Assembly (NCBI GenBank): GCA_014058405.1
Contig: CP047423.1
Span: 2,108,001-2,172,000 of the forward strand
Direction: 5' to 3'
Origin: Candidatus Nitrospira kreftii
GTDB taxonomy: Bacteria > Nitrospirota > Nitrospiria > Nitrospirales > Nitrospiraceae
DNA length: 64,000 bases
Below are positions 1-64,000 of this stretch, piece after piece (the first letter of the stretch is position 1; every line of letters begins with the position of its first letter). The position numbers and the translations under genes were made by a program. The notes under the pieces are model-generated. The model had not been told where the DNA came from, made no database searches, and was given only the letters and a program-made list of their open reading frames with translations.

Positions 1-807
1 GGTGAAGGTCGCTCGACCGATAGGGACCATCAGCCGGTGCGGATCGTACCTGACGAAGCTTCCCTCCACCGCTACAGGCATGAAGGAGTCCCGGTCCATT
101 CGGCATCGACGGGGTACCTGCAGGCCATCGATGCCGAGGGGCTGCTCGAATTGGCTGTGGAACACCATCTCGTAATCCTCCTCCACCGCCGTCCTGGACA
201 TTTCATTATTCAGAATCAGCGGATCGCCACGCTATGCCCATCGCAGCATGACAACCTGAACGAGTCAAGCATGCATGTGTGCGATCTCTTGATCCTAGGG
301 CAGGAACGGACATCTGAGCAAGACGTGGAATTTGCCATCTTGCAGTTAGTTGAAATAGCGGTGAGAGCGCTTTCTCCTGGCATCAACGACCCGCACACCG
401 CCATGCGATGTCTGGACTGGCTCGGCGCGGCACTCTGTCGCATTTCGGAACGTCGCCTCCCAGACCCTCACCGTTACGACTCGCAAGGAAATATCCGTGT
501 GATTGCGGAACGAGCCGCACCGGCTGGACTAGTCGACGTCGCCTTTCATCAGATTCGACAGGCTTCTGCGGGAAAGCCGGCGCTGCTCATTCGACTGCTT
601 GAATCCCTGGCGTCGATTGCCGCTCAGGTTCAAGACCGGAGCATGTTGGAAGCCTTACAACGACATGCCGACATGATTTTACGAGAAAGCCGACACAGCG
701 TGCCGGAATTGCTCGATCGCGCTGATATCGAACGGCACTATCGAGACATCCTGGACTACTTTCGTCGCCGGGAAGAGCGACTCATGCTCGGCCCGACGAC
801 GTCCTGA
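1..807 (+). CDS. DUF2254 family membrane protein, C-terminal part (5' end outside window)
   Basis: The reading frame is open from base 1, so the gene starts upstream; a GTG at 37 is only an internal codon. About 268 residues are visible. The segment GYLQAIDAEGLLELA and the motif ALSPGINDPHTA are typical of the C-terminal soluble half of DUF2254 proteins, whose N-terminal half normally carries transmembrane helices. The cellular role of the family is not established. It converges with the SDR/VKOR fusion gene on the other strand, about 90 nt away. Family call is from recognised motifs; function is unknown. Confidence 0.75.
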   Translation, partial: GEGRSTDRDHQPVRIVPDEASLHRYRHEGVPVHSASTGYLQAIDAEGLLELAVEHHLVILLHRRPGHFIIQNQRIATLCPSQHDNLNESSMHVCDLLILGQERTSEQDVEFAILQLVEIAVRALSPGINDPHTAMRCLDWLGAALCRISERRLPDPHRYDSQGNIRVIAERAAPAGLVDVAFHQIRQASAGKPALLIRLLESLASIAAQVQDRSMLEALQRHADMILRESRHSVPELLDRADIERHYRDILDYFRRREERLMLGPTTS

Positions 808-896
808 TGATGCACGGTCGATAGAGCCCCGGTCCACAAACGGAGTTCAGTATCATCCTGAACAAAATGCAGAATCTTTAATCGGTTATCAGACAT

Positions 897-3236
897 TCAA
901 CGAATAACTTTTTGCCAGTCGCCGTAACGATCTTCGATCGGACCACATCGAATGTTAAGCGCAATCAGCACCAGACCACTGGCGACGCTAATCCACGGCC
1001 AACTCAGAACGGCGCCGTCAAGAATCCAGGCAGCGAGGAGCAGCCATGCTCCGCACAGGAGGTTCACCACGCGCACCGGGCGGGCGGGTTCGGCGAACGC
1101 CACCACCGAAAATGTCACGACCAGCGCGCCCACGATGTGCGTGCTATCGGCAACAGTTCCGACCAAGTGCAACAGGGTGGGCGCAGCCATCAACCCTACT
1201 CCAACCATTGTGCTCAACCACAAATTCCAGGGGGCAGAGAACGCTTCAATGCTGTGCAGCATTTCTGAAAGCAGCGACCGAGTTTGTATCTTTGGTTCAT
1301 CCATCGCGCTGTGTTCACCGTGCCAAAAGACGCGCCAGACGTTGCCCCCTGTACGTCGTGCGCGAAGGAGAAACTGACCGGTCGCAATCACTTCGTCCAG
1401 CGCCGGCGACACCATCAGCAACATGACCACCGATGCCACAAGACATAGTGTGCACCAGTCGCCGATACCGACCGGTTGGAGGATTACCAAAACAATGCTG
1501 GTGACACCGGGAGGGATGATGAAGAGACCGAACAACACCACCATCCATGGCATGGTACGCCAGCGTCGCACTCCCCCGATCAGCCCGGCCAGAGCGTCGA
1601 GCAGGTATGAGAGCGCTCCCAAACCAGCGTCGGACACCGGAAACGCTTTCGAGACATCCGAGGTGAGGACGCGTCTTGTGCTCTCGCCGAACAAGGGGTC
1701 CCATGGATGCACAATGTGCCCGAGTTGAAATGCCGCGAGATACCGAGCGAGAAAAAATCCGAGCATTGCCAGAAAGACGATCGCCAATCGTTGCACCCAT
1801 CCGGAAGGGTTGTAACTCCAGCCTGGCGGAGCACCAGAGCCGGGGTCGTCACGACCGAACTGCGGGATAACGGCAGCGAACGTAATCACCAGTGCGCCGA
1901 CGAGCAAGTCGTTGTTATAGACGGCAGCATTCGAGGCCCAGAACACCAGGGGCGCGCTCATCAACCAGAAGCCCACCCCGCATACGGTCCAAGTCGCCCA
2001 ACCATGGTGAAGGGCCAACAGACTGAATAAGATAATCGCCGCGCCGCTCGCGAGATCGCTCCACATCAGCGCGGGCTCGATTGGGCCGAGCGCCGGCACC
2101 GTACCGATGAGCCACAAACCGAGCAGCATGTTCGCCACATGCGGCCAGGACGGGCCGTCGGAAACGGTCTTTGCTTTCAAATCGTTTTCTCGATACCAGT
2201 TCACGGGGTCGGATTGTAGTTCGGTGAGCATCTTCGGCAATGTTTCACGCAGCGAATGTTTCGGATTCCAACCGAGCAACGCACGGGCGCGGGAAATATC
2301 AAGTGCGTAGTGATCGTCAGAGATGTCGATCATCCACGGCTTGATGAACGGATCGGCGCCCGGCAACATGGTACGGAGCCAGGCGCCAAGCTTCGCGACA
2401 GGCTTAGGAAGGCGATAGGTGTTCCATTCATAGCCATGAAGCCGTCGACTGATCGTGCGTTGGAGTTCGTCATAGCTCAGCGTGTCCGGCTCGCCGATGA
2501 GCAGGGTTGTAACCGGTGGAAGATCCTTGCGACGCTCGACGGCGAGTACCAAGGCTTCAACCATATCATCCATGTGCACGAAAGAGGCTCCATGGGTGAG
2601 GTCGCCCGAATACAGATGGCCGATAAACTGCTGCTCGTAGATGCGCTTGATTTGATGTGAGATGGGAATCGAATGGCACTGATCGTCATATACCCCGGCA
2701 ATGCGCAGCAGAACCACCGGTACGGCCCCTCTCTCACGCAGAATCAGTTCCTCAGTCGCCACCTTCGACTTGGGATAGGCCCATTTCGGCTTGAGTGGCC
2801 ACTCTTCGTTGAGCCGTTCACCCGGTTTGCACGGCGCGTGCACAAGCATGGTACTGGAAAAGATGAATTGCTCGACCTCAAAGTCGCGCAACCCACGCAA
2901 CAGCCGTTCAGTGCCCCGCACGGTGACTTGCTCGTACAAGGGACTCGGCTCACCGGAAAAACTATAGTAGGCGGCAAGATGGATGACGGAGGTAATTCGT
3001 GTATGTCCGAGCCCGTGGACTTTGTCCAACGCAGCCCGCACACTGTGATCCGAGGTCAGGTCGCAATCGATGACGTGCTCGGTGTCCGGAGGCGGATGGG
3101 GTGGCCCTTCGCGATCGAACCCCATTTCGATAAAGCTTTCGCCGACACGATCAATAAACGAGCTACCGATACGACCACTGCTGCCTGTGATGATTAATGT
3201 GCCCAGTCCCTTTTCAATCGTCGCGGTCTTTTTCAT
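897..3236 (-). CDS. NAD-dependent epimerase/dehydratase (extended SDR) fused to SPW-repeat and VKOR-like membrane domains
   Basis: 779 residues. Residues 10-340 are an extended SDR: nucleotide-binding motif TGSSGRIG at 17-24 and catalytic YPKSK (Tyr154, Lys158). From about 365 the protein is membrane-embedded: a tryptophan-rich SPW-like repeat (about 364-460), a VKOR-like helical bundle with a CTLC redox pair (Cys595, Cys598), then a second SPW-like repeat (670-760). In the VKOR family this pair passes electrons from quinone to thiols. I see no second loop cysteine pair, so full VKOR activity is uncertain. The start has an AAGGGG Shine-Dalgarno sequence. Stand-alone SDRs are about 330 residues, so this is a real multi-domain fusion; what the dehydrogenase half acts on is unknown. 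Confidence 0.8.
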   Translation of the reverse strand: MKKTATIEKGLGTLIITGSSGRIGSSFIDRVGESFIEMGFDREGPPHPPPDTEHVIDCDLTSDHSVRAALDKVHGLGHTRITSVIHLAAYYSFSGEPSPLYEQVTVRGTERLLRGLRDFEVEQFIFSSTMLVHAPCKPGERLNEEWPLKPKWAYPKSKVATEELILRERGAVPVVLLRIAGVYDDQCHSIPISHQIKRIYEQQFIGHLYSGDLTHGASFVHMDDMVEALVLAVERRKDLPPVTTLLIGEPDTLSYDELQRTISRRLHGYEWNTYRLPKPVAKLGAWLRTMLPGADPFIKPWMIDISDDHYALDISRARALLGWNPKHSLRETLPKMLTELQSDPVNWYRENDLKAKTVSDGPSWPHVANMLLGLWLIGTVPALGPIEPALMWSDLASGAAIILFSLLALHHGWATWTVCGVGFWLMSAPLVFWASNAAVYNNDLLVGALVITFAAVIPQFGRDDPGSGAPPGWSYNPSGWVQRLAIVFLAMLGFFLARYLAAFQLGHIVHPWDPLFGESTRRVLTSDVSKAFPVSDAGLGALSYLLDALAGLIGGVRRWRTMPWMVVLFGLFIIPPGVTSIVLVILQPVGIGDWCTLCLVASVVMLLMVSPALDEVIATGQFLLRARRTGGNVWRVFWHGEHSAMDEPKIQTRSLLSEMLHSIEAFSAPWNLWLSTMVGVGLMAAPTLLHLVGTVADSTHIVGALVVTFSVVAFAEPARPVRVVNLLCGAWLLLAAWILDGAVLSWPWISVASGLVLIALNIRCGPIEDRYGDWQKVIR

Positions 3237-3498
3237 GTTCCCCTTAATCGTCCGGATCCGGTCTCACAGGATAGTAAAATGGCCGGGGAGTCGACATCGT
3301 TTGTAAGAAACACGCAACCACACCAGGATGGTCAAGCAGGTTTGAGTAGGACTGTGCTCTCTGCTCTATGAGCGACTTAATACAGTACATCAATGTTTCG
3401 TATCTCGCTTCCTATGGTGTTACGTCCCCCGAACTTCCACCTTCAGATAGATTGCTTCAAAGGTATGAGGGACGCAACACTTCCTCAGCGCGTAGTCG

Positions 3499-4398
3499 TT
3501 ATGCTGCGCGTTCGCGATATTGCTCAGCCCGTACTTCCACGCTGGACGATTCAGGCGTACCGGTCAAGCCGCCGACGATCGACAATCCCAATGTAATAAT
3601 AGCGAGCGCGGCCAGCCACATCGCAATGGCTCCCATGCGATCGAGTGCGCGATTGCCGGTCTCGACGGATTGTTCCTTGACCTGCTGCGTGACCTGTTGA
3701 GCCTTGTCTTTCAGTGGCTCGATGAGACCGATGGTCGAATCAACCAATTGGCTTGCCTGAGGTTCGGTCATGTCCATCTTGGTCGTCATGATGTTGATGG
3801 CCGCGGCGCGATCCAAAGCCATGAGTTTCTGCTGGAGTTCTTGGAGGGCCGATTCCGCCACCTGTCGCGGTGGCTGCCCGCTTCGCGAGGCGTCCGCTAC
3901 GCGCTCCGCATCTTTCCGGATCTCGCCTGGCTGGAGCTCCTTCTTGCCGGTCGCCGCTAGAATTGATTCGGCTTGGCGACGCAGTTCGTCCAATGAAATG
4001 GACGGCTTCGCATCACGTAGTTGAGAAGCGGCAGCCGAGACCACAGTCGTGGCCCCTTGACCGAGGCTATTGAGCGTCGCACCAAAGGCGGAAAAGACAC
4101 CACCTAACAAGGTCGCCATGACGGTCGTGGTCAACCATGCGAAAACTAGCCAATTGACGCCCCAGACAATCACACCGTGATAGAGTCCATCGCTGCGCAG
4201 CGGGCTGCCCGACATGCGAGCCGTGATATAGCCGCCTATGAAAGCAGAAATGAGCATGGAGATGCCTGTCCAGATTCCTGTTCCGATCGGTACACCTCCC
4301 GCCGGTTCAGCATCCTGAAGATCGATAGACCATGCGCCGATCGCCAGCCCAAGCAGAGTGAGCACCAATAGTTGCCTCATTAATTGTCTCATCATCAT
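3499..4398 (-). CDS. membrane protein of unknown function
   Basis: 299 residues. Hydrophobic segments lie at about 9-26, 40-62 and 76-100, with a last helix near 255-278. Between them is a long amphipathic, Gln/Glu/Ala-rich region likely to be helical or coiled coil and to lie outside the bilayer. Small motifs such as GGYITARMSGSPLRSDGLYHG resemble YrzE/PhnA-like membrane proteins, but I do not recognise the family with confidence. ATG codons at 4398, 4395 and 4392 are all possible starts and an AGGAGG-like sequence (complement of cctcct) is just upstream. It lies between the SDR fusion and a secreted protein on the same strand. Confidence 0.6.
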   Translation of the reverse strand: MMMRQLMRQLLVLTLLGLAIGAWSIDLQDAEPAGGVPIGTGIWTGISMLISAFIGGYITARMSGSPLRSDGLYHGVIVWGVNWLVFAWLTTTVMATLLGGVFSAFGATLNSLGQGATTVVSAAASQLRDAKPSISLDELRRQAESILAATGKKELQPGEIRKDAERVADASRSGQPPRQVAESALQELQQKLMALDRAAAINIMTTKMDMTEPQASQLVDSTIGLIEPLKDKAQQVTQQVKEQSVETGNRALDRMGAIAMWLAALAIITLGLSIVGGLTGTPESSSVEVRAEQYRERAA

Positions 4399-4516
4399 GG
4401 CCTCCTATCGGGTTCCACTACATTGGGATGCGCGCCTATCCTGCTACACGCGCCCATAACACTGTATAACCGTGCGTAGGACGTTACCGTTAAGATTCGA
4501 CTCGCCCCTATATCAG

Positions 4517-4918
4517 CTACCGTAAATCTTCGAGTGTTTTGCCAGGAGCTTCCAAGCCAGATTTTGGGAGCTCCTTGAGTTTGACCACGGCATGGGCGAC
4601 ACCTCGGGAACTCAGTTGCGCCGCGACCTTGTCTCCGGTCTTGTGAAGACCTTGGACGTTCGTCTCGGGTTGGATATTCACATGAATTTCCGATCCGTTC
4701 GGCTGTTTGATCACGTACGTCTCCTCCACTCGCGTAATTTCCCCCATCACGGTACGACAGGGTTGATTTGCGGTGCAGTGATCGCTGGGGGGAAATTGAA
4801 CCGTCTCCATAACGTGCCCGGCCTGCGACGGTTGACTCTGTTCGGCAAAAGCCGAGGAGGCCAACGGCAGAGAAAGCACGGCGAGGGCGAGAACACCTGA
4901 TGTTGGGAATACCTTCAT
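4517..4918 (-). CDS. small periplasmic beta-barrel-like protein (paralogous family A)
   Basis: 133 residues from the ATG at 4918, preceded by AAGGAG; a longer frame to 4966 has no ribosome site. An N-terminal signal peptide ends at SSAFA. The mature part has the layout GEITRVEE..VIKQPNGSEIHVNI..T..........GDKV, the same as the proteins at 6795, 24787, 25264 and 58278: a short beta-rich domain where 'G-x-V' opens and 'GD-x-V' closes the repeat, suggesting an OB-like barrel. Function unknown. A copy of the CTAGG-N7-CCAG motif lies 130 nt upstream. Confidence 0.65.
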   Translation of the reverse strand: MKVFPTSGVLALAVLSLPLASSAFAEQSQPSQAGHVMETVQFPPSDHCTANQPCRTVMGEITRVEETYVIKQPNGSEIHVNIQPETNVQGLHKTGDKVAAQLSSRGVAHAVVKLKELPKSGLEAPGKTLEDLR

Positions 4919-5048
4919 GGGACAACTCCTTTCGTGTGTATACGTACGCTGAACATCGGGAAACACTATGTCAGCGAATTCAGCGGTCGCATTGATATAT
5001 GATGGTTCGCATCAGCGTGACTATGCGGTTTTCTCGGGACGGGAAGAA

Positions 5049-5064
5049 CTGGAACAAACCCTAG
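5049..5064 (-). promoter_or_regulatory. CTAGG-N7-CCAG motif upstream of the 4517-4918 gene
   Basis: Read on the minus strand: CTAG at 5061-5064, 8-nt spacer beginning GG, CCAG at 5049-5052 followed by T. It is 130 nt before the start codon. One of the 20 sites described in the findings; regulatory role is inferred from repetition and orientation. Confidence 0.6.
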
Positions 5065-5158
5065 AGATGCGGCATATCGCATAGCGTTGACTGTCGCACC
5101 TGCTCGTTTGATGAAAACGATGTGGGAACTTTTCCTTAACGGAAGGCCGTAAGTAGGT

Positions 5159-6580
5159 TTATCCTCGTGCGGTCGAGCCTAATTCCTTCGACCAGAACAG
5201 GAACATGCCGTGGCCGCCTCTTGTAGGTGTGCCGCCGTCTGCATCACGAAAAATGCCGAAATTATAAGTGTAATTGAGTTCGATCTGTGAACGCCAAGGA
5301 GCGCCGGAGACAACACCCACACCCAGCGTGGGCATGGAGTCCGTGACCTGTTTGATCCTACCCTGCGAACTAAATCGCGCCTGCTCAACGAAGGCCCACC
5401 CCGCTTCGACATACGGGTACAGAAAAAAGAGAGCTTCGTAACGGTATTGCACATTCGCGATCGCATAATGTCTTGGCATCAGTTCATTAAATGCCACACC
5501 ATGGATCATCGGGAGCGCTACCGCGTCCCATTCATAACCGGTCGGACGTCCAGGAAGGCGGAATGTACTGAAGCGATCCAGATCTTTCCCAATCCCTCCA
5601 TGTAAACTGGCGACCAGGCGATGTTTATCGCTGTTTAAGAGAGGGAGACCTGTGGCTGCCAACACATATCCGCTCATCGATAAATACGTACGTTCTTGTT
5701 TGAAATCAGGCGTGTCGAATGGAGGCCCTCCCCATGCGACCCACTTCGCGCGATGTCCATAGAATATATCTCCACCAAGCGTCACACCGGCATGTGGCAA
5801 TTCCATAAGATTGCGTGTCATGGCATCCGTTCGGACTCTAAAATGGATCCGACCTTCATAGGTATCGCTCGGCACGCCATACTGCGGTGAAGTATGTCCT
5901 GTCCCTTTGAACCAGCGGTATCCCGGCTCATACGTCAGAAAAATGTTCACGGCACTGTCCTGCCTGAAAGGCCGAACCGGAAGGCGGTACCCGATTCCCA
6001 CTCCCCCAAACACATAACTCCATTCTATTTCCGTCTCGCGGATGCGCTGGCCCTCCACATACTCAGATCGTCCTAAGGGCACAATAAAGTTATCCAAAGA
6101 AAAGATGAGGGTCCAATTAGGAAACGAGCGCAATCCGATGGAATAGTCTAAATCATTGACCGCTCCTGAAAATGTTCCACGCAGTCGTCGATTGTTATCA
6201 TCCCAGTTGCGCCAGACATACAAGGCACCGAAGGGAAGGACTTCGAGTTGGGAAGGACCGTCCGGAATCCACTGTATTCCGAAACTCGCGGCTGTGACTG
6301 ACCTGCGATCTCTCGAATCGACATGAATCTCCTCCCCAAAAAGCTTTGTACGAAAATCATGCCCGGCAAGCGGAGTCGGTTCTTCCATGGGAGTGGGTTC
6401 TTGTGAAGAGGACTCTGCGGCGCTCAACCCCGGGTTGTGAATGATCAAGCCACCGAGAAGGACGACACACGATATGAAGGCCGCAAGCGATGCCATCGCG
6501 GTTCGCAATGCCTTTCTTACGTGAGCGCTCATGATTGTCCCGTGAACTTGATGGCCGAGGCCCTGCATCGAAGCATTCAT
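5159..6580 (-). CDS. outer-membrane beta-barrel protein
   Basis: About 473 residues. A basic N-terminus and a hydrophobic stretch (AMASLAAFISCVVLLGGLI) act as signal peptide, followed by a Ser/Glu/Pro linker and then alternating aromatic beta-strands throughout (for example WTLIFSLDNFIVPLG, IANVQYRYEALFFLYPYVEAG, IELNYTYNFGIF). The length suits a barrel of 14-18 strands. It lacks the usual terminal Phe: the last strand is FLFWSKEL. The chosen ATG at 6580 has GAGG five bases upstream; ATGs at 6586 and 6532 are alternatives. What it transports or binds is not evident. Confidence 0.65.
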   Translation of the reverse strand: MNASMQGLGHQVHGTIMSAHVRKALRTAMASLAAFISCVVLLGGLIIHNPGLSAAESSSQEPTPMEEPTPLAGHDFRTKLFGEEIHVDSRDRRSVTAASFGIQWIPDGPSQLEVLPFGALYVWRNWDDNNRRLRGTFSGAVNDLDYSIGLRSFPNWTLIFSLDNFIVPLGRSEYVEGQRIRETEIEWSYVFGGVGIGYRLPVRPFRQDSAVNIFLTYEPGYRWFKGTGHTSPQYGVPSDTYEGRIHFRVRTDAMTRNLMELPHAGVTLGGDIFYGHRAKWVAWGGPPFDTPDFKQERTYLSMSGYVLAATGLPLLNSDKHRLVASLHGGIGKDLDRFSTFRLPGRPTGYEWDAVALPMIHGVAFNELMPRHYAIANVQYRYEALFFLYPYVEAGWAFVEQARFSSQGRIKQVTDSMPTLGVGVVSGAPWRSQIELNYTYNFGIFRDADGGTPTRGGHGMFLFWSKELGSTARG

Positions 6581-6625
6581 CCTCAATGAACTGACCGCAT
6601 CACGACGCCGACCGTATTTGATCTC

Positions 6626-6658
6626 TCGGCACGAAGGAGAGACAATCCCTCGTGCCGA
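6626..6658 (-). terminator. hairpin after the 6795-7175 gene
   Basis: TCGGCACGA (6626-6634) pairs perfectly with TCGTGCCGA (6650-6658) around a 15-nt loop. It lies downstream of the minus-strand gene ending at 6795 and upstream of the barrel gene. There is no T tract, so factor-independent termination is uncertain. Confidence 0.35.
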
Positions 6659-6794
6659 AGAGTCAGAGCATTTTGTGGAGTTTCAAATTGACGCTCGTGA
6701 CAGGAGCGTGCCCGGCAAGGGAAGCAACATTGACTCACCTCTCATAGGGCTTGCGTGTGAGCACGGCTATTCCCGCGGCTGCATAATTCGGAAA

Positions 6795-7175
6795 TCACTT
6801 CTTGGTTCCCGCATTGGTCTTCCTCATTTCGTTTTGAGAAAATGGCTTCATAGATAGGATATGGTGTTGGTCATTGACCTGAACCTCAATCATATCCCCT
6901 TGTTTGATCTTCCCGGCTGCCTTCGTCGTTTCATCTCGATGTAAACTGATCTCTTCACCTTCCTTGGTGGTAATGACAACCTCACTCGCATCCACACGAA
7001 CCACTTTCCCTCGGTATCTGCTTTCTTTAAACCCTGTTTGATCGGTGGTAGAAAACGTTTTCATATTGTCGGACGGTGACGGTTCATTCTGCGCCTCAGC
7101 CCTATCAACAAATCCGATAAACGCGGCGAGAATAAACAGGCACCATGTGAGAATGGCGAGTGTAAAACTTTTCAT
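6795..7175 (-). CDS. small periplasmic beta-barrel-like protein (paralogous family A)
   Basis: 126 residues from the ATG at 7175, with AGGAGGG 6 nt upstream; the longer frame to 7283 is an artefact overlapping the next gene's stop. A signal peptide ends near DRAEA. The mature domain reads YRGKVVRVDASEVVITTKEGEEISL, then T..AAGKIKQGDMIEVQVN, matching the other family A members. Likely secreted to the periplasm; biochemical role unknown. It follows the 7283 gene by about 107 nt on the same strand and may be co-transcribed with it from the motif at 7778. Confidence 0.65.
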   Translation of the reverse strand: MKSFTLAILTWCLFILAAFIGFVDRAEAQNEPSPSDNMKTFSTTDQTGFKESRYRGKVVRVDASEVVITTKEGEEISLHRDETTKAAGKIKQGDMIEVQVNDQHHILSMKPFSQNEMRKTNAGTKK

Positions 7176-7282
7176 GTGACCCTCCTTTGGATTGATTGCC
7201 GATTCCGTAGGAAACGATTGTGAATGAAACCACACAGAGGATGAGAGAAGTTCTTTTGAATCGTCTGCATGTATTCTGCTCA

Positions 7283-7672
7283 TCAGACACTCGGGGGATC
7301 TTCTCGATCCTCTCCTTGTAAGACTTTCGACTCCTGAGCCTCCAGAGCCTGCATCTCTACCAGCATTCCGAGCAGGGCCTGGCGTCTCTGTTGGACGCCC
7401 TTCATAAACCGATCTCTCGACTGAGGTTCTTGGGCGGATTCCGGAAGGTTGACCAAGGCCTCAGCCTCCGCCAAGGCAGCGTATTCGTAGACTTCCAGAT
7501 ATTGATGAGACTCCCCGTACAGCCGGACGAGGATGGCTCTCGTTTGGGTGTCAAAGGACTCCAGGTCAAGCTGGTTCCGGTCCTGATGATCCAGGGAATC
7601 CAAGAAGTCCATTTGTCCTTTGATGGCATCGCTCCGAGTAAATGGTGCAAATGACGCGTTTGTATTCGGCAT
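7283..7672 (-). CDS. hypothetical cytoplasmic protein, acidic helical
   Basis: 129 residues, no signal peptide or membrane segment. The composition is rich in Leu, Glu and Gln and predicts mostly helices (YEYAALAEAEALVNL; QQRRQALLGMLVEMQALEAQE). The start has a strong GGAGG site 7 nt upstream. I do not recognise a family. It is the first gene downstream of the palindromic CTAG motif at 7778-7793. Confidence 0.6.
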   Translation of the reverse strand: MPNTNASFAPFTRSDAIKGQMDFLDSLDHQDRNQLDLESFDTQTRAILVRLYGESHQYLEVYEYAALAEAEALVNLPESAQEPQSRDRFMKGVQQRRQALLGMLVEMQALEAQESKVLQGEDREDPPSV

Positions 7673-7777
7673 TCGTCAACCTCCTATTCATGCACGTGAT
7701 ATCGAAAGGCGTAACCGGCTCCGTCTTTACTTTCAATAGCTTAGGCTTAGGCTAATGCAGCCATACATGAAGCACAC

Positions 7778-7793
7778 CTAGGACTTCCCCTAG
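7778..7793 (-). promoter_or_regulatory. CTAGG-N7-CTAG motif (most symmetric copy)
   Basis: CTAG at 7790-7793 and CTAG at 7778-7781 separated by 8 nt (read on minus), 105 nt upstream of the 7283-7672 gene. The outer half extends to CCTAGG, making this the most palindromic site. The surrounding gap 7673-7988 holds no gene that I can support. Confidence 0.6.
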
Positions 7794-7988
7794 TAGTCTT
7801 GTCAGAATGGCTGGTCAAATCTTTGTAGAGTGCGAGCACCCCACCCTCATTCATGCTGTGAGTGCAAATCGAAAGGCAGCGACGAGGCCGAGGTTACTCT
7901 TCTGTCTATGCTCATGAAGTGGATGAGAGAGAAGGTAGGGCCCACGGCTATGCTCCACCCCGCAGCGCCGTGGGTTCGACATGGTGGT

Positions 7989-8462
7989 TTAATCGGGGTG
8001 TGTGCCGAGAGGTTGTAACCAAACGGCGTCGACAAGCCGGTGGGTCAAGTCCTCTGGTGCCGGACCAGCAGTATAGAAAGTCGAGTATCGTTTCTGGAGT
8101 CGGCTGAAAAATTTCGGATGACCCTCAGCGGGAATCTGGGCCAAAGTCGCCAATGATGTCAAATATTCCCCACGACCTGTTGCAATCTCGTGCTGGAGAT
8201 TATCGAAATTAGAGGCCGCAAACTTGTGGAGCCTCTGCTTAGCTCTTATGAGATTGTCGTCTCCAACCCGTGTGCCAGGCGTGGTGCTGGATGTGAATTC
8301 CTTCGTCGGCTCCGTGAGCTCTGACGCACCCTGGGTTGTGCCGTTCGACACGGCAGTGGTGGCATCGAATGGGGCTTTGACAAGTTCACGCGTGGCATCA
8401 CAGCCCGCAAGTCCAAGCGCAAGGCAGAACACCATCGCGGTGCCTCGCATAGAGATGAGCAT
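7989..8462 (-). CDS. DUF3015-like lipoprotein
   Basis: 157 residues from the ATG at 8462, which has AAGGAG 5 nt upstream. The signal peptide ends in the lipobox LAGC. The C-terminal half, FAASNFDNLQHEIATGRGEY followed by LTSLATLAQIP, matches the protein at 42346 (MFASLNFENLSQEMARGHGE followed by HLASLATIMGIP), which is a DUF3015 family protein. DUF3015 proteins are small secreted proteins of unknown function. This copy has a divergent Thr/Ser-rich N-terminal half and a lipid anchor, unlike the other. Confidence 0.65.
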   Translation of the reverse strand: MLISMRGTAMVFCLALGLAGCDATRELVKAPFDATTAVSNGTTQGASELTEPTKEFTSSTTPGTRVGDDNLIRAKQRLHKFAASNFDNLQHEIATGRGEYLTSLATLAQIPAEGHPKFFSRLQKRYSTFYTAGPAPEDLTHRLVDAVWLQPLGTHPD

Positions 8463-8514
8463 AATGTCTCCTTTCGTCCATATGCCGGGAGCGGACATCG
8501 TTGTCTTACGAGAC

Positions 8515-8796
8515 TCAGTCCTTCATCTTTTCTGACAACTCTTTAGCCTTCCCTTTCCCTCGTTCGACCGCCCCCTTTACATTGCCTTTCGCCCTTTCCA
8601 TTTCCGCTTTGACATCGTTGCCCTTGACTTCTTCCTTCAACGCCTTCAACTCCCCTTTTGTCTCCTCTGCGGCTCCCTTCATCTCACCTTTGGCTTTTTC
8701 CACCTGCGCCGTACCCTCCCCTGCTCCACTCTCGATTGCCAGTCCCAGCACAGTCGCCATAACTAAAAATGCTCCTATCAATAGTCCGATCATCAT
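8515..8796 (-). CDS. membrane-anchored amphipathic Lys/Glu-rich protein (CsbD/LEA-like composition)
   Basis: 93 residues: one N-terminal transmembrane helix (MMIGLLIGAFLVMATVLGLAI), then an 11-residue-type repeat of KGE/KGEMKGAAEE units to the end, highly charged and probably a long helix. Such Gly/Lys/Glu repeats resemble LEA-type and CsbD-type stress proteins, but no family signature is complete. AGGAGGG precedes the start. A CTAGG-N7-CCAG site lies 83 nt upstream. Confidence 0.6.
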   Translation of the reverse strand: MMIGLLIGAFLVMATVLGLAIESGAGEGTAQVEKAKGEMKGAAEETKGELKALKEEVKGNDVKAEMERAKGNVKGAVERGKGKAKELSEKMKD

Positions 8797-8879
8797 GCCC
8801 TCCTATTTTATTTTGGTTGATGGATTCTGGTTCACGACTTGACTATGCATATGCTAGCTAGATAGGCGCGCCCTGCGTC

Positions 8880-8895
8880 CTGGCTGAATCCCTAG
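8880..8895 (-). promoter_or_regulatory. CTAGG-N7-CCAG motif upstream of the 8515-8796 gene
   Basis: CTAG at 8892-8895 and CCAG (minus) at 8880-8883, spacer 8 nt. It lies in the 385-nt divergent region 8797-9181, which contains no gene, facing away from a second, weaker copy at 8988. Confidence 0.6.
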
Positions 8896-8987
8896 TTACG
8901 ACACCGGCATTCACCAGAAACTCCTCACAACGACATTGATCAACTGCGTCTGTGGGGCAACCGCGACTTCCTGTTGCCACGAGAGAA

Positions 8988-9003
8988 CTAGGGCTTTTCC
9001 GGG
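8988..9003 (+). promoter_or_regulatory. weak CTAGG-N7-CGGG motif upstream of the YqjD-like operon
   Basis: CTAG at 8988-8991, spacer starting GG, then CGGGT where other sites have CCAGT. Same orientation rule (CTAG distal to the gene); 178 nt before the 9182 start. Weaker than most copies. Confidence 0.4.
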
Positions 9004-9181
9004 TATGCCGAATCCAGAAATTCGGTACACTCGAACCAGTGTCGGTCATCGATTCATACATCACAGCTAGTGGCGTTTCTTGTGTACACGAGGGGATGGA
9101 TGGAACAGAGGATTCTGGTCGACATGGACAGACACGGTGGGACGGTCAACTTCAATTAATTATTCTTAATGGAGGTACGCA

Positions 9182-9586
9182 ATGAATCGGACAGAAGCAC
9201 TCGAAAAGACCGGTGAGCAGGTGGCGCGAAAGACGGAAGATCTTGCCCAAAGAGCTGGTGAGAAGAGTCGTGAGATGGCGGATACCCTGGGAGATAAGGC
9301 ACAAAGGGCGAGCGAAAAGGCCCGTGACGTAGCGGAGAATGTAGGGGACAGGATTGCTGGTGCGTCGGACGTGATTCAAGGAAAGTTGCGGGAAACCAGC
9401 AAGGAGGTCGGTGAAGTCGTCAGTGCGGTTTCAGACAAGGTTCGCTCATCCGCTCAGTACCTTGAAGAGTCGAGTGTGCAAGAGGTGGTAGAGGATGTCA
9501 CAACACTTATCAAACGATATCCGATCCATGCGGTCATCATCGGTGCGGGGATTGGGTTCCTTCTCGCGCGAGGCCGTTCACGGTAG
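9182..9586 (+). CDS. YqjD/ElaB-like membrane-anchored protein
   Basis: 134 residues. A long charged helical region with repeated Lys/Glu/Ala units (residues 5-95) ends in a C-terminal membrane anchor with the signature IGAGIGFLLARGRSR, as in YqjD/ElaB (DUF883) proteins. In E. coli these are inner-membrane proteins that associate with ribosomes in stationary phase. GGAGG lies 8 nt upstream of the ATG. First gene of a three-gene operon with the YqjE-like and 10021 genes. Confidence 0.75.
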   Translation: MNRTEALEKTGEQVARKTEDLAQRAGEKSREMADTLGDKAQRASEKARDVAENVGDRIAGASDVIQGKLRETSKEVGEVVSAVSDKVRSSAQYLEESSVQEVVEDVTTLIKRYPIHAVIIGAGIGFLLARGRSR

Positions 9587-9592
9587 AGGGGC

Positions 9593-10057
9593 ATGATTAT
9601 GGACTCCATAGGGAACGAAAAACAGGGTCCGCAAGCAGCACGAGCCGATACCCCACGAGCCGATACCCCTGGGGTGCTGAGTCTTCTGCAAGGGATCATC
9701 GAAGACATACAGACTCTGGCCTCTCAACAGGTCCGACTAGCCAAGCATGAACTCCAGTTTGAAGGTGCCCGTGCGGCCAGTATGATTGTCGCGGCTATTT
9801 TTGCCGTCATACTGGCCGCACTTTGCATGATGTTGCTGTTCATAGCGTCTGTTGCCGCACTTCATGAGGTCGCTGGATTACCGATATGGATGAGCTGCTG
9901 CATCATGGCCTTTGTTGTTCTTGTCGTGACCATTAGCCTCTTTGTTTATCTCAAGCAGCAGGCGCAACGTTTGCGCCTGTTGCCTTTCCGCTCATTCCAG
10001 ACGGTGAAGGAGGACATTCGATGGATAAAGGAATGGATCACATCGCCCAGGATGTGA
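9593..10057 (+). CDS. YqjE-like / phage holin family membrane protein
   Basis: 154 residues. An N-terminal soluble segment (LLQGIIEDIQTLASQQVRLAKHE) precedes two transmembrane helices (about 60-85 and 95-118), the layout of YqjE and the actinobacterial holin-X family. It starts 7 nt after the YqjD-like gene and its last 37 nt overlap the next gene, so the three are co-transcribed. The YqjD-YqjE pairing is the usual one in proteobacteria, which supports the call. The function of the family is unknown. Confidence 0.75.
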   Translation: MIMDSIGNEKQGPQAARADTPRADTPGVLSLLQGIIEDIQTLASQQVRLAKHELQFEGARAASMIVAAIFAVILAALCMMLLFIASVAALHEVAGLPIWMSCCIMAFVVLVVTISLFVYLKQQAQRLRLLPFRSFQTVKEDIRWIKEWITSPRM

Positions 10058-10704
10058 AGGACATTGTTCAAACACGGACTGCTATCGCGGATAAATTGGA
10101 TAAGCTCGAGCACCGCTTCACCTCTACAGTTGAGGAAGCCAAGATGATGGCCGAAGACTTCGCCGATCGGGCGCAAGCTGTGGTGGAAGATACGGTCGAG
10201 TCTGTAAAGGAAGTGACGGATCCATCTCGTCTGGCTTCCAACTATCCCTGGCTCATGGTGAGTGGCGCTATCATGACGGGCTTTGCCGTGGGACGCCTTA
10301 TCGCGCAAGAGCAAACCCGCGTGATCCCCTATTATCCTCCTGGATCTCATGCCGCTGACGTGATGCCTGAATCGGCTTCGGAACCTACGATGAAAGAAGG
10401 TGTCTATCCATTCTATCCACAATCATCGGTGGATGAGTCCTCCACATCCACGTCATCGACTTCTTCACCGACATCCTCGATCTTGACGTATCTAGGCCCG
10501 TTGATCGCCGAGGCACTGGAGCAAGTGAGAGGCGATCTGGTGGAGATTGGCAAATCTACCCTGCGAACTTGGCTTAAAGAGGCGGTACAAGGAGGACGTA
10601 CAGGGTCCTCAGCCTCTACAGGATCATCTCCCAGCAGGAATCATGACCACCAGGCCACCGCACGCGATACAGACTACCAGCCTCATACACAGACGGTTGG
10701 TTGA
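10021..10704 (+). CDS. YqjD/DUF3618-like protein with Ser/Thr-rich region
   Basis: 227 residues. The N-terminal 80 residues form an amphipathic helix (LDKLEHRFTSTVEEAKMMAE, then TVESVKEVTDPSRLASN) followed by a membrane segment YPWLMVSGAIMTGFAVGRLI, as in DUF3618/YqjD proteins. A low-complexity Ser/Thr tract (about 137-158) and a second amphipathic helix follow, then a His/Gln/Ser tail. AAGGAGG is 6 nt upstream, inside the preceding gene, with which it overlaps by 37 nt. The extended C-terminus is unusual for the family. Confidence 0.65.
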   Translation: MDKGMDHIAQDVKDIVQTRTAIADKLDKLEHRFTSTVEEAKMMAEDFADRAQAVVEDTVESVKEVTDPSRLASNYPWLMVSGAIMTGFAVGRLIAQEQTRVIPYYPPGSHAADVMPESASEPTMKEGVYPFYPQSSVDESSTSTSSTSSPTSSILTYLGPLIAEALEQVRGDLVEIGKSTLRTWLKEAVQGGRTGSSASTGSSPSRNHDHQATARDTDYQPHTQTVG

Positions 10705-10834
10705 TGCTGAAGGGATAGAAGCGATCTGCAGGGGAAGGATAATACTGTCGCGTGTGTGCTGCGGGTTATGTACTGGTTGTTCTATATGTCCCTGCAGTAG
10801 GTGTTAGCTATGTCACGCGCATGCTGTGTCAAGC

Positions 10835-11566
10835 ATGAATCGTCCATTCGACCACCATCAGACGAAGGCAATACGCGCCCACCCCATCGTACTTGGAACC
10901 TTGACCATCGTGACGCTCGCTGGCACGTTTCTCATTGATACAGGATTGTCTGACGGAGCGGCGGCATGGGCTCCCTACTGCATCGCCATTGTTCTGGCCC
11001 TGCAGTGGAAAGGAGCCGCTGCCATCGCGCCCGTGACAATTTCAGCGTTAATCCTCCTGGTCGCAGGATTCTTGCTGGAGCCGCCTGGAGATCTGCAGAG
11101 TGAGACCACCAATCGTGCTATTGGTGCAGCGACCTTGACCGTCTTGGCCCTCGTTTGCCTGTACATCGACTCGCGGCGATCCAAACACCGAAAAACATTC
11201 ACCGCAACCATCTCACGAATGACCCAGCTACAGCTTTTTGTCGATGGCTTAAAAAAAGCGGCGATTGCACTGACCGACCTGCGAGGGCGGGTCACTGAAT
11301 GGAACCAGGCGGCACAGAAACTAACCGGGCATCCAATTGAACAGGTAATCGGACAACCAGTTTTCCGCGTCTTCTTGAGCCTTGAAACCAGAACCGGTGG
11401 TTGGTCAAAGACCTACCGGAGCGCCCGTATGGAGGGTGCTGCAATCCATAAGACTGTGTACCACCAACAAGACGGGTCTCTCACATATGTCAATATTATG
11501 GTGAGGCCGCTTCGGAATAAAGTCGGGCGGCTTCACGGATATGCCCTTACTCTTCATGGTCAATAA
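10835..11566 (+). CDS. membrane protein with C-terminal PAS domain
   Basis: About 243 residues. Four hydrophobic segments lie in the first 110 residues (MASE/DUF4118-like sensor layout), followed by a linker and one PAS domain (DLRGRVTEWNQAAQKLTGHP to YVNIMVRPLRNKVGRLHGYA). No kinase, cyclase or receiver domain follows, so it can sense but has no visible output; it may be a truncated sensor kinase or act through a partner. The start is uncertain (GTG at 10826 is also possible) and no good ribosome site is visible. Confidence 0.6.
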   Translation: MNRPFDHHQTKAIRAHPIVLGTLTIVTLAGTFLIDTGLSDGAAAWAPYCIAIVLALQWKGAAAIAPVTISALILLVAGFLLEPPGDLQSETTNRAIGAATLTVLALVCLYIDSRRSKHRKTFTATISRMTQLQLFVDGLKKAAIALTDLRGRVTEWNQAAQKLTGHPIEQVIGQPVFRVFLSLETRTGGWSKTYRSARMEGAAIHKTVYHQQDGSLTYVNIMVRPLRNKVGRLHGYALTLHGQ

Positions 11567-11597
11567 TCTCACCCCGTTAAGGGTCCCTTGCCAGGAG

Positions 11598-11830
11598 TCA
11601 ATGGGCGACAGGTTGGTCGGTCAGGAACGAGATCGCGTGACCCGCAGCATCAACCTTCGCTTCCACTGAATCTCCTGGTTTAGGCGGAACGTTGGACTGG
11701 TGCCGTCACCATCAGCCCGCACGATATCGCCTTTCATTGTTGTGCCGGGTTTCAATAGGCCAACAAAGTCCCTCACCATACTCGAGTACGAGTATCTCGG
11801 CGTTCAGATGGATCTCGATCCTGTGTCCGT
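11598..11830 (-). pseudogene. frameshifted remnant of a family A periplasmic protein
   Basis: No single frame is long, but three frames read in turn on the minus strand resemble family A: GHRIEIHLNAEI, then VGLLKPGTTMKGDIVRADGD, then PKPGDSVEAKVDAAGHAISF followed by LTD and a stop at 11598. The last piece matches the end of the 25264 protein (GDNVIVKYDEKSKHAISFLTD) and the middle matches its GKTMNGKVVEVD segment. At least two frameshifts are needed. It begins right at the stop codon of the 11833 gene. Confidence 0.55.
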
Positions 11831-11832
11831 GC

Positions 11833-12270
11833 TCATGGCTTCCGCTTGAGGTTCTTGCCCTGCCGGCGATCATCCGGGCGATCGAGCGTGTCGTTTGCCT
11901 CCTTGAGGCTCAACTGTTCGTCGGATGGAGCGGATTGGCTTTCCTTGGTCTGTTGTTCGTTTGTTTTTCGCTTTTGGCCGGACTGGTTTTTGGCATCCGG
12001 CCTGTGCTTCATGGATGTATCCGGCTTCTTCTTGGGAGTGCTCATTTCCGTTGTGGAGCGGTCAACAGATGCGTCTTCATCATGATCGCGGGTGTCCACC
12101 AATCTGATGACTGCGGCGTCAGAACATAATTGATGATCCACAGCCATTAGCGAGCTGGTCAATGGCCTGGCTTCAGCAAAGGGCGAAAGGCCAAACACTG
12201 CAACCATGAGACCTACGAACACTGAGCTTGGTATTACCTTCCTTGTAACCGGCGAATTGATTCTTCCCAT
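11833..12270 (-). CDS. secreted protein of unknown function, hydrophilic C-terminus
   Basis: 145 residues from the ATG at 12270, with AAGGGAGGG about 8 nt upstream; the frame extends to 12465 but crosses the CTAG motif, which argues for the internal start. A signal peptide ends at PFAEA. The mature part is almost entirely hydrophilic (TPKKKPDTSMKHRPDAKN; DRPDDRRQGKNLKRKP) and is probably disordered. No family recognised. Its stop codon abuts the family A remnant. Confidence 0.5.
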   Translation of the reverse strand: MGRINSPVTRKVIPSSVFVGLMVAVFGLSPFAEARPLTSSLMAVDHQLCSDAAVIRLVDTRDHDEDASVDRSTTEMSTPKKKPDTSMKHRPDAKNQSGQKRKTNEQQTKESQSAPSDEQLSLKEANDTLDRPDDRRQGKNLKRKP

Positions 12271-12403
12271 ACCATTTCCCTCCCTTTTCTTCTTAATACG
12301 TAATTGTTTCATGGATCGATGAATCAACGCATCGAGTGATATGTTAGGCATCTTCCCAGTACTGATACTCCATAAATTACGTCCAATTACACATCCAAGA
12401 AAC

Positions 12404-12419
12404 CTGGCATTACCCCTAG
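12404..12419 (-). promoter_or_regulatory. CTAGG-N7-CCAG motif upstream of the 11833-12270 gene
   Basis: CTAG at 12416-12419 and CCAG (minus) at 12404-12407. It is 133 nt from the chosen start. It is one of two oppositely oriented copies in the 380-nt gene-free region 12271-12650. Confidence 0.6.
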
Positions 12420-12436
12420 CTATTGCTGAACATTTT

Positions 12437-12471
12437 CCCACCCACATGACCGATCCCACCCACATGACCGA
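12437..12471. repeat. two direct 17-bp repeats next to the CTAG motif
   Basis: CCCACCCACATGACCGA occurs at 12437-12453 and again, identically, at 12455-12471, one base apart (18-bp period). The pair sits between the two divergent CTAG motifs, ending 9 nt before the one at 12481. Could be a tandem activator site or a recent duplication. Confidence 0.8.
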
Positions 12472-12480
12472 CTCGATACC

Positions 12481-12496
12481 CTAGGGGTTGTGCCGG
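12481..12496 (+). promoter_or_regulatory. CTAGG-N7-CCGG motif upstream of the 12651 gene
   Basis: CTAG at 12481-12484, spacer GGGTTGTG, CCGGT at 12493-12497. The spacer is identical to that at 51335-51350. 154 nt before the 12651 start. Confidence 0.55.
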
Positions 12497-12650
12497 TAGC
12501 ATGTCAGGACAATTGTGATTTACTCATTTGTGATTTCCTCATTGCCGTTGCATTCACGGAGCGGGTTGAAGGCGAAAAAAAGAGTGAACTGCTGAACTTT
12601 TAACGTCGAAACCAAACATTGATAAAGAGCACCGACCCAGGCGGAACGTT

Positions 12651-12947
12651 ATGCCATCACAAGACATCTCTCGGGACATGAAGAATATGAAGATCGCCGG
12701 CTGCGATGTGCAGTTGCTGTTCGTGAACTCCGACGGCGATTGGACCGTCGTGGGGACGTTAGCGAGCGGGATTGCGGAAAATAAGAAGCAAGAAACTATT
12801 ACGAGCGGCCCGTGGGCCACGCGAGATCTCGCCGAACAAAAGGCATTGGAGCAGATCACACTGCTTTTGGGCCATAACGAAGATCGCAGTACCTCGCGCG
12901 TGCATAATCCTGGGGAATCGACGACGGACGAGCAGTCCGTCGAATGA
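12651..12947 (+). CDS. hypothetical small protein
   Basis: 98 residues, no signal peptide. The core VQLLFVNSDGDWTVVGTLAS, then ETITSGPWATRDLAEQKALE, suggests a small alpha/beta domain; the tail is hydrophilic. The next gene (13019) has a similar layout: a beta-rich core, then a Thr/Ser-Arg-Lys-Glu-Ala helix beginning 'SRKEAESAALDVAKRIVDSL'. The two may be distant relatives. Only a weak ribosome site (GGCGGA) is visible. Not a family I recognise. Confidence 0.5.
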   Translation: MPSQDISRDMKNMKIAGCDVQLLFVNSDGDWTVVGTLASGIAENKKQETITSGPWATRDLAEQKALEQITLLLGHNEDRSTSRVHNPGESTTDEQSVE

Positions 12948-13018
12948 CATGAGCGATAGCCATTCGGCTTGCTCAACCCCGGATTGAGAGGGATAGCCGG
13001 AGACGAGAGGGAACCACA

Positions 13019-13363
13019 ATGCCGGACTATAAACATCGTACGATCGAGTTGACGCCAAGACGGCAAGCTGATGGGACATGGCATTGCTCTTACCGCGTGA
13101 TAGAATTCAGGCCGACCTCTTGGGGATACCACAGCGGTTGCGCTAACGACGGCTTTACATCCCGCAAAGAAGCAGAATCAGCTGCCCTGGACGTGGCCAA
13201 ACGAATTGTCGATTCACTCGAGCCTTCTATGCAACTCCCGCATTCTGAACTTACCTCGCTTGGAAGAGTGTTCGGAAATCGGATGAGCAGACTGGCGCTC
13301 TATTTCCTAAATTGGGTTGAGGATTCAGGAAGGTTACGAGTTAGGAAGCGGACAGGGTCCTGA
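13019..13363 (+). CDS. hypothetical small protein
   Basis: 114 residues. It begins with a beta-rich segment (KHRTIELTPRRQADGTWHCS, YRVIEFRP) followed by an Ala/Glu-rich helix, and ends in a basic tail. This resembles small cytoplasmic proteins annotated as hypothetical in environmental bacteria. GAGAGGGA lies upstream of the ATG. It follows the 12651 gene by 71 nt on the same strand and may share its promoter. Confidence 0.5.
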   Translation: MPDYKHRTIELTPRRQADGTWHCSYRVIEFRPTSWGYHSGCANDGFTSRKEAESAALDVAKRIVDSLEPSMQLPHSELTSLGRVFGNRMSRLALYFLNWVEDSGRLRVRKRTGS

Positions 13364-13565
13364 ATCGTTCTCACGTGAGAGTCTCAGTCACACATCACTC
13401 CACACTAGGGCGCTGTACCAATACATCGCACCAATCGACGTGGAGCATCAACGGCCTGACTGCCCCCAATAAGCACGACTTAACAGAGGTCGGCAAGCGA
13501 TCGGCAACAACCAGCGAACCAAGAGGACCGGCTTAGCCCGAGCCAACTCCCACTCATCCAACTGT

Positions 13566-13817
13566 CTAGGCTAGGCGATTGCTGAGGATCACCGGATCGA
13601 TCAGATCGCCACACTGAACGCAGCGTAAAGCAGGCCCTTGCTGCTCAAATAAGTAGTAATCGATCCCCTCCATGCGCTCGTGCACTAATAATCCTCCACA
13701 ACGCGTACAATCTCCGGATTGCCTCAACAGCCGAAGCTGTTGGATAGAACGAGAGTCGCTCGTGCCTGTGACGTGTCGCTTCCCATGCCGTACTCGCGGT
13801 CGGACTAAAACTCTCAT
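13566..13817 (-). CDS. small zinc-ribbon protein
   Basis: 83 residues. Two CxxC pairs (CTRCGG near residue 38 and CVQCGD near residue 67) with about 25 residues between them define a zinc ribbon. The N-terminus is strongly basic. Such small zinc ribbons can bind nucleic acid or act as structural partners; no target is evident. AAGGAGG is 6 nt from the ATG. It diverges from the hybrid kinase gene at 14058. Confidence 0.65.
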   Translation of the reverse strand: MRVLVRPRVRHGKRHVTGTSDSRSIQQLRLLRQSGDCTRCGGLLVHERMEGIDYYLFEQQGPALRCVQCGDLIDPVILSNRLA

Positions 13818-14057
13818 CGTTGCACCTCCTTAACGTTTCAATTGATGCACTCAATTGTTGATGGTGTGAGTCTAAATAAATTCGGGAATAGAGAGGGGCT
13901 GGAGAAGTCACCAGATATGGGGCTAGGGTTGCCTTGTTTTTGGCTTAACAGCTGCCTAGCACCGGGGGGGAATAACGCCAGCGATTCGCCGAGAAGTGTG
14001 GGGCAAGTCGGTGAGAATGACTGACATGATCTGGACTGTCCTCCATTTACCCTCCAG

Positions 14058-15425
14058 ATGCTAATTCCAAGCCCTAGGGGTCCTACGAGGTTTGGCGTGA
14101 TGGGCGGCGGGCTATACTGGTTCGACACCGATTGGAAGTTTCAGTGGGCGCCTTGCTCTATTTTATCCATGGCCGATGAGTTCAGGGCAACGGCTGGTTG
14201 GTTGTATGAGGCGATTATCGACATCACGGAACACAAGCTGGCGGAGCAAACCTTGATTTGGTCAGCGGAGGAACTTGAGCGCCAAGTCGCCGAGCGGACG
14301 GCGCTGTTGAGCCGTTCCCAAGAGCGATTGCGGGCGCTCTTGCACCAGCTCACGCGCACCGAGCATCAGGAACGGCGGCGTATCGCCGTTGAATTGCACG
14401 ACTACCTTGCACAACTCCTCGTTGCGGCACACTTGAAAATGGCACAGGACACACGACCGACGAAAACCGAACAAGACCGAACCGTGGTACAGGATCTGGA
14501 ACGGATCCTGGACGAGGCCCTCACCTATATACGCTCGCTGGTCGCCAAGCTGAGTCCTCCTGTGTTGTACCATCTCGGACTCCCTGCTGCAGTGCAATGG
14601 CTAGCCGAGCAGATGGAAGAGCATCAGCTGATCGTCGAGACGGCGCTCGACCTTCCTCCCGATCTCACGAAGTTGCCGGATGACGTGGCCGCCATCCTTT
14701 TTCAGTCTGTGCGAGAACTGCTCTTCAATGTCGTCAAACATGCCGGCCTCCCCCACGTCCGCATCGCGTTACATACGACCGCGGATCAGAATCTTGTGAT
14801 CGTAGTCACCGACCAAGGCCGAGGATTTGAGGTCGATCAATTGGATCAGGCGTCCATTTCTGCGACCTCCTTCGGTCTATTCAGCATCAAAGAACGAATG
14901 GAGGCTCTCGGTGGGTCCGTGCAGATCATGAGTCGCGTCGGCCAAGGCACGTCGGTGACGTTAGTGTGTCCGTTGACATCCCCGAAGCGGGCCGGATCGT
15001 TCCCAGTGATCGTCGGTGCGCATAAGGGAATACTCAGGGTACCGCACTCGGTGCCGTCAAGCTCGATTCGGATCCTGTTGGCCGATGATCACGCCATGGT
15101 CCGCCAGGGGATTCGGGCGCTGCTTGACCGACACGACGACTTACTCGTAGTGGGCGAAGCATGGGATGGACGGCATGCCTGCGAGCTTGCGGGGGCCCTC
15201 AATCCCGATGTCATCGTCATGGATGCCAATATGCCACACCTCGATGGGATCGAAGCCACTCGTCGCATCAAGCACGACTACCCTCACATAGTGATCATCG
15301 GATTGTCCGTGCAATCCGCGGCTCAAGTTGCGAATAGCATGCTCCAGGCCGGCGCCAGCCGCTATTTGACAAAAGAGTCGGCGGGAGATCAGCTGTACGA
15401 GACGATCATGGCCGCAGTGGTTTAA
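14058..15425 (+). CDS. hybrid sensor kinase: truncated PAS, HisKA_3, HATPase_c, receiver
   Basis: Up to 455 residues. The start is uncertain (ATG at 14058, 14100 or 14169). The first 60 residues look like the end of a PAS/PAC domain (YEAIIDITEHKLAEQTL). A coiled coil leads to a HisKA_3 dimerisation domain with the phosphoacceptor motif ELHDYLAQLL, then HATPase_c with N-box SVRELLFNVVKHAG and glycine boxes, then a NarL-type receiver (LLADDH, phosphoacceptor VMDANMP) from about 335. There is no DNA-binding HTH, so output needs a separate regulator. No membrane segment: a soluble kinase. Its H-box is nearly identical to that of the 21040 protein. Confidence 0.85.
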   Translation: MLIPSPRGPTRFGVMGGGLYWFDTDWKFQWAPCSILSMADEFRATAGWLYEAIIDITEHKLAEQTLIWSAEELERQVAERTALLSRSQERLRALLHQLTRTEHQERRRIAVELHDYLAQLLVAAHLKMAQDTRPTKTEQDRTVVQDLERILDEALTYIRSLVAKLSPPVLYHLGLPAAVQWLAEQMEEHQLIVETALDLPPDLTKLPDDVAAILFQSVRELLFNVVKHAGLPHVRIALHTTADQNLVIVVTDQGRGFEVDQLDQASISATSFGLFSIKERMEALGGSVQIMSRVGQGTSVTLVCPLTSPKRAGSFPVIVGAHKGILRVPHSVPSSSIRILLADDHAMVRQGIRALLDRHDDLLVVGEAWDGRHACELAGALNPDVIVMDANMPHLDGIEATRRIKHDYPHIVIIGLSVQSAAQVANSMLQAGASRYLTKESAGDQLYETIMAAVV

Positions 15426-15627
15426 CGCGACTCTGCCGGACAGACGCGTCGGAGGAGGAACCGAACTTCACAGCAACTGAAGCATGATGCCCGCCGTGCT
15501 CGTATTCACCTGTATCGGCAGGCACGAATGGCTTCATCGGACAGGAGCAGTGGGAAACGCATGACGACCTACGCGACCGATCATACGCCGTCATGCGTCC
15601 TACCCTCTTGGCGGTCGATCACCAGAT

Positions 15628-15798
15628 CTAATTCATACTTGTTGGTTTACGCCCGGTTATAAATCCAACAAGCGCAAGAATAATAAAAATGACGAACAAC
15701 GCATAGGCAATGCTTGTAGCCGTACCCGCCACTCCGGATAACCCTAGTACTCCTGCGATGATTGCGACGACGAGAAATGTGATTGCCCAACTCAACAT
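15628..15798 (-). CDS. DUF1328 small membrane protein (YtjA-like)
   Basis: 56 residues from the ATG at 15798, which has AGGAGGG 5 nt upstream. Two transmembrane helices: [21 protein letters not shown], and [17 protein letters not shown]. This is the DUF1328 layout (about 55 residues, FxGxAGxA-like loop). It is a paralogue of the gene at 63739. Members are commonly stress-induced membrane proteins of unknown function. Confidence 0.8.
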
Positions 15799-15861
15799 GG
15801 TGTCCCTCCTGGTTATATGAATCACAACCCCACAACTTCTTCCTCTGACCTCCTCTCGCTC

Positions 15862-16278
15862 CTATTTGCAGGCGAGACGGAGCGACTCGATTTCATTCTT
15901 CATCTGCGCATTGGCCAAATTGCCGATATTCTGGTTGGCCGCCAAAATAAGCGTGCGCCCCGCGAACTCCGGATGCTCATAAGCGACCATTGTGGCCTCG
16001 GGGCCAAGCACGATACTTTCAATGTCGTTATCCCAGTTCTGATCGTTGAGCCCTTTCAACGTGGGAAGCTCGTGGGGACCCACGAGCAGTAACCTCGGCG
16101 CATTCTTGTCGAAATCCGCATTCATGTAGATTTCCGCCCAACATTTGTTGTCATGCTTCATCGGGTTGTTGTCCTGCTGTTGAGAAATCTCCATTGCCGT
16201 CCCCCCGCCAACCAGGCCTGCTAGCGAATAGACGAACAAGAGGCCGGCCATGAGTCGGGGATAGACGGTGAATCTCAT
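15862..16278 (-). CDS. secreted beta/gamma-crystallin domain protein
   Basis: 138 residues from the ATG at 16278; the longer frame would run into the upstream gene. A signal peptide (PRLMAGLLFVYSLAGLVGGG) is followed by a beta/gamma-crystallin domain: WAEIYMNADFDK, the loop NDQNWDNDIESIVLGP and YEHPEFAGRTLIL, with the F/Y-x-G pattern of Greek-key motifs and acidic N/D residues typical of calcium-binding loops. Probably a calcium-stabilised periplasmic or surface protein. It follows the OM barrel gene 16361 by about 82 nt. Confidence 0.7.
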   Translation of the reverse strand: MRFTVYPRLMAGLLFVYSLAGLVGGGTAMEISQQQDNNPMKHDNKCWAEIYMNADFDKNAPRLLLVGPHELPTLKGLNDQNWDNDIESIVLGPEATMVAYEHPEFAGRTLILAANQNIGNLANAQMKNEIESLRLACK

Positions 16279-16360
16279 CTTGATACTCGTTTCACCGATC
16301 ACGAGACACGATATCGGAGTGCTTCCATCTGCAGTTCCGATATCGAACATCCCACTTTTC

Positions 16361-16954
16361 TCAGAAGTGAACATTCAACCCGACGGTAATCATGTGCCCG
16401 GTATCGTCAAACTTTTTATCGACCAGGGACACATCCTTCGACTGGACTTTTTCCAGCCAGATATGCCGATAGGAGGCGTCTGCCGAAAAATGTTTATTAA
16501 TAAACACCTGCAAGCCTCCTCCAACATGGCCGCCGAATCGGTGTTGCGTATCGTCGAAATTGCCGGGACCCGTGACTGTCGTGTAGTACCACCCACCTCC
16601 ACCAAGGATAAATGGAGAAATTCGCTTGAGGCCCAACGGATAGATCATCAATGATCCCTGTACAGGATAGGAATGCACCCTCGTCTCACCAAAATCGTTC
16701 CGGCGATAGTCAACGGAGCCTTCCACGGCTAAGAATCGAATCGGATGCACACGGACCTGCGCGCCCCCAAACCATTGGCCGTCACCATCCTTCGGATCAA
16801 AATACGTCCCACGTCCGCCGATGGAGAACAATCCAGCATCCACATCGTCAAAAATACCTTCGGCTCCTGCCTTTTCCATGCCTCCCAATGACGCAAACCC
16901 CATCAGCATCAGTAATGCTGCGGGGACTATGAACCGATTCTTCCATATGCTCAT
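16361..16954 (-). CDS. outer-membrane beta-barrel protein (OmpA/OmpW-like barrel)
   Basis: 197 residues from the ATG at 16954, with GGGAGG 9 nt upstream. A signal peptide is followed by eight predicted beta-strands (GLFSIGGRGTYFDPK, LAVEGSVDYRRND, VQGSLMIYPLG, SPFILGGGGWYYTTV, HVGGGLQVFINK, HFSADASYRHIW) and the terminal strand HMITVGLNVHF with the C-terminal Phe required for barrel insertion. This is the small 8-stranded porin-like fold. Likely co-transcribed with the crystallin gene from the motif at 17041. Confidence 0.75.
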   Translation of the reverse strand: MSIWKNRFIVPAALLMLMGFASLGGMEKAGAEGIFDDVDAGLFSIGGRGTYFDPKDGDGQWFGGAQVRVHPIRFLAVEGSVDYRRNDFGETRVHSYPVQGSLMIYPLGLKRISPFILGGGGWYYTTVTGPGNFDDTQHRFGGHVGGGLQVFINKHFSADASYRHIWLEKVQSKDVSLVDKKFDDTGHMITVGLNVHF

Positions 16955-17040
16955 GCAATGATCCTCCCTGAGATTTCGCCTAGGACTCCGACTCCGCGTA
17001 CTCTGAGTGTCGTTGTACTTCAAATCTCACCCGTCAAGTC

Positions 17041-17056
17041 CTGGCAGATGCCCTAG
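17041..17056 (-). promoter_or_regulatory. CTAGG-N7-CCAG motif upstream of the OM barrel gene
   Basis: CTAG at 17053-17056 and CCAG (minus) at 17041-17044, 86 nt before the start at 16954. A lone CTAG with GGG follows at about 17070 without a partner half. The rest of the 364-nt gap 16955-17318 shows no gene. Confidence 0.6.
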
Positions 17057-17318
17057 TCGTCGTTGACCGTATCCCTAGCCTCGGCATGGCGGGGGAACTC
17101 CTTGGGAGAGAGTCAGGTGTTTTGTGCATAAAGCCATGCAGCATCGGTGTTGAACTCCGGTCGGATAGAAGCGTAGGCTATCTTTTTGTCCGAATCATAG
17201 ATGCGGGACCTCCTCGCTAAGGACCCGCTGACCGGTAACATCCGAACTGACGACTCTTGCCCATGTGAATCGCTAACGACGCGTTGCTTCTGCAGGATAT
17301 GACCTTACGAGCATTCCA

Positions 17319-20300
17319 TTGACCGAACGGAGAGTCACAGTTATCGGCCTCGTCCTGGGCTTGATCGTACTGGCAGGACTGATCGCGTACGCCGTCGATC
17401 GAAGTGTGGAACAGGCAACGCAACGCGGGAAATTCCGCGAGATCCGAAACGTGGTTGAACACATTCTTGCGTTCCAATCATATGTATCGAGCGCTGAAAG
17501 CGCGCAACGCGGTTTCTTGCTGACCCATGATCCGCAATATCTCGGCACCTACGATGTCGCCCTTGAAAAGATTCCATCGGCATTGACCTTCTTAGAACAG
17601 ACGATCGAGCAAGATACTTTCCAGCAAGAACACATGACCAGGTTGCGTCTGCTGACCGAGACGAAATTAGCTGAGCTTCGCGCGTCGCTCGACATGGCGC
17701 AGACCAATACCGAGGAGGCCATTAACTTCGTGCGGAGTAATGCCGGGAAGTTATTGATGGATGACTTGGAGCGCGACCTGAAGGCTATTCTCGATCATGA
17801 ATACGAACTTCTTCGCGTCACCGATCAGCAAGAGCGTCAGGTCGCCGATGAAGTTTTTCAAACCATCATCGGAGCGACACTGCTGGCGATGCTGGTGCTG
17901 GGAGTCGGAACCTACCGTGTCGTTCGTGACTCGGGAGCCAGAGAACTGGTCGATCAACTGCGGGACCAGGCCAGGCTCCTCAATCTTGCGCCCATCATGA
18001 CCCGAGATATGGACGGCCGTATTCTGTCGTGGAGCAAGGGCTATGAACGCCTCTATGGATGGACAGAGAATGAGGCAGTCGGAACAATCAGCCACGACCT
18101 GCTCAAAACTTATGGCAGCACCTCGCTGGATGAGGCCCGTGCCACGCTTCTGAGGGAGGGGCAATGGGCCGGTGAGCTGACGCATACGCGACGGGACGGC
18201 ACGACGATTCCCGTCGCAGCCAGTTGGACAGTACTCAAGGAGGACAGACGGAGGCCCATAGCCGTCGTTGAGGTGAATACCGACATCTCTGAACTCAAGG
18301 CGGCTCAGACAGCCTTGAACGAAAGCGAGGGTCGGTTCCGAGTCCTGGCCGACAATATCTCTCAGTTCGCATGGGTCGCCGACGAAAAGGGATGGATTTA
18401 TTGGTACAACAACCGATGGTTCGAGTACACCGGGACCACTCTTTCAGAGATGAACGGATGGGGTTGGATGAAGGTTCACCATCCCGACCATGTCGATCGG
18501 GTCGTCGAGAAGTTCGCCCGATGTCTTGAGACCGGTGAAGCATGGGAAGATACGTTCCCGCTGCGTGGACGAGATGGTCAATACCGCTGGTTCCTATCCA
18601 GGGCCGTTCCGATTCACAATGTACAGGGAAAGGTTCTACAGTGGTTCGGCACCAATACCGATATCACAAGCCAGTATCAGACCGAACAGGCGCTCATCAA
18701 TCAGACCACCCTGACCCAATCCATCCTCGATTCACTTCACATTCATATCGCCGTCATTGATGTGCGAGGGATGATCGTGCAGGTCACCGCAGGCTGGGAG
18801 CATTTTGCGAGGGAACATCTCATCCCATCCTCCGTTGAGTCTTTCGGCACCACCGTCAATTATCTCGACCTCGTGCGCAGAGCTGCCGACTCTGACGAAA
18901 AGGCTCGTCGTGCGCTGGAAGGTATGGAAGCAGTCTTGTCGGGACGCCTGGGGGTGTTTGAGCAGGAGTACCTATCCCCTTCTCCGTCAAAGCGATGCTG
19001 GTATCGAATGTCCGTGGTTCCTCTGAATACCTCCGAAGGCGGCGCAGTGATCAGCCACCATGATATCACCACCCGCAAGATCGCGGAGGAAGCACAGGCG
19101 TTTCTCGCTGCCATCGTGACTAGCAGTCCGGACGCCATCATCACTAAATCAGTCGACGGGATGATTCTTACCTGGAACCGAGGAGCCGAGGGGCTGTTTG
19201 GTTACACCAGGGACGAGATCGTCGGCCAACGAGTGAATCGATTGGTGCCCGAGGAGTTGCAAGAGGAGGAGCTACATCTCCGTCACCGTGCCCTGCGCGG
19301 CACAAGCGTAGAACAGTTTGAAACCACTCGGCTACACAAGTCTGGTCGGCTGGTCGAGGTTTCTATCAGCATGTCGCCGGTCCTCGACGAAACCGGTGTG
19401 ATCATTGCTACTGCACAGACGATGCGGGATATTACCTTCCGTAAACAGGCAGAGCTGGCGATGCAGGCAAGCGAGGAGCGATTCCGCACGCTGACAACGA
19501 GTATTCCACAGTTGGTGTGGTCTTGCCGACCCGATGGGGCGTGCGAATATCTAAGCGAACAGTGGTTCGCCTATACCGGTACAACGATGGAAGAGAATCT
19601 TGGATACGGCTGGTTATCATTGATTCACCCGGAGGACGTCTCCATGGTCGACCGGTCATGGAAAGAGGCCGTGGCATCTGGGCTTCCTTATAGCGTCGAA
19701 TATCGGCTGAGGGCCGGCGACGGAACCTATCGCTGGCAGCTGGCCCGCGCAACCCCGCAAAGGAAGCCCGATGGAGGCATTGTACGGTGGTTCGGCACCA
19801 CCACCGATATTTCATCCCAAAAGGACACGGAATCTACCCTTGAACAGATCAATGCCCTGCTGGAATCCAAAAGCAAGGCGCTTACGGCGGCGAACAAAGA
19901 GCTGGAGGCATTTTCCTATTCTGTGTCGCACGACCTTCGCGCACCGCTCCGGACCATGACGGGATTTGCTCAGGCATTGATCGAAGATTATGGCACGACG
20001 CTTGAGCCAGAAGCGGTACGCTTTCTCACGACCATCTCCAATGGTGCCCGTCAAATGGGTCGCCTGATCGACGACCTTCTTTCGTTTTCTCGACTGTCAC
20101 GCCAGGGTTTGCTCATGAGCCCGATCTCCATTGCTGAGTTGGTGAAAGAGATTCGTGACGAACTGGCCGCGGATCAAGCCGATCGAATTGTCGACTGGCA
20201 AGTCGCCGATCTTCCGACCTGTCTGGGCGATCGGACGACCATCAAACTAGTCCTTGCCAACCTGCTCGGCAATGCGCTTAAATACACCCGCCCTCGTAAT

Positions 20301-20576
20301 GTTGCGACAATTCAGATCGGATGGCAACGCGACAAGCAGGACCCGAAGTTCTCCCGTATTTTTGTGAAAGACAACGGCGTCGGCTTTGACATGCGGTATG
20401 CGAACAAACTGTTTACCGTATTTCAGCGATTGCATCGAGCAGAGGCGTTCGAAGGTACCGGCGTGGGCCTGGCCATCGTGCAGCGTATCGTGCACCGACA
20501 CCGAGGGCGAGTCTGGGCCGAGGGACGGCTTAACGAAGGGGCCACCTTCTGGTTCACATTGGAAATGACCACATGA
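17319..20576 (+). CDS. membrane sensor histidine kinase: CHASE3, five PAS, HisKA, HATPase_c
   Basis: 1085 residues from a TTG start. TM1 (about 7-25), a CHASE3 sensor domain (30-180, with the typical SAESAQRGFLLT segment), TM2 (183-203). Then five PAS/PAC domains, at about 215-330, 340-455, 465-590, 590-710 and 715-840; PAS2 and PAS5 are close relatives (VLADNISQFAWVADEKG and TLTTSIPQLVWSCRPDG). HisKA has the H-box SVSHDLRAPLR, and HATPase_c has NLLGNALKYT and GTGVGLAIV boxes (related to phytochrome-type kinases). No attached receiver. The stop overlaps the next gene's ATG, so it signals through the 20573 receiver. Confidence 0.9.
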   Translation: MTERRVTVIGLVLGLIVLAGLIAYAVDRSVEQATQRGKFREIRNVVEHILAFQSYVSSAESAQRGFLLTHDPQYLGTYDVALEKIPSALTFLEQTIEQDTFQQEHMTRLRLLTETKLAELRASLDMAQTNTEEAINFVRSNAGKLLMDDLERDLKAILDHEYELLRVTDQQERQVADEVFQTIIGATLLAMLVLGVGTYRVVRDSGARELVDQLRDQARLLNLAPIMTRDMDGRILSWSKGYERLYGWTENEAVGTISHDLLKTYGSTSLDEARATLLREGQWAGELTHTRRDGTTIPVAASWTVLKEDRRRPIAVVEVNTDISELKAAQTALNESEGRFRVLADNISQFAWVADEKGWIYWYNNRWFEYTGTTLSEMNGWGWMKVHHPDHVDRVVEKFARCLETGEAWEDTFPLRGRDGQYRWFLSRAVPIHNVQGKVLQWFGTNTDITSQYQTEQALINQTTLTQSILDSLHIHIAVIDVRGMIVQVTAGWEHFAREHLIPSSVESFGTTVNYLDLVRRAADSDEKARRALEGMEAVLSGRLGVFEQEYLSPSPSKRCWYRMSVVPLNTSEGGAVISHHDITTRKIAEEAQAFLAAIVTSSPDAIITKSVDGMILTWNRGAEGLFGYTRDEIVGQRVNRLVPEELQEEELHLRHRALRGTSVEQFETTRLHKSGRLVEVSISMSPVLDETGVIIATAQTMRDITFRKQAELAMQASEERFRTLTTSIPQLVWSCRPDGACEYLSEQWFAYTGTTMEENLGYGWLSLIHPEDVSMVDRSWKEAVASGLPYSVEYRLRAGDGTYRWQLARATPQRKPDGGIVRWFGTTTDISSQKDTESTLEQINALLESKSKALTAANKELEAFSYSVSHDLRAPLRTMTGFAQALIEDYGTTLEPEAVRFLTTISNGARQMGRLIDDLLSFSRLSRQGLLMSPISIAELVKEIRDELAADQADRIVDWQVADLPTCLGDRTTIKLVLANLLGNALKYTRPRNVATIQIGWQRDKQDPKFSRIFVKDNGVGFDMRYANKLFTVFQRLHRAEAFEGTGVGLAIVQRIVHRHRGRVWAEGRLNEGATFWFTLEMTT

Positions 20577-21022
20577 TTAGTTCTATACATTCCGAGATTC
20601 TTTTGGTCGAAGATAACCCGGACGATGCGGAGTTGACCATTCGAGCCTTAAAAAAAAGCAACGTCATGAATCGGATGAGTGTGGTTCAGGATGGAGCCGA
20701 AGCTCTGGAATATCTGTTTGGCACAGGACAATATGCCCATCTCGAAAATTCAAATCTTCCTAAAGTAGTCTTGCTCGATCTGAAACTGCCGTTGGTGAGC
20801 GGGATAGAGGTGTTGCGTCGATGCAAGGAAGACCAGCGGACCCGTCAACTCCCTATTGTTGTATTGACATCTTCCCGCGAGGAGCCTGACATCGAAACGT
20901 GTTATAAACTCGGTGTAAATAGCTATATTGTGAAACCTGTCGATTTTCATCAATTCGCGGATGCCATTCGCCAGATCGGCTTGTACTGGCTGCTCCTGAA
21001 TGAGCCGCCGCACCTTACATAA
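20573..21022 (+). CDS. stand-alone response regulator (Rcp1-type receiver)
   Basis: 149 residues, a single receiver domain: acidic pair VEDNPDD, phosphoacceptor LLDLKLP, switch Thr in VVLTSS and Lys in YIVKPVDF. This is the class (about 145 residues, EDNPDDAEL) that pairs with PAS/phytochrome kinases. No output domain. Its ATG overlaps the TGA of the CHASE3 kinase by 4 nt (ATGA), showing translational coupling, so it is that kinase's direct partner. The kinase at 21040 follows 17 nt later. Confidence 0.9.
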   Translation: MISSIHSEILLVEDNPDDAELTIRALKKSNVMNRMSVVQDGAEALEYLFGTGQYAHLENSNLPKVVLLDLKLPLVSGIEVLRRCKEDQRTRQLPIVVLTSSREEPDIETCYKLGVNSYIVKPVDFHQFADAIRQIGLYWLLLNEPPHLT

Positions 21023-21039
21023 AGCAATAGGTGTGCCCG

Positions 21040-22746
21040 ATGCCTCCTCCAGCCGACAATGCAGCGATGACTCCACTCAAAATACTCATCGTCGAGGATC
21101 GCGAAACCGATACGGAACTCATTGTTCGCGAACTCAAAAAGCACGGTTTCGCTCCCTCGTGGATACGCGTCGACACTGAAGAAGATTTCCTTCGTCAGAT
21201 TCACACACCGTTAGACTTGATCTCCGTCGACGCCATCATGCCGCAGTTCAGTGCGCACCGCGTCCTCATGTTGCTTCAAGAGCACCAACTCGATACCCCC
21301 TGCATCGTCATCTCCGGCTCCATCGGGGAAGAAGAAGCCGTCTCACTCATCCGCGCCGGTGCGTCCGATTATCTGATGAAAGATCGTCTTGGACGACTCG
21401 GACAATCCATCCGTCAGGTACTGGATCAGCACCGACTGCGCAGGGAACATACGCGGGCCCATAACGCCCTGATTACATTGAATCAGGAACTGGAGCGGCG
21501 CATTGCAGAACGCACCGCTCGGCTGGAGGAGCTCAATCACGATCTGGCTGAGGAACTTCTGGAGCGCAAGCAGATCGAACAGCAGCTACGGGAGCATGAA
21601 ACCGCCCTGGAACGACGAGTGGCGGCGCGGACGGTACAACTCGAAAGATCGTACGCCCGACTACGGCGCCTGGCGAGCGCATTGACGTTGGCTGAACAGC
21701 GAGAGCGTAAGAACCTGGCCTCCGAGCTGCACGATTATCTCGCTCAATTATTGGTCGTGTCGAAATTTAAGATCGCCCAGCTCCGTCGCAATCCCTCTGA
21801 TAATAATGTTCGGTCACTGTTGCAGGAGGTGGATTCCTCGCTTGATCAGGCGTTGACCTATAGTAGAACCCTCATCGCTCACCTGAGTCCAACCGTTCTC
21901 TTCATCCAGGGACTCGTTGCCGCCCTTCACTGGCTGCCGGAATATTTCTCTAAGCAAGGCCTTTGCGTTCAGGTGAAGTCCCACGTCTCTACTGTAACAC
22001 TCTCCGAAGATCGTTCGATTTTACTGTTTCAATCGGTGCGAGAGCTGTTGTTTAATGCGCTGAAGCACGCCGGTACTGGTGAGGCCACCGTTGAGATACA
22101 CGTTATTGATAAACGAGTCTTGCGCATCACCGTGGCGGATGACGGAACAGGTTTCGATGGGGAAATGTTAAACGGAGACACGAAAGGGTTCGGGTTGCTC
22201 AGCATTAGAGAACGAATCGAAGGGTTGGACGGCGCCTTTTCCGTGCTCTCTTCGCCGGGAGCCGGCACGCGGATTGAGTTGTCCATTCCCTTAACTGACG
22301 TTGCCGGACCACCGGAACGGTCGAGTAAGGGACAGGAAACCGAGGGTCGGTCGATCGAACCATGTCGCGTCTTGATCGTAGACGATCATCAGTTGTTACG
22401 ACAGGAATTGACCAGGCTCTTAAATGCCATGAACGGCATTATGGTAGTTGGTGAGGCATCGAATGGAAAAGAGGCAATAGAATTGGCGGCCTCCCTTTCC
22501 CCGGATGCTATTATGATGGACATCAATATGCCGGCCCTCGATGGAATCGAGGCTACACGACAGATTCTTGCTCACAATCCAGACGTGAAGGTCATCGGGA
22601 TCACAGTCCACGCCGATCAAGATATTCATATGCGTATGATGGCCGCGGGAGCAGTGGCTTCCTTGTCTAAGGATACGCTCGCGCAAGATCTTCAGCCGAC
22701 CATATGTCGAATTCTTGATCTTCAAGACATGTTGGCATCTTCGTGA
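21040..22746 (+). CDS. hybrid kinase: receiver, HisKA_3, HATPase_c, receiver
   Basis: 568 residues from the ATG at 21040 (AGGTG 6 nt upstream; GTG at 21031 possible). An N-terminal receiver (VEDRETDTEL; phosphoacceptor in SVDAIMP) is followed by a long coiled coil with repeated ERR-x-AERTAxLE units, then HisKA_3 (ELHDYLAQLLVVSKFK), HATPase_c (SVRELLFNALKHAG; GFGLLSIRERIEGLDG) and a C-terminal NarL-type receiver (VDDHQLLRQE; MMDINMPALDGIEATR) without HTH. The first receiver probably takes phosphate from the CHASE3 kinase or its partner, making a relay within the operon. Paralogue of the 14058 protein. Confidence 0.88.
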   Translation: MPPPADNAAMTPLKILIVEDRETDTELIVRELKKHGFAPSWIRVDTEEDFLRQIHTPLDLISVDAIMPQFSAHRVLMLLQEHQLDTPCIVISGSIGEEEAVSLIRAGASDYLMKDRLGRLGQSIRQVLDQHRLRREHTRAHNALITLNQELERRIAERTARLEELNHDLAEELLERKQIEQQLREHETALERRVAARTVQLERSYARLRRLASALTLAEQRERKNLASELHDYLAQLLVVSKFKIAQLRRNPSDNNVRSLLQEVDSSLDQALTYSRTLIAHLSPTVLFIQGLVAALHWLPEYFSKQGLCVQVKSHVSTVTLSEDRSILLFQSVRELLFNALKHAGTGEATVEIHVIDKRVLRITVADDGTGFDGEMLNGDTKGFGLLSIRERIEGLDGAFSVLSSPGAGTRIELSIPLTDVAGPPERSSKGQETEGRSIEPCRVLIVDDHQLLRQELTRLLNAMNGIMVVGEASNGKEAIELAASLSPDAIMMDINMPALDGIEATRQILAHNPDVKVIGITVHADQDIHMRMMAAGAVASLSKDTLAQDLQPTICRILDLQDMLASS

Positions 22747-22760
22747 ATCCAGGCCGTCAC

Positions 22761-22786
22761 GGGCCTCTTACTCATGAAAGAGGCCC
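22761..22786 (+). terminator. hairpin after the two-component operon
   Basis: GGGCCTCTT (22761-22769) pairs with AAGAGGCCC (22778-22786) around an 8-nt loop. It is placed just after the stop of the last kinase gene and just after the convergent small membrane-peptide gene, so it could serve both. There is no long T tract. Confidence 0.5.
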
Positions 22787-22816
22787 AATGCAATTGTCCT
22801 CAGCGAGAACCTACTG

Positions 22817-22900
22817 TTAGCTAAGCACGCCGAAGAGATATAAGAGGATGACGATTCCGCCTGGAACGCCGAGCAGCCACAGAAGTAGTCCTTTACCCAT
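22817..22900 (-). CDS. 27-residue hydrophobic membrane peptide
   Basis: ATG at 22898-22900, stop TAA at 22817-22819. The peptide starts MGKGLLLWLLGVPGGIVIL and ends LYLFGVLS: a single transmembrane helix with a Pro-Gly-Gly kink. An AAAGGGA ribosome site lies 6 nt upstream. Very similar one-helix peptides (MxKGxLLWLLGVPxxIxxLLYLFGV) are known from many Gram-negative genomes. Too short for normal gene callers. Probably an inner-membrane micropeptide; role unknown. Confidence 0.65.
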   Translation of the reverse strand: MGKGLLLWLLGVPGGIVILLYLFGVLS

Positions 22901-22961
22901 GTTGATTCCCTTTCTCTCTCCGATTCATGTGATTGAGATAACCGAACGCAAGGGCGAGTGA

Positions 22962-22997
22962 GAGGAGGACCGGTCAGAATATCAACCAGTCCTCCTC
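22962..22997 (-). terminator. inverted repeat after the secreted CsbD gene
   Basis: GAGGAGGAC (22962-22970) and GTCCTCCTC (22989-22997) form a 9-bp stem around an 18-nt loop, with extra pairing (CCGGT/ACCAG) inside. It lies downstream of the minus-strand gene ending at 23077. The GAGGAGG arm also resembles a ribosome site, but no start codon follows it at useful spacing. Confidence 0.3.
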
Positions 22998-23076
22998 GCC
23001 GAAGGAACAAGGATGCGCCCCTTGCTGCTCCGACTTCACCCGCAGTACGGAGCCCCGCCACTCTATTCTCTAGATT

Positions 23077-23439
23077 CTATTTTGTACGCGAGCGCCCTTG
23101 GACATCGTGTCGCTCGAACCACTCGTCCACCCATTTCTTCACTTCCTCTTCCTTGTCTCCATACCGTTCTTGAATCTTACCTTCCAGCTTGTCTGTACGG
23201 CCTTCGATGTACAACAGGTCGTCATCCGTGAGGTCCGCCCACTTCTTCTTCAGCTCGCCCTTAAACTGTTTCCAGTTTCCCTTCAGCTGATCATCATTGA
23301 CGACCGGCACCACGTGAGCACTCCCTTGCTCATTCATTGCCGATCCCCAGACCGGCGCAGTAACCGCGAAGGATTGAGTCCCGATGAGGGTACCTCCGGC
23401 GACAACAAGAGTTGCGACTAGTTTTCGATAGATGTTCAT
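23077..23439 (-). CDS. CsbD family protein with signal peptide
   Basis: 120 residues from the ATG at 23439 (GGAGTGAG upstream). A signal peptide ends at SFAVTA, then a linker and a CsbD domain: QLKGNWKQFKGELKKKWADL, TDDDLLYIEGRTDKLEGKIQ, ERYGDKEEEVKKWVDEWFER. CsbD proteins are small sigma-B-type general stress proteins; the standard form is cytoplasmic and about 65 residues, so export of this one is unusual. Paralogue of the 23610 gene. Confidence 0.8.
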   Translation of the reverse strand: MNIYRKLVATLVVAGGTLIGTQSFAVTAPVWGSAMNEQGSAHVVPVVNDDQLKGNWKQFKGELKKKWADLTDDDLLYIEGRTDKLEGKIQERYGDKEEEVKKWVDEWFERHDVQGRSRTK

Positions 23440-23556
23440 GCGTCTCACTCCAAGAATGAAGATTGGCATTGATACGGCGGATATTATTGCTGTACTTCAT
23501 CCCGATGTTGGTTGTAGTGGATGATTAGAAATCGCGTCAAGACTTTCTCCCCAGAC

Positions 23557-23588
23557 GATCCTGCGCGGCATGATTGCCGCGCAGGATC
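23557..23588. terminator. perfect 14-bp hairpin between the two csbD genes
   Basis: GATCCTGCGCGGCA (23557-23570), TGAT loop, and the exact complement TGCCGCGCAGGATC (23575-23588). It lies 22 nt beyond the stop of the 23610 csbD gene and upstream of the 23439 start. No T tract; it may be a terminator or an mRNA-stabilising structure. Confidence 0.5.
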
Positions 23589-23609
23589 CGAAGCCACCAC
23601 TTATCTCAT

Positions 23610-23837
23610 CTATTTGCGCGTTGGTGATCCTGCTTCGTCGACCTGCTTCTCATACCAGTCGTTCGTCCATTTCATGACGTCTTCTTTCTTGTCACCATAT
23701 CGCTCTTGCACACGTCCAATGAACTTATCGTAGTTTCCTTCTGCCTCAGTCAGGTCGTCATCCGTGAGCTTGCCCCACTGACGCTTGGCCTCACCTTTGA
23801 ACTGACTCCACTTTCCTTTGAATTGCTCTGCATTCAT
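23610..23837 (-). CDS. CsbD family general stress protein
   Basis: 75 residues, the normal CsbD length: MNAEQFKGKWSQFKGEAKRQ, then WGKLTDDDLTEAEGNYDKFI and VQERYGDKKEDVMKWTNDWY. It is cytoplasmic, hydrophilic and mostly helical. GAGGAGG lies 6 nt upstream of the start. A near-palindromic CTAG motif is 110 nt upstream, overlapping the stop codon of the CBS gene. Family members are induced by general stress; their molecular role is unclear. Confidence 0.88.
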   Translation of the reverse strand: MNAEQFKGKWSQFKGEAKRQWGKLTDDDLTEAEGNYDKFIGRVQERYGDKKEDVMKWTNDWYEKQVDEAGSPTRK

Positions 23838-23947
23838 ACGAACCTCCTCAATGGGTTGATAGAGATGATGGAATAGGATGCCCCGATACCATGTTTATAA
23901 AGGGCCTTATAATTTCACACCCTACACCGACGCAGACAGATTCGGGA

Positions 23948-23963
23948 CTAGACGATCCCCTAG
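23948..23963 (-). promoter_or_regulatory. CTAGG-N7-CTAG motif overlapping the CBS gene stop
   Basis: CTAG at 23960-23963 and CTAG at 23948-23951 with an 8-nt spacer. The first half contains the TAG stop codon (23960-23962) of the CBS gene. It is 110 nt upstream of csbD (23837). Confidence 0.65.
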
Positions 23964-24496
23964 TTGTCATGCGCTGGCTGTCTTGAGTTTCTTCTTTTCC
24001 TTGGCTCACTTGGTTTGAGGAAGGATGGGAAGTCCTTATCCCTCATCGGTGCCGACAAGACTCCTGCCAGCTTCCCCTGTACATCTAAAACCGGTAGGTT
24101 TGTTTGTCCGGTCTGCCGCATTCGATTCCACGCTTCGCACAACAGTTCGTCGGGTGAACAAGGATCAATCCTAATATTCCTCGTATCCATGACTTCCCTG
24201 ACCCGGACATGGTCGGAGTAATTGCTCATCGCTTCTTTTAGGAAGGTAGACCCTATGAGTCCCACGTATTGTTTTCCATCGTATACAGCCGTTGCCTTGA
24301 GATTCATCGTCGTGAACAAGTGGAGCACCTCACCCAATCTCGTCTGCGGACTCACCACGGTAATACTTGAAGTCATTCGATCCGCGACACGCGTCATCCG
24401 CCTATTGTCCATATCCTCCCATCTCGTGCGGATTTGTTCTGGTTCCTGCCGACGTCCCAGAAATTTGTTGTTCTGTGCAGCTCCAGCTGTATCCAT
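23960..24496 (-). CDS. tandem CBS-domain protein
   Basis: 178 residues from the ATG at 24496 (AGGAGG upstream; the frame to 24538 is not the start). Two CBS domains lie at about 38-95 (VADRMTSSITVVSPQTRLGE) and 100-155 (VREVMDTRNIRIDPCSPDEL), followed by a basic tail. CBS pairs bind adenine nucleotides and sense energy state; a stand-alone CBS pair usually regulates a partner. None is evident beyond the csbD genes downstream. Confidence 0.85.
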   Translation of the reverse strand: MDTAGAAQNNKFLGRRQEPEQIRTRWEDMDNRRMTRVADRMTSSITVVSPQTRLGEVLHLFTTMNLKATAVYDGKQYVGLIGSTFLKEAMSNYSDHVRVREVMDTRNIRIDPCSPDELLCEAWNRMRQTGQTNLPVLDVQGKLAGVLSAPMRDKDFPSFLKPSEPRKRRNSRQPAHDN

Positions 24497-24696
24497 TATC
24501 TTCACCTCCTGATCTATTGGCGGCCCAGCGGTAATCACATAATGATAGGGGCATTAAACCCAATGCTCACACTTTCGCCAACTAGCTCATACCCGAGTCC
24601 CATAGGGTCGGAGCGGTACCCATCCTACACAGAGCATCGTCGCTTCTATGCCAGGACGGAACCGAGCCGGCACACAAGCCATTTCGCTGACGACTA

Positions 24697-24712
24697 CTAG
24701 GACTTACTCCAG
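24697..24712 (+). promoter_or_regulatory. CTAGG-N7-CCAG motif upstream of the 24787 gene
   Basis: CTAG at 24697-24700, spacer GACTTACT, CCAG at 24709-24712. It is 74 nt before the start codon. It lacks the second G after CTAG that most sites have. Confidence 0.55.
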
Positions 24713-24786
24713 CATCGGTATTCATTAAGAGGAAATAAACTTCGATCATATAAACGTGTGTATCTTTATCTTAAGGGAGGTCTCAT

Positions 24787-25170
24787 ATGGTGAACCTACT
24801 CACATCGAAGCTAATAGGGGTCGGAGTTCTCAGTCTCCTATTGTGTGCAGCCCTATCGACTGTAGCATTGGCTGAAGAACAGGCGGTTTACGACGGCACT
24901 CCGGATGTTGAGCAACCAGGAACAACGATCCACGGTAAAGTCGTCAAAGTGCAGAAGCGCGACGCAGCCGCACACCAATGGGATGTGTCGGTAAAGAACG
25001 TGGCAACGGGTGAGGTGGTGCTGCTCCACCTTGACAAGGCGACTCAGGTGAAGGAGAAGGCCCAGGATCCCGCTATTGGGGACATGGTGGTCGTGAAGTA
25101 TGACGACCATAGTAAGCATGCCCTCACCTTCCTCAAGGACGGATCGCCATCGCCAAACCCAGCCCCGTAA
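24787..25170 (+). CDS. periplasmic family A protein
   Basis: 127 residues. GGGAGG lies 6 nt upstream. The signal peptide ends at TVALA. The mature protein contains GTTIHGKVVKVQKRDAAAHQ, WDVSVKNVATGEVVLLHLDK and IGDMVVVKYDDHSKHALTFL. It is a tandem duplicate of the next gene (25264), sharing order, spacing and key residues with an easily aligned sequence. The domain looks like a small beta-barrel that could bind a ligand or metal; no catalytic residues are evident. Confidence 0.75.
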   Translation: MVNLLTSKLIGVGVLSLLLCAALSTVALAEEQAVYDGTPDVEQPGTTIHGKVVKVQKRDAAAHQWDVSVKNVATGEVVLLHLDKATQVKEKAQDPAIGDMVVVKYDDHSKHALTFLKDGSPSPNPAP

Positions 25171-25263
25171 CCAACGAGGCGTGGAGTCACTGACTTATTA
25201 ACATGCTTGGTACGCACGCGCTCACAAGAGTCCATGTTATGGCTTTTAACAAGGAGGTTTCGT

Positions 25264-25626
25264 ATGAACAGCCTATCTAAAGCAGTTGGAATTGGTTGTT
25301 TTAGTCTTGTCTGTTGCCTGACCCTATCTACCGCGGCCCTATCTGTCGATAGAGAGGTCTACGATAAGCCCGAGGCTATAAAGTCTGGGAAAACGATGAA
25401 TGGGAAAGTCGTCGAAGTCGATGCGCGTAACTCGAATGCGCAACGATGGGATGTCTCTGTGCAGAACCACGACACGGGCGAAGTGGTCGTTCTCCATATT
25501 GATAAGACAACGACCAGGAAAGATCGTCAGATGGATCCTGACATCGGAGACAACGTGATAGTCAAGTATGACGAGAAAAGTAAGCATGCCATTTCGTTTT
25601 TGACGGATGCACGGTCGCATAATTAA
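25264..25626 (+). CDS. periplasmic family A protein, tandem duplicate
   Basis: 120 residues from the ATG at 25264 (AAGGAGG 6 nt upstream). The signal peptide ends at AALSV. The mature part has GKTMNGKVVEVDARNSNAQR, WDVSVQNHDTGEVVVLHIDK and IGDNVIVKYDEKSKHAISFL, closely matching the 24787 protein. The 93-nt gap and same strand suggest co-transcription. The decayed copy at 11598-11830 ends with the same HAISFLTD sequence, so this is the active relative of that remnant. Confidence 0.75.
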   Translation: MNSLSKAVGIGCFSLVCCLTLSTAALSVDREVYDKPEAIKSGKTMNGKVVEVDARNSNAQRWDVSVQNHDTGEVVVLHIDKTTTRKDRQMDPDIGDNVIVKYDEKSKHAISFLTDARSHN

Positions 25627-25917
25627 TCCGCACGACGAGGCCCCAGGAACGTGTTGCTAGGGGTAGGGATGGTACCTCTTCGTCGACTCACGGCTGTCGG
25701 TCGACGATCATTCAGATGCCTGTGCCGCTCACGGACGTCTATTGCCGTCCGTGAGCCATCGGGATACGACCCAGTAGTCTCGGGTATTCGGCATAGTGCC
25801 AGGTCGAGGATTCATCAGCCGTTGCTCTGCGCGGATGTATTTCTTCGGTTATCCCCACCACACGAGACTGGTATCGAAGTTACGACACACAGCGTGACGG
25901 CTCCGGATTCGCAGGTC

Positions 25918-25933
25918 CTAGGGAATCATCCAG
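25918..25933 (+). promoter_or_regulatory. CTAGG-N7-CCAG motif upstream of the DUF748 gene
   Basis: CTAG at 25918-25921, spacer GGAATCAT, CCAGT at 25930-25934; 81 nt before the preferred start at 26015. A partial copy (CTAG at 25657, second half ATGG) lies further up in the same 388-nt gap, which holds no other gene. Confidence 0.6.
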
Positions 25934-26014
25934 TCATCCTCACTCGATGAGAGCAGTAGAGTGAAATCGGGCGTTGTTGCTTTGAATTACATGTTCCCGT
26001 ATGAGGGGTACCTC

Positions 26015-28174
26015 ATGCCGACTTCTGCGATGCCGGAGGAAGGTCGTTCGAGCGGTTCCGAGAGAAATGTTGATAAACCGGCCGTGTCCATCCTAGGGTT
26101 CGTGCTCGGCCTCATAGCGCTCCTGAGTCTCATTATTGTGGCGCTCCCGAAAATCGCACGAAGCTGGGCGGTATCTCAGCTGACCAGCGTCCTCATCCAC
26201 AAAGTCGAGATCGATCATTTGGAGATGAACATCATTACCGGCCACCTCCATGTCGGCGGGCTTCGGATCCGATCGAAAGAGGACAATTCTGAACTCGCGG
26301 TCATCCGACAGATCAATGCCGATGTGGAGATGTTGCCGCTTTTCAAGCGAGAAGTATCTCTGAGCCGACTGGACATTATTTCGCCCGTCGTGCATTTGCT
26401 CCGAGCGGAGGATTCCGTATGGAATGTTCCGGCTCTCGATACACGAGCTTCTTCATCGGACTCCAAAGCTGGGATCTCCATACATGTTCAGAACGCGGTC
26501 CTTCGTGACGGTTGCCTGATCGTTGAAGACCGTTCCGTCTCCCCTGCCCGAACCGAACGCATGGATGAGATTCAACTTACGCTGATGGATTTATCGCCGG
26601 CCTCGAAGGACCCCGCAACAATTCATGGGTCTGCCCGGGTTTTCGATTCGGGCACGATCATGATCGAGGGGGCCGCCCTATCGGATCTTCGTTCCGGCAA
26701 CATGAAGGTTGACCTCGCGGACGTCTCCCTCGCCCCGCTGCAAGAATATTTCAGTGGTCACATGCACGTGAACGGACGTGTGAACGCGCATCTCTCCGTA
26801 ACGTGGCCGAGCACAGGTACATCCCCGGTCGTCGTGTCAGGCGCTCTTGAGGGGCATGACATGACCCTCTCATCGTCTGGGCGCCCGATGGGCCATGTTG
26901 CAATGGTCTCCGTCTCACAGGGTGAGGTGATGTGGCCTGATATGGTCGCCATGGATCGACTCGTGGTGAACAAGCCGGAGATCTGGGTCTATCGAAATGA
27001 AAGCGGCCATTTCGTTGGGTTGGGGGCTAGGAAAGGCGACTCACCGAAGCCCACGCCTATGTCGGAATCAAACAACATACAATCTGAGGCAGCGACGACT
27101 CCCACTCAGTGGCGCATCGGCACAATCGTTGTCCGAGGTGGAACCGTTCATCTCGAGGATCGATCCGTCACGCCGGTGTATTCGGATATGCTGGAACACT
27201 TCGAGATGACGCTGGACGACTTTATGTCGACACCCGATCATCCGGTGATGATCGCCGCCCGGGCTGATATAGCCAGCGGTGGAGCGCTTGCTCTCCAGGG
27301 TCGGGCGGCCCTGCTCGGCCCCACACCCAGTTTATCGTTGAAAGCCTCCATCCATCGGATGGTTCTGCCATCGACCAATCCCTATTTAAAACGAACGGTC
27401 TCGCACTACACCACCGATGGAACACTCACAACGGCAATGGACATACGACTCAGTGATGATCGGCTGGAAATAACCAGCGACGTGACTCTATCCGATCTTC
27501 AAGTTGAGCCGATTCAAGACTCGACTCACCGAACCGTTCAGGAACGAATCGGTCTTCCACTCGGACTGCTTATCACACTTCTCAAGGATGATGCCGGTCG
27601 CATCGTCATCACATTTCCCGTCTCCGGACCTCTATCTAATCCCAGCTTCGATTGGACGAATGCCGTCTGGGCGACGCTTCGTAATGCCGTCGTCAAGCTC
27701 ATTACCCTACCCATTCGCTCCATTGGCCGGTTTGTCATGGGTGGTCACCAGCACGACGAATTGGCGCTTGACCCGATCATTTTTGACCCCGGTTCATCGG
27801 CCATTCGCCCGGACATGGAACGCAAGCTACAGGATCTCGCGAGGCTTCTTCGTTCGGCGAATCGTACCATTCTCCACATTACTCCGGTACTCTGCCCCGC
27901 AGACCTCGAAGCTTTTCGGCGTCTCCCGCCGGCATCCTGGCCCGTTCCGGACCTGGACACGCCCGAGACAGCCGGACACGTGTTGGCGGTGCGACGAGCC
28001 TATTTGGTGGCCGCACGCTTGGCTGGACTGAAGAAATTGTCCTCAGCACGTCTCCCTGTGGATCCACCACGACAAGACACCTCAGACGGAGGCATGCCAA
28101 GAGTGGAATTACAGCTCGAAAAAACCGACGGTGCGAACGTCATCGGTCGCACATTGTCCAGGAACCAGGGTTAA
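26015..28174 (+). CDS. DUF748 (AsmA-like) envelope protein with OmpA-like tail
   Basis: 719 residues from the ATG at 26015, which has GAGGGG 6 nt upstream (GTG at 25961 would add 18 residues). One N-terminal transmembrane helix (VSILGFVLGLIALLSLIIVA), then a long periplasmic region of repeated beta-strands as in DUF748/AsmA proteins (VEIDHLEMNIITGHLHVGGL; ISIHVQNAVLRDGCLIVEDR, repeated near 27130). The C-terminal 150 residues carry an OmpA-like segment (IIFDPGSSAIRPDMERKLQD). AsmA-type proteins are proposed to carry phospholipid between membranes. It is 2 nt from the DUF1207 gene, so the two are an operon. Confidence 0.75.
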   Translation: MPTSAMPEEGRSSGSERNVDKPAVSILGFVLGLIALLSLIIVALPKIARSWAVSQLTSVLIHKVEIDHLEMNIITGHLHVGGLRIRSKEDNSELAVIRQINADVEMLPLFKREVSLSRLDIISPVVHLLRAEDSVWNVPALDTRASSSDSKAGISIHVQNAVLRDGCLIVEDRSVSPARTERMDEIQLTLMDLSPASKDPATIHGSARVFDSGTIMIEGAALSDLRSGNMKVDLADVSLAPLQEYFSGHMHVNGRVNAHLSVTWPSTGTSPVVVSGALEGHDMTLSSSGRPMGHVAMVSVSQGEVMWPDMVAMDRLVVNKPEIWVYRNESGHFVGLGARKGDSPKPTPMSESNNIQSEAATTPTQWRIGTIVVRGGTVHLEDRSVTPVYSDMLEHFEMTLDDFMSTPDHPVMIAARADIASGGALALQGRAALLGPTPSLSLKASIHRMVLPSTNPYLKRTVSHYTTDGTLTTAMDIRLSDDRLEITSDVTLSDLQVEPIQDSTHRTVQERIGLPLGLLITLLKDDAGRIVITFPVSGPLSNPSFDWTNAVWATLRNAVVKLITLPIRSIGRFVMGGHQHDELALDPIIFDPGSSAIRPDMERKLQDLARLLRSANRTILHITPVLCPADLEAFRRLPPASWPVPDLDTPETAGHVLAVRRAYLVAARLAGLKKLSSARLPVDPPRQDTSDGGMPRVELQLEKTDGANVIGRTLSRNQG

Positions 28175-28176
28175 CC

Positions 28177-29334
28177 ATGGCTGCCCTCACGATCATCGTT
28201 GACGGAGCCCCCATCACGACCTTTCAAGTATTTTGCAGAACCGTCCGATTACCGGCCGTCATTCTGGCTATCGGGATCGTACTGCTCGGGACGAATCCGG
28301 CGTGGTCTCGACCGGTCACTGACGAATATATTCTAGGTTTTGCGACGTCCGTGTTGCGCCATGAATTCAACGTGATTGACGCGACTCTGAAAGTTCGGAG
28401 CGGCGTAGTATGGGTCAATAGCAGCGGCCTGGAGGGCATTAATCAGGACAAGCTGAAGCGGGCCTTAGGCAGCATCGAGGGTGTCAAACAAGTTGTCATC
28501 AGCGACACGGAAGAAACCATGGCGCCTGCATTACCCGATGAAGCGGGACAAGCCGGTTCTCTGGATGGTGCAACGGGGTTTTTAGCGCGTGGTCTACTCG
28601 TTGCCCCTTTTCACGCTGATCCACGGTGGCCGCATTTTTCAGCCGCGTATCGTGGATATCGCACCAATGATCTCACAGCGGCCTTTGCCGGCACCTTCGG
28701 TGAAACCTTCTCGCTTTACCGCAACCGAGCGCCGTTCAACGGGCAGTGGGAACTTGTTCTCCAAGCCGGCGTCTTCAGCCTGTTTGATCTAAGCGCGACT
28801 TCGCTGGACCTTGTGAACGCGGATTACAACGTGGGACTTCTCACGGCCTATCGGTCCGGAAAGTTCTCAGGATTTTTGCGGCTCCATCACCAAAGTTCCC
28901 ACCTCGGTGACGAGTTTATCCTCGCGAACCAGCGGGTCCAGCGCATCAATCTGAGCTACGAGGAAGTGGATGTGAAGTTAGCGTATGACGTATCCGACTG
29001 GATTCGCATCTATGCCGGCGGTGGCTACTTGGCCCACCGCGATCCATCGGATGTGGAACCAATCAGTACTCAATGGGGTCTTGAGCTGACCAGCCCCATT
29101 GTGTTTTTGAACGGGTCCGTCACACCGATCTGTTATGCGGATTTTCAATCCAATGAGCGTTCGCAATGGTCGATTGCGCAATCCATCATGGCGGGCTTGC
29201 GATTTGAAAACGCACGAATCGGAAATCGGCAGCTACAACTCCTCGCCCAATATTTTGCAGGTCCCTCCCCTGACGGCCAGTTCTATGCGCAACATTCCCA
29301 TTGGTTTGGCATCGGACTTCATTTCTATTTCTGA
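28177..29334 (+). CDS. DUF1207 outer-membrane protein with BON-like N-terminal domain
   Basis: 385 residues. A signal peptide ends near NPAWS; residues 50-115 look like a BON/secretin-N-like domain (FNVIDATLKVRSGVVWVNSS, then VKQVVISDTEE). Then the DUF1207 domain starts at FHADPRWPHFSAAYRGYRTN. Strands alternate to the C-terminal HSHWFGIGLHFYF, with Phe last, as in outer-membrane barrels. It is coupled to the DUF748 gene (2 nt apart), hinting at a shared role in envelope lipid or surface maintenance. Confidence 0.75.
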   Translation: MAALTIIVDGAPITTFQVFCRTVRLPAVILAIGIVLLGTNPAWSRPVTDEYILGFATSVLRHEFNVIDATLKVRSGVVWVNSSGLEGINQDKLKRALGSIEGVKQVVISDTEETMAPALPDEAGQAGSLDGATGFLARGLLVAPFHADPRWPHFSAAYRGYRTNDLTAAFAGTFGETFSLYRNRAPFNGQWELVLQAGVFSLFDLSATSLDLVNADYNVGLLTAYRSGKFSGFLRLHHQSSHLGDEFILANQRVQRINLSYEEVDVKLAYDVSDWIRIYAGGGYLAHRDPSDVEPISTQWGLELTSPIVFLNGSVTPICYADFQSNERSQWSIAQSIMAGLRFENARIGNRQLQLLAQYFAGPSPDGQFYAQHSHWFGIGLHFYF

Positions 29335-29441
29335 CCCCTTCGAGCCTACGACCCGTGAGATCACCAGTACCCCGTGGGGCATTTACACGTAAGGCGACCT
29401 GATTGATCGTTGATGCATAGAACCAAGGGCCAATACGATCC

Positions 29442-30917
29442 TCAGCACTTATTGATGCGTGGGCGTGGCTGCACTTTAGCGCGGAGCTGGTCGAGCCGGT
29501 CCGTGACGAAACTGAACCGCTTCTTCGGTGGGTAGGGAAACCGATAGGCGATCGGTTCCGCTTGGGGCGGCAAATGGTCCATATCGCGGTAGACATTCAC
29601 CGGTGCGGCATCGGCCGCCAAGTGGAACATGGAGCGATAGCCCAGGCCACAGCCGGTGATGTTGAGCAGTTCGCCGAATCCGTTCTGTGAGGCCCGTTGA
29701 AGCGCCCGCTGCCCGATCGACTTGAACGAGTAAAATTGCCCCTTGGCCCACTTGTGGCCCCAATACAATTGCTCCACCGTCATCTTGGCCGGTTGATAGA
29801 CCACATGTTCGCCGGTATAGGCCGTCCAGTTCTCGGTCAGAATCCGTCCGGCAGCCTTGAGGTCCGCAAACTGTTTGGTGCCAGGGTAGGGCGTCATAAT
29901 CCGCCAGAGCGCCCCGGCCAACCCCATCTTCGTCGCCCATTCCGCGGTCCGCTCGAAATCATACACATCTTCATGGTCCAAGCCGCAGATAAAGCCCGCA
30001 TGGATGTCGATGCCCTGGTCATGGATACGGGTAATCATCTCCTCATACAACTTCGCCGAATTTTGCTTCTCGACGGACTTGAGCGACTCTTGATTGATCG
30101 ACTCGATGCCCATAAACATGGCTGAGCAGCCAGACTCTTTCAATGTCTTCAGCAATTCTGGATGATGGGCCACATACGTCGCACTCATCTGGCTCATCCA
30201 CTTCTTCCCAAGCGGCTTCAGGGCGTGGCACAGCTCCCGGGTATAGGCCGGATCAGAGAGCAGGTCGTCGTCCCAGAACATCACCATCGGCCCGTTCATC
30301 TGTTCCACGAGTTTGACCACATCGGCCGGGGGTTTTTTGCGGAATCCGTACTGACCGCCTCCTAAGGCCAGATGAATCGAGCAAAACGTACAGCGGTAAT
30401 TACAGCCGCGGGTCGCGGTGAGGGCGTCGCGGAACATGTAGCCTTGCGGTAACAGGTCCCACCGCGGTGGCTTCTCATCCCACTGCGGCACCATGTACGG
30501 CATGCGGTACTGGGGCTGCATCTGGCCCTTCTTGAAGTCTTCAATCAGCCGCGGGACGGTCAGCTCCCCTTCACCGATGACAATGGCATCGGCATGGTGG
30601 CTCGCTTCGTCTGGGAGCGTCGAGGGATGGATCCCGCCCAGGACCACTTTGGCTCCACGCTCGCGGAAGAGCCGCGCCACTTCATAGGCGCGGATGGCCA
30701 CGACGGTGGTGACGGTAATGAAGACCAGATCGTAGTCGCGTTCGAAGTTCAGCGGCCCGACAATTTCGTCTTGGATCTCGATATCCCATTCGTCCTCAGG
30801 GATGAGGGCGGCCAGGGTCGGCAGGTTCAGGTTCGGCGTCCGGAACAGCTTCCACACCGAGTCCCATTTCTGATCTTCGGGATGGGGAATGATGAGCCCT
30901 AGCTTATAGCGTCCCAT
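29442..30917 (-). CDS. B12-binding radical SAM protein
   Basis: 491 residues from the ATG at 30917 (GGGAGG 7 nt upstream). An N-terminal cobalamin-binding Rossmann domain (about 1-140, with VVLGGIHPSTLPDEA and VIGEGELTVPRLIED) precedes the radical SAM core, whose 4Fe-4S motif is CNYRCTFC near residue 178. B12-radical SAM enzymes usually methylate unactivated carbon (for example hopanoid C-3 methylase HpnR) or close rings; the sequence does not settle the substrate. No biosynthetic partner genes are adjacent. Confidence 0.8.
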   Translation of the reverse strand: MGRYKLGLIIPHPEDQKWDSVWKLFRTPNLNLPTLAALIPEDEWDIEIQDEIVGPLNFERDYDLVFITVTTVVAIRAYEVARLFRERGAKVVLGGIHPSTLPDEASHHADAIVIGEGELTVPRLIEDFKKGQMQPQYRMPYMVPQWDEKPPRWDLLPQGYMFRDALTATRGCNYRCTFCSIHLALGGGQYGFRKKPPADVVKLVEQMNGPMVMFWDDDLLSDPAYTRELCHALKPLGKKWMSQMSATYVAHHPELLKTLKESGCSAMFMGIESINQESLKSVEKQNSAKLYEEMITRIHDQGIDIHAGFICGLDHEDVYDFERTAEWATKMGLAGALWRIMTPYPGTKQFADLKAAGRILTENWTAYTGEHVVYQPAKMTVEQLYWGHKWAKGQFYSFKSIGQRALQRASQNGFGELLNITGCGLGYRSMFHLAADAAPVNVYRDMDHLPPQAEPIAYRFPYPPKKRFSFVTDRLDQLRAKVQPRPRINKC

Positions 30918-30958
30918 GGCGGATCCTCCCATATGTGTGTAAGAGGCATGTCCAGCGC

Positions 30959-31213
30959 CTAACTCAAGACCGATCTAGAAATCCTGAACAACTTCCCACA
31001 ATCCGGCACAAAGGTTTCCGGCGTCCTTCCCAAAATAGAACGTGTGACCAATTCCATCGCCCTCACTGAAATGCGAGCCACCTGGGCTGCCTGGGCGCAA
31101 CGGTATCGGATGGAACTCCGATACAGCAGGGCTCCGAACCGCAGAACCTCTGCTTCGAAATCAGAGCGTAGGAGCTCACGAAGAGCCTGCTTGATACGTC
31201 TGCAACGGGACAA
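30959..31213 (-). pseudogene. UPF0175-like small protein, probably degraded
   Basis: 84 codons on the minus strand, starting inside the 3' end of zwf. The core EAEVLRFGALLYRSSIRYRC, AQAAQVARISVRAMELV resembles UPF0175 proteins (short HTH-like 'AAELAGxSRxEFLxxL' units, often antitoxins of PIN toxins). Spacing and residues differ from intact members, and I see no toxin gene beside it. The ATG overlaps zwf with no clear ribosome site. It may be a remnant or a diverged functional copy. Confidence 0.35.
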
Positions 31214-32534
31214 GATCGTCCTCCCAGCCCGTCACGATTGGGTCCACAACCCTCCAGGCTTCCTCCGCTTCATCATTCCTGATAAAAAATATCGACTCCC
31301 CCTTGAGCACGTCCAGGATGAGGCTTGCATAGGCAGACATCGGTTCTGGCGCAAGTTCCGCGTTCAGTTCGACGGATTCAGCCTCCAAAGGGTTACCCGG
31401 ACCATTCACGTTGAGAGTCAATCCGACTTGATCCACTTTAAGACCCAACCGCAATTGATTTGATTTCACCGTGTGAGAGGATCCGAATGTCGAGTACCGA
31501 GAAGGCTTAAAAAATACCGTGAGCTCTTGGCGATCCTGCTTCATGGCCTTTCCTGTCCGCAAGACGAAGGGGACGTCTCTCCACCGCTGATTGTCGACAA
31601 AGAGACGGATTTTCGCATAGGTTTCAGTTTGACGCCTTGGATCGACGCCCGGCTCATTGACGTAGTCACGCACCGTCCGACCCTTGACATTGCCGGCTGT
31701 ATAGCGACCACGCATCGTGTATCGCTCAATCTCGTACTGAGATAACGACCGAACGTCCCGCAGTAAGTCCATCTTTCGATTGCGCAACTCGGATTCGGTC
31801 AGGCTGGATGGAGGCTCCATGGCTACCAAGCACATCAGCTGTAATAGGTGGTTCTGGATCATGTCCTTTAAGGCGCCGGCGGAATCATAATATCCGGCCC
31901 GTCCTTCCAGCGTATTTGTTTCGTCCCATACAATCTCTACTCGCTCGACATGTTGACGATCCCAAGCCGAATCCAACACCCGATTGGCGAATCGAATCCC
32001 AAGAATATTTTGCACTGTCTGTTTAGCCAAGAAATGATCGACGCGAAAAATATCCTGTTCCTGGAAGAGCCCGAGCAATTTCTGATTGAGCGCTTGCGCC
32101 GACTTCACGTTGTGTCCGAACGGCTTCTCGAGCATCACACGGCTTTGTGGAGGCAAACGAACTTCCCGAAGATTCTCCACGATCGCCTCAGAGATTGAAG
32201 GGGGAAGACCGAAGTACAGCACCACAGGATCCTGTAATGGTCCGACCACAGCTTTGAGCTGTTGAAAGTCGGTCAGATCGGCGGAGGCATGGCGGACTCG
32301 TGCCAACAGCTTCCTCAATGCGCCTTTGGTTGTTTTCCCAGATCGGTCCTTGACTCGTTCCTCAATATGACGACGAAAGTCTGCTATATCCTTCCAGTCC
32401 TTCCTGGTAACGGCCGACACACGAAAATCCTGAGAAAGAAGATTTGCCGCTTCAAGTTCTGCCAAGGCGGGGAATACATATCGGCAGGCCACGTCTGAAC
32501 CAGCACCGAGTAGTACGAAATGATGATGGGCCAT
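31176..32534 (-). CDS. zwf: glucose-6-phosphate dehydrogenase
   Basis: 452 residues, near the normal length of 450-490. It oxidises glucose-6-phosphate to 6-phosphogluconolactone and yields NAD(P)H. The dinucleotide fold opens with LLGAGSDVACRYVFPAL (usual GASGDLA), and the substrate/active-site signature is RVDHFLAKQTVQN near residue 165 (usual DHYLGKE), so it is a divergent member. A later EKPFGH and the C-terminal half are normal. No partner pgl/gnd is nearby, but transaldolase is 8 kb away. A CTAG motif is 150 nt upstream, putting NADPH supply in the putative regulon. Confidence 0.88.
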   Translation of the reverse strand: MAHHHFVLLGAGSDVACRYVFPALAELEAANLLSQDFRVSAVTRKDWKDIADFRRHIEERVKDRSGKTTKGALRKLLARVRHASADLTDFQQLKAVVGPLQDPVVLYFGLPPSISEAIVENLREVRLPPQSRVMLEKPFGHNVKSAQALNQKLLGLFQEQDIFRVDHFLAKQTVQNILGIRFANRVLDSAWDRQHVERVEIVWDETNTLEGRAGYYDSAGALKDMIQNHLLQLMCLVAMEPPSSLTESELRNRKMDLLRDVRSLSQYEIERYTMRGRYTAGNVKGRTVRDYVNEPGVDPRRQTETYAKIRLFVDNQRWRDVPFVLRTGKAMKQDRQELTVFFKPSRYSTFGSSHTVKSNQLRLGLKVDQVGLTLNVNGPGNPLEAESVELNAELAPEPMSAYASLILDVLKGESIFFIRNDEAEEAWRVVDPIVTGWEDDLVPLQTYQAGSS

Positions 32535-32684
32535 GGCGTCCCTTCTTTTCTACCCAATCCTTCCACGGACCGCTGTACAGGAGTCCCAATGGAGCGAAAG
32601 CTCGACATGTGCTGTTGAGCAATTGAGAAATGCGCCGAATCTTTTCTCTTTTTAAGACAATACGCAAAACCATCGAGCTTGGTA

Positions 32685-32700
32685 CTGGAGAAACCCCTAG
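32685..32700 (-). promoter_or_regulatory. CTAGG-N7-CCAG motif upstream of zwf
   Basis: CTAG at 32697-32700 and CCAGT (minus) at 32684-32688; 150 nt before zwf. The 479-nt gap 32535-33013 contains no other gene I can support. Confidence 0.6.
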
Positions 32701-33013
32701 GATGATCATGACAACTCACAATTGAAGCCATACCAAACTCATCACGTGAGGTTCAGATTTCATGAGTTGCAGAATGTGTGTGCCCATTGCTCTGACATCG
32801 CTGGTTGTCTGGTCGCGGATGCCTTGTCCGGATCAGGACATTGTGTCTGATCATTTCGATTGTCCGGTACAGGTTTATCAGAACATCGTCTGAAGGCTCG
32901 CGTAAAGTCAGTGACATAGCGATTGGCTTTATATCCACGAGAGGGGCATGTATTTTGCGTTTCAGGAGACTTGTGACGATACTTACTAACTCAGTTACCG
33001 AAGGAGAAACCAT

Positions 33014-33388
33014 ATGAGAATGCGTCAGACATGCATGTATGTCATTGCCGGTAGTGTGTTGTTGTTTCAAGGCATGGCCTATGCCGAACAATCCAAGAAT
33101 CGGTCGACCGATACAATGGGACAATCATCTTCCGACGGCTCAAGTGGATCGATGAAGTCGCAACCGAAGCACCCACAGGGATCAAAGGGGGTGGAGTCTT
33201 ATCAACCCTCCACAGGAGCGAAGGAGGGCAGTGACTCGACTCTCCCCGATCCAACGACAATGCCTTACCCAGACAAAGGCGCAAAGAAGGGAAAGGGATC
33301 GAGCGGGGGTAGCGGCTCAGGCAGTTCCGGGAGTATGGGATCATCCGGCGGCACAGGATCATCAGGAGGATCCGGTGGGGGATATTGA
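33014..33388 (+). CDS. secreted Gly/Ser-rich low-complexity protein
   Basis: 124 residues. GAAGGAG lies 6 nt upstream of the start. A signal peptide (MYVIAGSVLLFQGMAYA) is followed by a hydrophilic Ser/Lys/Pro region and a C-terminal run of Gly/Ser with SSGGSGSG-type repeats (about 95-124). No fold is expected; such proteins may be surface or matrix components. No family recognised. Confidence 0.6.
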   Translation: MRMRQTCMYVIAGSVLLFQGMAYAEQSKNRSTDTMGQSSSDGSSGSMKSQPKHPQGSKGVESYQPSTGAKEGSDSTLPDPTTMPYPDKGAKKGKGSSGGSGSGSSGSMGSSGGTGSSGGSGGGY

Positions 33389-33422
33389 GAGGGTACGAAT
33401 CGATCACGGACCAAGTCCGGTC

Positions 33423-33438
33423 ATCGCCTCAAGGCGAT
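33423..33438 (+). terminator. short hairpin after the Gly/Ser-rich gene
   Basis: ATCGCC (33423-33428), TCAA loop, GGCGAT (33433-33438), extended by GTCA/TGAC pairing and followed by CTTTTG. A weak intrinsic terminator candidate before the SDR gene. Confidence 0.35.
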
Positions 33439-33472
33439 AACTGACTTTTGCGAAGACAAGCAAATGGTGATC

Positions 33473-34327
33473 ATGTCGGAACAGCAACGCCCTCCTCAAC
33501 ACCAAACTCGACAACCCGGGATCGAGTCGGTCATGACTCCTCGCCCGCAGTCGGAGAACCGCGATCACCACGGCGTAGGCAAACTAATGGGAAAAGTTGC
33601 ACTCATCACCGGCGGCGACAGTGGGATCGGCCGAGCAGTTGCCATTGCCTTTGCGCGCGAAGGGGCCGATCTGGCAATTAGTTACTTCGATGAGCACAAG
33701 GATGCGGAGGACACTCAGCGTATGGTCAAGGACGAGGGACGACGTTGTCTGGCCATTTCCGGTGACGTTGGAGATCACGAGCACTGCATGCACCTCGTCC
33801 ATGCAGCCTTAGAGGAACTAGGCCATCTTGATATCCTCGTCAACAATGCCGCTCAACAGCAAGCCCAAGACAGCCTCGACAAGATCACACCGGCTCAGCT
33901 GGAGCGGACGTTTCGTACGAACATCTTTTCCTATTTTTTCATGGCGCAAGCGGCATTACCGCATCTCACAGAAGGCTCGAGCATCATCAATACCACATCC
34001 GTCACGGCCTATAAGGGAAGTCCGCAATTGCTCGACTATTCATCAACGAAAGGCGCCATTGTCTCGTTCACGAGATCCTTGGCTTTATCGTTGTCCGAAA
34101 GAAAGATTCGGGTCAATGCTGTGGCTCCAGGTCCGATCTGGACCCCATTAATCCCCTCAACATTTCCTCCTGACCGTGTCGCCACTTTTGGATCGGACGT
34201 TCCCTTACGCCGTGCCGGACAACCTGAGAAAGTGGCGCCGAGTTATGTGTTTCTCGCCTCAGCGGATGCTTCCTATATGACAGGACAAGTCCTTCATCCC
34301 AATGGGGGCACAGTCGTTAATGGATGA
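33473..34327 (+). CDS. short-chain dehydrogenase (general stress protein 39-type)
   Basis: About 284 residues from the ATG at 33473 (33464 also possible). The extended N-terminus (QTRQPGIESVMTPRP) followed by the Rossmann motif TGGDSGIG, DNA-type NNAA, and catalytic YSSTK are those of the YdaD/YhdF (Gsp39) group of bacterial stress-induced SDRs. Typical NADP-dependent reduction or oxidation of an alcohol or aldehyde; the substrate is unknown. It converges with ku. Its neighbours (zwf, ku) support a stress role. Confidence 0.88.
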   Translation: MSEQQRPPQHQTRQPGIESVMTPRPQSENRDHHGVGKLMGKVALITGGDSGIGRAVAIAFAREGADLAISYFDEHKDAEDTQRMVKDEGRRCLAISGDVGDHEHCMHLVHAALEELGHLDILVNNAAQQQAQDSLDKITPAQLERTFRTNIFSYFFMAQAALPHLTEGSSIINTTSVTAYKGSPQLLDYSSTKGAIVSFTRSLALSLSERKIRVNAVAPGPIWTPLIPSTFPPDRVATFGSDVPLRRAGQPEKVAPSYVFLASADASYMTGQVLHPNGGTVVNG

Positions 34328-34391
34328 CAGGACAGTTGTATCTGTGATCCTCGCGAGAGAGAAAGAGAGGTGCCTTATAAAGCCCGATGTC

Positions 34392-35267
34392 TTATCCTGT
34401 CTTGCGCCGAGATCGGTCGGAGCGTCCACGCGTCCGCTGATGGTTCGATGACATTTGACGTCCCTTGGTCTTATCTTTCACGCTTCGTTTCAGCAAGGCC
34501 ATGAGGTCGACGACTTTCCCTCGTGTTGGCGGCGCCTCGACTGCCTCGCCTTCCGGATCACCGATCATTTCCGTTCGACCCGCTTTGATGCGCTTCTCGA
34601 TCAGCTTCAAGAGATCTTCACGGTACGTATCGTGATAGTCTTTCGGATCCCACTCCCCGGTCATTTCTTCGACAAGTTTAACCGCCATCTCCCGCTCCTT
34701 GGCCGTGACTCCGACCCTTTTGTTCTTCGGTAGGATGTCTAAGTCCTGGGCGTCCCGTACCTCATCGGCGTAGCGAAGCGTATTCATCAGAATCATCTCG
34801 TTGACCGGAAGTAGTGCCGCGACATACTGACGCGTGCTGATGACGACATTTGCAATGCCCACCTTGTGGGTCTGCTTGAGGATGTCCCGCAGCAACACAT
34901 AGCCTTTTTCACCACGCGCCTCAGGCGCCAGATAGTAAGGAGAGTCGAAATACATCGGTGCAATGTCCTCTTCATCGACAAAGCGCAGAATATCGACCGT
35001 CTGGGTAGCCTCGACATTGGCCTGACGGAAATCTTCATCGGTCAGGATGACGTAGCGGTTTTTCTCGTATTCGTACCCCTTCACGATCTGGTCCCACGGA
35101 ACCTCTTCTTCCGTTTCCTTGTTGTATCGCTTGAAACCGATTGGCTTCATGTTGCGACGATCCACCATGGTCAAATCAAAACTATTTCGCTTCTCAGCGG
35201 AATACAGCCCGACGGGAATATGTACCAGTCCGAAGCTGATTGCGCCTTTCCATAGCACACGAGACAT
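34392..35267 (-). CDS. ku: Ku protein for non-homologous end joining
   Basis: 291 residues, the normal bacterial length. It starts MSRVLWKGAISFGLVHIPVG, has the bridge region (VVISTRQYVAALLPV) and a basic, probably disordered C-terminal tail (RTRGRSDRSRRKTG) as in other bacterial Ku. Homodimeric Ku threads onto broken DNA ends and recruits LigD, which is encoded 2.7 kb away on the same strand. The genes are not adjacent: an NtrC-type regulator and a lipoprotein lie between. Confidence 0.95.
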   Translation of the reverse strand: MSRVLWKGAISFGLVHIPVGLYSAEKRNSFDLTMVDRRNMKPIGFKRYNKETEEEVPWDQIVKGYEYEKNRYVILTDEDFRQANVEATQTVDILRFVDEEDIAPMYFDSPYYLAPEARGEKGYVLLRDILKQTHKVGIANVVISTRQYVAALLPVNEMILMNTLRYADEVRDAQDLDILPKNKRVGVTAKEREMAVKLVEEMTGEWDPKDYHDTYREDLLKLIEKRIKAGRTEMIGDPEGEAVEAPPTRGKVVDLMALLKRSVKDKTKGRQMSSNHQRTRGRSDRSRRKTG

Positions 35268-35374
35268 TTCGGTCCTCTTGCTCCTGTATATTACATTTGG
35301 GGTGACATCAGATCATCGATGATGAAAGGTTTTATTCCACGGGCCGAGGCATGAGTGCCTCCTCGCGTGAACGA

Positions 35375-36871
35375 TCACTGCATGGGTAATCCTGAAAACG
35401 AATGGTGTATCGAATGCGGAGAACAATGATCTGATTCCTGCGGATTGAAAAGAATTGATGTGGAATCCGTCGGCAACGGAGCAGACAGAATGTCCGGATG
35501 AACATAGGTCGTCCGTGGACCATCGGCAAGCCCGAATTGACGGAGCTTTCGGAGAAGTGTTTTCCGATGGATCCCTAAAATAGTGGCCGAGCGACCAAGA
35601 TCTTGGTCATAGTGTTTCAAGACCCGTAGAATATGCGCTCGTTCCAATTCGGCTAAGGTCACCCATCCTCGCGCCTGTGCGACGGCCTGCTCCGGTGCCG
35701 CTTGCACCACATGCGGGAGATCCTCCGGATTAATGATGGGATGCGGCGTGAGGGCCACAGCTTGTTCGATGGCGTGTTCCAATTCCCGGACATTGCCTGG
35801 CCATGAATAACGTGTGAGCACGCTCATGGCTTCAGCTGAAATGCCCGTGACTCGCTTCCGTTTCGACCCGCCATACCTATGCACAAAATATTGGGCGAGA
35901 AGAGGAATGTCTTCCATGCGCTCACGCAGTGGGGGGATACGAAGCGTAACGACGTTGAGGCGATAATAAAGATCTTCACGGAAACTTCCACCCTGGACGA
36001 GCGAGCTCAGATTTTTTTTCGATGCAGCAATGATACGTACGTCAACCGTCATGGTTGTGGTGCCGCCAACACGCCGGAATTCTCGTTCCTGAATCACACG
36101 AAGCAGCTTGCCCTGCAGGGCCGGAGAGAGATCAGCGACTTCGTCCAGAAAACACGTGCCGAGATGCGCCTTTTCCAGAAGACCTTTCTTCACACCGACG
36201 GCACCGGTAAACGCACCACGTTCGTGCCCAAACAACTCGGACTCAAGCAAGGTTTCCGTCAAGGCCCCCCCGTCGATCGTCACAAACGGTGCGGCATGAC
36301 GCGCACTATTGGCGTGAATGGCTCGGGCAATAAGTTCTTTTCCGGTCCCGCTTTCTCCTTCAAGAAGCACGGTGCTCTCAGTTTGTGCCACTCGCGCAAT
36401 GGACTTATATACGGACACCACAGCCGGACTGCTCCCCACTAATGTCTCCGAGCGGATTGGGTTGCGGAGCTGCTCCTCCGGTTGCACCTTTTCGCGCGAC
36501 AACTGTGAGAGCTGCAGCGCTCGACGAACAATGAGCCTGAGATCATCCAGGATAAACGGTTTACTGATGTAATCAAACGCACCGGCTCGAATCCCATCGA
36601 CCGCCGTCTTGAGGCTGCCGCATGCCGTCATAAGAATGATGGGCATATCGTACCCACGCGAACGCAACTCTCCCAGCAAAGAGAGCCCATCGAGTTCCGG
36701 CATGTTGAGATCTGACATCACGAGGTCCGGGATCTGTCTTGTGACAAGCCCTAATGCGGCCTGCCCGGTGGCGACCGTATCGATTGTGTAACCTTCTTTC
36801 GACAGGACTCCGCGAAGCTGAGCTTGAGTATCGGCATCGTCATCGACGATTAAAATATTAGGATTGCGCAT
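35375..36871 (-). CDS. sigma-54-dependent response regulator (NtrC family)
   Basis: 498 residues: receiver (phosphoacceptor Asp54 in VMSDLNMP), AAA+ domain with Walker A GESGTGKE (about 170), the sigma-54 contact loop ERGAFTGAVG (about 215) intact, and a C-terminal Fis-type HTH (ATILGIHRKTLLRKLRQFG). After the HTH an extra 50-residue tail is unusual. It activates transcription with sigma-54. No cognate kinase gene is adjacent, although several hybrid kinases lie at 14-22.7 kb. Its target promoters are not evident. Confidence 0.92.
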   Translation of the reverse strand: MRNPNILIVDDDADTQAQLRGVLSKEGYTIDTVATGQAALGLVTRQIPDLVMSDLNMPELDGLSLLGELRSRGYDMPIILMTACGSLKTAVDGIRAGAFDYISKPFILDDLRLIVRRALQLSQLSREKVQPEEQLRNPIRSETLVGSSPAVVSVYKSIARVAQTESTVLLEGESGTGKELIARAIHANSARHAAPFVTIDGGALTETLLESELFGHERGAFTGAVGVKKGLLEKAHLGTCFLDEVADLSPALQGKLLRVIQEREFRRVGGTTTMTVDVRIIAASKKNLSSLVQGGSFREDLYYRLNVVTLRIPPLRERMEDIPLLAQYFVHRYGGSKRKRVTGISAEAMSVLTRYSWPGNVRELEHAIEQAVALTPHPIINPEDLPHVVQAAPEQAVAQARGWVTLAELERAHILRVLKHYDQDLGRSATILGIHRKTLLRKLRQFGLADGPRTTYVHPDILSAPLPTDSTSILFNPQESDHCSPHSIHHSFSGLPMQ

Positions 36872-37384
36872 GTCGTCGGCCTCCCTATGAACGTAAGAAC
36901 GTGAGAAAATAGCGTACCTGTTTTATCGCTGATCGCCAGAGCTCTTTGTCCCGCCAAGGACAGGGTGTCCATTTCGATCCACGCAAGCATGTTAGGATCC
37001 ATCTCAATGAATTCTTGTGTTTACAATGAGTTCCTCAGATATGTTCTTGGGCAACTCTTTTGCTGAACCGACAGGATAGGATCTCATCCTTGATCAACCA
37101 GGAGAATAACGTTCCATGCCTTGATGTATTCAACATACTGCGTGTGACCTGGCCGTGCTCTATCAACAGTTTGCTTAAGACACTCGTTCACGCCAACTGG
37201 TGATATCCCTAGACAATCGCCCCCAACTTTTTCTTTGCCGCAGGAACCATGTACCGAAAGACCCAATTTCGATGAGCTGATAAAGAAAGCTGCTCCTAGC
37301 CCTAGAGATTTTCCCCCGTGCTTCTCGGGAAACCGCCAGTGACCGTCTTTGCCATTTGAGGGATACTGATAATGAGGCGATGGT
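36872..37384. other. 513-nt intergenic region with two CTAG sites
   Basis: No convincing gene. A minus-strand frame of about 50 codons before the NtrC gene (ATG near 37006) lacks homology and has only a weak ribosome site. The region holds the full motif at 37197-37212 and a second, weaker copy (CTGC, 8 nt, CTAG) at 37290-37305, both pointing to the minus strand. A short transcript or long leader of the regulator gene is possible. Confidence 0.4.
37197..37212 (-). promoter_or_regulatory. CTAGG-N7-CCAG motif upstream of the NtrC-type gene
   Basis: CTAG at 37209-37212 and CCAGT (minus) at 37196-37200. It is 325 nt from the NtrC start, farther than any other site, so the true target may be an unseen small gene or RNA. 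Confidence 0.5.
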
Positions 37385-37849
37385 ATGAAGAAGGGGTCTC
37401 TTTTTGTGCGACGAGATATACCAACGGCATTTCTCGCGCTGCTTGCGCTGTCAGCCTGCCAGCCGATGCCTACCACTACACGTAACGGCGACGTCAGAGA
37501 TGTCCTCATCAGTGAGAGACCTGGCACTGTCGTCGTCGAAGTGAAGGTGGGAGAAGAAATCCGCTGGACGAACGCGCAGGCCGAACCGGTTCGTATTGTT
37601 TTTATGAATAGAATCTCGAGCCAGATATCATGCCGTCGGAATTTCTGTGGGTATTTTACCGGCGGTGCAGAAGCGTTTCTCAAACACAATCAAAGCGCCA
37701 GCTTGTGTTTCCGCAATTCCGGAGCCGTGCCATACACGGTCATCGTGCAGTCGGCCCTCTCGAAGGAACGCGCCTCACGACAGGAGTTGGTTCAGATCGA
37801 CGCGCCGTCCAAATCTCTATCTGTTCCGCAAGAACCGGCGACTCCATGA
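37385..37849 (+). CDS. lipoprotein with cupredoxin-like domain
   Basis: 154 residues. The signal peptide ends in the lipobox LSAC. The mature part, TVVVEVKVGEEIRWTNAQAE through AVPYTVIVQS, has the strand order of a small cupredoxin-like fold. The usual copper ligands (His, Cys, His, Met) are not all present: Cys pairs are seen at SCRRNFC and SLCF, and no His pair is obvious, so copper binding is doubtful. It diverges from the NtrC gene. No other clue to role. Confidence 0.55.
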   Translation: MKKGSLFVRRDIPTAFLALLALSACQPMPTTTRNGDVRDVLISERPGTVVVEVKVGEEIRWTNAQAEPVRIVFMNRISSQISCRRNFCGYFTGGAEAFLKHNQSASLCFRNSGAVPYTVIVQSALSKERASRQELVQIDAPSKSLSVPQEPATP

Positions 37850-37967
37850 AGCAATCGGTAACGCTACCCTGTATACGGGGTACAATCCTTTGCAGCGGCA
37901 AGAGAATGGCTCTGCCTGATTCGATGACGGTCGCTCTGGCCCATGGAGGTCTACGGGAGAACGCGCT

Positions 37968-40661
37968 TCATGATGGAGGACTTTTTATCCCAATGCATCG
38001 TCTCATGTTCGAGGTGAGGAGTTGGTGCTCCGTAAAATAGTCTTCCCAAGGGTCGCTGGCAAGTTTCGACAATCGCTCCCCGACAGTGCGCATCGTAAAC
38101 TGATCTGAGCGTAGCGACGGAGAGACTTCATCCCACGCAAGGGGAACGGAAACAGGAGCTCCCGGTTTCGCCCGTGTCGAATAGGCTGCAACCGCGGTCG
38201 CGCCCTGGTCGTTACGGAGAAAATCAATATACACTTTTCCCTTCCTCGCGCGCTTGGACATGTTATCGGTAAAACGTGCTGGAATCGTCTGCGTCATATG
38301 CTCGGCCAGCGCCTTTGAGAATTCTTTCACCTCCTCCCAACTATGGTTCCGTCGCAGAGGCACCACCACATGTAACCCTTTCCCACCTGTCGTCTTGACA
38401 AAAGACTTCAGGCTCAATTCATCCAGTAACGTTCTCATCAGAAACGCCGCCTCGATGACGACCTCCCACGCCAAGTCTGGAGCCGGATCCAAGTCAAGAA
38501 TCATGCGGTCTGGTCGATCTAGCCGATTCTGCGTCGCTCCCCAGGTATGAAGTTCGAGCATCCCGAGCTGCGCGAGCGCGACGATTGCTGCGGTCGTGTT
38601 CGCCACCATATAACAGGCGCGCCCCTGGGTCTCCTCCACTTCCACCCGATCAATGGCTTCGTGGATTTGATCCGTCACGTGTTTCTGGTAGAAGCATCCG
38701 CGTGTCTGCCCTTCGGGACAACGAACAATTGTCAACGGTCGTCCTTTTAAATGCGGAAGAATCCACTCCGCCATACTTTCATAGTACTGTGCCACGTCCA
38801 ACTTCGTGATCCCATGATCGGCATACAGAGCGCGATGGGGATGGGTAATCTTAACGCCGGCCACGGCTGTTGAGATGGAGGTTTTGCTTCGCGATGTGCC
38901 GGCACCGCCCATTCGGGAGGAGTTGGATGGTTGTCTGCCGTCAGGCATGGCGGTCACCGTATTCGGGTTCGTCATTCCCGTGGGATGATGGCTCGGAACT
39001 TCGCGTACGATCGTGCGCGCCGGTTTATCGTCTCGCAAGCCGAGGAATGAGGCGTGGCGCAGCAGACCCTCCTGAGTCCATTCGGCGAATTGGATCTCTG
39101 CGACAAGCTTCGGTGTGACCGAATGTACGCCGTGAGCATCTCGTCCTGTCGGCGGATTGATAAACGGAGAACGAGATCGTTCCAATTTTCGAAGCACACG
39201 ATGCAGGTGGGAGAGACGCGCTTCAGAAAAGCCTGTGCCTACTCGGCCGACATATACGAACCGACGGCGGCCTTGTTGGTTCTCATACACACCGAGCAAC
39301 AGCGCGCCAAGTCCACGCCGCGAGCCTGCCGGATCGGTAAAACCGCCGATCACAAACTCCTGACGATGATGACACTTAACTTTCACCCAGTTTTTATTCC
39401 GACCGGCGACGTACCTGCCGTCGGCCAGCTTGGCGACCAGGCCTTCCAGGCCCCGGCGGCAGGCCGTCTCGAAGACAGCGCGGCCTTGACCGGGAACATG
39501 ATCGCTGTACCGAAGTGCGCAGCCGGATCCGGTTAGGAGGGGTGTCAATCGCCGCTTGCGTTCATGCAGCGGCATTGCCCGTAGATCGAGTCCGTCCAAG
39601 AACAACAGATCGAAGACGAAATAGACGAGTTGGCTGTTTCCCGTACCACCAAAAGCGTTTTGCAGCGCTTGAAAACTCATCGTGCCATCTTCGCCGAGCG
39701 CCACGAGTTCACCGTCAAGCCAGGCATTGATTACCTTCAGCTTTGCCGCAGCGCTCGCATGTTCATTCAGCTTCGCCGTCCAGTTACGACCATTTCTGGA
39801 GAACAGTTTGGCCGCACCCTGGTCGATTCGACAGAGCAGCCGATATCCGTCATACTTCACCTCGTGCACCCACTCTTCCCCTTCGGGAACGTCCTCGACC
39901 AACGTGGCGAGCTGTGGCTGTACCCATTTGGGACAGGGAAGTTTTCCAGGTGTACCGCCGACTTCTCTCCGAGGTTTTTGGACGGCAGCAGAGGAAGATG
40001 GCGATGTCCTACGTGACGTACGATCGGGGGTCGCCTGAGGTGTGGCTTGACCGGAATACCATTCTGCCGTTCGAGCCGCCGCGATTTGGTTCATGGCCAT
40101 ACCGCTTTTGACACTTTTTGACAACGCTTGGGTGGTGGCACCGGAGGCTCCGGCACGAGCCTTTCTGTCTCGTCCCTTAATGAGCAACCAGTTTGTCCCA
40201 TCCCTATTCCGCGCACCACCCATTCGAACCAGAGCCCAGCGTCCCTGCAACTTCTGTCCAGCCAGGGTAAATGTGAGATGCCCCTTGTCATAGGCTGCTT
40301 TCGGATCGCCGTCAGGAATCCATTCACCTCGATCCCAGACCATAACCGTGCCGGCACCATACTGCCGGTGGGGAATGATGCCCTCAAAATCGGCATATTC
40401 CATCGGATGATCCTCGACATGCACGGCCAATCGTTTATCGGAAGGATTGAGGCTGGGCCCTTTGGGAACTGCCCAACTTTTCAAGGTCCCGTCAAGTTCT
40501 AATCGAAAGTCATAATGAAGCCGCCTCGCGGCATGTTTCTGAACGACGTAATGTAACGAGGGGCCTGACGACGAGGCGCGCCTTCCCCGTCCCCGTGGTT
40601 CGGTCGTGCGTATAAAGTTCCGCTTCTTCCAGTACCGCTGCAAACTCTCCGACGATTTCAT
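37968..40661 (-). CDS. ligD: three-domain DNA ligase D
   Basis: 897 residues in Pseudomonas order: N-terminal 3'-phosphoesterase (about 25-165; HYDFRLELDG, YGAGTVMVWD), central ATP-dependent ligase (about 250-560; nucleotidyl Lys in HEVKYDGYRL), and C-terminal polymerase/primase of the AEP type (about 615-890; MILDLDPAPDLAWE acidic pair, TTGGKGLHV). Linkers between domains are Ser/Thr/Arg-rich. It repairs double-strand breaks with Ku, trimming, filling and sealing ends. The gene ends about 120 nt after the cupredoxin-like lipoprotein gene. Confidence 0.93.
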   Translation of the reverse strand: MKSSESLQRYWKKRNFIRTTEPRGRGRRASSSGPSLHYVVQKHAARRLHYDFRLELDGTLKSWAVPKGPSLNPSDKRLAVHVEDHPMEYADFEGIIPHRQYGAGTVMVWDRGEWIPDGDPKAAYDKGHLTFTLAGQKLQGRWALVRMGGARNRDGTNWLLIKGRDRKARAGASGATTQALSKSVKSGMAMNQIAAARTAEWYSGQATPQATPDRTSRRTSPSSSAAVQKPRREVGGTPGKLPCPKWVQPQLATLVEDVPEGEEWVHEVKYDGYRLLCRIDQGAAKLFSRNGRNWTAKLNEHASAAAKLKVINAWLDGELVALGEDGTMSFQALQNAFGGTGNSQLVYFVFDLLFLDGLDLRAMPLHERKRRLTPLLTGSGCALRYSDHVPGQGRAVFETACRRGLEGLVAKLADGRYVAGRNKNWVKVKCHHRQEFVIGGFTDPAGSRRGLGALLLGVYENQQGRRRFVYVGRVGTGFSEARLSHLHRVLRKLERSRSPFINPPTGRDAHGVHSVTPKLVAEIQFAEWTQEGLLRHASFLGLRDDKPARTIVREVPSHHPTGMTNPNTVTAMPDGRQPSNSSRMGGAGTSRSKTSISTAVAGVKITHPHRALYADHGITKLDVAQYYESMAEWILPHLKGRPLTIVRCPEGQTRGCFYQKHVTDQIHEAIDRVEVEETQGRACYMVANTTAAIVALAQLGMLELHTWGATQNRLDRPDRMILDLDPAPDLAWEVVIEAAFLMRTLLDELSLKSFVKTTGGKGLHVVVPLRRNHSWEEVKEFSKALAEHMTQTIPARFTDNMSKRARKGKVYIDFLRNDQGATAVAAYSTRAKPGAPVSVPLAWDEVSPSLRSDQFTMRTVGERLSKLASDPWEDYFTEHQLLTSNMRRCIGIKSPPS

Positions 40662-40720
40662 GGCGGTACCTCACGACACATGCTATCGGATTTCGACCGG
40701 TGCCGCCCTCGCCGGTGTTT

Positions 40721-41881
40721 TCAGGGCCGTGAAGCCGATCTCGTGTCCATCACCTGTCGGCGTTTCTCATCCAACGTCTGCAACGCGCTGTCATACGCAT
40801 CCACAAATTTCTGCACTCCCTCATGTTCCAGCTGCCATGTGACGCAGTTGAAGCTAATGCCCGTCTTTTCCAACTGCTGCATCACGAGCTCTGCTTCATC
40901 TATATCGATCTCCACGGCGTCAGCGTTCACCCGGCCATGGTCGGCAAAGGCTCGCAATGTGGCCTCAGGCATCGTGTTCACCGTGTCACGTCCCACCAAG
41001 GAATCCACATAGACAACGTCCCGATAGGCCGGATTCTTGGTCCCGGTGCTGGCCCACAGAGGCCGCTGGACACGTGCGCCGGCCGCGGCCAGACGAGCCC
41101 AACGCTCACTGCCGAATGCTTGTCGAAAGGTGCGATAGGCCAGCTTGGCATTGGCGATTGCCGCGCGGCCCTGCAGTCTGACCGCAAGCGATTGGCGTGC
41201 CTGGTCGTTGACCGGAACTCGCCGAAGCAGCAACTGATCGACCAGAACATCGATACGACTGACGAAGAAACTTGCCACCGAGGCAATCTTATGCAATGGC
41301 TGATGGTCCGTCAGGCGCCGCTCCAGAGCGGACAAATATGCTTCGATGACCGCCTGATAGCTTGGAATTGAAAACAACAGAGTAATATTGATCGCAATGC
41401 CTTCATAGAGCAGTTGTTCAATTGCCGGGATACCGGCGTCCGTCGCGGGTACCTTGATATAAAGATTGGGGCGATTCACACGCTCGACATATCGTCGAGC
41501 CTCAGCCATCGTCGCTTCGTTGTCGTGCGCCAAATGAGGGGATACTTCCAGGCTGACGAAGCCATCGAGCCCATCGGTCTCACGATACACGTCATACAGC
41601 AAATCGCAGGCTTGTTGGACATCGGCGACCAACAGCGCCTCAAACACGTCCTTGGTCGAGCACCCGTCATGGACCATGGACTCTATCTGCCGGTCATAAT
41701 CCTGACTCGTGAGGGCATCGCGGAAGGTCGTGGGATTCGCCGTAATTCCTCTCAATCCTCGTTCGCGAATCCAGTGGGTCAGTTCTCCACTGGTGATCAT
41801 GTGCCGAGTGAGATTGTCCAACCAGTAACTTTGCCCGGATGTCAGAAGTTGCCGTAGCGGATCGCCGGAATGATTCATCAT
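40721..41881 (-). CDS. tal: transaldolase
   Basis: 386 residues, the length of TalB-like subfamily members of the cyanobacterial/actinobacterial type (about 370-390). The Schiff-base lysine lies in NLYIKVPAT near residue 143; an upstream GITANPTTFRDAL motif and a downstream SFFVSRID motif are those of transaldolases. It moves a dihydroxyacetone unit between sugar phosphates in the pentose-phosphate pathway. With zwf it suggests NADPH or pentose supply. It is 60 nt upstream of ligD, same strand; the link is probably accidental. Confidence 0.88.
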   Translation of the reverse strand: MMNHSGDPLRQLLTSGQSYWLDNLTRHMITSGELTHWIRERGLRGITANPTTFRDALTSQDYDRQIESMVHDGCSTKDVFEALLVADVQQACDLLYDVYRETDGLDGFVSLEVSPHLAHDNEATMAEARRYVERVNRPNLYIKVPATDAGIPAIEQLLYEGIAINITLLFSIPSYQAVIEAYLSALERRLTDHQPLHKIASVASFFVSRIDVLVDQLLLRRVPVNDQARQSLAVRLQGRAAIANAKLAYRTFRQAFGSERWARLAAAGARVQRPLWASTGTKNPAYRDVVYVDSLVGRDTVNTMPEATLRAFADHGRVNADAVEIDIDEAELVMQQLEKTGISFNCVTWQLEHEGVQKFVDAYDSALQTLDEKRRQVMDTRSASRP

Positions 41882-41923
41882 GTCCCTGCTCAGTCTAAAG
41901 ATTGCACAACGATATGCTCGACA

Positions 41924-42307
41924 CTACCCATCTTCACCGGGAAGTTTCTCACTCGGCACGGTGCCGCCTGGCACGGTGCCTCCCGGTACCGTGCCATCCC
42001 GTAAAGTTCCACCGGGGACCGTTCCCCCTGGGAGCGTGCCTCCCGGCAGCGTCCCCCCAGGAACAGTGCCACCTGGCACCGTCCCACCCGGTAACGTTCC
42101 CCCCCTCGGCGTATTGTCCAGGCCTGATTGTGGCGTTGTTTGACCGGCTCTTCCAGAACGGTCTCCATCACCGGTGCGACCGGTTCTATCGGGCGGGTCC
42201 AGGGGTGGTCCTGCTCCCGCCCACTGCGCAGGCATGAACATCGCGGACAATCCTAAAACAATGAGAGGAATCAATGTTGATCGTTGGCACACAGTCTGAA
42301 GATTCAT
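41924..42307 (-). CDS. secreted protein with GGTVP pentapeptide tandem repeats
   Basis: 127 residues. A signal peptide (STLIPLIVLGLSAMFMPAQWAGA) precedes an acidic/Arg linker and ten consecutive five-residue repeats, GGT(V/L)P, from about residue 69 to 118. AAGGAATAAG lies before the ATG. The repeats would give an extended, Pro-Gly-rich strand, as in cell-wall or surface proteins. The opposite strand is also open across the repeats (a 15-nt period keeps both frames open), but it has no signal peptide or ribosome site. Unknown function. Confidence 0.6.
   Translation of the reverse strand: MNLQTVCQRSTLIPLIVLGLSAMFMPAQWAGAGPPLDPPDRTGRTGDGDRSGRAGQTTPQSGLDNTPRGGTLPGGTVPGGTVPGGTLPGGTLPGGTVPGGTLRDGTVPGGTVPGGTVPSEKLPGEDG
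41955..42111 (-). repeat. 15-nt tandem repeat encoding GGTVP
   Basis: About ten copies of a 15-nt unit (plus strand: GGCACGGTGCCGCCT-like) with point changes. Repeats of this type expand and contract by slippage, so copy number may vary between strains. Confidence 0.85.
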
Positions 42308-42345
42308 CTTATTCCTTGAAGCTTCGCGATCACCTGATCAACGAC

Positions 42346-42846
42346 TTAGCGGCTCGTGGTCGATTTGGCCAGCCTGGATTGTCCCACCATCGCACCCTGT
42401 AACGCAGTCAACATGTCCTTCGGTGATGTGTCCCCGTCCTGGATCAGACTGAGATATTGCGCTTGCGCCAAAGAAAAGAACTCCGATTGCCGTTCGGACG
42501 GGATCCCCATTATGGTCGCCAATGAGGCCAGATGTTCCCCATGCCCCCGAGCCATCTCCTGTGAAAGATTCTCAAAGTTCAGGCTGGCAAACATAGTCGC
42601 CTGCTTCTCTTTCACGATCATGCCGTTATTCGTGCAACCGGATATCCCGGTGCTGATCGCGAACGGTTGAGAGGGAACATTTAAGGTAGATCCGAGATGC
42701 TGCAGTAGAATGGATTTGGGTTCTTTCTCAAATACCACCTTCCCAAGCCCGCAGCCGGGCCCGTCCCCCCATGCAGCGAAGCTGGTTCCCCCCAGAGCAA
42801 AAATTGCGGCCGATGCAAGGGCAACACTCACGGATATAACCTTCAT
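42346..42846 (-). CDS. DUF3015 family secreted protein
   Basis: 166 residues from the ATG at 42846 (AGGAGG upstream). The signal peptide ends at GTSFAAW. The mature part starts GDGPGCGLGKVVFEKEPKSI and includes SFAISTGISGCTNNGMIVKE-like and ENLSQEMARGHGEHLASLAT segments with two widely spaced cysteines, as in DUF3015 proteins. Unknown periplasmic role. Paralogue of the 7989 lipoprotein. It follows the 42899 gene by 52 nt on the same strand. Confidence 0.8.
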   Translation of the reverse strand: MKVISVSVALASAAIFALGGTSFAAWGDGPGCGLGKVVFEKEPKSILLQHLGSTLNVPSQPFAISTGISGCTNNGMIVKEKQATMFASLNFENLSQEMARGHGEHLASLATIMGIPSERQSEFFSLAQAQYLSLIQDGDTSPKDMLTALQGAMVGQSRLAKSTTSR

Positions 42847-42898
42847 ACATTCCTCCTGGTTAAAAGACATTGTGGTTACGCGGCGTCACGACTGATCC

Positions 42899-43384
42899 TT
42901 AGGTGCCGGCTGGGGCAGTAGCATCATCCGGCAAAGCGGCATCTATCTTGGCGAGCACGAACATCTGCTGTTGTTCGCCGGCTTGGAAATCCGTGGGTGT
43001 CCGGCCGTTCGGCAAGGCATACACCAGTTTGATCTTGTCTTGTTCAGCTCGGATCAAGCCTTTCGCGACCTGACCCACCTCCGGAGCCTTCGTGCTGATC
43101 ATCGTGATCTGCCAAGGAGTGTGTTGTGTTTCGAGCGTATAGGTTGCCGCAAACATTTCTTTTCGTTCCTTGTCATAGGCTATGATCGTCGTGTCACTGA
43201 TGATGATGGCCGCATTGTTCAACTCGTTCTGCTCGATCGGCGCGCCGTTGCGCTCCCCGCCGACGATCCGATATTCTCCGGTCAGATCGGCTTTCGGTTG
43301 GTCCGCGGAGCGACCGGTACAAGCCGGCAGGAAGACCAAACACACCACGACGATCAACCAACGCATCTGATTTGAGTGGGTCAT
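42899..43384 (-). CDS. TIGR03067-type lipoprotein
   Basis: 161 residues from the ATG at 43384 (AAGGAGGGG upstream). The signal peptide ends in the lipobox LPAC. The mature part, LTGEYRIVGGERNGAPIEQN then TIIAYDKERKEMF and YTLETQHTPWQITMIS, resembles the TIGR03067 domain, a lipocalin-like beta-barrel found in secreted planctomycete and related proteins. Function unknown. Third gene from the upstream end of the same-strand group 43908 to 42346. Confidence 0.6.
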   Translation of the reverse strand: MTHSNQMRWLIVVVCLVFLPACTGRSADQPKADLTGEYRIVGGERNGAPIEQNELNNAAIIISDTTIIAYDKERKEMFAATYTLETQHTPWQITMISTKAPEVGQVAKGLIRAEQDKIKLVYALPNGRTPTDFQAGEQQQMFVLAKIDAALPDDATAPAGT

Positions 43385-43449
43385 CGAGCCCCTCCTTTTG
43401 GTGTAACGGCTATTCAATCGTCATTTCAATTGCGTAGAGGTCATATCGA

Positions 43450-43908
43450 TTATGGTCCAACCTGTTCATTCTGCTCATCGCGCATCCCAGATTGATGTTC
43501 CAGCCTGAACTTTTCGCCGGCCACGCGCATAATGGACAGCTCGCGAGTTCCTCTAATTTCCAGCTTCACCGGTGTTCCGGCTTCTCCTCGTATCATTGAT
43601 ACGATCTGTTCATAACTTTTCCCTCTTACGGGCGTACCATTCACGGCCACGATCTCATCCCCATGTCTCAGTCCTGCTTGTCGAGCCGGCCCATCTTGAC
43701 GGACCTTGATGACGTATAATGCGGCGGGCTCCCCGATGCGCTCAGCCCCGACCTGAATGACCGCTCCGATCACTCCGTTCGGCATCTTGGCATCATCTCC
43801 ATGTCCATATGCATTCGGTCCCTCGCCGATCTGCTGATCAGCCCAACAGAATCCCGTATATAAACTCATCAGCAAACCTGACGCTAGAACGACGGCTTTG
43901 CATCTCAT
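43450..43908 (-). CDS. periplasmic PDZ-domain protein
   Basis: 152 residues. A signal peptide (VVLASGLLMSLYTGFCWA) is followed by one PDZ domain: GVIGAVIQVG..., IKVRQDGPARQAGLRHGDEI, VAVNGTPVRGKSYEQIVSMI. There is no protease domain, so it may bind C-terminal peptides of another protein, such as a HtrA-type protease or a membrane protein. AGGAGG precedes the start. It is the first of three to four same-strand genes. Confidence 0.8.
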   Translation of the reverse strand: MRCKAVVLASGLLMSLYTGFCWADQQIGEGPNAYGHGDDAKMPNGVIGAVIQVGAERIGEPAALYVIKVRQDGPARQAGLRHGDEIVAVNGTPVRGKSYEQIVSMIRGEAGTPVKLEIRGTRELSIMRVAGEKFRLEHQSGMRDEQNEQVGP

Positions 43909-44040
43909 ATGGAAATCCTCCTTCTCACCTTGTCATTCACCATGCCCCCCTTTGATGAATGGTCGGCCACACCCAAGAGGGATCGCGAACCGACGTCCGC
44001 TTGGCGGATGGCATGATCGATTTTTGTGACGCACCACGTG

Positions 44041-45192
44041 TTATATGGACCCGTTATACGCAGGCTTGAGAATAACTTTGGTCCAGCCGCGGTCGCGCCG
44101 GTCGAAATGTGCATAGGCGTCAGGACCTTCCTTCAGCGAAAGGCGATGCGACACAAGAAATGACGGCTTGGCCCGTCCTACATGAATGAGCTCACATAAT
44201 CGTCGGTTATAGGCTTTCACGTTGGCTTGTCCCGTACCGATCTGCTGACCTCTTTCCCAGAATGCGCCGTAGTTGAACGCGACACGTCCTTCTCGACTGA
44301 GCTTATCCGACGCGCCAGGGTCTTGCGGCACGAAGAGACCCACGACTCCGAGCGCGCCGGTCGGCGCGACCGACTGAATCAAATTATCCATGGTCATGCT
44401 GGGATGCTCGTCCCCTTGCGGGTCATGAGCTTGGTAGCCGACACATTCGCAGCCCCTGTCGGCGCCCTTCCCCTGCGTGAGTTCCTTCACCTGTTCCACC
44501 GGCGACTGTTGGCTGTCATCGATCGGAATCGCACCGATCTGTTCCGCCAACGCGAGACGATCGGGCAAACGGTCAACGACCATCACCTGGCTTGCCCCTC
44601 GAATCATTGACGAGTAGGCTGCCATGAGGCCGACCGGGCCTGCTCCGTAGACGACGACCGAATCTCCCGGCTTTACACCGGCCAATTCCGTGGCGTGGTA
44701 GCCTGTTGGGAAAATGTCGGCCAGCATCACATAGTCGTCTTCTTTGTCTTCGGCATCCTCAGGCAAAACCAAGCAGTTGAAGTCTCCGTACGGAACCCGC
44801 AACAGTTCCGCTTGCCCGCCTGGATAGGGTCCCATGCCCGAGTAACCATAGGCGGCTCCCGCATGTCCTGGATGCGCCGTGAGACAGAAGCCGGACTGCC
44901 CCCTCTCGCAATTGCGGCAGAACCCGCATCCGATGTTGAAAGGCAGGCACACCATGTCGCCGACCTTGACTCGATCGACGGCCGTGCCGATATCCACGAC
45001 CATGCCAAGATTTTCGTGACCGAGCACCGTCCCGGGCTTCACATCGGTTCGTCCCTCGTACATATGAAGATCCGATCCGCAGATATTGGTGCTCGTAATT
45101 TTGACCAAGACATCGGTCGGCCGTTCGATCTTTGCGTCCAGCACATCCTTCACCTGAATATCACGGGGCCCCTTGTAGACCAGCGCTTTCAT
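44041..45192 (-). CDS. zinc-dependent alcohol dehydrogenase, glutathione-independent formaldehyde dehydrogenase type
   Basis: 383 residues, MDR family. Catalytic zinc ligands: Cys38-type in NICGSDLHMYEG, His in LGHE, and the structural zinc loop GCGFCRNCERGQSGFC with four cysteines. Rossmann motif VYGAGPVGLMAA. A Pro-Gly-rich insert and the AYGYSGMGPYPGGQAELLRV loop match the FdhA-like (glutathione-independent) subgroup, in which bound NAD acts as a cofactor. Plausibly removes formaldehyde or other aldehydes. The substrate is inferred from the subgroup only. Gene is alone on its strand segment. Confidence 0.8.
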   Translation of the reverse strand: MKALVYKGPRDIQVKDVLDAKIERPTDVLVKITSTNICGSDLHMYEGRTDVKPGTVLGHENLGMVVDIGTAVDRVKVGDMVCLPFNIGCGFCRNCERGQSGFCLTAHPGHAGAAYGYSGMGPYPGGQAELLRVPYGDFNCLVLPEDAEDKEDDYVMLADIFPTGYHATELAGVKPGDSVVVYGAGPVGLMAAYSSMIRGASQVMVVDRLPDRLALAEQIGAIPIDDSQQSPVEQVKELTQGKGADRGCECVGYQAHDPQGDEHPSMTMDNLIQSVAPTGALGVVGLFVPQDPGASDKLSREGRVAFNYGAFWERGQQIGTGQANVKAYNRRLCELIHVGRAKPSFLVSHRLSLKEGPDAYAHFDRRDRGWTKVILKPAYNGSI

Positions 45193-45267
45193 ATCACGTC
45201 CATTTCTTCGTCAGTGGCAACACGCATGTGGAGAGGGTCAGTACAGCGTCTGGCAATCACCGCCAAC

Positions 45268-46851
45268 CTACAGCGCGCGCAAGAAGGCGACCAGCGCGGC
45301 CTTCTCTTCTTGTATCAGCTCTAATCCACCAACCAAGTTGAAAAACTCTACCGTGTCCTCCAGCGTCAAAAGTCGTCCGTCATGTAGATACGGGGGAGAA
45401 TCTTTGATCCCGCGCAGCGTAAACGTTTTGATCGGGCCGTCGCCAGGTTCATCCTTAAGGAAGCGCTCAAGGTGCAAGTCATGCATCTGGTGGTCGAGGT
45501 AGAACGGAGGAGCATGACACCCCGCGCACTTGCCCTTACCGAAGAAGACGGCCTCTCCGTGAAGCTCGGTCTTCGTGGCTTTCTTTGCCTCCAGCCGACC
45601 AGTCATGGGATCGAGCTTCGGTGCCGGTGGGAAATCAAACATATTCTGCATCTGCGCCATATGGCTCACCGGAATGCGATCCACAATGTTCATTCCTTTT
45701 TTAGCGGCATGGATCTGATCACCGTTGAAGTAAGCCGTCCGCTGTTCAAACTCCGTGAAGTCCTCGACCGAACGTAAGCTGCGTTTGGACCCATGGATTT
45801 GCTGATTGAACAATCCGCGCAGGCTTGTCGTATCAAGACGCATGCGCCGTTCCTCCGGCCTCGTATCCGGATTCAGATGAAATTGTCCCGTCGTATGTCC
45901 GTTCACATGGCAATCGAGACAAGTGACGCCTAAACTTGGATGACGGCTCTTGCGATCATCGGTCGGGTTGAACTCCTCCTGGGGAAACGGAGTCAACAGC
46001 ATCCTGAGCCCGTCCAGCTGCACGGGGGTGAGAATATCCTTGAACAGACGATAGTAATTGTTGATTGAGATGACTTCTCCACGCGATACATCTCCCAACT
46101 CAGGACGGTTGTTCAGAAAGATAGCCGGAGGAAATTCGGGTAAAAACGCTTCGGGCAGGTCGAAATCGACATCAACTCGCTCCAATCGAGGAAACATGGC
46201 GATCTGCATGTGGGGGAACACTTGCCCCCCGGGAGATTGCAGTGGATGCGGCAGCGAAGGATATGGAAACAATCCCTGTTTCTTAATCTCTTCCGGGCTG
46301 AGCCCGGCGAGTCGCTCCCATGTCATACCTTCGGACAACCTTGCTGTCGGGCCCACCGGCAACGGTTTTCCACGCGACATCTTGGCTTGGGGATCAGATT
46401 TAAGATTGAGGTGATACCGGCGCTCCAGCAACTTGCGTTGCGTCTCCATGACCTTCGGTTTAGCGGCGATATCCTTCTTCATCATCTCTTCCGGCTCTTG
46501 CATGGGCTTCTCTGATCCCAAGGGATCGCGGTAAAAGTCAAAACCCAAGATCTTGCCGTCCCTAGGCTGCTCCAGGAAAGCGGGCGAAGAAGGTTTTGCC
46601 TGCTTTGCCTCGAAGATGCCGGAACGGTCATGCTCCGTTTTGCGCTGTTCCGGGCGTTCGATCGAAACGCTGCGTGGCTCTTGCGCCTCGGTCACCGCAT
46701 CGTGAGGTGGCCGTGAAGTCTTGGGGTCCTGAGTCTCGGCTGCTGTGACAAGGTCAGGCTTCTCGAGAGAAAGCGCGCACGACACGATCGAGAGGGCTAT
46801 GGTCACTGTCATCAACAGCCAGAGCGGACTGGTGTGTTTCATCTGTTTCAT
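45268..46851 (-). CDS. di-haem c-type cytochrome lipoprotein (peroxidase/MauG-like)
   Basis: 527 residues. The signal peptide ends at VSC (possible lipobox), and a long hydrophilic linker follows (about 30-200). Two haem-binding motifs occur in the C-terminal half: CLDCH (about 314) and CAGCH (about 440). The arrangement, with ESP-type PPYLHDGRLLTLEDTVEFFN at the end, is that of di-haem cytochrome c peroxidase/MauG-like proteins. The unusually long N-terminal half has no recognised domain. Periplasmic electron transfer or peroxide removal is likely. A CTAG motif lies 78 nt upstream. Confidence 0.78.
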   Translation of the reverse strand: MKQMKHTSPLWLLMTVTIALSIVSCALSLEKPDLVTAAETQDPKTSRPPHDAVTEAQEPRSVSIERPEQRKTEHDRSGIFEAKQAKPSSPAFLEQPRDGKILGFDFYRDPLGSEKPMQEPEEMMKKDIAAKPKVMETQRKLLERRYHLNLKSDPQAKMSRGKPLPVGPTARLSEGMTWERLAGLSPEEIKKQGLFPYPSLPHPLQSPGGQVFPHMQIAMFPRLERVDVDFDLPEAFLPEFPPAIFLNNRPELGDVSRGEVISINNYYRLFKDILTPVQLDGLRMLLTPFPQEEFNPTDDRKSRHPSLGVTCLDCHVNGHTTGQFHLNPDTRPEERRMRLDTTSLRGLFNQQIHGSKRSLRSVEDFTEFEQRTAYFNGDQIHAAKKGMNIVDRIPVSHMAQMQNMFDFPPAPKLDPMTGRLEAKKATKTELHGEAVFFGKGKCAGCHAPPFYLDHQMHDLHLERFLKDEPGDGPIKTFTLRGIKDSPPYLHDGRLLTLEDTVEFFNLVGGLELIQEEKAALVAFLRAL

Positions 46852-46929
46852 GTGTGTTCCTCTTGTGATCTGTGAACAGGGCCCAACCGACTCGTCTTGT
46901 TTTGTATCGTTGTTCCTGGTGGAGAGCGA

Positions 46930-46945
46930 CTAGCACAATCCCTAG
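46930..46945 (-). promoter_or_regulatory. CTAGG-N7-CTAG motif upstream of the di-haem cytochrome gene
   Basis: CTAG at 46942-46945 and CTAGT (minus) at 46929-46933, spacer GGATTGTG, 78 nt before the ATG. Both halves are CTAG, so this copy is a perfect half-site palindrome. Confidence 0.65.
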
Positions 46946-47079
46946 AAACTTGGAAGGATCGCAGGGAGAAGCCGGGATAGACTGGTACGACGAAGATCTG
47001 AGCAGCAGCCCACGCTCTCAGGCGTATCGGAACAGCGGATCGGCGAGCGTGGTAGATGCACGCATGACTGGTTTACGCC

Positions 47080-47982
47080 CTACAATACTGTGGCCATCCA
47101 CCCGTCGATCGGGATCGTGAGAAGCGGACATCCCGACTCTCGCAACACCCGCTCGCTGTGACTCCCGCGCAAGGCATCCAGAAACCCGTTGCGACCGTCC
47201 GTTGTCATCGCGATCAGATCCGCATCGATTTCCCTCACGACCTGATTGATGATCTGGATCACCTCACCACTCCTGGTCATTCGCTTCCAGCGCCACCCAG
47301 CCACCTCCGGACAAGTCACCTGCGGCATAGCCTCTTCTTCTCCGACGTGCAGAAGGGTGAAGATGCCAGGATCGCCTTGGAGCCCTGAAACGAGTCTGGC
47401 GACGGCGTGAATGGCCGGCTGCGCCGACGGCACCGACACCACGGGGATCAGGATGTTCTTCAGTGAGATTGACCCGTCATCGAGAGACACGAACCCTTCG
47501 ATGCCCTTTGGAATAAAGAGCGTCATCTCATGCAAATTGCGAGAGACGGTGGTCGCCGCTGATTCTTTAAGCCACTGGACTCCGCCCTTACCCTGATCGG
47601 TTGCCAAGACCATGAGATCTGCGCCGTGCTCTTCTAAATAGGTCGTGATGGATCGGACCGGGTCGTTGTGAACCATCTGCACCTTGTGGACATTGATCCC
47701 AAGCTTCGACACATCGGCTCGCTCGCTGTTCCTTGGGAGCAGACCCCAACGCTCCAAGGTGTCACGGACTCCAGGAAAGTCGGTCCACGAGCCATCACCA
47801 TCGCTCGAGACGTGAAGGATGGTCAGCGTGGCCTTGGCGGTCAGCGCAGCGACAAGCGCGTGGGCAAACGCTGCTTCGCTGGCTTCAGAGAAATCGGATG
47901 GATGAAACACACGCTGGATAAGGGGAACGTCGGATGGATCGTTTGGAATCATGGGCTTACTCCGAGGAGAACCATTCGACAT
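47080..47982 (-). CDS. tandem universal stress (UspA) protein
   Basis: 300 residues with two UspA domains, about 22-160 and 165-300. The first begins RVFHPSDFSEASEAAFAHAL, the second LKNILIPVVSVPSAQPAIHA, and the second ends GSHSERVLRESGCPLLTIPI with the ATP-loop-like G-x2-G-x9-G(S/T) pattern (weak in the first). Tandem Usp proteins act in the cytoplasm in stress survival. There is a 228-nt gap upstream of the cytochrome gene. Start ATG at 47982; ATG at 47952 is possible. Confidence 0.85.
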   Translation of the reverse strand: MSNGSPRSKPMIPNDPSDVPLIQRVFHPSDFSEASEAAFAHALVAALTAKATLTILHVSSDGDGSWTDFPGVRDTLERWGLLPRNSERADVSKLGINVHKVQMVHNDPVRSITTYLEEHGADLMVLATDQGKGGVQWLKESAATTVSRNLHEMTLFIPKGIEGFVSLDDGSISLKNILIPVVSVPSAQPAIHAVARLVSGLQGDPGIFTLLHVGEEEAMPQVTCPEVAGWRWKRMTRSGEVIQIINQVVREIDADLIAMTTDGRNGFLDALRGSHSERVLRESGCPLLTIPIDGWMATVL

Positions 47983-48020
47983 GCTTCATAAGCATCTCTA
48001 CGACAATGGCGAGTCAGCCG

Positions 48021-48539
48021 TTATGGATTCGTCTGCAGCGAGTATTTCACTCGATGCGCCTGTTCTCGATGGCCTTCTAGGATCGGCAAGAGAAGGATAA
48101 TCCACTGCTTGATGTCTTCGTCTTCCACGCTCCCGATACGTCGTCGGAATTCCTCCACGGTGGTCTCGTGATCCCGAATACTGTAATCCATATACTCACG
48201 ATCGAAGGCATGTCCGGATAGATGGGACAACTCTTCCAGCTTCTGCTGGTGTTCATGCTTCTTGCCGGGAGAGAGTTTTACGCCTTGCTTTAAAGCAAGA
48301 AGCTCCAGCTGCTGACTGGCCTTCTTGTGATCCTCCACCATGTGCTGTCCGAATTCTTTTACCTGCGTATTGATCGAACGTTGCGCGGCGAGCTGACCCA
48401 GGGAAATCTCCACCTGCACCTCCTCAGCGGCTCGATTGAGAACCGACTGGATCTGCGGTGTCCCTCCCAAGGTCGCGGTGTTGAAAACGAAGGGGACAAC
48501 TGAAACGGCCCACAACGTGAAGCGGAGTATGCCCGGCAT
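48021..48539 (-). CDS. DUF4142 (ferritin-like) secreted protein
   Basis: 172 residues. A signal peptide (LWAVSVVPFVFNTATLGG) is followed by a helical DUF4142 domain: VQVEISLGQLAAQRSINTQV, EFGQHMVEDHKKASQQLELL, YMDYSIRDHETTVEEFRRRI. Conserved His/Glu residues (MVEDH; DHETTVEEF; HREQAH) fit the ferritin-like fold of the family, often linked to stress resistance in periplasm. GAGGAGAG precedes the ATG. A CTAG motif lies 216 nt upstream. Confidence 0.8.
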   Translation of the reverse strand: MPGILRFTLWAVSVVPFVFNTATLGGTPQIQSVLNRAAEEVQVEISLGQLAAQRSINTQVKEFGQHMVEDHKKASQQLELLALKQGVKLSPGKKHEHQQKLEELSHLSGHAFDREYMDYSIRDHETTVEEFRRRIGSVEDEDIKQWIILLLPILEGHREQAHRVKYSLQTNP

Positions 48540-49026
48540 GAAACTCTCCTCTAATTGACATCGCGCACAACACAGGTTGTTGATCGCACTAGTCCTGAAG
48601 CGGTTCTATCTGTATGACGTGCCCCGATCTTGCATCGTCTCGGTGAAAGATAGGATCGTCGCATGATCCGTTCAGACCATCTGCGACCAGTCGCACAGCT
48701 TGTTTTGCATTGTCCACAATTGATCATTGTCTACCTTCCCTAGGGTCGCTGCCGACTAGCACATTCCCCAGCAAAGGAAAGACCACATCAGAAGTCATGG
48801 TGGACTGCACCTCTTCGCGTCGAGGCTGTCGATCCAATACAGCAGCACATACCGGCAAATACGAATCCGCTGCCGCATTCCAAAACGCATTCGCGCAGGT
48901 TCGAATATTCAATCAATGAGAGGAGGTGACGTGATCTGACTCAGACGAGCTGAACCCGATCTCAGTAAGCATAGCGTTTGTGGCCATGACGATCGGTCAG
49001 AGCTCGCAACTGTGATGACGGCAAGC
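48540..49026. other. 487-nt intergenic region with one motif
   Basis: Contains the minus-strand CTAG-type site 48756-48771 and an overlapping weak plus-strand copy (CTAG at 48740, second half CCGA). A short minus-strand frame (ATG near 48725, 58 codons, with several cysteines, GGAAGG 6 nt upstream) might be a leader peptide gene but shows no homology I can name. Confidence 0.35.
48756..48771 (-). promoter_or_regulatory. CTGGG-N7-CTAG motif upstream of the DUF4142 gene
   Basis: CTGG (minus) at 48768-48771 and CTAGT at 48755-48759, spacer GGAATGTG. One mismatch (CTGG for CTAG) in the distal half. Confidence 0.5.
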
Positions 49027-49830
49027 TTACACTTTCCTACCGCTAGATGAACTGACGCCCATCTCCATCTGTTCTTTGAATCGCTGCAGATCTTCGGCCA
49101 ATTGGATCTCCGGGTCTTCTCCGAACCATTTGACGATGGCTGTGCCCACTTTGCCGCCGGGCGGATCATATTGCAGCGTCACGGTCAGCGCTGTTCGGTT
49201 TCCCTCAGCGATCGGTTTGAACTCCACTGAACCGGCGTTATCCACGTCCGCGCCCTTCAGCGACCTCCATCCGATACGTTGATTCTCCACGTCGTTGATA
49301 ATTTCGGCATCCCATTCCAGTTTGGGACTGCCCGGCAAGGTATTCACCGTCCAGTGAGATAATCGATCATTGATCACCTGTACGGAATCAAGATGGTTCA
49401 TAATGCGTGGCAGATTTTCCAAGGACCGCCAATAGCGATACATTTCATGCGGTGGACGATTGATCTGGATCGATTGTCGAATTCTTGAGGCCCGGTCCGT
49501 ATGCACTTTTCGACGGCCCAACCTGTTCGTGTCGCCGGGACGTTCCTGATTGTGACCACTCATATCGATTCCCATGGCTCCGAATGCGGGACAATAGCCG
49601 CTTATAGCTCGATGAAGGAACCCGAGTCCTACCATCGTGAGCGCGGCACCGGACCAGCGGCGACGAGACCATGCGGCGACAAGACAGCCCATCCCTACCA
49701 GGCCCGATAGGACCCGCTGACCATCACCGATGTTTGTTCGATACTCATCACACTCCGCTCGTTCCTCGCTCCATCCTAAATCCTGTGTATGGGTACGATA
49801 CTCTTTTCGGCCCGTCACATTCGCATTCAT
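49027..49830 (-). CDS. DUF2892 membrane segment plus SRPBCC domain protein
   Basis: 267 residues. Residues 35-75 form a short helical pair with the DUF2892 pattern (GLVGMGCLVAAWSRRRWSGA, ALTMVGLGFLHRAISGYCP); residues 110-255 are an SRPBCC/polyketide cyclase-like fold (IRQSIQINRPPHEMYRYWRS, then LENLPRIMNHLDSVQVIN). Membrane tethering of a hydrophobic-ligand binding domain is a recurring fusion in environmental bacteria. The ligand is unknown. Start has GAGG just upstream. Confidence 0.75.
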   Translation of the reverse strand: MNANVTGRKEYRTHTQDLGWSEERAECDEYRTNIGDGQRVLSGLVGMGCLVAAWSRRRWSGAALTMVGLGFLHRAISGYCPAFGAMGIDMSGHNQERPGDTNRLGRRKVHTDRASRIRQSIQINRPPHEMYRYWRSLENLPRIMNHLDSVQVINDRLSHWTVNTLPGSPKLEWDAEIINDVENQRIGWRSLKGADVDNAGSVEFKPIAEGNRTALTVTLQYDPPGGKVGTAIVKWFGEDPEIQLAEDLQRFKEQMEMGVSSSSGRKV

Positions 49831-50352
49831 CCTCTTCCTCCCTCATGTCACATCAGATCATGGGACTATTCGATGGAGTGTGTTAACTACGCGGCCTCCA
49901 ATGGTCTTGATTGCAACCGTTCCTCGGCTGAACAAGATGTGGAGGCGTTTGACAGGAATAGGAACAGCCTTTTGTGCAGTCCATCCGCTGGAATTAATTT
50001 CCGCCCTTGTCGGCAACGTAAAATCCCAGTCATGCAACTTCGAATCTGAGCTATGGCTATAAGGAATCGATTTTTTTGTGTTGAACATTCCATTGGTAGG
50101 TGCAAAAGGCGGGCCCTACTCCACCTTGATATATTCCGTGCTTTTGCCTTGAACTTGGAACTGAGCGAGAAAGTGTGTGCGCAATCCGTCCCGACGAGGA
50201 CAAGGTTTCCCCATACCGAGTGCCATTCCCTGTAACCCGCATTTGTACCGAGCTTGCGCGGTACCCTAGGGACCTTTCCAGTACCGCTACGCAGTAGGCC
50301 TCATTATGATTGGAACGACGCATTCTTTGACGCATTCTTTATGGAGCGCCAT
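49831..50352. other. 522-nt intergenic region with one motif
   Basis: No supported gene. It contains the motif at 50266-50281. The frame from 50254 that reads into the following gene crosses the motif, so I treat it as leader rather than coding. Confidence 0.4.
50266..50281 (+). promoter_or_regulatory. CTAGG-N7-CCAG motif upstream of the 50353 gene
   Basis: CTAG at 50266-50269, spacer GGACCTTT, CCAGT at 50278-50282; 71 nt before the ATG at 50353. A TATGAT-like element (ATTATGATTG) follows 20 nt after it, at about 50303. Confidence 0.6.
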
Positions 50353-50943
50353 ATGATAGATCCGGCTCTTTTGGTCAGAAGCTACCTGCTCTATTTCATT
50401 CTTCCTCTCTGGGTGCTCGTCGGCCTGACGGATTATTTTCTTCATAAACAAACCCACATCGAGGAAAACAGCGGCACGAAAGAGTCGGTTCTGCATGTCC
50501 TACAACTAGGAGAAGCCGGAATCCCGGTAATTGTGGCACTGCTCTTTGAGATTAATGCACTCGTCATCGGTGTCATGCTATTCGCATTGATCGTTCATGA
50601 AGCGACGGCTTTATGGGGCGTCTATTATGCACATACACGTCGATACATCAGTCCCTGGGAACAGCATGTCCATAGTTTCCTGGAAGTTCTCCCGATCATG
50701 GCGGTGTCATTTGTGACGGTGCTGTACTGGAATCAGTTTTTGGCCTTGCTTGGTCTCGGGACAGAAGCTCCCCGCTTTGTTCTGGAACCGAAAGCTGATC
50801 CCTTGCCGTTCGCCTATCTCGTGGCGCTCTTCAGTTCTATCGCGTTGTTCATCGTCGTTCCATACGGAGAGGAGCTCTGGCGATGCATCTCAACAGCTCG
50901 ACGCGACCACACACACCAACCTTCTGTTACCCAATCGTTTTAG
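50353..50943 (+). CDS. multi-spanning membrane protein of unknown function
   Basis: 196 residues from the ATG at 50353, with GGAG 6 nt upstream; earlier ATGs lack a ribosome site. Five or so transmembrane helices (LLYFILPLWVLVGLTDYFLH, IPVIVALLFEINALVIGVML, LFALIVHEATALWGVYYAHT, VLPIMAVSFVTVLYWNQFLA, YLVALFSSIALFIVVPYG). Several His residues lie in loops (HKQTH, HEATA, HTRRY, HVHSF). I do not recognise the family; a His-rich diiron or haem site is conceivable. Alone on its strand, under the motif. Confidence 0.6.
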   Translation: MIDPALLVRSYLLYFILPLWVLVGLTDYFLHKQTHIEENSGTKESVLHVLQLGEAGIPVIVALLFEINALVIGVMLFALIVHEATALWGVYYAHTRRYISPWEQHVHSFLEVLPIMAVSFVTVLYWNQFLALLGLGTEAPRFVLEPKADPLPFAYLVALFSSIALFIVVPYGEELWRCISTARRDHTHQPSVTQSF

Positions 50944-51046
50944 CGGTGCCAACCAGCCATTCGGATTCCCTGTAGAAGCGGGGCATGCATGAGGGAAAAG
51001 AAGCAAGCGGAACAATCCCCGCTCTATAGCTCTTCAGGGGTTGCTT

Positions 51047-51217
51047 CTATGCTCGATGTCCGGTGACGACGTGCTCTCCACAGATGATGCAATTGTAATT
51101 GCCGGTCGGATAGCCTCCTTCACTCCATTCCAGTTCAAGAGTTATATGTTCGCACTTGGGAAGCTGAACCTGCTGTTTCCATTTTACTCGCAATTCAGCA
51201 GCTTGAGTCGTAGTCAT
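51047..51217 (-). CDS. 56-residue Cys-containing protein (zinc-finger-like)
   Basis: ATG at 51215-51217, stop TAG at 51047-51049; too short for routine calling. A GAGGTGA ribosome site lies 4 nt upstream. The peptide MTTTQAAELRVKWKQQVQLP is followed by KCEHITLELE...YNCIICGEHV and HRA. CxEH near residue 22 and CIICGEH near residue 43 form a possible C/H-C-C-H zinc site. A CTAG motif 117 nt upstream supports expression. Family unknown. Confidence 0.55.
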   Translation of the reverse strand: MTTTQAAELRVKWKQQVQLPKCEHITLELEWSEGGYPTGNYNCIICGEHVVTGHRA

Positions 51218-51334
51218 GTGCTCACCTCATAAATAAGCTCGGCGCCATTCGAGATTGCTGAGCCCTCAGTTGGCCGATGCACGAACCATTTCAATCGATG
51301 GCATCTCATTAGACGAACACTGGTTTGTAGGGAA

Positions 51335-51350
51335 CCAGCACAACCCCTAG
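51335..51350 (-). promoter_or_regulatory. CTAGG-N7-CTGG motif upstream of the 51047 gene
   Basis: CTAG at 51347-51350 and CTGGT (minus) at 51334-51338, spacer GGGTTGTG, 117 nt before the small gene. The rest of the 375-nt gap 51218-51592 has no gene. Confidence 0.55.
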
Positions 51351-51592
51351 AAGCTTCTCAGTGGCTTCCTGATGGATTACAGTTCCGTTATCAGCTGGGC
51401 TTGAGTTGCTGTGCTCACAGAATTCTGTCCGCCGAACGATCATACAATTCTGATCGGGAGTCCAGAAAAAGGCCGGACAATCCGTTCGGAAGGAACAGAC
51501 GCTTAGGAAAGTAATGTGGAACTTACGAGCACCGTTCAGGGAGCAGCAGTGAGGATCGAATGATCATTGGCGGGAGCACAATGGAAGACCGT

Positions 51593-52255
51593 TCATCGTC
51601 CTAAAGAACTCAGATATCTGTCGTGTTGCACGACGAACCCATCACGCCGTCGGGTGAAAAGCAGGATAAGGCTGGTGATGACTGCGCCGCCAAAGGCAGC
51701 CGCCATATCTTTCTGCGCGTCCCATTCGTCCCCTTGTGTACCGAGATAGGCGGTACCTAATTCTGGATTGACGACCGTGGCGACCAGAGCTTCAATCATC
51801 TCAAAACAACCACTCTGAGCCACCATGCCGCTGACCGGTAGATAATACGACCAGAATCCTCTGATGCCAACCAATCGCACCAGCACCTCACGAAGAGGGT
51901 AGACCAAGAGCAGACCATAGGAAAAATGCACGATGCGATCAAAGGGGTTGCGAGCCAACTCGAAGGTCCGTTGCAGCCAGAATCCGAAGGGAACCTCGGC
52001 ATATGTATAGTGAGCGCCAATGGCATGAAGCGTCAAAAACGCCGTGATGAGTACATATGAAGAAGTCGTAAATTGAAATCGCCTGAAGGTCAGAACAAGT
52101 GTGGTCACCGCAGTCAGTGCGAGAAGGTTTTCTAACAGCCAGTCTTGGCGATCGTACGGAGCTATGGCCGAAACACACCACAGCCCCGCATACCAGGCCG
52201 CCAGCCCTCCAATCACGATCGTCCGACTCCTGCTTGGTAGTTCCGCGTGATTCAA
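51593..52255 (-). CDS. DUF2238 membrane protein, copy 1
   Basis: 220 residues with about six transmembrane helices and the DUF2238/YjdF core: YTYAEVPFGFW, DRIVHFSYGLLLVYPLRE, FEMIEALVATVVNPELGTAYLG, TQGDEWDAQKDMAAAFGGA. The invariant GDxWDAQKDMAAA segment is present. Function unknown. Its ATG overlaps the end of the upstream gene by 4 nt, and the two share order and length, so they are a tandem pair transcribed together. Confidence 0.85.
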   Translation of the reverse strand: MNHAELPSRSRTIVIGGLAAWYAGLWCVSAIAPYDRQDWLLENLLALTAVTTLVLTFRRFQFTTSSYVLITAFLTLHAIGAHYTYAEVPFGFWLQRTFELARNPFDRIVHFSYGLLLVYPLREVLVRLVGIRGFWSYYLPVSGMVAQSGCFEMIEALVATVVNPELGTAYLGTQGDEWDAQKDMAAAFGGAVITSLILLFTRRRDGFVVQHDRYLSSLGR

Positions 52256-52899
52256 TTGAGTACGTCGGCAAGAGGTTCGGCGTCACACCGTCGCGAACTC
52301 CTCAACGTAAGGCGCCAGACCAGGAGGAGTCCTACGCAGAGTAGCGAACCATACAGGGCCGCAGCCATGTCTTTCTGTGCATCCCATATGTCTCCCTGAG
52401 ATCCCAGGTAGATGATGCCTAGCTCGGGATGGACGACACGGGCCACCCATGATTCGATGATTTCCCACAGCCCGCTGAGGCCGAGAATCGTCATGACGGG
52501 CAGATAATAGAGGAGCCAGCCGCGCAAGGATCCGGTGAGACGAAACAGCTCTTCAAGAGGATAGGTGAGTAAAAAGCCGAAACCAAAATGTACAACCCGA
52601 TCATAGTGGTTCCGTCCCATGTGAAGGGCACGATCGATCAAATCCCCCATGGGCATCTGCGCATAGGTGTAGTGGACGCCGATCATATGTAAAGTGAGAA
52701 ATAGTGTGATCAATGCATATGAAGCTGGCGACAAAGGCAGGTATCGGTACGTGCCGACCAAGAGCAAAACCCAAAAGCTGGGAAGTAGACTGGACAGCAG
52801 CCAGAATTGCCGATCAGCCGGCTCATAGGCTGCCCAACAGGAGAGCAGCAGGTACCAGATAACCAGTCCCAACAGAAAGAGTCGACTCCGTTGCCTCAT
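52252..52899 (-). CDS. DUF2238 membrane protein, copy 2
   Basis: 215 residues, the same family: HYTYAQMPMGDL, YDRVVHFGFGFLLTYPLEEL, GLWEIIESWVARVVHPELGI, LGSQGDIWDAQKDMAAALYG. About six membrane helices. Overall it is similar to copy 1 but clearly diverged, so the duplication is old. It is upstream of copy 1 and overlaps it by 4 nt. Heteromeric function is possible. Confidence 0.85.
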   Translation of the reverse strand: MRQRSRLFLLGLVIWYLLLSCWAAYEPADRQFWLLSSLLPSFWVLLLVGTYRYLPLSPASYALITLFLTLHMIGVHYTYAQMPMGDLIDRALHMGRNHYDRVVHFGFGFLLTYPLEELFRLTGSLRGWLLYYLPVMTILGLSGLWEIIESWVARVVHPELGIIYLGSQGDIWDAQKDMAAALYGSLLCVGLLLVWRLTLRSSRRCDAEPLADVLN

Positions 52900-53283
52900 A
52901 TCTCCTCTTCACAAGAACCATTGTCTGTGTCGTCGGGATGCTTAAGAATTGCACGTATCGATCAATTACTCTACATGCTGATTGTACCGGTTGCAATATT
53001 CATGACTCAGCCCTGGTCGGGGCAGCCGGTCATCTCTCAACGAAACGAATAGAAACTCGTCCATGCCCGGCACCCGTTCGGACGTCGGCGAGTTTCTGAC
53101 GGGTAGCATGCGGCTGTCCCTGCGGCATGGCCATGCCTCCCTCTCTAGGGAATCTTCCAGCAGGCAAAGGAGCGTGTCATTCACCTTCATCTGTTCCACG
53201 AACTGGCAGATCTGGGGAGGCTATACAAAACTCACTGCGGAGGTATTTGGGATCAGCACGGATTCTGTCTACGTCCACAAGGC
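52900..53283. other. 384-nt intergenic region with one motif
   Basis: Contains the plus-strand motif 53145-53160. No supported gene; a 99-codon plus frame at 53063-53362 crosses the motif and shows no homology. Confidence 0.4.
53145..53160 (+). promoter_or_regulatory. CTAGG-N7-CCAG motif upstream of the 53284 frame
   Basis: CTAG at 53145-53148, spacer GGAATCTT, CCAGC at 53157-53161. It resembles the sites at 25918 and 24697 in the second half. 123 nt before the GTG at 53284. Confidence 0.55.
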
Positions 53284-53505
53284 GTGGTGTGTGAGTGGCG
53301 CCATTCTGGTGAACGTCTGGACCAGAACCTTGAGGTATGGGGTATGGGGTATATGTATGTAGTGCAGAAAGAAGGCGGGACGTTCATCTATGACCCGGAC
53401 AGCAAGCGATGTGCATATGAGATGCACAATAATTCCATCGGACGTAACATGGAAGAGTTGCTGAGGAAGTTACGTGCAGCTGTTTTCGTGCGTGAGAATG
53501 GGTGA
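53284..53505 (+). CDS. hypothetical small protein (start uncertain)
   Basis: Up to 73 residues from a GTG; ATG at 53344 or 53353 would give about 50. Sequence such as YVVQKEGGTFIYDPDSKRCA, YEMHNNSIGRNMEELLRKLR reads as a real small alpha/beta protein. The ribosome site is weak. Its position 123 nt after a motif copy supports it. Could also be the tail of a frameshifted longer gene. Confidence 0.4.
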   Translation: MVCEWRHSGERLDQNLEVWGMGYMYVVQKEGGTFIYDPDSKRCAYEMHNNSIGRNMEELLRKLRAAVFVRENG

Positions 53506-53639
53506 CATCAGGTCTGTCCGTCAGGATGGACACCAAGTGAACAATCCCTGAAACCAGGGCTGATCTGGTGGGAAGGATCTGATCACGATGTCCAAGTGTG
53601 AAGGCTCACAGGCTTGGACACAACAGTAGACGCTCACAG

Positions 53640-53741
53640 TTAAAAGCCCGCTGTCATAAGCGCGAATGCTATGACTGCTATCATGACGAGTCCAACCGCT
53701 ACCAAGACAATGAGTGGATTGTCGCCAAACATACCGGCCAT
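53640..53741 (-). CDS. 33-residue single-helix membrane peptide
   Basis: ATG at 53739-53741, TAA at 53640-53642; missed by length cut-offs. Sequence MAGMFGDNPLIVLVAVGLVM continues IAVIAFALMTAGF: a single hydrophobic helix. GAGGGAGG is 10 nt upstream, a little far. It shares the one-helix layout of the 22817 peptide but not its sequence. Role unknown. The gap 53506-53831 holds nothing else. Confidence 0.45.
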   Translation of the reverse strand: MAGMFGDNPLIVLVAVGLVMIAVIAFALMTAGF

Positions 53742-53831
53742 CTAGATATTGCCTCCCTCGCAGGGATAGAATCATTGGTCTTCTTCTAGCCCTGATGTAT
53801 CTGTGCTTCGCCTGCTCCCGTTCCCCTCGTG

Positions 53832-54536
53832 TTAGCGCTTGCTGCTCGGGTGTCCACCTTCATAACCTGGCGCCCCGCCTGGCGGCAGCGGGCGCGTACC
53901 ACTAGGCCCCCCGCCTCCTACAGCCGATTCCCCCATCGGACCTGTAGCCGCAGGACTATCGATATCTCTCTTTGTCTGGTTCTTGCTCGTAGGCTTCGGT
54001 TGGCTGCGAACCTTATTAATTTCACTCATGTAGTGTGAGATATCCGGCGACAGGTCCTTCGTGTAGAGGGAATTCGTTTGCGGGTGTAGTTCATCTTTGG
54101 AAGCGTTGAGGGTCAGTTTACCTTTATCCTGTTGAATGAGAGTCCACTGGAGCGGTATGTGATGTCTCGTCTCCTGCAACTCGAGGACTGCATATTCAAT
54201 TCGACCCGTTTTCTTATCTTTGAGTAGCTTCTCGATGGTGCCCAGGGTTTCCCCTTTTTTATTCTTAACGACTTGATCTAATGTGTGCCCTGTATCATCG
54301 ACTAACTCCCCTCGACGTACCGGCACGACATCATATTTCTCAGTAGCGCCTTGTTGATGCTCGGTCATATCGGCAGCTTTGTTCTGAATGGATGATTGGG
54401 ACTGCCCTGATTCCCTCGTCTCAGGTGAGGCAGTGCTGTTGATCCCAGAACCCAAGCTCTCCGCACAAATCCAACTCGGTATCAACAAGAGCGTGCCAAC
54501 GACCATTAGGTGGGGCAATAAGTCGACCCTTTTCAT
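53832..54536 (-). CDS. secreted PRC-barrel domain protein
   Basis: 234 residues from the ATG at 54536 (TTGGAGG upstream). The signal peptide ends at SWICA. After a Ser/Gln/Glu linker a PRC-barrel lies at about 80-170 (LDQVVKNKKGETLGTIEKLL, KDKKTGRIEYAVLELQETRH, HIPLQWTLIQQD). The tail is Gly/Pro/Ser-rich (SAVGGGGPSGTRPLPPGGAP). PRC-barrels are usually cytoplasmic; secreted ones occur in stress proteins, so the export is noteworthy. Related to the 60659 gene. Confidence 0.75.
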   Translation of the reverse strand: MKRVDLLPHLMVVGTLLLIPSWICAESLGSGINSTASPETRESGQSQSSIQNKAADMTEHQQGATEKYDVVPVRRGELVDDTGHTLDQVVKNKKGETLGTIEKLLKDKKTGRIEYAVLELQETRHHIPLQWTLIQQDKGKLTLNASKDELHPQTNSLYTKDLSPDISHYMSEINKVRSQPKPTSKNQTKRDIDSPAATGPMGESAVGGGGPSGTRPLPPGGAPGYEGGHPSSKR

Positions 54537-55027
54537 GAGTAACCTCCAATTTGTATTCTTATTCCTATCAAGTACGGACTTTATAGTTACGTCGCTCATA
54601 ACTGAGATCCCTGCACGTTTTTAGAAGCTCAAGCTACAAAATCCCATGCGCTCTCTCGCTCTCTTGAGGTGCTGCAAAAAACAGACCTACTATCATCACC
54701 TGCTTCTACAATGTCCTCACAATTGGTAAACGTTTTCCTCAGCGGTTTCTTGCTGAACACTTTGCGTGTTTAGGGGGAAGGCATCGCTCTGAAAACCAGA
54801 CTCCATCCAGACACAGTGTCCGGCTCAGGACAAGATGTCTCAAGCAGACACACCTGGTTTCTTTTTACTCCCTGCTTTCACTTTATACAGCACCTACTCA
54901 AACCTATGGATAGGACTCTCCGATGGATCCATGAACAAGCCAGGGCTCGTCTTGGTGTGTTCCTTGCTTATGCTTGCGTGCATGGTCGAACGTTCATGTA
55001 ACCACATCTCAGAGAGGAGCCACCACT
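54537..55027. other. 491-nt intergenic region
   Basis: No motif with both CTAG and CCAG halves is visible. A plus frame from 54931 starts MNKPGLVLVCSLLMLAC (lipoprotein-like) but runs into the next gene in another frame and lacks a ribosome site, so I leave it out. Confidence 0.3.
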
Positions 55028-55402
55028 ATGCAATCAACACCACTTTCTCAGCAGCAGAAAACCTGTATCGATGCCTGTTTCGCCTGTGCTCAAATCTGCG
55101 AGACATGCGCGGACGACATGATCGGTATGAAACAGCATGACGACGATCTTATGGCGCGCTGTACCAGGCTGTGCCGAGATTGTAGTGATCTTTGTGTTCT
55201 CGCCGCTCGCTGGATCAGCCGTAACTCCGCTCGGTTCGAGGCTCTGTGCCAACTCTGCGCCGAGATATGTGATGAATGTGCAGAGGTATGCGAGCGTCAT
55301 GCTCCACATCATGCTTTATGCGGCCCATGTGCGGATCAGTGTAGGCGGTGTGCGGATGTGTGCCGCGAAATGGTAGGGAGCGGAGTTCATAGCAAAGCAT
55401 GA
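55028..55402 (+). CDS. DUF326 Cys-rich four-helix bundle protein (copper-storage-like)
   Basis: 124 residues containing 19 cysteines in regular CxxxC/CxxC spacing along four helices (CIDACFACAQICETC, CTRLCRDCSDLC, CQLCAEICDECAEVC, CGPCADQCRRCADVC). GAGAGGAG lies upstream. No signal peptide. This is the DUF326/Csp-like layout; Csp proteins store Cu(I) inside the bundle. Cytosolic copper storage or a redox role is likely but not shown. Confidence 0.85.
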   Translation: MQSTPLSQQQKTCIDACFACAQICETCADDMIGMKQHDDDLMARCTRLCRDCSDLCVLAARWISRNSARFEALCQLCAEICDECAEVCERHAPHHALCGPCADQCRRCADVCREMVGSGVHSKA

Positions 55403-55431
55403 ACGGCTTGAGGTGAATCGAGCGAAGAAGA

Positions 55432-55746
55432 TTGAATTCTCAACGTGAGGTCGCACGGGATACTTTCTTTATGATCAGCACAGTGCTCGTTATGTGTTGT
55501 GGCATATGGACGCCATCCTCAATGGGCGTGTACGCCGATCACATTGTGCGTTCATCTGATACCAGCACCCAACAGGCCGATCCGCGCCTTGATCCTCCAG
55601 CTCCGAAGCCGGTGCCCCCGACTGATCCGAGCCCAGGTCCGACCGATCCAACACCGAAACCGACCGAGCCTATTCCGGGTCCACAGTCTCCAACACCAAA
55701 ACCACGACACACGCTGCCTTCACCGAGCGGCGATTCACCGTCATGA
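55432..55746 (+). CDS. secreted proline-rich protein
   Basis: 104 residues from a TTG start (ATG at 55471 possible). A signal-peptide-like N-terminus (FFMISTVLVMCCGIWTPSSM) is followed by DPPAPKPVPPTDPSPGPTDP-type repeats. It resembles the 57735 protein in layout but not in exact sequence. Probably an extended periplasmic spacer or surface protein. Start and function uncertain. Confidence 0.5.
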   Translation: MNSQREVARDTFFMISTVLVMCCGIWTPSSMGVYADHIVRSSDTSTQQADPRLDPPAPKPVPPTDPSPGPTDPTPKPTEPIPGPQSPTPKPRHTLPSPSGDSPS

Positions 55747-55771
55747 CACGATATGGGATAGGAAACTTTCG

Positions 55772-56089
55772 ATGGAGCCGACATATTGGCAATCAATCCG
55801 AATTGGATGGACTATTCTCTGGCGTGGAGTTGGAAGCGTTGTATTATTGCTCACCCTCGTCAATGCACTCATCATCATGACCTTGCCCGAACTCGCCCGT
55901 ACGAGTCCCTCCTGGGGGGCTGTTCTTTTCCCCTTCGTACTGACCGCTGTACTCGGCGCCTTCGGCATCATGCCGTGGCTTGTGAGGCACTTGTGCACGA
56001 CTTCGTACCCAGGGTTTCGCCTTCGGCTTGTGCACGAGGCATACAGCTCTTCTCTGGATCGTCGGGCTATGGAGCATCATCCCCCATAA
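55772..56089 (+). CDS. small two-helix membrane protein
   Basis: 105 residues from the ATG at 55772 (AGGA upstream at 9 nt). N-terminal helix (TILWRGVGSVVLLLTLVNAL) and a second (GAVLFPFVLTAVLGAFGIMP), then a basic tail. It starts 25 nt after the Pro-rich gene, in another frame, so they may be co-transcribed. No family recognised. Confidence 0.5.
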   Translation: MEPTYWQSIRIGWTILWRGVGSVVLLLTLVNALIIMTLPELARTSPSWGAVLFPFVLTAVLGAFGIMPWLVRHLCTTSYPGFRLRLVHEAYSSSLDRRAMEHHPP

Positions 56090-56288
56090 GATAGTCATCT
56101 CCGTGCCGAGTGCTTTCTGAGTCGCACACACGCTTTAGATGAATGAGTTGGTGCAGCGACGCATTCCGGTTGATATTCGCCGTCGATAGTTGCTCGCGAC
56201 CAAACTGAAGCCAGCTGGGCAACTCTAGAGTAGGATGCGTCGTCACTTGTGCCTAGGAGAAACACAATGCTTTTAATGAGGTGTGCCT

Positions 56289-57302
56289 ATGATGAGAGTG
56301 GCAATCAATGGCCTTGGTCGTATCGGCCGAGCCACATTCAAAATTCTGGCGAACATACCTGAACTCGAGCTGGTGGCCATCAACGATCCAGCTCCTGCTG
56401 ATCAACTGGCATACCTGCTCAATCACGACACCGTGTATGGTCGATACCACATTCGGGTGAAAGCCGATCAGGAGACCATCACGATGGCCGACCGCCGGTA
56501 TGCGCTTCTTGCCGAACAGGACCCGCTCTGTCTGCCCTGGAAGGACCTGAGGATCGACGTCGTCTTTGAATGTTCAGGGCAGTTCAACACCAGAGCCACG
56601 CTCTCAAAACATCTCGAGGCCGGAGCAAAGCGGGTGATTCTCTCGGCACCGGCCAAAGATGAGGATATCCCGACCGTTATTTACGGCGTGAACGCATACG
56701 ATGAAAAAGCCGGGCCGATCGTGTCGTGTGCCAGCTGCACGACGAATTGCGTGACACCGATCGTGGAAATCATTCAACGCCGTCTGGGTGTGCAAAAGGC
56801 GGTGATGACGACGACACACGCATACACCGCCAGCCAGGCACTGGTTGACGGACAACACAAGAGCCGGCGTCGCGGGCGAGCTGCGGCTGCCAATCTTGTC
56901 CCATCGTTCACGGGTGCCGCTGTGGCGACGACACGTGCCTTGCCCGATCTCAGAGGACGCTTTCAGGGTGCGGCCGTCCGGGTGCCCGTCCCGATTTGTT
57001 CGCTCTCTGATATCGTGATGCTGACGGAGCAGGAGACCAGTGTCTCCGAGGTCAACGATATCTTTTTAGAAGAGGCGCGGAGCGATCGGTATGCCGGTGT
57101 GCTGGGTGTCACGGAAGATCCGATCGTGTCTTCCGACATCATTCAGGATTCGCGCGCGTCGATCGTCGATGTCGACATGACGCAGGTCGTGGATGGCAAT
57201 CTGGTCAAGGTTATGAGTTGGTATGACAATGAGTGGGGCTATGCCAGCCAAATGGTCCGACAGGCGCTTTCGATGGTGCTGGTCGTGCCCGTCGAGAGCT
57301 GA
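56289..57302 (+). CDS. gap: type I glyceraldehyde-3-phosphate dehydrogenase
   Basis: 337 residues from the ATG at 56289 (GAGGTG upstream; GTG at 56283 would add two residues). NAD-binding motif INGLGRIGRATF, catalytic Cys in SCASCTTNC near residue 150, then the TTTHAYTASQALVDG helix and the conserved SWYDNEWGYA. Converts glyceraldehyde-3-phosphate to 1,3-bisphosphoglycerate or back. The loop KSRRRGRAAAANLVPS replaces the usual DLRRARAAAxNIIPT; basic residues there may favour NADP. No neighbouring glycolytic gene. Confidence 0.92.
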   Translation: MMRVAINGLGRIGRATFKILANIPELELVAINDPAPADQLAYLLNHDTVYGRYHIRVKADQETITMADRRYALLAEQDPLCLPWKDLRIDVVFECSGQFNTRATLSKHLEAGAKRVILSAPAKDEDIPTVIYGVNAYDEKAGPIVSCASCTTNCVTPIVEIIQRRLGVQKAVMTTTHAYTASQALVDGQHKSRRRGRAAAANLVPSFTGAAVATTRALPDLRGRFQGAAVRVPVPICSLSDIVMLTEQETSVSEVNDIFLEEARSDRYAGVLGVTEDPIVSSDIIQDSRASIVDVDMTQVVDGNLVKVMSWYDNEWGYASQMVRQALSMVLVVPVES

Positions 57303-57734
57303 TGCTGATGAGCGTGTGAAAGCCAAACGCTCTTCTTGGGGAAAAGTCTTTTGTTGGGCTTGCCTGCCACAGTGAGACTGTGAACTCCAAGGGGAACCAT
57401 CGATGGTCAAGCTACTGTGAAACCAAGCTCCTGATCTGAGGACAGCCTGTCCACCGTGGGACAGAATTTCCCACCAAGATCTCTGGCTCAAATATAGCTC
57501 GATACTGCACGCGCCGAAGCAGCCGTCGCGTATCACCGATGCAAACATGCACGCTCTCATACATGTAATCTGCCAATCGCTTCGTGCGATCGCTCTAGGT
57601 CCGAAGGTTGCATTAGAGAAAAATGAATTGAGAGAGACTTACGCGTTGACCGATTCGAAGAAGAGCAAAGAGATGGTGACGAAAGAGGCTTCTCAGTTAT
57701 AGCAGAGCTCAGAAGCCGGCAACAGAGTGAAACA
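57303..57734. other. 432-nt intergenic region
   Basis: No gene. A weak hairpin with GAGCGT (57310-57315) and ACGCTC (57327-57332), followed by TTCTT, may end the GAPDH transcript. CTAG at about 57592 has no partner half. Confidence 0.35.
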
Positions 57735-58106
57735 ATGAGATATCAAACAAGCTTTGCCTGGAAAATCATTACTATATCGATGATCTATTCAATGTTGATA
57801 GGAGGTATCGTACTTGGTGAGTTATGCACCGGATTGGCAGCTGACGTCTTTCCGACTCCGCCTGCACCTGAGAACCGCGAGGATGTCCCTTCTCCCGGGT
57901 CGGATCTTCCACCAGAGAAACGGCCCAGTATTGACCCTGGGATCGTCATCACCCCTCCTGGAGAACCACATCCGGATTCAGTGGTAGACCCACCGGTCAT
58001 TGATCCGGATATGTCGATTCATCCTCAGGATGCTCCTACAACTGAAAAGCCTTCGCTTCAGACACCACCACCTTCAAAACCTCCGGAGAAACCACCGTCA
58101 CAATAA
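57735..58106 (+). CDS. secreted proline-rich protein
   Basis: 123 residues. A signal peptide (IITISMIYSMLIGGIVLGE) precedes a Pro/Asp/Glu-rich mature part (FPTPPAPENREDVPSPGSDL, SIDPGIVITPPGEPHPDSVV), ending SKPPEKPPSQ. Only a weak ribosome site is visible. Same layout as the 55432 protein. Function unknown. Confidence 0.55.
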   Translation: MRYQTSFAWKIITISMIYSMLIGGIVLGELCTGLAADVFPTPPAPENREDVPSPGSDLPPEKRPSIDPGIVITPPGEPHPDSVVDPPVIDPDMSIHPQDAPTTEKPSLQTPPPSKPPEKPPSQ

Positions 58107-58166
58107 GCACAATTGATCATAAGGTTTCTACACATGAGTAGCGAGCTTTGGTGTGGGCAATCCTAA

Positions 58167-58182
58167 CTAGGGTTGTGACCAG
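58167..58182 (+). promoter_or_regulatory. CTAGG-N7-CCAG motif upstream of the 58278 gene
   Basis: CTAG at 58167-58170, spacer GGTTGTGA, CCAGG at 58179-58183; 95 nt before the ATG at 58278. An AT-rich -10-like stretch (ATTTATCATAAAAT) lies 20-30 nt beyond. Confidence 0.6.
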
Positions 58183-58277
58183 GACACACACTCAACTCGA
58201 CAATTTATCATAAAATCACGAAAAGGCGTCGTAGTGATGCACCTGACTTGCATTGCGTGCGAAAAGGAGACACGTGC

Positions 58278-58640
58278 ATGAATGGCCATGCGATATCCAG
58301 TCAACCAGTGAGAATACCCAGCGTACAATACTCGGTCACACAATGGACGGTTGTATTTCTCCTGTCGTTGCTGATTCCCATCCTGGCTGCCACAATTAAC
58401 AGCGGAGCCGACCAAGGGGAAGTCGTGTCAGGGGTCCTGGAATCCGTCAGTCTTGAATCAAGTACCGTTCGGCTCCGCAATCCTCTCGGGCAACCGATTA
58501 TCCTGAAAATCAGGAAACCTCACTTGCTCGACCATGTGACGGTTGGAGACCGTGTCACAGTCGTCGTGAATGAGGATCACGAAATTATGAAGCTAATCGA
58601 GACCCCTATACCAGAACTACCTCCACCGAATAGCCAGTGA
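58278..58640 (+). CDS. periplasmic family A protein
   Basis: 120 residues from the ATG at 58278 (AAAGGAG upstream). The signal-anchor (WTVVFLLSLLIPILAATI) is followed by VVSGVLESVSLESSTVRLRN, PLGQPIILKIRKP and VTVGDRVTVVVNEDHEIMKL: again the G-x-V opening and GDRVxVxV closing strand of the other family A members (4517, 6795, 24787, 25264). The tail is Pro-rich. It is the most diverged of the family, and the only one with a Pro tail. Confidence 0.6.
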   Translation: MNGHAISSQPVRIPSVQYSVTQWTVVFLLSLLIPILAATINSGADQGEVVSGVLESVSLESSTVRLRNPLGQPIILKIRKPHLLDHVTVGDRVTVVVNEDHEIMKLIETPIPELPPPNSQ

Positions 58641-59031
58641 GGCCTACGCTCCAGTATAGAGCCAGGACCACCGGTCTGGCTCGATTCCTTTCCCTACCTC
58701 AGCCCCTCGGTCGATTCGCATCTCAATTGCGATTCGAACTCTCGTCTCATCATTGGGGGAACGCAGTCTTCGAAGGTTGTCGCCGGACACTGACTTGCGA
58801 GTCGTCCATCATGAATATCAAGCTGGGCGGGAATCCCATTTCTATCTGCGAAAACACAACTGCTCATAGTACCAATTGAAGAATATAAAACTAGGAGAAT
58901 TTCCAGTACGCAGGTTGTCATAGCAATGGTATGAACCCACCATATTGATGTCAGACGAAAATTACCGAAGGTTGCGCCAGTAACTGATCTCCTAAATCTA
59001 ACCTGACACCGATTCAGCTTATGGAGGATGT
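58641..59031. other. 391-nt intergenic region with one motif
   Basis: Contains the motif 58891-58906, which faces the DUF2934 gene. No other supported feature. Confidence 0.4.
58891..58906 (+). promoter_or_regulatory. CTAGG-N7-CCAG motif upstream of the DUF2934 gene
   Basis: CTAG at 58891-58894, spacer GAGAATTT, CCAGT at 58903-58907; 125 nt before the start codon at 59032. A GTATGAA -10-like element follows 22 nt after. Confidence 0.6.
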
Positions 59032-59283
59032 ATGTCGATACAATCGAGAACCGGCAAACGAACCACACCGGTAGTACTGAGCAGAGAGTTAACCGACGCG
59101 CAGCGGGCGATCGCTGACCAACCAGTCCCATCAGATGGGCATGTGAGTACACAACCTGAGTCCAGACCTTCCCCGGATCACGAGACCATCACTAAACTCG
59201 CCTATGAGTTGTACCAACAGGAGGGGTGCATCGAAGGCCGAGCGCTTGATCATTGGCTCGAGGCTGAACGACGGATCTTGTAA
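59032..59283 (+). CDS. DUF2934 family protein
   Basis: 83 residues. GGAGG lies 4 nt upstream. The C-terminal helix-rich part, ITKLAYELYQQEGCIEGRAL, DHWLEAERRIL, is the DUF2934 signature (ELYExRGxxxGxxxxHWLxAExxL). The N-terminal half is hydrophilic and variable. Small cytoplasmic protein; function unknown. Confidence 0.8.
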   Translation: MSIQSRTGKRTTPVVLSRELTDAQRAIADQPVPSDGHVSTQPESRPSPDHETITKLAYELYQQEGCIEGRALDHWLEAERRIL

Positions 59284-59451
59284 CCTATTTTGTCCTGGCA
59301 CATAGGTGCTCAGGACTAAGTTTGCGGGTTTGGAAGCTATCCTGCATCGATGACGATCTCAGCGACGACGAGAGCGGCCAGGATGTTCCGGTGCGGTGTG
59401 CGTGCGTAGTACGATTTTGCAGGTGAAGCCAATCGCTCAATGCGTAGCGAG

Positions 59452-59841
59452 TCATCGGCTCAACGCAACTGCAGGTCGCTTTTGTTTCACGATCAGCTTG
59501 AGGCGACCATACTGAACTGGTGCATCAGGATTTCTCGTGTATCTGGTCGGATCCTCACTTATCGTCACAAGGCGAAGGGGGATGACTACGTTCTCATGAT
59601 AATGAGGTAGGTCCAACACGGTCGCCTCAAGACGAAGTGTCACGACCTGTGCCGAGCAGTCCACGACCTCCGCATTGAGATTCAATGCATCCTCAAAGTC
59701 CACCGAGATTCGCTCGTCTGGATGGATCCAAGGCCGAATAGCTTCAGCTTTCTTTTGCTTCGGGGATGGTCGCTCTCCGCTGGCAACACCGCCTGACTTC
59801 TTCATCCGAGTAGGTATGATGTTTTTTCGAGATAGATTCAT
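59452..59841 (-). CDS. hypothetical protein, beta-rich C-terminus
   Basis: 129 residues. A basic, Lys/Arg-rich N-terminus (RKNIIPTRMKKSGG) is followed by a beta-rich part (ISVDFEDALNLNAEVVDCSA, QVVTLRLEATVLDLPHYHEN, VVIPLRLVTISEDP). It looks like a small PilZ-like or OB-like domain, but key residues are absent. GAGAGGAG is upstream. Not recognised. Confidence 0.5.
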   Translation of the reverse strand: MNLSRKNIIPTRMKKSGGVASGERPSPKQKKAEAIRPWIHPDERISVDFEDALNLNAEVVDCSAQVVTLRLEATVLDLPHYHENVVIPLRLVTISEDPTRYTRNPDAPVQYGRLKLIVKQKRPAVALSR

Positions 59842-60028
59842 AGCTCCTCTCCATCAACGAGGACCATACAGTCCATTCAAGATAATGTACTGAGTCAATC
59901 TGTTTTATCTTGCTATCGCCAGGAACCTGGAAGGCGCAACTCTTTTTGTCATCCTCGCGCAGGTTCTAACACCTATCTCAAGATGGTAAAAAGCCTTCCT
60001 CTTCGACGGTCGCTTTTGAGATAGGCTT

Positions 60029-60646
60029 TTAATCAACTCGATAGCTTCGATAGAGCGTCCATGGCCGAGGGTCGTATTGTAACCCTCCCCATGCTCCCAG
60101 ATGACGCCAACCTCGGACGACCTTTTTTACCCAGACGGTCATATCCAGCACATCTACCCTTGGATAGTCATAATCGACGCCCTGCAACTCCTCATGCTGT
60201 GCTGGCCCAATTCGCCCGATGATAGTCACTGGCGTCCCAGGCTCAATGGCCGCAGGATCGGTGATGGTGCCTTCCATGTCGAAGGCTATGAAACGACCTT
60301 TCGAGCGTACTCGTTCTTCAGTCGGATAAAGGTCATCCGTTAAGGGCAATTGGAGTACTTCTATTTTCGTACCCTCCTTTGTCCTTATTGCTGTAAGCAC
60401 TTCCCCTCCCCATGCGACGAGCTTTCCTTGATGATCATTCGGAGCGGCGCGAACGGTCTCATAGGTGAGATCGGATGCGAGTTGGGATTCTAAACCATCA
60501 GGAATCACATCATACTTGTTGCATCCGATCGCTGTAAGAAATGCTATGAGGCCGAATAGCAAGATGAACCATTTCCTTGCGCACTCCATCGTATGGCTAC
60601 CATTGTCTGTTCTCGAGGCGACCGTGGGCGCAGCATAGTAAGACAT
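60029..60646 (-). CDS. Slp family outer-membrane lipoprotein
   Basis: 205 residues from the ATG at 60646, which has AAGGAGG 6 nt upstream. A 40-residue signal region ends in the lipobox AIGC (Cys42), so the n-region is unusually long; ATG at 60589 would give a normal signal but lacks a ribosome site. The mature part (HQGKLVAWGGEVLTAIRTKE, GTKIEVLQLPLTDDL, GTPVTIIGRIG) matches the starvation-induced Slp family. It follows the PRC-barrel gene by 12 nt, so they are co-transcribed. Confidence 0.78.
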   Translation of the reverse strand: MSYYAAPTVASRTDNGSHTMECARKWFILLFGLIAFLTAIGCNKYDVIPDGLESQLASDLTYETVRAAPNDHQGKLVAWGGEVLTAIRTKEGTKIEVLQLPLTDDLYPTEERVRSKGRFIAFDMEGTITDPAAIEPGTPVTIIGRIGPAQHEELQGVDYDYPRVDVLDMTVWVKKVVRGWRHLGAWGGLQYDPRPWTLYRSYRVD

Positions 60647-60658
60647 AGGGCCTCCTTA

Positions 60659-61177
60659 CTATTTCTTGTGCTCTTTCTTCGACTCCTTTGTTTTGCTGCC
60701 TCCGCTCGTCTTTGACGAATCGGCCTTTGACAGGGGTTTCTCCCCTGCCTTCGGAAGAGGAACCTGATAAAAATCATAAATGGTGGCATAATAGACGGGA
60801 TCTGCAAAGTCCGGCCAGTTGTTCTTATCGAAACCTGGGGCCTTTTCAAGTTCCTTTTCTGTTACGGCCAAAGCAAAATGCTCCTTGTTGTCGCTTAAGC
60901 TCAAAGCCTCCCAAGGAATAGCAAAATACTTTTCGCCCATACCGAGAATGCCGCCGAAGGAGAGGACCGCGTAACGAACCTGCCCATCAAGTTCATCTAT
61001 GGCTAAATCCTCAATTTCTCCGATCTTACTGCCTCTCATCGTTTGGACGGATTTCCCTATAATTTTGCTGCCTTTCACGATTTCCGGCTGCGTATGATCA
61101 GCCCAGGCCGACGGCGTGAAACCGAACATCGCCATGAACGCAGCAACCGCGAAACTCGATAGTGATTTCAATGACAT
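60659..61177 (-). CDS. secreted PRC-barrel domain protein
   Basis: 172 residues. AGGAGG lies near the ATG. The signal peptide ends at SAWA. A PRC-barrel at 35-110 (IIGKSVQTMRGSKIGEIEDL, AIDELDGQVRYAVLSFGGIL) is followed by a Lys/Ser-rich tail (SGGSKTKESKKEHKK). The CTAG motif at 61284 lies 106 nt upstream, and the Slp lipoprotein gene follows 12 nt later. It is a paralogue of the 53832 gene; both are exported, unusual for the family. Confidence 0.8.
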   Translation of the reverse strand: MSLKSLSSFAVAAFMAMFGFTPSAWADHTQPEIVKGSKIIGKSVQTMRGSKIGEIEDLAIDELDGQVRYAVLSFGGILGMGEKYFAIPWEALSLSDNKEHFALAVTEKELEKAPGFDKNNWPDFADPVYYATIYDFYQVPLPKAGEKPLSKADSSKTSGGSKTKESKKEHKK

Positions 61178-61283
61178 AATTCACCTTTCCTCCTATGCAG
61201 GCATTTCAGATTTGGTCTTCTCTCATCGCCATACATGTTTCCACCTGTTTCTTACTCATACATCAGCGTTCAACATTGCACGA

Positions 61284-61299
61284 CTGGAACTTCCCCTAG
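61284..61299 (-). promoter_or_regulatory. CTAGG-N7-CCAG motif upstream of the PRC-barrel/Slp operon
   Basis: CTAG at 61296-61299 and CCAGT (minus) at 61283-61287, spacer GGGAAGTT; 106 nt before the start. A TATGAGT -10-like sequence follows it by about 20 nt on the minus strand. Confidence 0.65.
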
Positions 61300-61462
61300 A
61301 ATAAGCTCGGCGTGTAAACACATCTCACCAACAGATGAAATTCTCCGGCCATCCGATGTCTGATCCTCACATAGTCACGCGTTCAGTCGGATGGAACAGA
61401 TTCAGGATTGACCGTTCCTGAGTGGCGCATCTCAGAGTAATCTGCCGCGCCGCTCTACGCGA

Positions 61463-62059
61463 TCAAAGAGAAGGCGCGCCCACAAGATCCGTCCGCTGGA
61501 ATGTAAACCAGAACATCACGGTATACTGATTCATGTACACAGATCCTTCGATAAGGGGTGATCGATGGATTAATCCTCCGGTTTTGGAGTCTGCAATTTC
61601 GAGCTGATACCGAGCCGTGCCCCTCTGTCGGGCCATTCGATAAATAGCCAGTTCCGGGAGGGCCGCAGGAAACAATAGACTGCTGCTGATCGGCGGGATC
61701 CCGAAAAACGACTCGCCGCGTTCAGTGCCCAAGGCATGAATGACCATTCTAACCGTCACAGGCGCGACATCCAGTGGCACGAGCCGATAGCCTTGATCCA
61801 GAAACCATCCTTCTACAAGCCGGTGAGCGAACTCCTTATCCGGGGTAAATCCATAGGACTGTAGCGCCACCCCTGTGCCGATTGGCAGCGGAAGGTTCAG
61901 GTCGCCTAGGCCCCGTTCGACGGCCTGGGTAAGCAGCAATTGCTCCATCGACGTCATCGGAGAATTGGTCCGTTCTTGAACGATGCTACAACCCGAAAGC
62001 CCGATCGCGAGACCGAGCGCTAGCCCATTCAGACAAGTGCTGATGGAGGGTCGTTTCAT
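61463..62059 (-). CDS. lipoprotein of unknown function
   Basis: 198 residues from the ATG at 62059; AGAGG is 7 nt upstream. A signal peptide (LNGLALGLAIGLSGC) ends in the lipobox LSGC. The mature part is LTQAVERGLGDLNLPLPIGT, VEGWFLDQGYRLVPLDVAPV, TVRMVIHALGTERGESFFGI: an alpha/beta domain seen in secreted proteins of unknown role. It is 62 nt from the next lipoprotein gene on the same strand, probably an operon. Confidence 0.65.
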   Translation of the reverse strand: MKRPSISTCLNGLALGLAIGLSGCSIVQERTNSPMTSMEQLLLTQAVERGLGDLNLPLPIGTGVALQSYGFTPDKEFAHRLVEGWFLDQGYRLVPLDVAPVTVRMVIHALGTERGESFFGIPPISSSLLFPAALPELAIYRMARQRGTARYQLEIADSKTGGLIHRSPLIEGSVYMNQYTVMFWFTFQRTDLVGAPSL

Positions 62060-62121
62060 TGACAAGCCTCTATCCCACGATCGGCCGCTCTGGTTCATCC
62101 CACACAAACTCTTCTCTGGAC

Positions 62122-62676
62122 CTAACCTTCCTCATCGAGTATGCAACGCTCATTGTGAGAGAGCGCTGGAATCTTCCACGCTGCAGCCAGAGCCTGACAG
62201 ACGGCGACGACCAGATGGTTGACGGTGGGTTCTGATAAGTATTCTTCATATCGAGCGCTCCCGACCCACGCAACCTGCCGCTCAGGAAGTGTCAGCGCCC
62301 GAACCAGAACCGCAGGAGCACGCTGATCTCCGACAAGGCGCACAAAGACCATCTCCTGGAGATCATACTTCTCCGCTACTTCGAGGATAGACTTTTCTTC
62401 TACGATCAAAGTTGCGTTGTTGGCACCGCTGAGATGGACACGGATTTCGGCAGGATCCACCACTCGTAGCCCACGCTTGCCGAGCCACAAAATAGCCGTG
62501 TGTTCGAGCGTCGGATGGGCTCCCCACACCCCAATGCGCGTGCCTTGAGTAGGAAGCGTCTCATGGACCCCTTCTGCGACAATTCGTGGTGAACAGGCGA
62601 CTGCCGCAGTGAGGATCATCGGCCCAAGCAACCATTGAACCTTGATGGACCTGAGATACTCGTGGACACTATTCAT
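62122..62676 (-). CDS. lipoprotein of unknown function
   Basis: 184 residues from the ATG at 62676 (start uncertain: no strong ribosome site; the frame extends to 62826). The signal peptide ends in the lipobox AVAC. The mature part (GIWGAHPTLEHTAI-like, ILWLGKRGLRVVDPAEIRVH, LQEMVFVRLVGDQRAPAVLV) has alternating strands and helices resembling the TolB/GNA1162-type lipoprotein fold. Pairs with the 61463 lipoprotein, whose fold may be similar. Confidence 0.55.
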   Translation of the reverse strand: MNSVHEYLRSIKVQWLLGPMILTAAVACSPRIVAEGVHETLPTQGTRIGVWGAHPTLEHTAILWLGKRGLRVVDPAEIRVHLSGANNATLIVEEKSILEVAEKYDLQEMVFVRLVGDQRAPAVLVRALTLPERQVAWVGSARYEEYLSEPTVNHLVVAVCQALAAAWKIPALSHNERCILDEEG

Positions 62677-62990
62677 CCAACATACACGGCTGTGCCGGTG
62701 TGTAACAGGCTGCCTCATTTTTCCTCTTACCTGAACATCCGATGGCTCGCATTCTCTGTCTGTCTTCATGTTGCAGCTCACCATGATCTCGGTGAAACAA
62801 CTACTGGAGCATTCCCCAGATTTCACCTACCAGAGGTACCTGGGAAACGCGCCAGTTCTCTTTCATCCGGCCCATCTTTATGGTCTGGATGGCGTGTGGA
62901 CACTCAACCGCTTTTCACTCAGATGCGCTCTGCTAAGACCAGCGCTCCATCAACTGAGGGAGCACACATCACAAATAGGGAATCAGCTTC

Positions 62991-63665
62991 ATGAGACGAG
63001 ACAATCAACCGACCGGCTTGAACGATCGAACCGGGCGCGTGGAATGGATCGATATCTCTGTCCCTATTCTGACCGCCATGGTGCACTATCCCGGCACACC
63101 TACGGTCACCATTCAACGTATCAACCAGATAAAATCGGGGGATCCGGCGAACGAATCGCGAATCAGCATGGGAGCCCATACCGGGACTCACATGGATGCT
63201 CCGATTCATTTTCTTCCTGAAGCGGATGGCATCGATCAGATGCCCCTGTCTGCCACGATCGGGCAAACAACGGTCATTCAAATCCATGATCGGCGCCACA
63301 TCACCCGACACGAAGTGATGAGACATTCCATCTCGAAGGGAGACCGTGTCCTCTTTAAAACATATAACTCACCTCGATGCTGGCAGAGCGCACGGTTCCT
63401 GTCGGATTATGTGTATCTCACAATCGAGGCAGCTTTGTGGCTCGTTGACCGAGGTGTGCAGACGGTCGGGATAGACTATCTGTCTGTGGGGGGCTTTAAG
63501 CGGAACGGACCCGAGGTGCATCGTATTCTGTTACGCCATGGAGTCTGGATCATTGAAGGACTCGACCTCACACATGTTGAGCCGGGGACCTACGAGATGG
63601 TTTGTCTTCCACTTCGAATTGTGGGAGCCGGTGGAGCTCCGGCCCGCGCCGTCCTACGACCCTAG
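62991..63665 (+). CDS. cyclase-family protein (kynurenine formamidase-like)
   Basis: 224 residues. The metal-binding motif HTGTHMDAPIHF (His63 to His73) and WIDISVPILTAMVHYPGTPTV identify the cyclase family (arylformamidase, KynB-like). The family hydrolyses N-formyl or cyclic amides with zinc or manganese. No kyn pathway genes are nearby, so the substrate is open. No CTAG motif was seen upstream. No strong ribosome site is visible. Confidence 0.85.
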   Translation: MRRDNQPTGLNDRTGRVEWIDISVPILTAMVHYPGTPTVTIQRINQIKSGDPANESRISMGAHTGTHMDAPIHFLPEADGIDQMPLSATIGQTTVIQIHDRRHITRHEVMRHSISKGDRVLFKTYNSPRCWQSARFLSDYVYLTIEAALWLVDRGVQTVGIDYLSVGGFKRNGPEVHRILLRHGVWIIEGLDLTHVEPGTYEMVCLPLRIVGAGGAPARAVLRP

Positions 63666-63738
63666 ACTCGTCGAACACGCAGAAAAACAGTCGGTCCGTG
63701 ACATAGTCATGAACCGGTTTTGTTGAACATCCTGCTGC

Positions 63739-63921
63739 CTAGTCGATCACTTTATTCGCCACAATCAACCCGGCCGTCAACAAAATTAGGAAAATGCCTA
63801 GGAACAGATAAAAGGACACCTGGGCAAGCGCCGCCGCTCCTGCAGCGAGGCCGGTGAACCCTAACAATCCGGCTACGACGGACACGATGAAAAACACTGC
63901 GGCCCATTTCAGTAAAGTCAT
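63739..63921 (-). CDS. DUF1328 small membrane protein
   Basis: 60 residues: two transmembrane helices ([40 protein letters not shown]), ending NKVID. Same family as the 15628 gene; [15 protein letters not shown] matches [15 protein letters not shown]. At the window edge a partial motif (CTGG at 63986-63989, then 8 nt and CTT) lies about 65 nt upstream, but the site is cut off by the window end. Confidence 0.8.
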
Positions 63922-64000
63922 ACGACACCTTCGTTAAAAATGTGCATCTGTCATCTTTTTACCTCTTGAGAGCGGACTATCACCACTGGGGATTACCCTT

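Follow-up and report, generated by a model that had tools for sequence, protein, structure and literature searches.

Gene regulation in Nitrospira, an important nitrifier, is difficult to approach by genetics, and two intergenic regions of Candidatus Nitrospira kreftii raise the question of what controls the genes around them. In the 64,000-nucleotide window analyzed here (contig CP047423.1, positions 2,108,001 to 2,172,000), two gaps between divergent genes carry back-to-back copies of a CTAG-containing motif, which the initial annotation took for a directional control element rather than a symmetric repeat. We asked what this element is, which way it points, and which protein is likely to read it.

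Gap A (window positions 8797-9181) separates a minus-strand gene starting at 8796 from a plus-strand gene starting at 9182. Gap B (12271-12650) separates genes starting at 12270 (minus) and 12651 (plus), starts that we chose over the later ones picked by our own gene caller (12147 and 12678). The element is a 16-bp imperfect palindrome, CTAGGG-N6-CNRG, with a consensus right half of CYAG. As the initial annotation had it, there are two copies per gap, and all four face their own gene with the CTAG half farther from it. The operator-like minus copy of gap A, CTAGGGATTCAGCCAG (8895 to 8880; 16.8 bits as a 19-mer), faces gene 8515-8796 and is followed at offset 39 by the -10 hexamer TAGCAT (8851-8856, minus strand), from which standard -10 spacing predicts a start near 8844. 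The plus copy, CTAGGGCTTTTCCGGG (8988-9003), has a right half, CGGG, that deviates from the consensus; it faces gene 9182-9586, with the hexamer TACACT at offset 38 (9026-9031, plus strand) and a predicted start near 9038. Since the motif score alone favors the opposite direction for this copy (16.2 bits as minus versus 13.6 as plus), its assignment rests on the -10 hexamer and the orthologs. In gap B, the minus copy CTAGGGGTAATGCCAG (12419 to 12404; 15.5 bits) faces gene 11833-12270, with TAATTT at offset 40 (12374-12379, minus strand) and a predicted start near 12367, and the plus copy CTAGGGGTTGTGCCGG (12481-12496; 16.9 bits) faces gene 12651-12947, with a weak hexamer, TTTACT, at offset 38 (12519-12524, plus strand) and a predicted start near 12531. 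Gap A also has three further CTAGs (8854, 8858, and 9067) that are not copies of the element.

The genes flanking gap A encode a 93-amino-acid protein (8515-8796, minus strand) that is CsbD-like by eye with no Pfam hit, and a 134-amino-acid helical protein (9182-9586, plus strand) that is YtxH-like by eye and whose sole Pfam match, Apolipoprotein, scores 25.5 bits, under its cutoff of 90. The gene that follows the latter (9593-10057) matches Phage_holin_3_6 (PF07332). Neither gap B protein has a Pfam hit: one is 145 amino acids long (11833-12270, minus strand; our start lies inside a longer open reading frame, 11833-12465) and the other 98 (12651-12947, plus strand).

The paired copies in both gaps are real, and chance is excluded as their source: none of 2,000 dinucleotide shuffles of either gap contained two sites scoring 13 bits or more, while 12 (gap A) and 6 (gap B) of 2,000 contained one. 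Over the whole window, 25 sites reach this score, compared with an average of 1.2 and a maximum of 6 in 60 shuffles. The count is in-sample, the window having supplied the seed of the matrix, and two of the 25 (10616 and 63783) lie inside called genes. A plain enrichment of CTAG was rejected, as the tetranucleotide is depleted (77 versus 117 expected). A reversed matrix produced more hits than the true one at 7, 8, and 9 bits, and 142 versus 178 at 10 bits and 82 versus 151 at 11 bits (overlapping hits unmerged). Most counts therefore use at least 13 bits; lower cutoffs of 11 and 12 bits serve, respectively, for the search upstream of two regulator genes, RR1 and RR2, described below, and for the comparison of orthologous gaps.

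The element is clustered on the chromosome. At a cutoff of 15 bits, the 400 kb scanned contains 46 intergenic copies, and every one falls in a single 235-kb stretch, with none in the other 165 kb; counting every site at that score, the numbers are 52 and 1. By gap type, the 235 kb has 28 sites scoring 13 bits or more in divergent gaps, 25 in tandem gaps, and 1 in convergent gaps, of which there are 29. An element spread evenly over the genome was rejected, given that 13 of the 35 genome matches to CTAGGN7CCAG lie in the 64-kb window; 20 lie in 2.08-2.33 Mb and 15 elsewhere. Similarly, 16 of 22 genome matches to CTAGGRNWWNNNCYAGT lie in 2.095-2.330 Mb. The backward-pattern control exceeded the true count in these genome searches (83 versus 35 for CTAGGN7CCAG and 52 versus 42 for another pattern) and was set aside because backward reading yields GATC-type words, which we presume to be commoner. 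The element precedes dozens of stress-type genes clustered around RR1 and RR2.

The element is promoter-linked. Of 80 offsets counted from the start of the motif toward the gene, 39 bases gives the highest -10 score, which reaches 2.05 in our own sites (mean, -0.83; standard deviation, 0.47) and 1.49 in ten relatives outside the training set (mean, -1.20; standard deviation, 0.42). The sense score exceeds the antisense score at 37 of 46 own sites (antisense, 9) and, in the relatives, at 94 of 114 (antisense, 19; tie, 1). A clear -10 is not universal: close to offset 39, only 23/46 own and 72/114 related sites score 3.5 or more (antisense, 5 and 17), and 6 of the 25 window sites have a weak hexamer. 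A T occupies the -35 position in 37/46 own and 89/114 related sites, a partly circular count since the matrix includes that position, and TTG is found in the -35 region in only 2/46 and 15/114. Own and related sites alike show the inverted repeat at a fixed distance from the -10; standard spacing would put it immediately ahead of the -35 region, the arrangement of a CrbR-type promoter.

Direction was judged in tandem gene regions, where it can be read. The motif alone (at least 13 bits) points to the downstream gene at 20/25 own and 61/72 related sites, and the -10 alone gives identical counts. Among divergent regions with at least two sites, 22 of 27 are arranged outward (own, 9/10; relatives, 13/17), 5 point in the same direction, and none point inward. 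The proposal of a directional element is therefore upheld for the promoter, but its contrast with a symmetric repeat fails, as the 16-bp core is a nearly symmetric, imperfect palindrome whose right half is also CTAG in 23/46 own and 64/114 related sites. Taken literally, a CTAG half pointing away from the gene is a trend only: CTAG stands in the upstream half alone versus the downstream half alone at a ratio of 8:3 in own sites and 30:13 in relatives, the remaining sites having it in both halves or neither. The T at -35 in the flank, together with the -10 hexamer, contributes most to promoter direction, and the CTAG half is a weak cue.

Copies persist in orthologous gaps in which the remaining sequence has diverged. 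Both gap A copies have counterparts in all six genomes that retain the gene pair, our own included; in gap B, the minus copy has counterparts in genomes G175 and G091, and the plus copy in G173, G175, and G091. The RR2 neighborhoods of the ten relatives span 779 kb; of their 126 sites scoring 14 bits or more, 114 are intergenic, compared with 2 of 19 for the reversed matrix.

Which protein might bind the element? RR1 (chromosome 2096863-2097531, plus strand) and RR2 (2097603-2098283, minus strand) are convergent genes that lie at one edge of the motif-rich 235 kb, some 10 to 11 kb beyond the window. Both carry a receiver domain (PF00072) and a GerE domain (PF00196) above cutoff, as NarL/FixJ-type regulators do, and both match solved VraR, NarL, and DevR over the two domains, with VraR best (E values of 4e-30 for RR1 and 8e-28 for RR2). 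They are the only called proteins of their own stretch with homologs in all ten related neighborhoods, which were chosen around RR2. A survey of GerE, Crp, and Sigma70_r2 proteins places only RR1 and RR2 within the 235 kb. Crp was rejected as the binder, its lone HTH_Crp_2 match in the genome lying at 2.815 Mb, outside the motif-rich stretch. An NtrC-like protein (35375-36871; label by eye) falls outside the families surveyed. Two HisKA_3 kinase genes in the window are linked to the regulators and the putative regulon: one encodes a kinase with a receiver domain (14058-15425, plus strand) and the other a hybrid kinase with two receiver domains plus HisKA_3 and ATPase domains (21031-22746, plus strand), and each has a homolog in 9/10 related neighborhoods.

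We consider it likely that the copies are operators at which a NarL/FixJ dimer, probably RR1 and/or RR2, activates sigma-70-type promoters. A dimer of such a response regulator (REC plus GerE) would bind the palindrome, roughly CTRGRR-N4-YYCYAG, which standard promoter spacing would place at about -51 to -36. There it would abut a -35 element that is degenerate, keeping T at -35 and G or C at -33; the -10 hexamer, TAnnnT, would follow 17 bp downstream, and the bound dimer would recruit RNA polymerase. Each divergent gap would then hold two complete promoters standing back to back, each serving one gene. The likely partner kinases are the HisKA_3 proteins encoded in the window. The putative regulon resembles an envelope/stress and DNA-repair programme; a role in stress, and a signal to match, would be our reading of it.

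Alternatively, the palindrome may be the operator of some other DNA-binding protein, encoded within the 235 kb or elsewhere, with RR1 and RR2 mere co-residents of a conserved neighborhood, a reading to which we give a small but appreciable chance. RR2 presence tracks motif number in two genome sets, which argues against it. Among 79 congeneric genomes, the 24 with RR2 have a median of 4.5 motif matches and none has zero, versus a median of 1 and 22 zeros in the 55 without RR2 (Mann-Whitney P = 8e-9, uncorrected for relatedness); among family members outside the genus, nine genomes with and nine without RR2 average 8.0 and 0.9 matches. A perfectly symmetric site is counted twice in these tallies. 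At least two matches lie within about 230 kb on RR2's contig in 12 of 14 RR2-positive genomes, and one match in the other two. RR1 itself has a sense copy upstream that scores at least 11 bits in 12/14 genomes (at least 13 bits in 8/14) and is absent in L026 (G145) and L034 (G088), and the stretch has no Crp or Sigma70_r2 protein. In favor of another regulator are the motif-bearing genomes without RR2, G175 (16 matches), G155 (12), and G102 (6), with completeness of 84%, 90%, and 99%, respectively, as well as the span of the survey, just three regulator families, and NarL/FixJ paralogs near motif matches in the RR2-negative genomes G165 (C79), G151 (C32), and G160 (C19). G175, G155, and G102 all carry regulator paralogs with 40-45% identity to RR1, and some RR2-positive genomes have only one to three matches.

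It is very unlikely that CYAGT and TAnnnT are the -35 and -10 of an alternative sigma factor that needs no separate activator. The strict spacing and the conserved, partly circular T at -35 would suit such a core promoter, but the conserved 16-bp inverted repeat reaches past a -35 element to about -51, the -10 is sigma-70-like, and none of the 16 Sigma70_r2 matches in the genome lies in the 235 kb (2.095-2.330 Mb), so that a sigma factor was rejected as the binder. Less likely still is a repressor operator at which the palindrome, abutting the promoter, blocks polymerase: the geometry alone is compatible, as the repeat reaches the -35 region, but a center near -43.5 with a poor -35 fits activated promoters, and the parallel CrbR is an activator. 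A mobile or selfish short repeat with no regulatory role would fit the regional clustering, but we regard it as having a negligible chance given the kept -10 spacing, the scarcity in convergent gaps, and the persistence in otherwise diverged orthologous gaps.

Activation by a NarL/FixJ dimer has parallels. VraR, NarL, and DevR come from organisms other than the host here, and their operators differ from this element; DevR is described as controlling a dormancy regulon. NreC is of the NarL/FixJ class, works with a HisKA_3-type kinase, and has the consensus TAGGG-N4-CCCTA, which would resemble the core here. A search of the available literature did not find that consensus. NreC differs in serving nitrate/oxygen respiration genes, and we know of no chromosomal regulon block for it. 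NreC of the staphylococcal NreBC system is described as a response regulator binding a GC-rich palindromic region (PMC8139620). Among the closest known systems is the CrbR/ACTU motif of Pseudomonas and other Gammaproteobacteria, where a LuxR-family response regulator acts at an imperfect inverted repeat that spans -52 to -36, directly ahead of an RpoD promoter, and is needed for activation (PMC5715377). The candidate regulators here are of like class and the predicted repeat position is similar, whereas the CrbR repeat differs in sequence (e.g., TACTACCATCGTCGAAT), its genes serve acetate use, and its kinase carries an SLC5 domain. CrbR has a handful of confirmed targets (PMC5715377), versus the dozens of candidate promoters that here share a single stretch of the chromosome. 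Searches of titles and abstract openings, largely outside subscription journals, retrieved no description of this element or regulon, and nothing that bears directly on the NreC consensus, LuxR-type stress regulons, or the role of CTAG in Nitrospira.

The operator defined here, the two candidate regulators and the candidate kinases, and about fifty candidate promoters together make a testable regulon, in a block whose genes, largely unexplained so far, are of stress type (CsbD, PRC-barrel, and others). More speculatively, and we think improbably, the 235 kb may form one general-stress regulon block under an RR1/RR2 heterodimer whose subunits prefer the CTAGGG and CYAGT halves, such that half-site asymmetry would set direction; if so, it would serve Nitrospira as RpoS or PhyR-EcfG does elsewhere. 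Autoregulation of RR2 through a box directly upstream was unsupported, such a box occurring in 1 of 14 genomes at 11.3 bits. A 14.0-bit site does lie upstream of the gene, MgtC-like by eye, that precedes RR2.

Many intergenic CTAGs share a fixed-spacing pattern, CTAGGG-N6-C(C/T)AG, seen when the 77 CTAG contexts of the window were aligned by eye. Bare CTAG is not enriched in the window (77 versus 117 expected); CTAGGGNNTNNTCCAGTNC with at most three mismatches matches 25 times versus 4.0 expected, and the highest of 100 shuffles reached 9. A 19-position matrix, started from 19 window matches and then refined against 400 kb of the same chromosome, was used to score these 16-bp imperfect palindromes, here called boxes, in bits. 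Direct reading of the sequence places gap A (8797-9181) between a minus-strand gene starting at 8796 and a plus-strand gene starting at 9182, and gap B (12271-12650) between gene starts at 12270 (minus) and 12651 (plus). The initial annotation had assigned two motif copies to each divergent gap, and two sites scoring 13 bits or more are indeed present in each. Among 2,000 dinucleotide shuffles per gap, not one contained two such sites, and 12 and 6 contained one.

The boxes are very probably promoter elements. Although the matrix ends at position 18, positions 39, 40, and 44 downstream prefer T, A, and T, corresponding to a -10 hexamer. Of 80 offsets scored with a simple self-made -10 weight table, offset 39 is best across 46 sites of this chromosome and again across 114 sites from ten relatives, which played no part in the matrix. 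The antisense score has only a slight maximum at that offset (-0.40 for our genome's sites, tied with offset 35, and -0.55 for the relatives). A clear -10 (score of at least 3.5) accompanies 23 of the 46 own sites and 72 of the 114 related sites, with antisense counts of 5 and 17. Assuming standard -10 spacing, the palindrome would span about -51 to -36, and the favored T at motif position 16 would open a poor -35; that the palindrome is instead a repressor's operator strikes us as very improbable. The four copies in gaps A and B, 8880-8895 (-), 8988-9003 (+), 12404-12419 (-), and 12481-12496 (+), are followed by -10 hexamers at offsets 39, 38, 40, and 38, respectively, the last being TTTACT, without the usual TA start.

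The motif had been read as a directional control element rather than a symmetric repeat, with its CTAG half pointing away from its own gene. The directional view is largely borne out for the promoter but wrong for the repeat alone. With direction set from motif and -10 together and gene information left aside, divergent gaps having at least two sites are mostly arranged outward, both in our genome (9 of 10) and in the relatives (13 of 17), and none is inward. The repeat core, however, is nearly symmetric, its right half frequently being CTAG as well, and CTAG lies away from the gene by only 8:3 own and 30:13 related among judgeable sites. For sites scoring 13 bits or more between tandem genes, orientation by motif alone is toward the downstream gene in 20/25 own and 61/72 related cases, and the -10 alone splits identically. 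The raw tally of 102 among 114 related sites facing the next gene includes divergent gaps, where both directions count. Copy 8988-9003 has a right half off consensus, and its motif alone points the wrong way; its direction is settled by the -10 and by orthologues.

The plus-strand protein of gap A has homologues in 8 of 79 congeneric genomes, our own included. All six genomes that also keep the minus-strand neighbor have both copies, outward by their -10s, the weakest being that of the minus copy in the related genome L149 (score 2.4). In two of the six, our genome and L149, the right-hand copy scores higher inward by motif alone (16.2 versus 13.6 and 16.1 versus 15.9, respectively). Outside the copies the gap has diverged, as aligned with a second relative, G091, and no copy lies within 600 bases in the two genomes with the plus-strand homologue but without the minus-strand neighbor. 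The plus-strand protein of gap B is likewise present in 8 of 79 genomes, and both copies occur in the three with a recognizable neighbor: our own, G175, and G091 (neighbor only 35% and 30% identical in the latter two). The plus copy of G091 lacks a good -10, in G173 only the plus copy is present, and four distant homologues have single sites 386 to 588 bases upstream.

Sites are concentrated at 2.095-2.330 Mb of the chromosome, a motif-rich stretch whose limits were picked once site positions had been seen: it holds 52 sites of at least 15 bits (46 intergenic) versus 1 (0 intergenic) in the other 165 kb scanned, and 63 (55 intergenic) versus 9 (0 intergenic) at 13 bits or more. Across the whole 4.13-Mb genome, 16 of 22 matches to the degenerate pattern CTAGGRNWWNNNCYAGT fall within this stretch, and 20 of 35 matches to the looser CTAGGN7CCAG fall in 2.08-2.33 Mb; backward-pattern controls of two pattern searches, one being CTAGGN7CCAG, were not below the true counts and were judged unsuitable. 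Pfam scanning of 18 window proteins named CsbD (23080-23439 and 23613-23837), DUF1328, PRC-barrel, OMP_b-brl, Phage_holin_3_6, DUF748, and DUF1207. By eye, we take other proteins to be hemerythrin-like, MgtC-like, YihY-like, Ku, ATP-dependent ligase, and universal stress proteins; the by-eye CsbD-like and YtxH-like labels of the gap-A genes were unconfirmed in the Pfam search. Together, the Pfam and by-eye labels would suit a stress role for the regulon. An end-joining pair, Ku-like (34392-35267) and ATP-dependent DNA ligase-like (37968-40661), judged from first residues only, also lies in the stretch. Another divergent gap carries an outward box pair at 62801-62819 and 62840-62858; because only 20 bp separate the boxes, their promoters may be in competition or be served by a single regulator complex.

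The best account is that the boxes are the operator of a NarL/FixJ response regulator with a regionally clustered regulon. Only 2 of the genome's 21 GerE proteins fall in the motif-rich stretch: RR1 (2096863-2097531, plus) and RR2 (2097603-2098283, minus), convergent neighbors at its edge, and no Crp or Sigma70_r2 match falls there. We consider the full explanation, with RR1/RR2 as the putative binder, likely. We looked for RR2 in 148 genomes from the phylum and in 79 from the genus, taking an E value of at most 1e-68 as presence; in the motif counts, a perfectly symmetric site is tallied twice. Within the genus, motif counts have a median of 4.5 with RR2 (n = 24, range 1-22) and 1 without (n = 55, range 0-16; P = 8e-9, or 2e-8 leaving out our genome, by statistics that ignore relatedness). 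The 18 family members outside the genus average 8.0 with RR2 versus 0.9 without. In 12 of 14 genomes, all but L026 and L034, a sense copy scoring 11 bits or more lies upstream of RR1, and in 8 it reaches 13 bits. Upstream of RR2 there is a weak copy in 1 of the 14, and no sense copy reaching 11 bits precedes any of 16 more distant paralogues, one of which has just 64 upstream bases. Nitrospira assemblies are the source of all four closest RR1 homologues (82 to 91% identical).

Three genomes, G175, G155, and G102, have many motif matches and no RR2 at the threshold, with paralogues 40 to 45% identical to RR1. In RR2-negative G151, G165, and G160, matches lie ~0.5 to 2 kb from NarL/FixJ paralogues (contigs C32, C79, and C19), which suggests that related regulators, a wider family, read similar boxes. 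HisKA_3 kinases are the class usually serving NarL/FixJ regulators, and the window encodes two hybrid ones, at 14058-15425 (with a receiver domain) and 21031-22746 (with receiver domains). Homologues of both occur in 9 of 10 related neighborhoods; many related neighborhoods encode several full-length homologues of the first kinase, with five each in G115 and G147.

Among known regulators, NreC has the consensus TAGGG-N4-CCCTA, which was not found in the literature searched for it. One report describes the NreC target as a GC-rich palindromic region (PMC8139620). For CrbR, a LuxR-family response regulator, another places an imperfect inverted repeat, required for activation, at -52 to -36, directly before an RpoD promoter (PMC5715377). 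As described there, the CrbR site has the same geometry as the boxes but a different sequence.

In seven related genomes (G055, G094, G115, G121, G123, G129, and G141), another regulator paralogue, 48 to 53% identical to RR2, has a box CTAGGA-N-ATC-N-CCTAGT within ~270 bases of its 3' end. In G173, two genes resemble RR2, at 89% and 58% identity; they lie on contigs C52 and C1, and motif matches occur on both.
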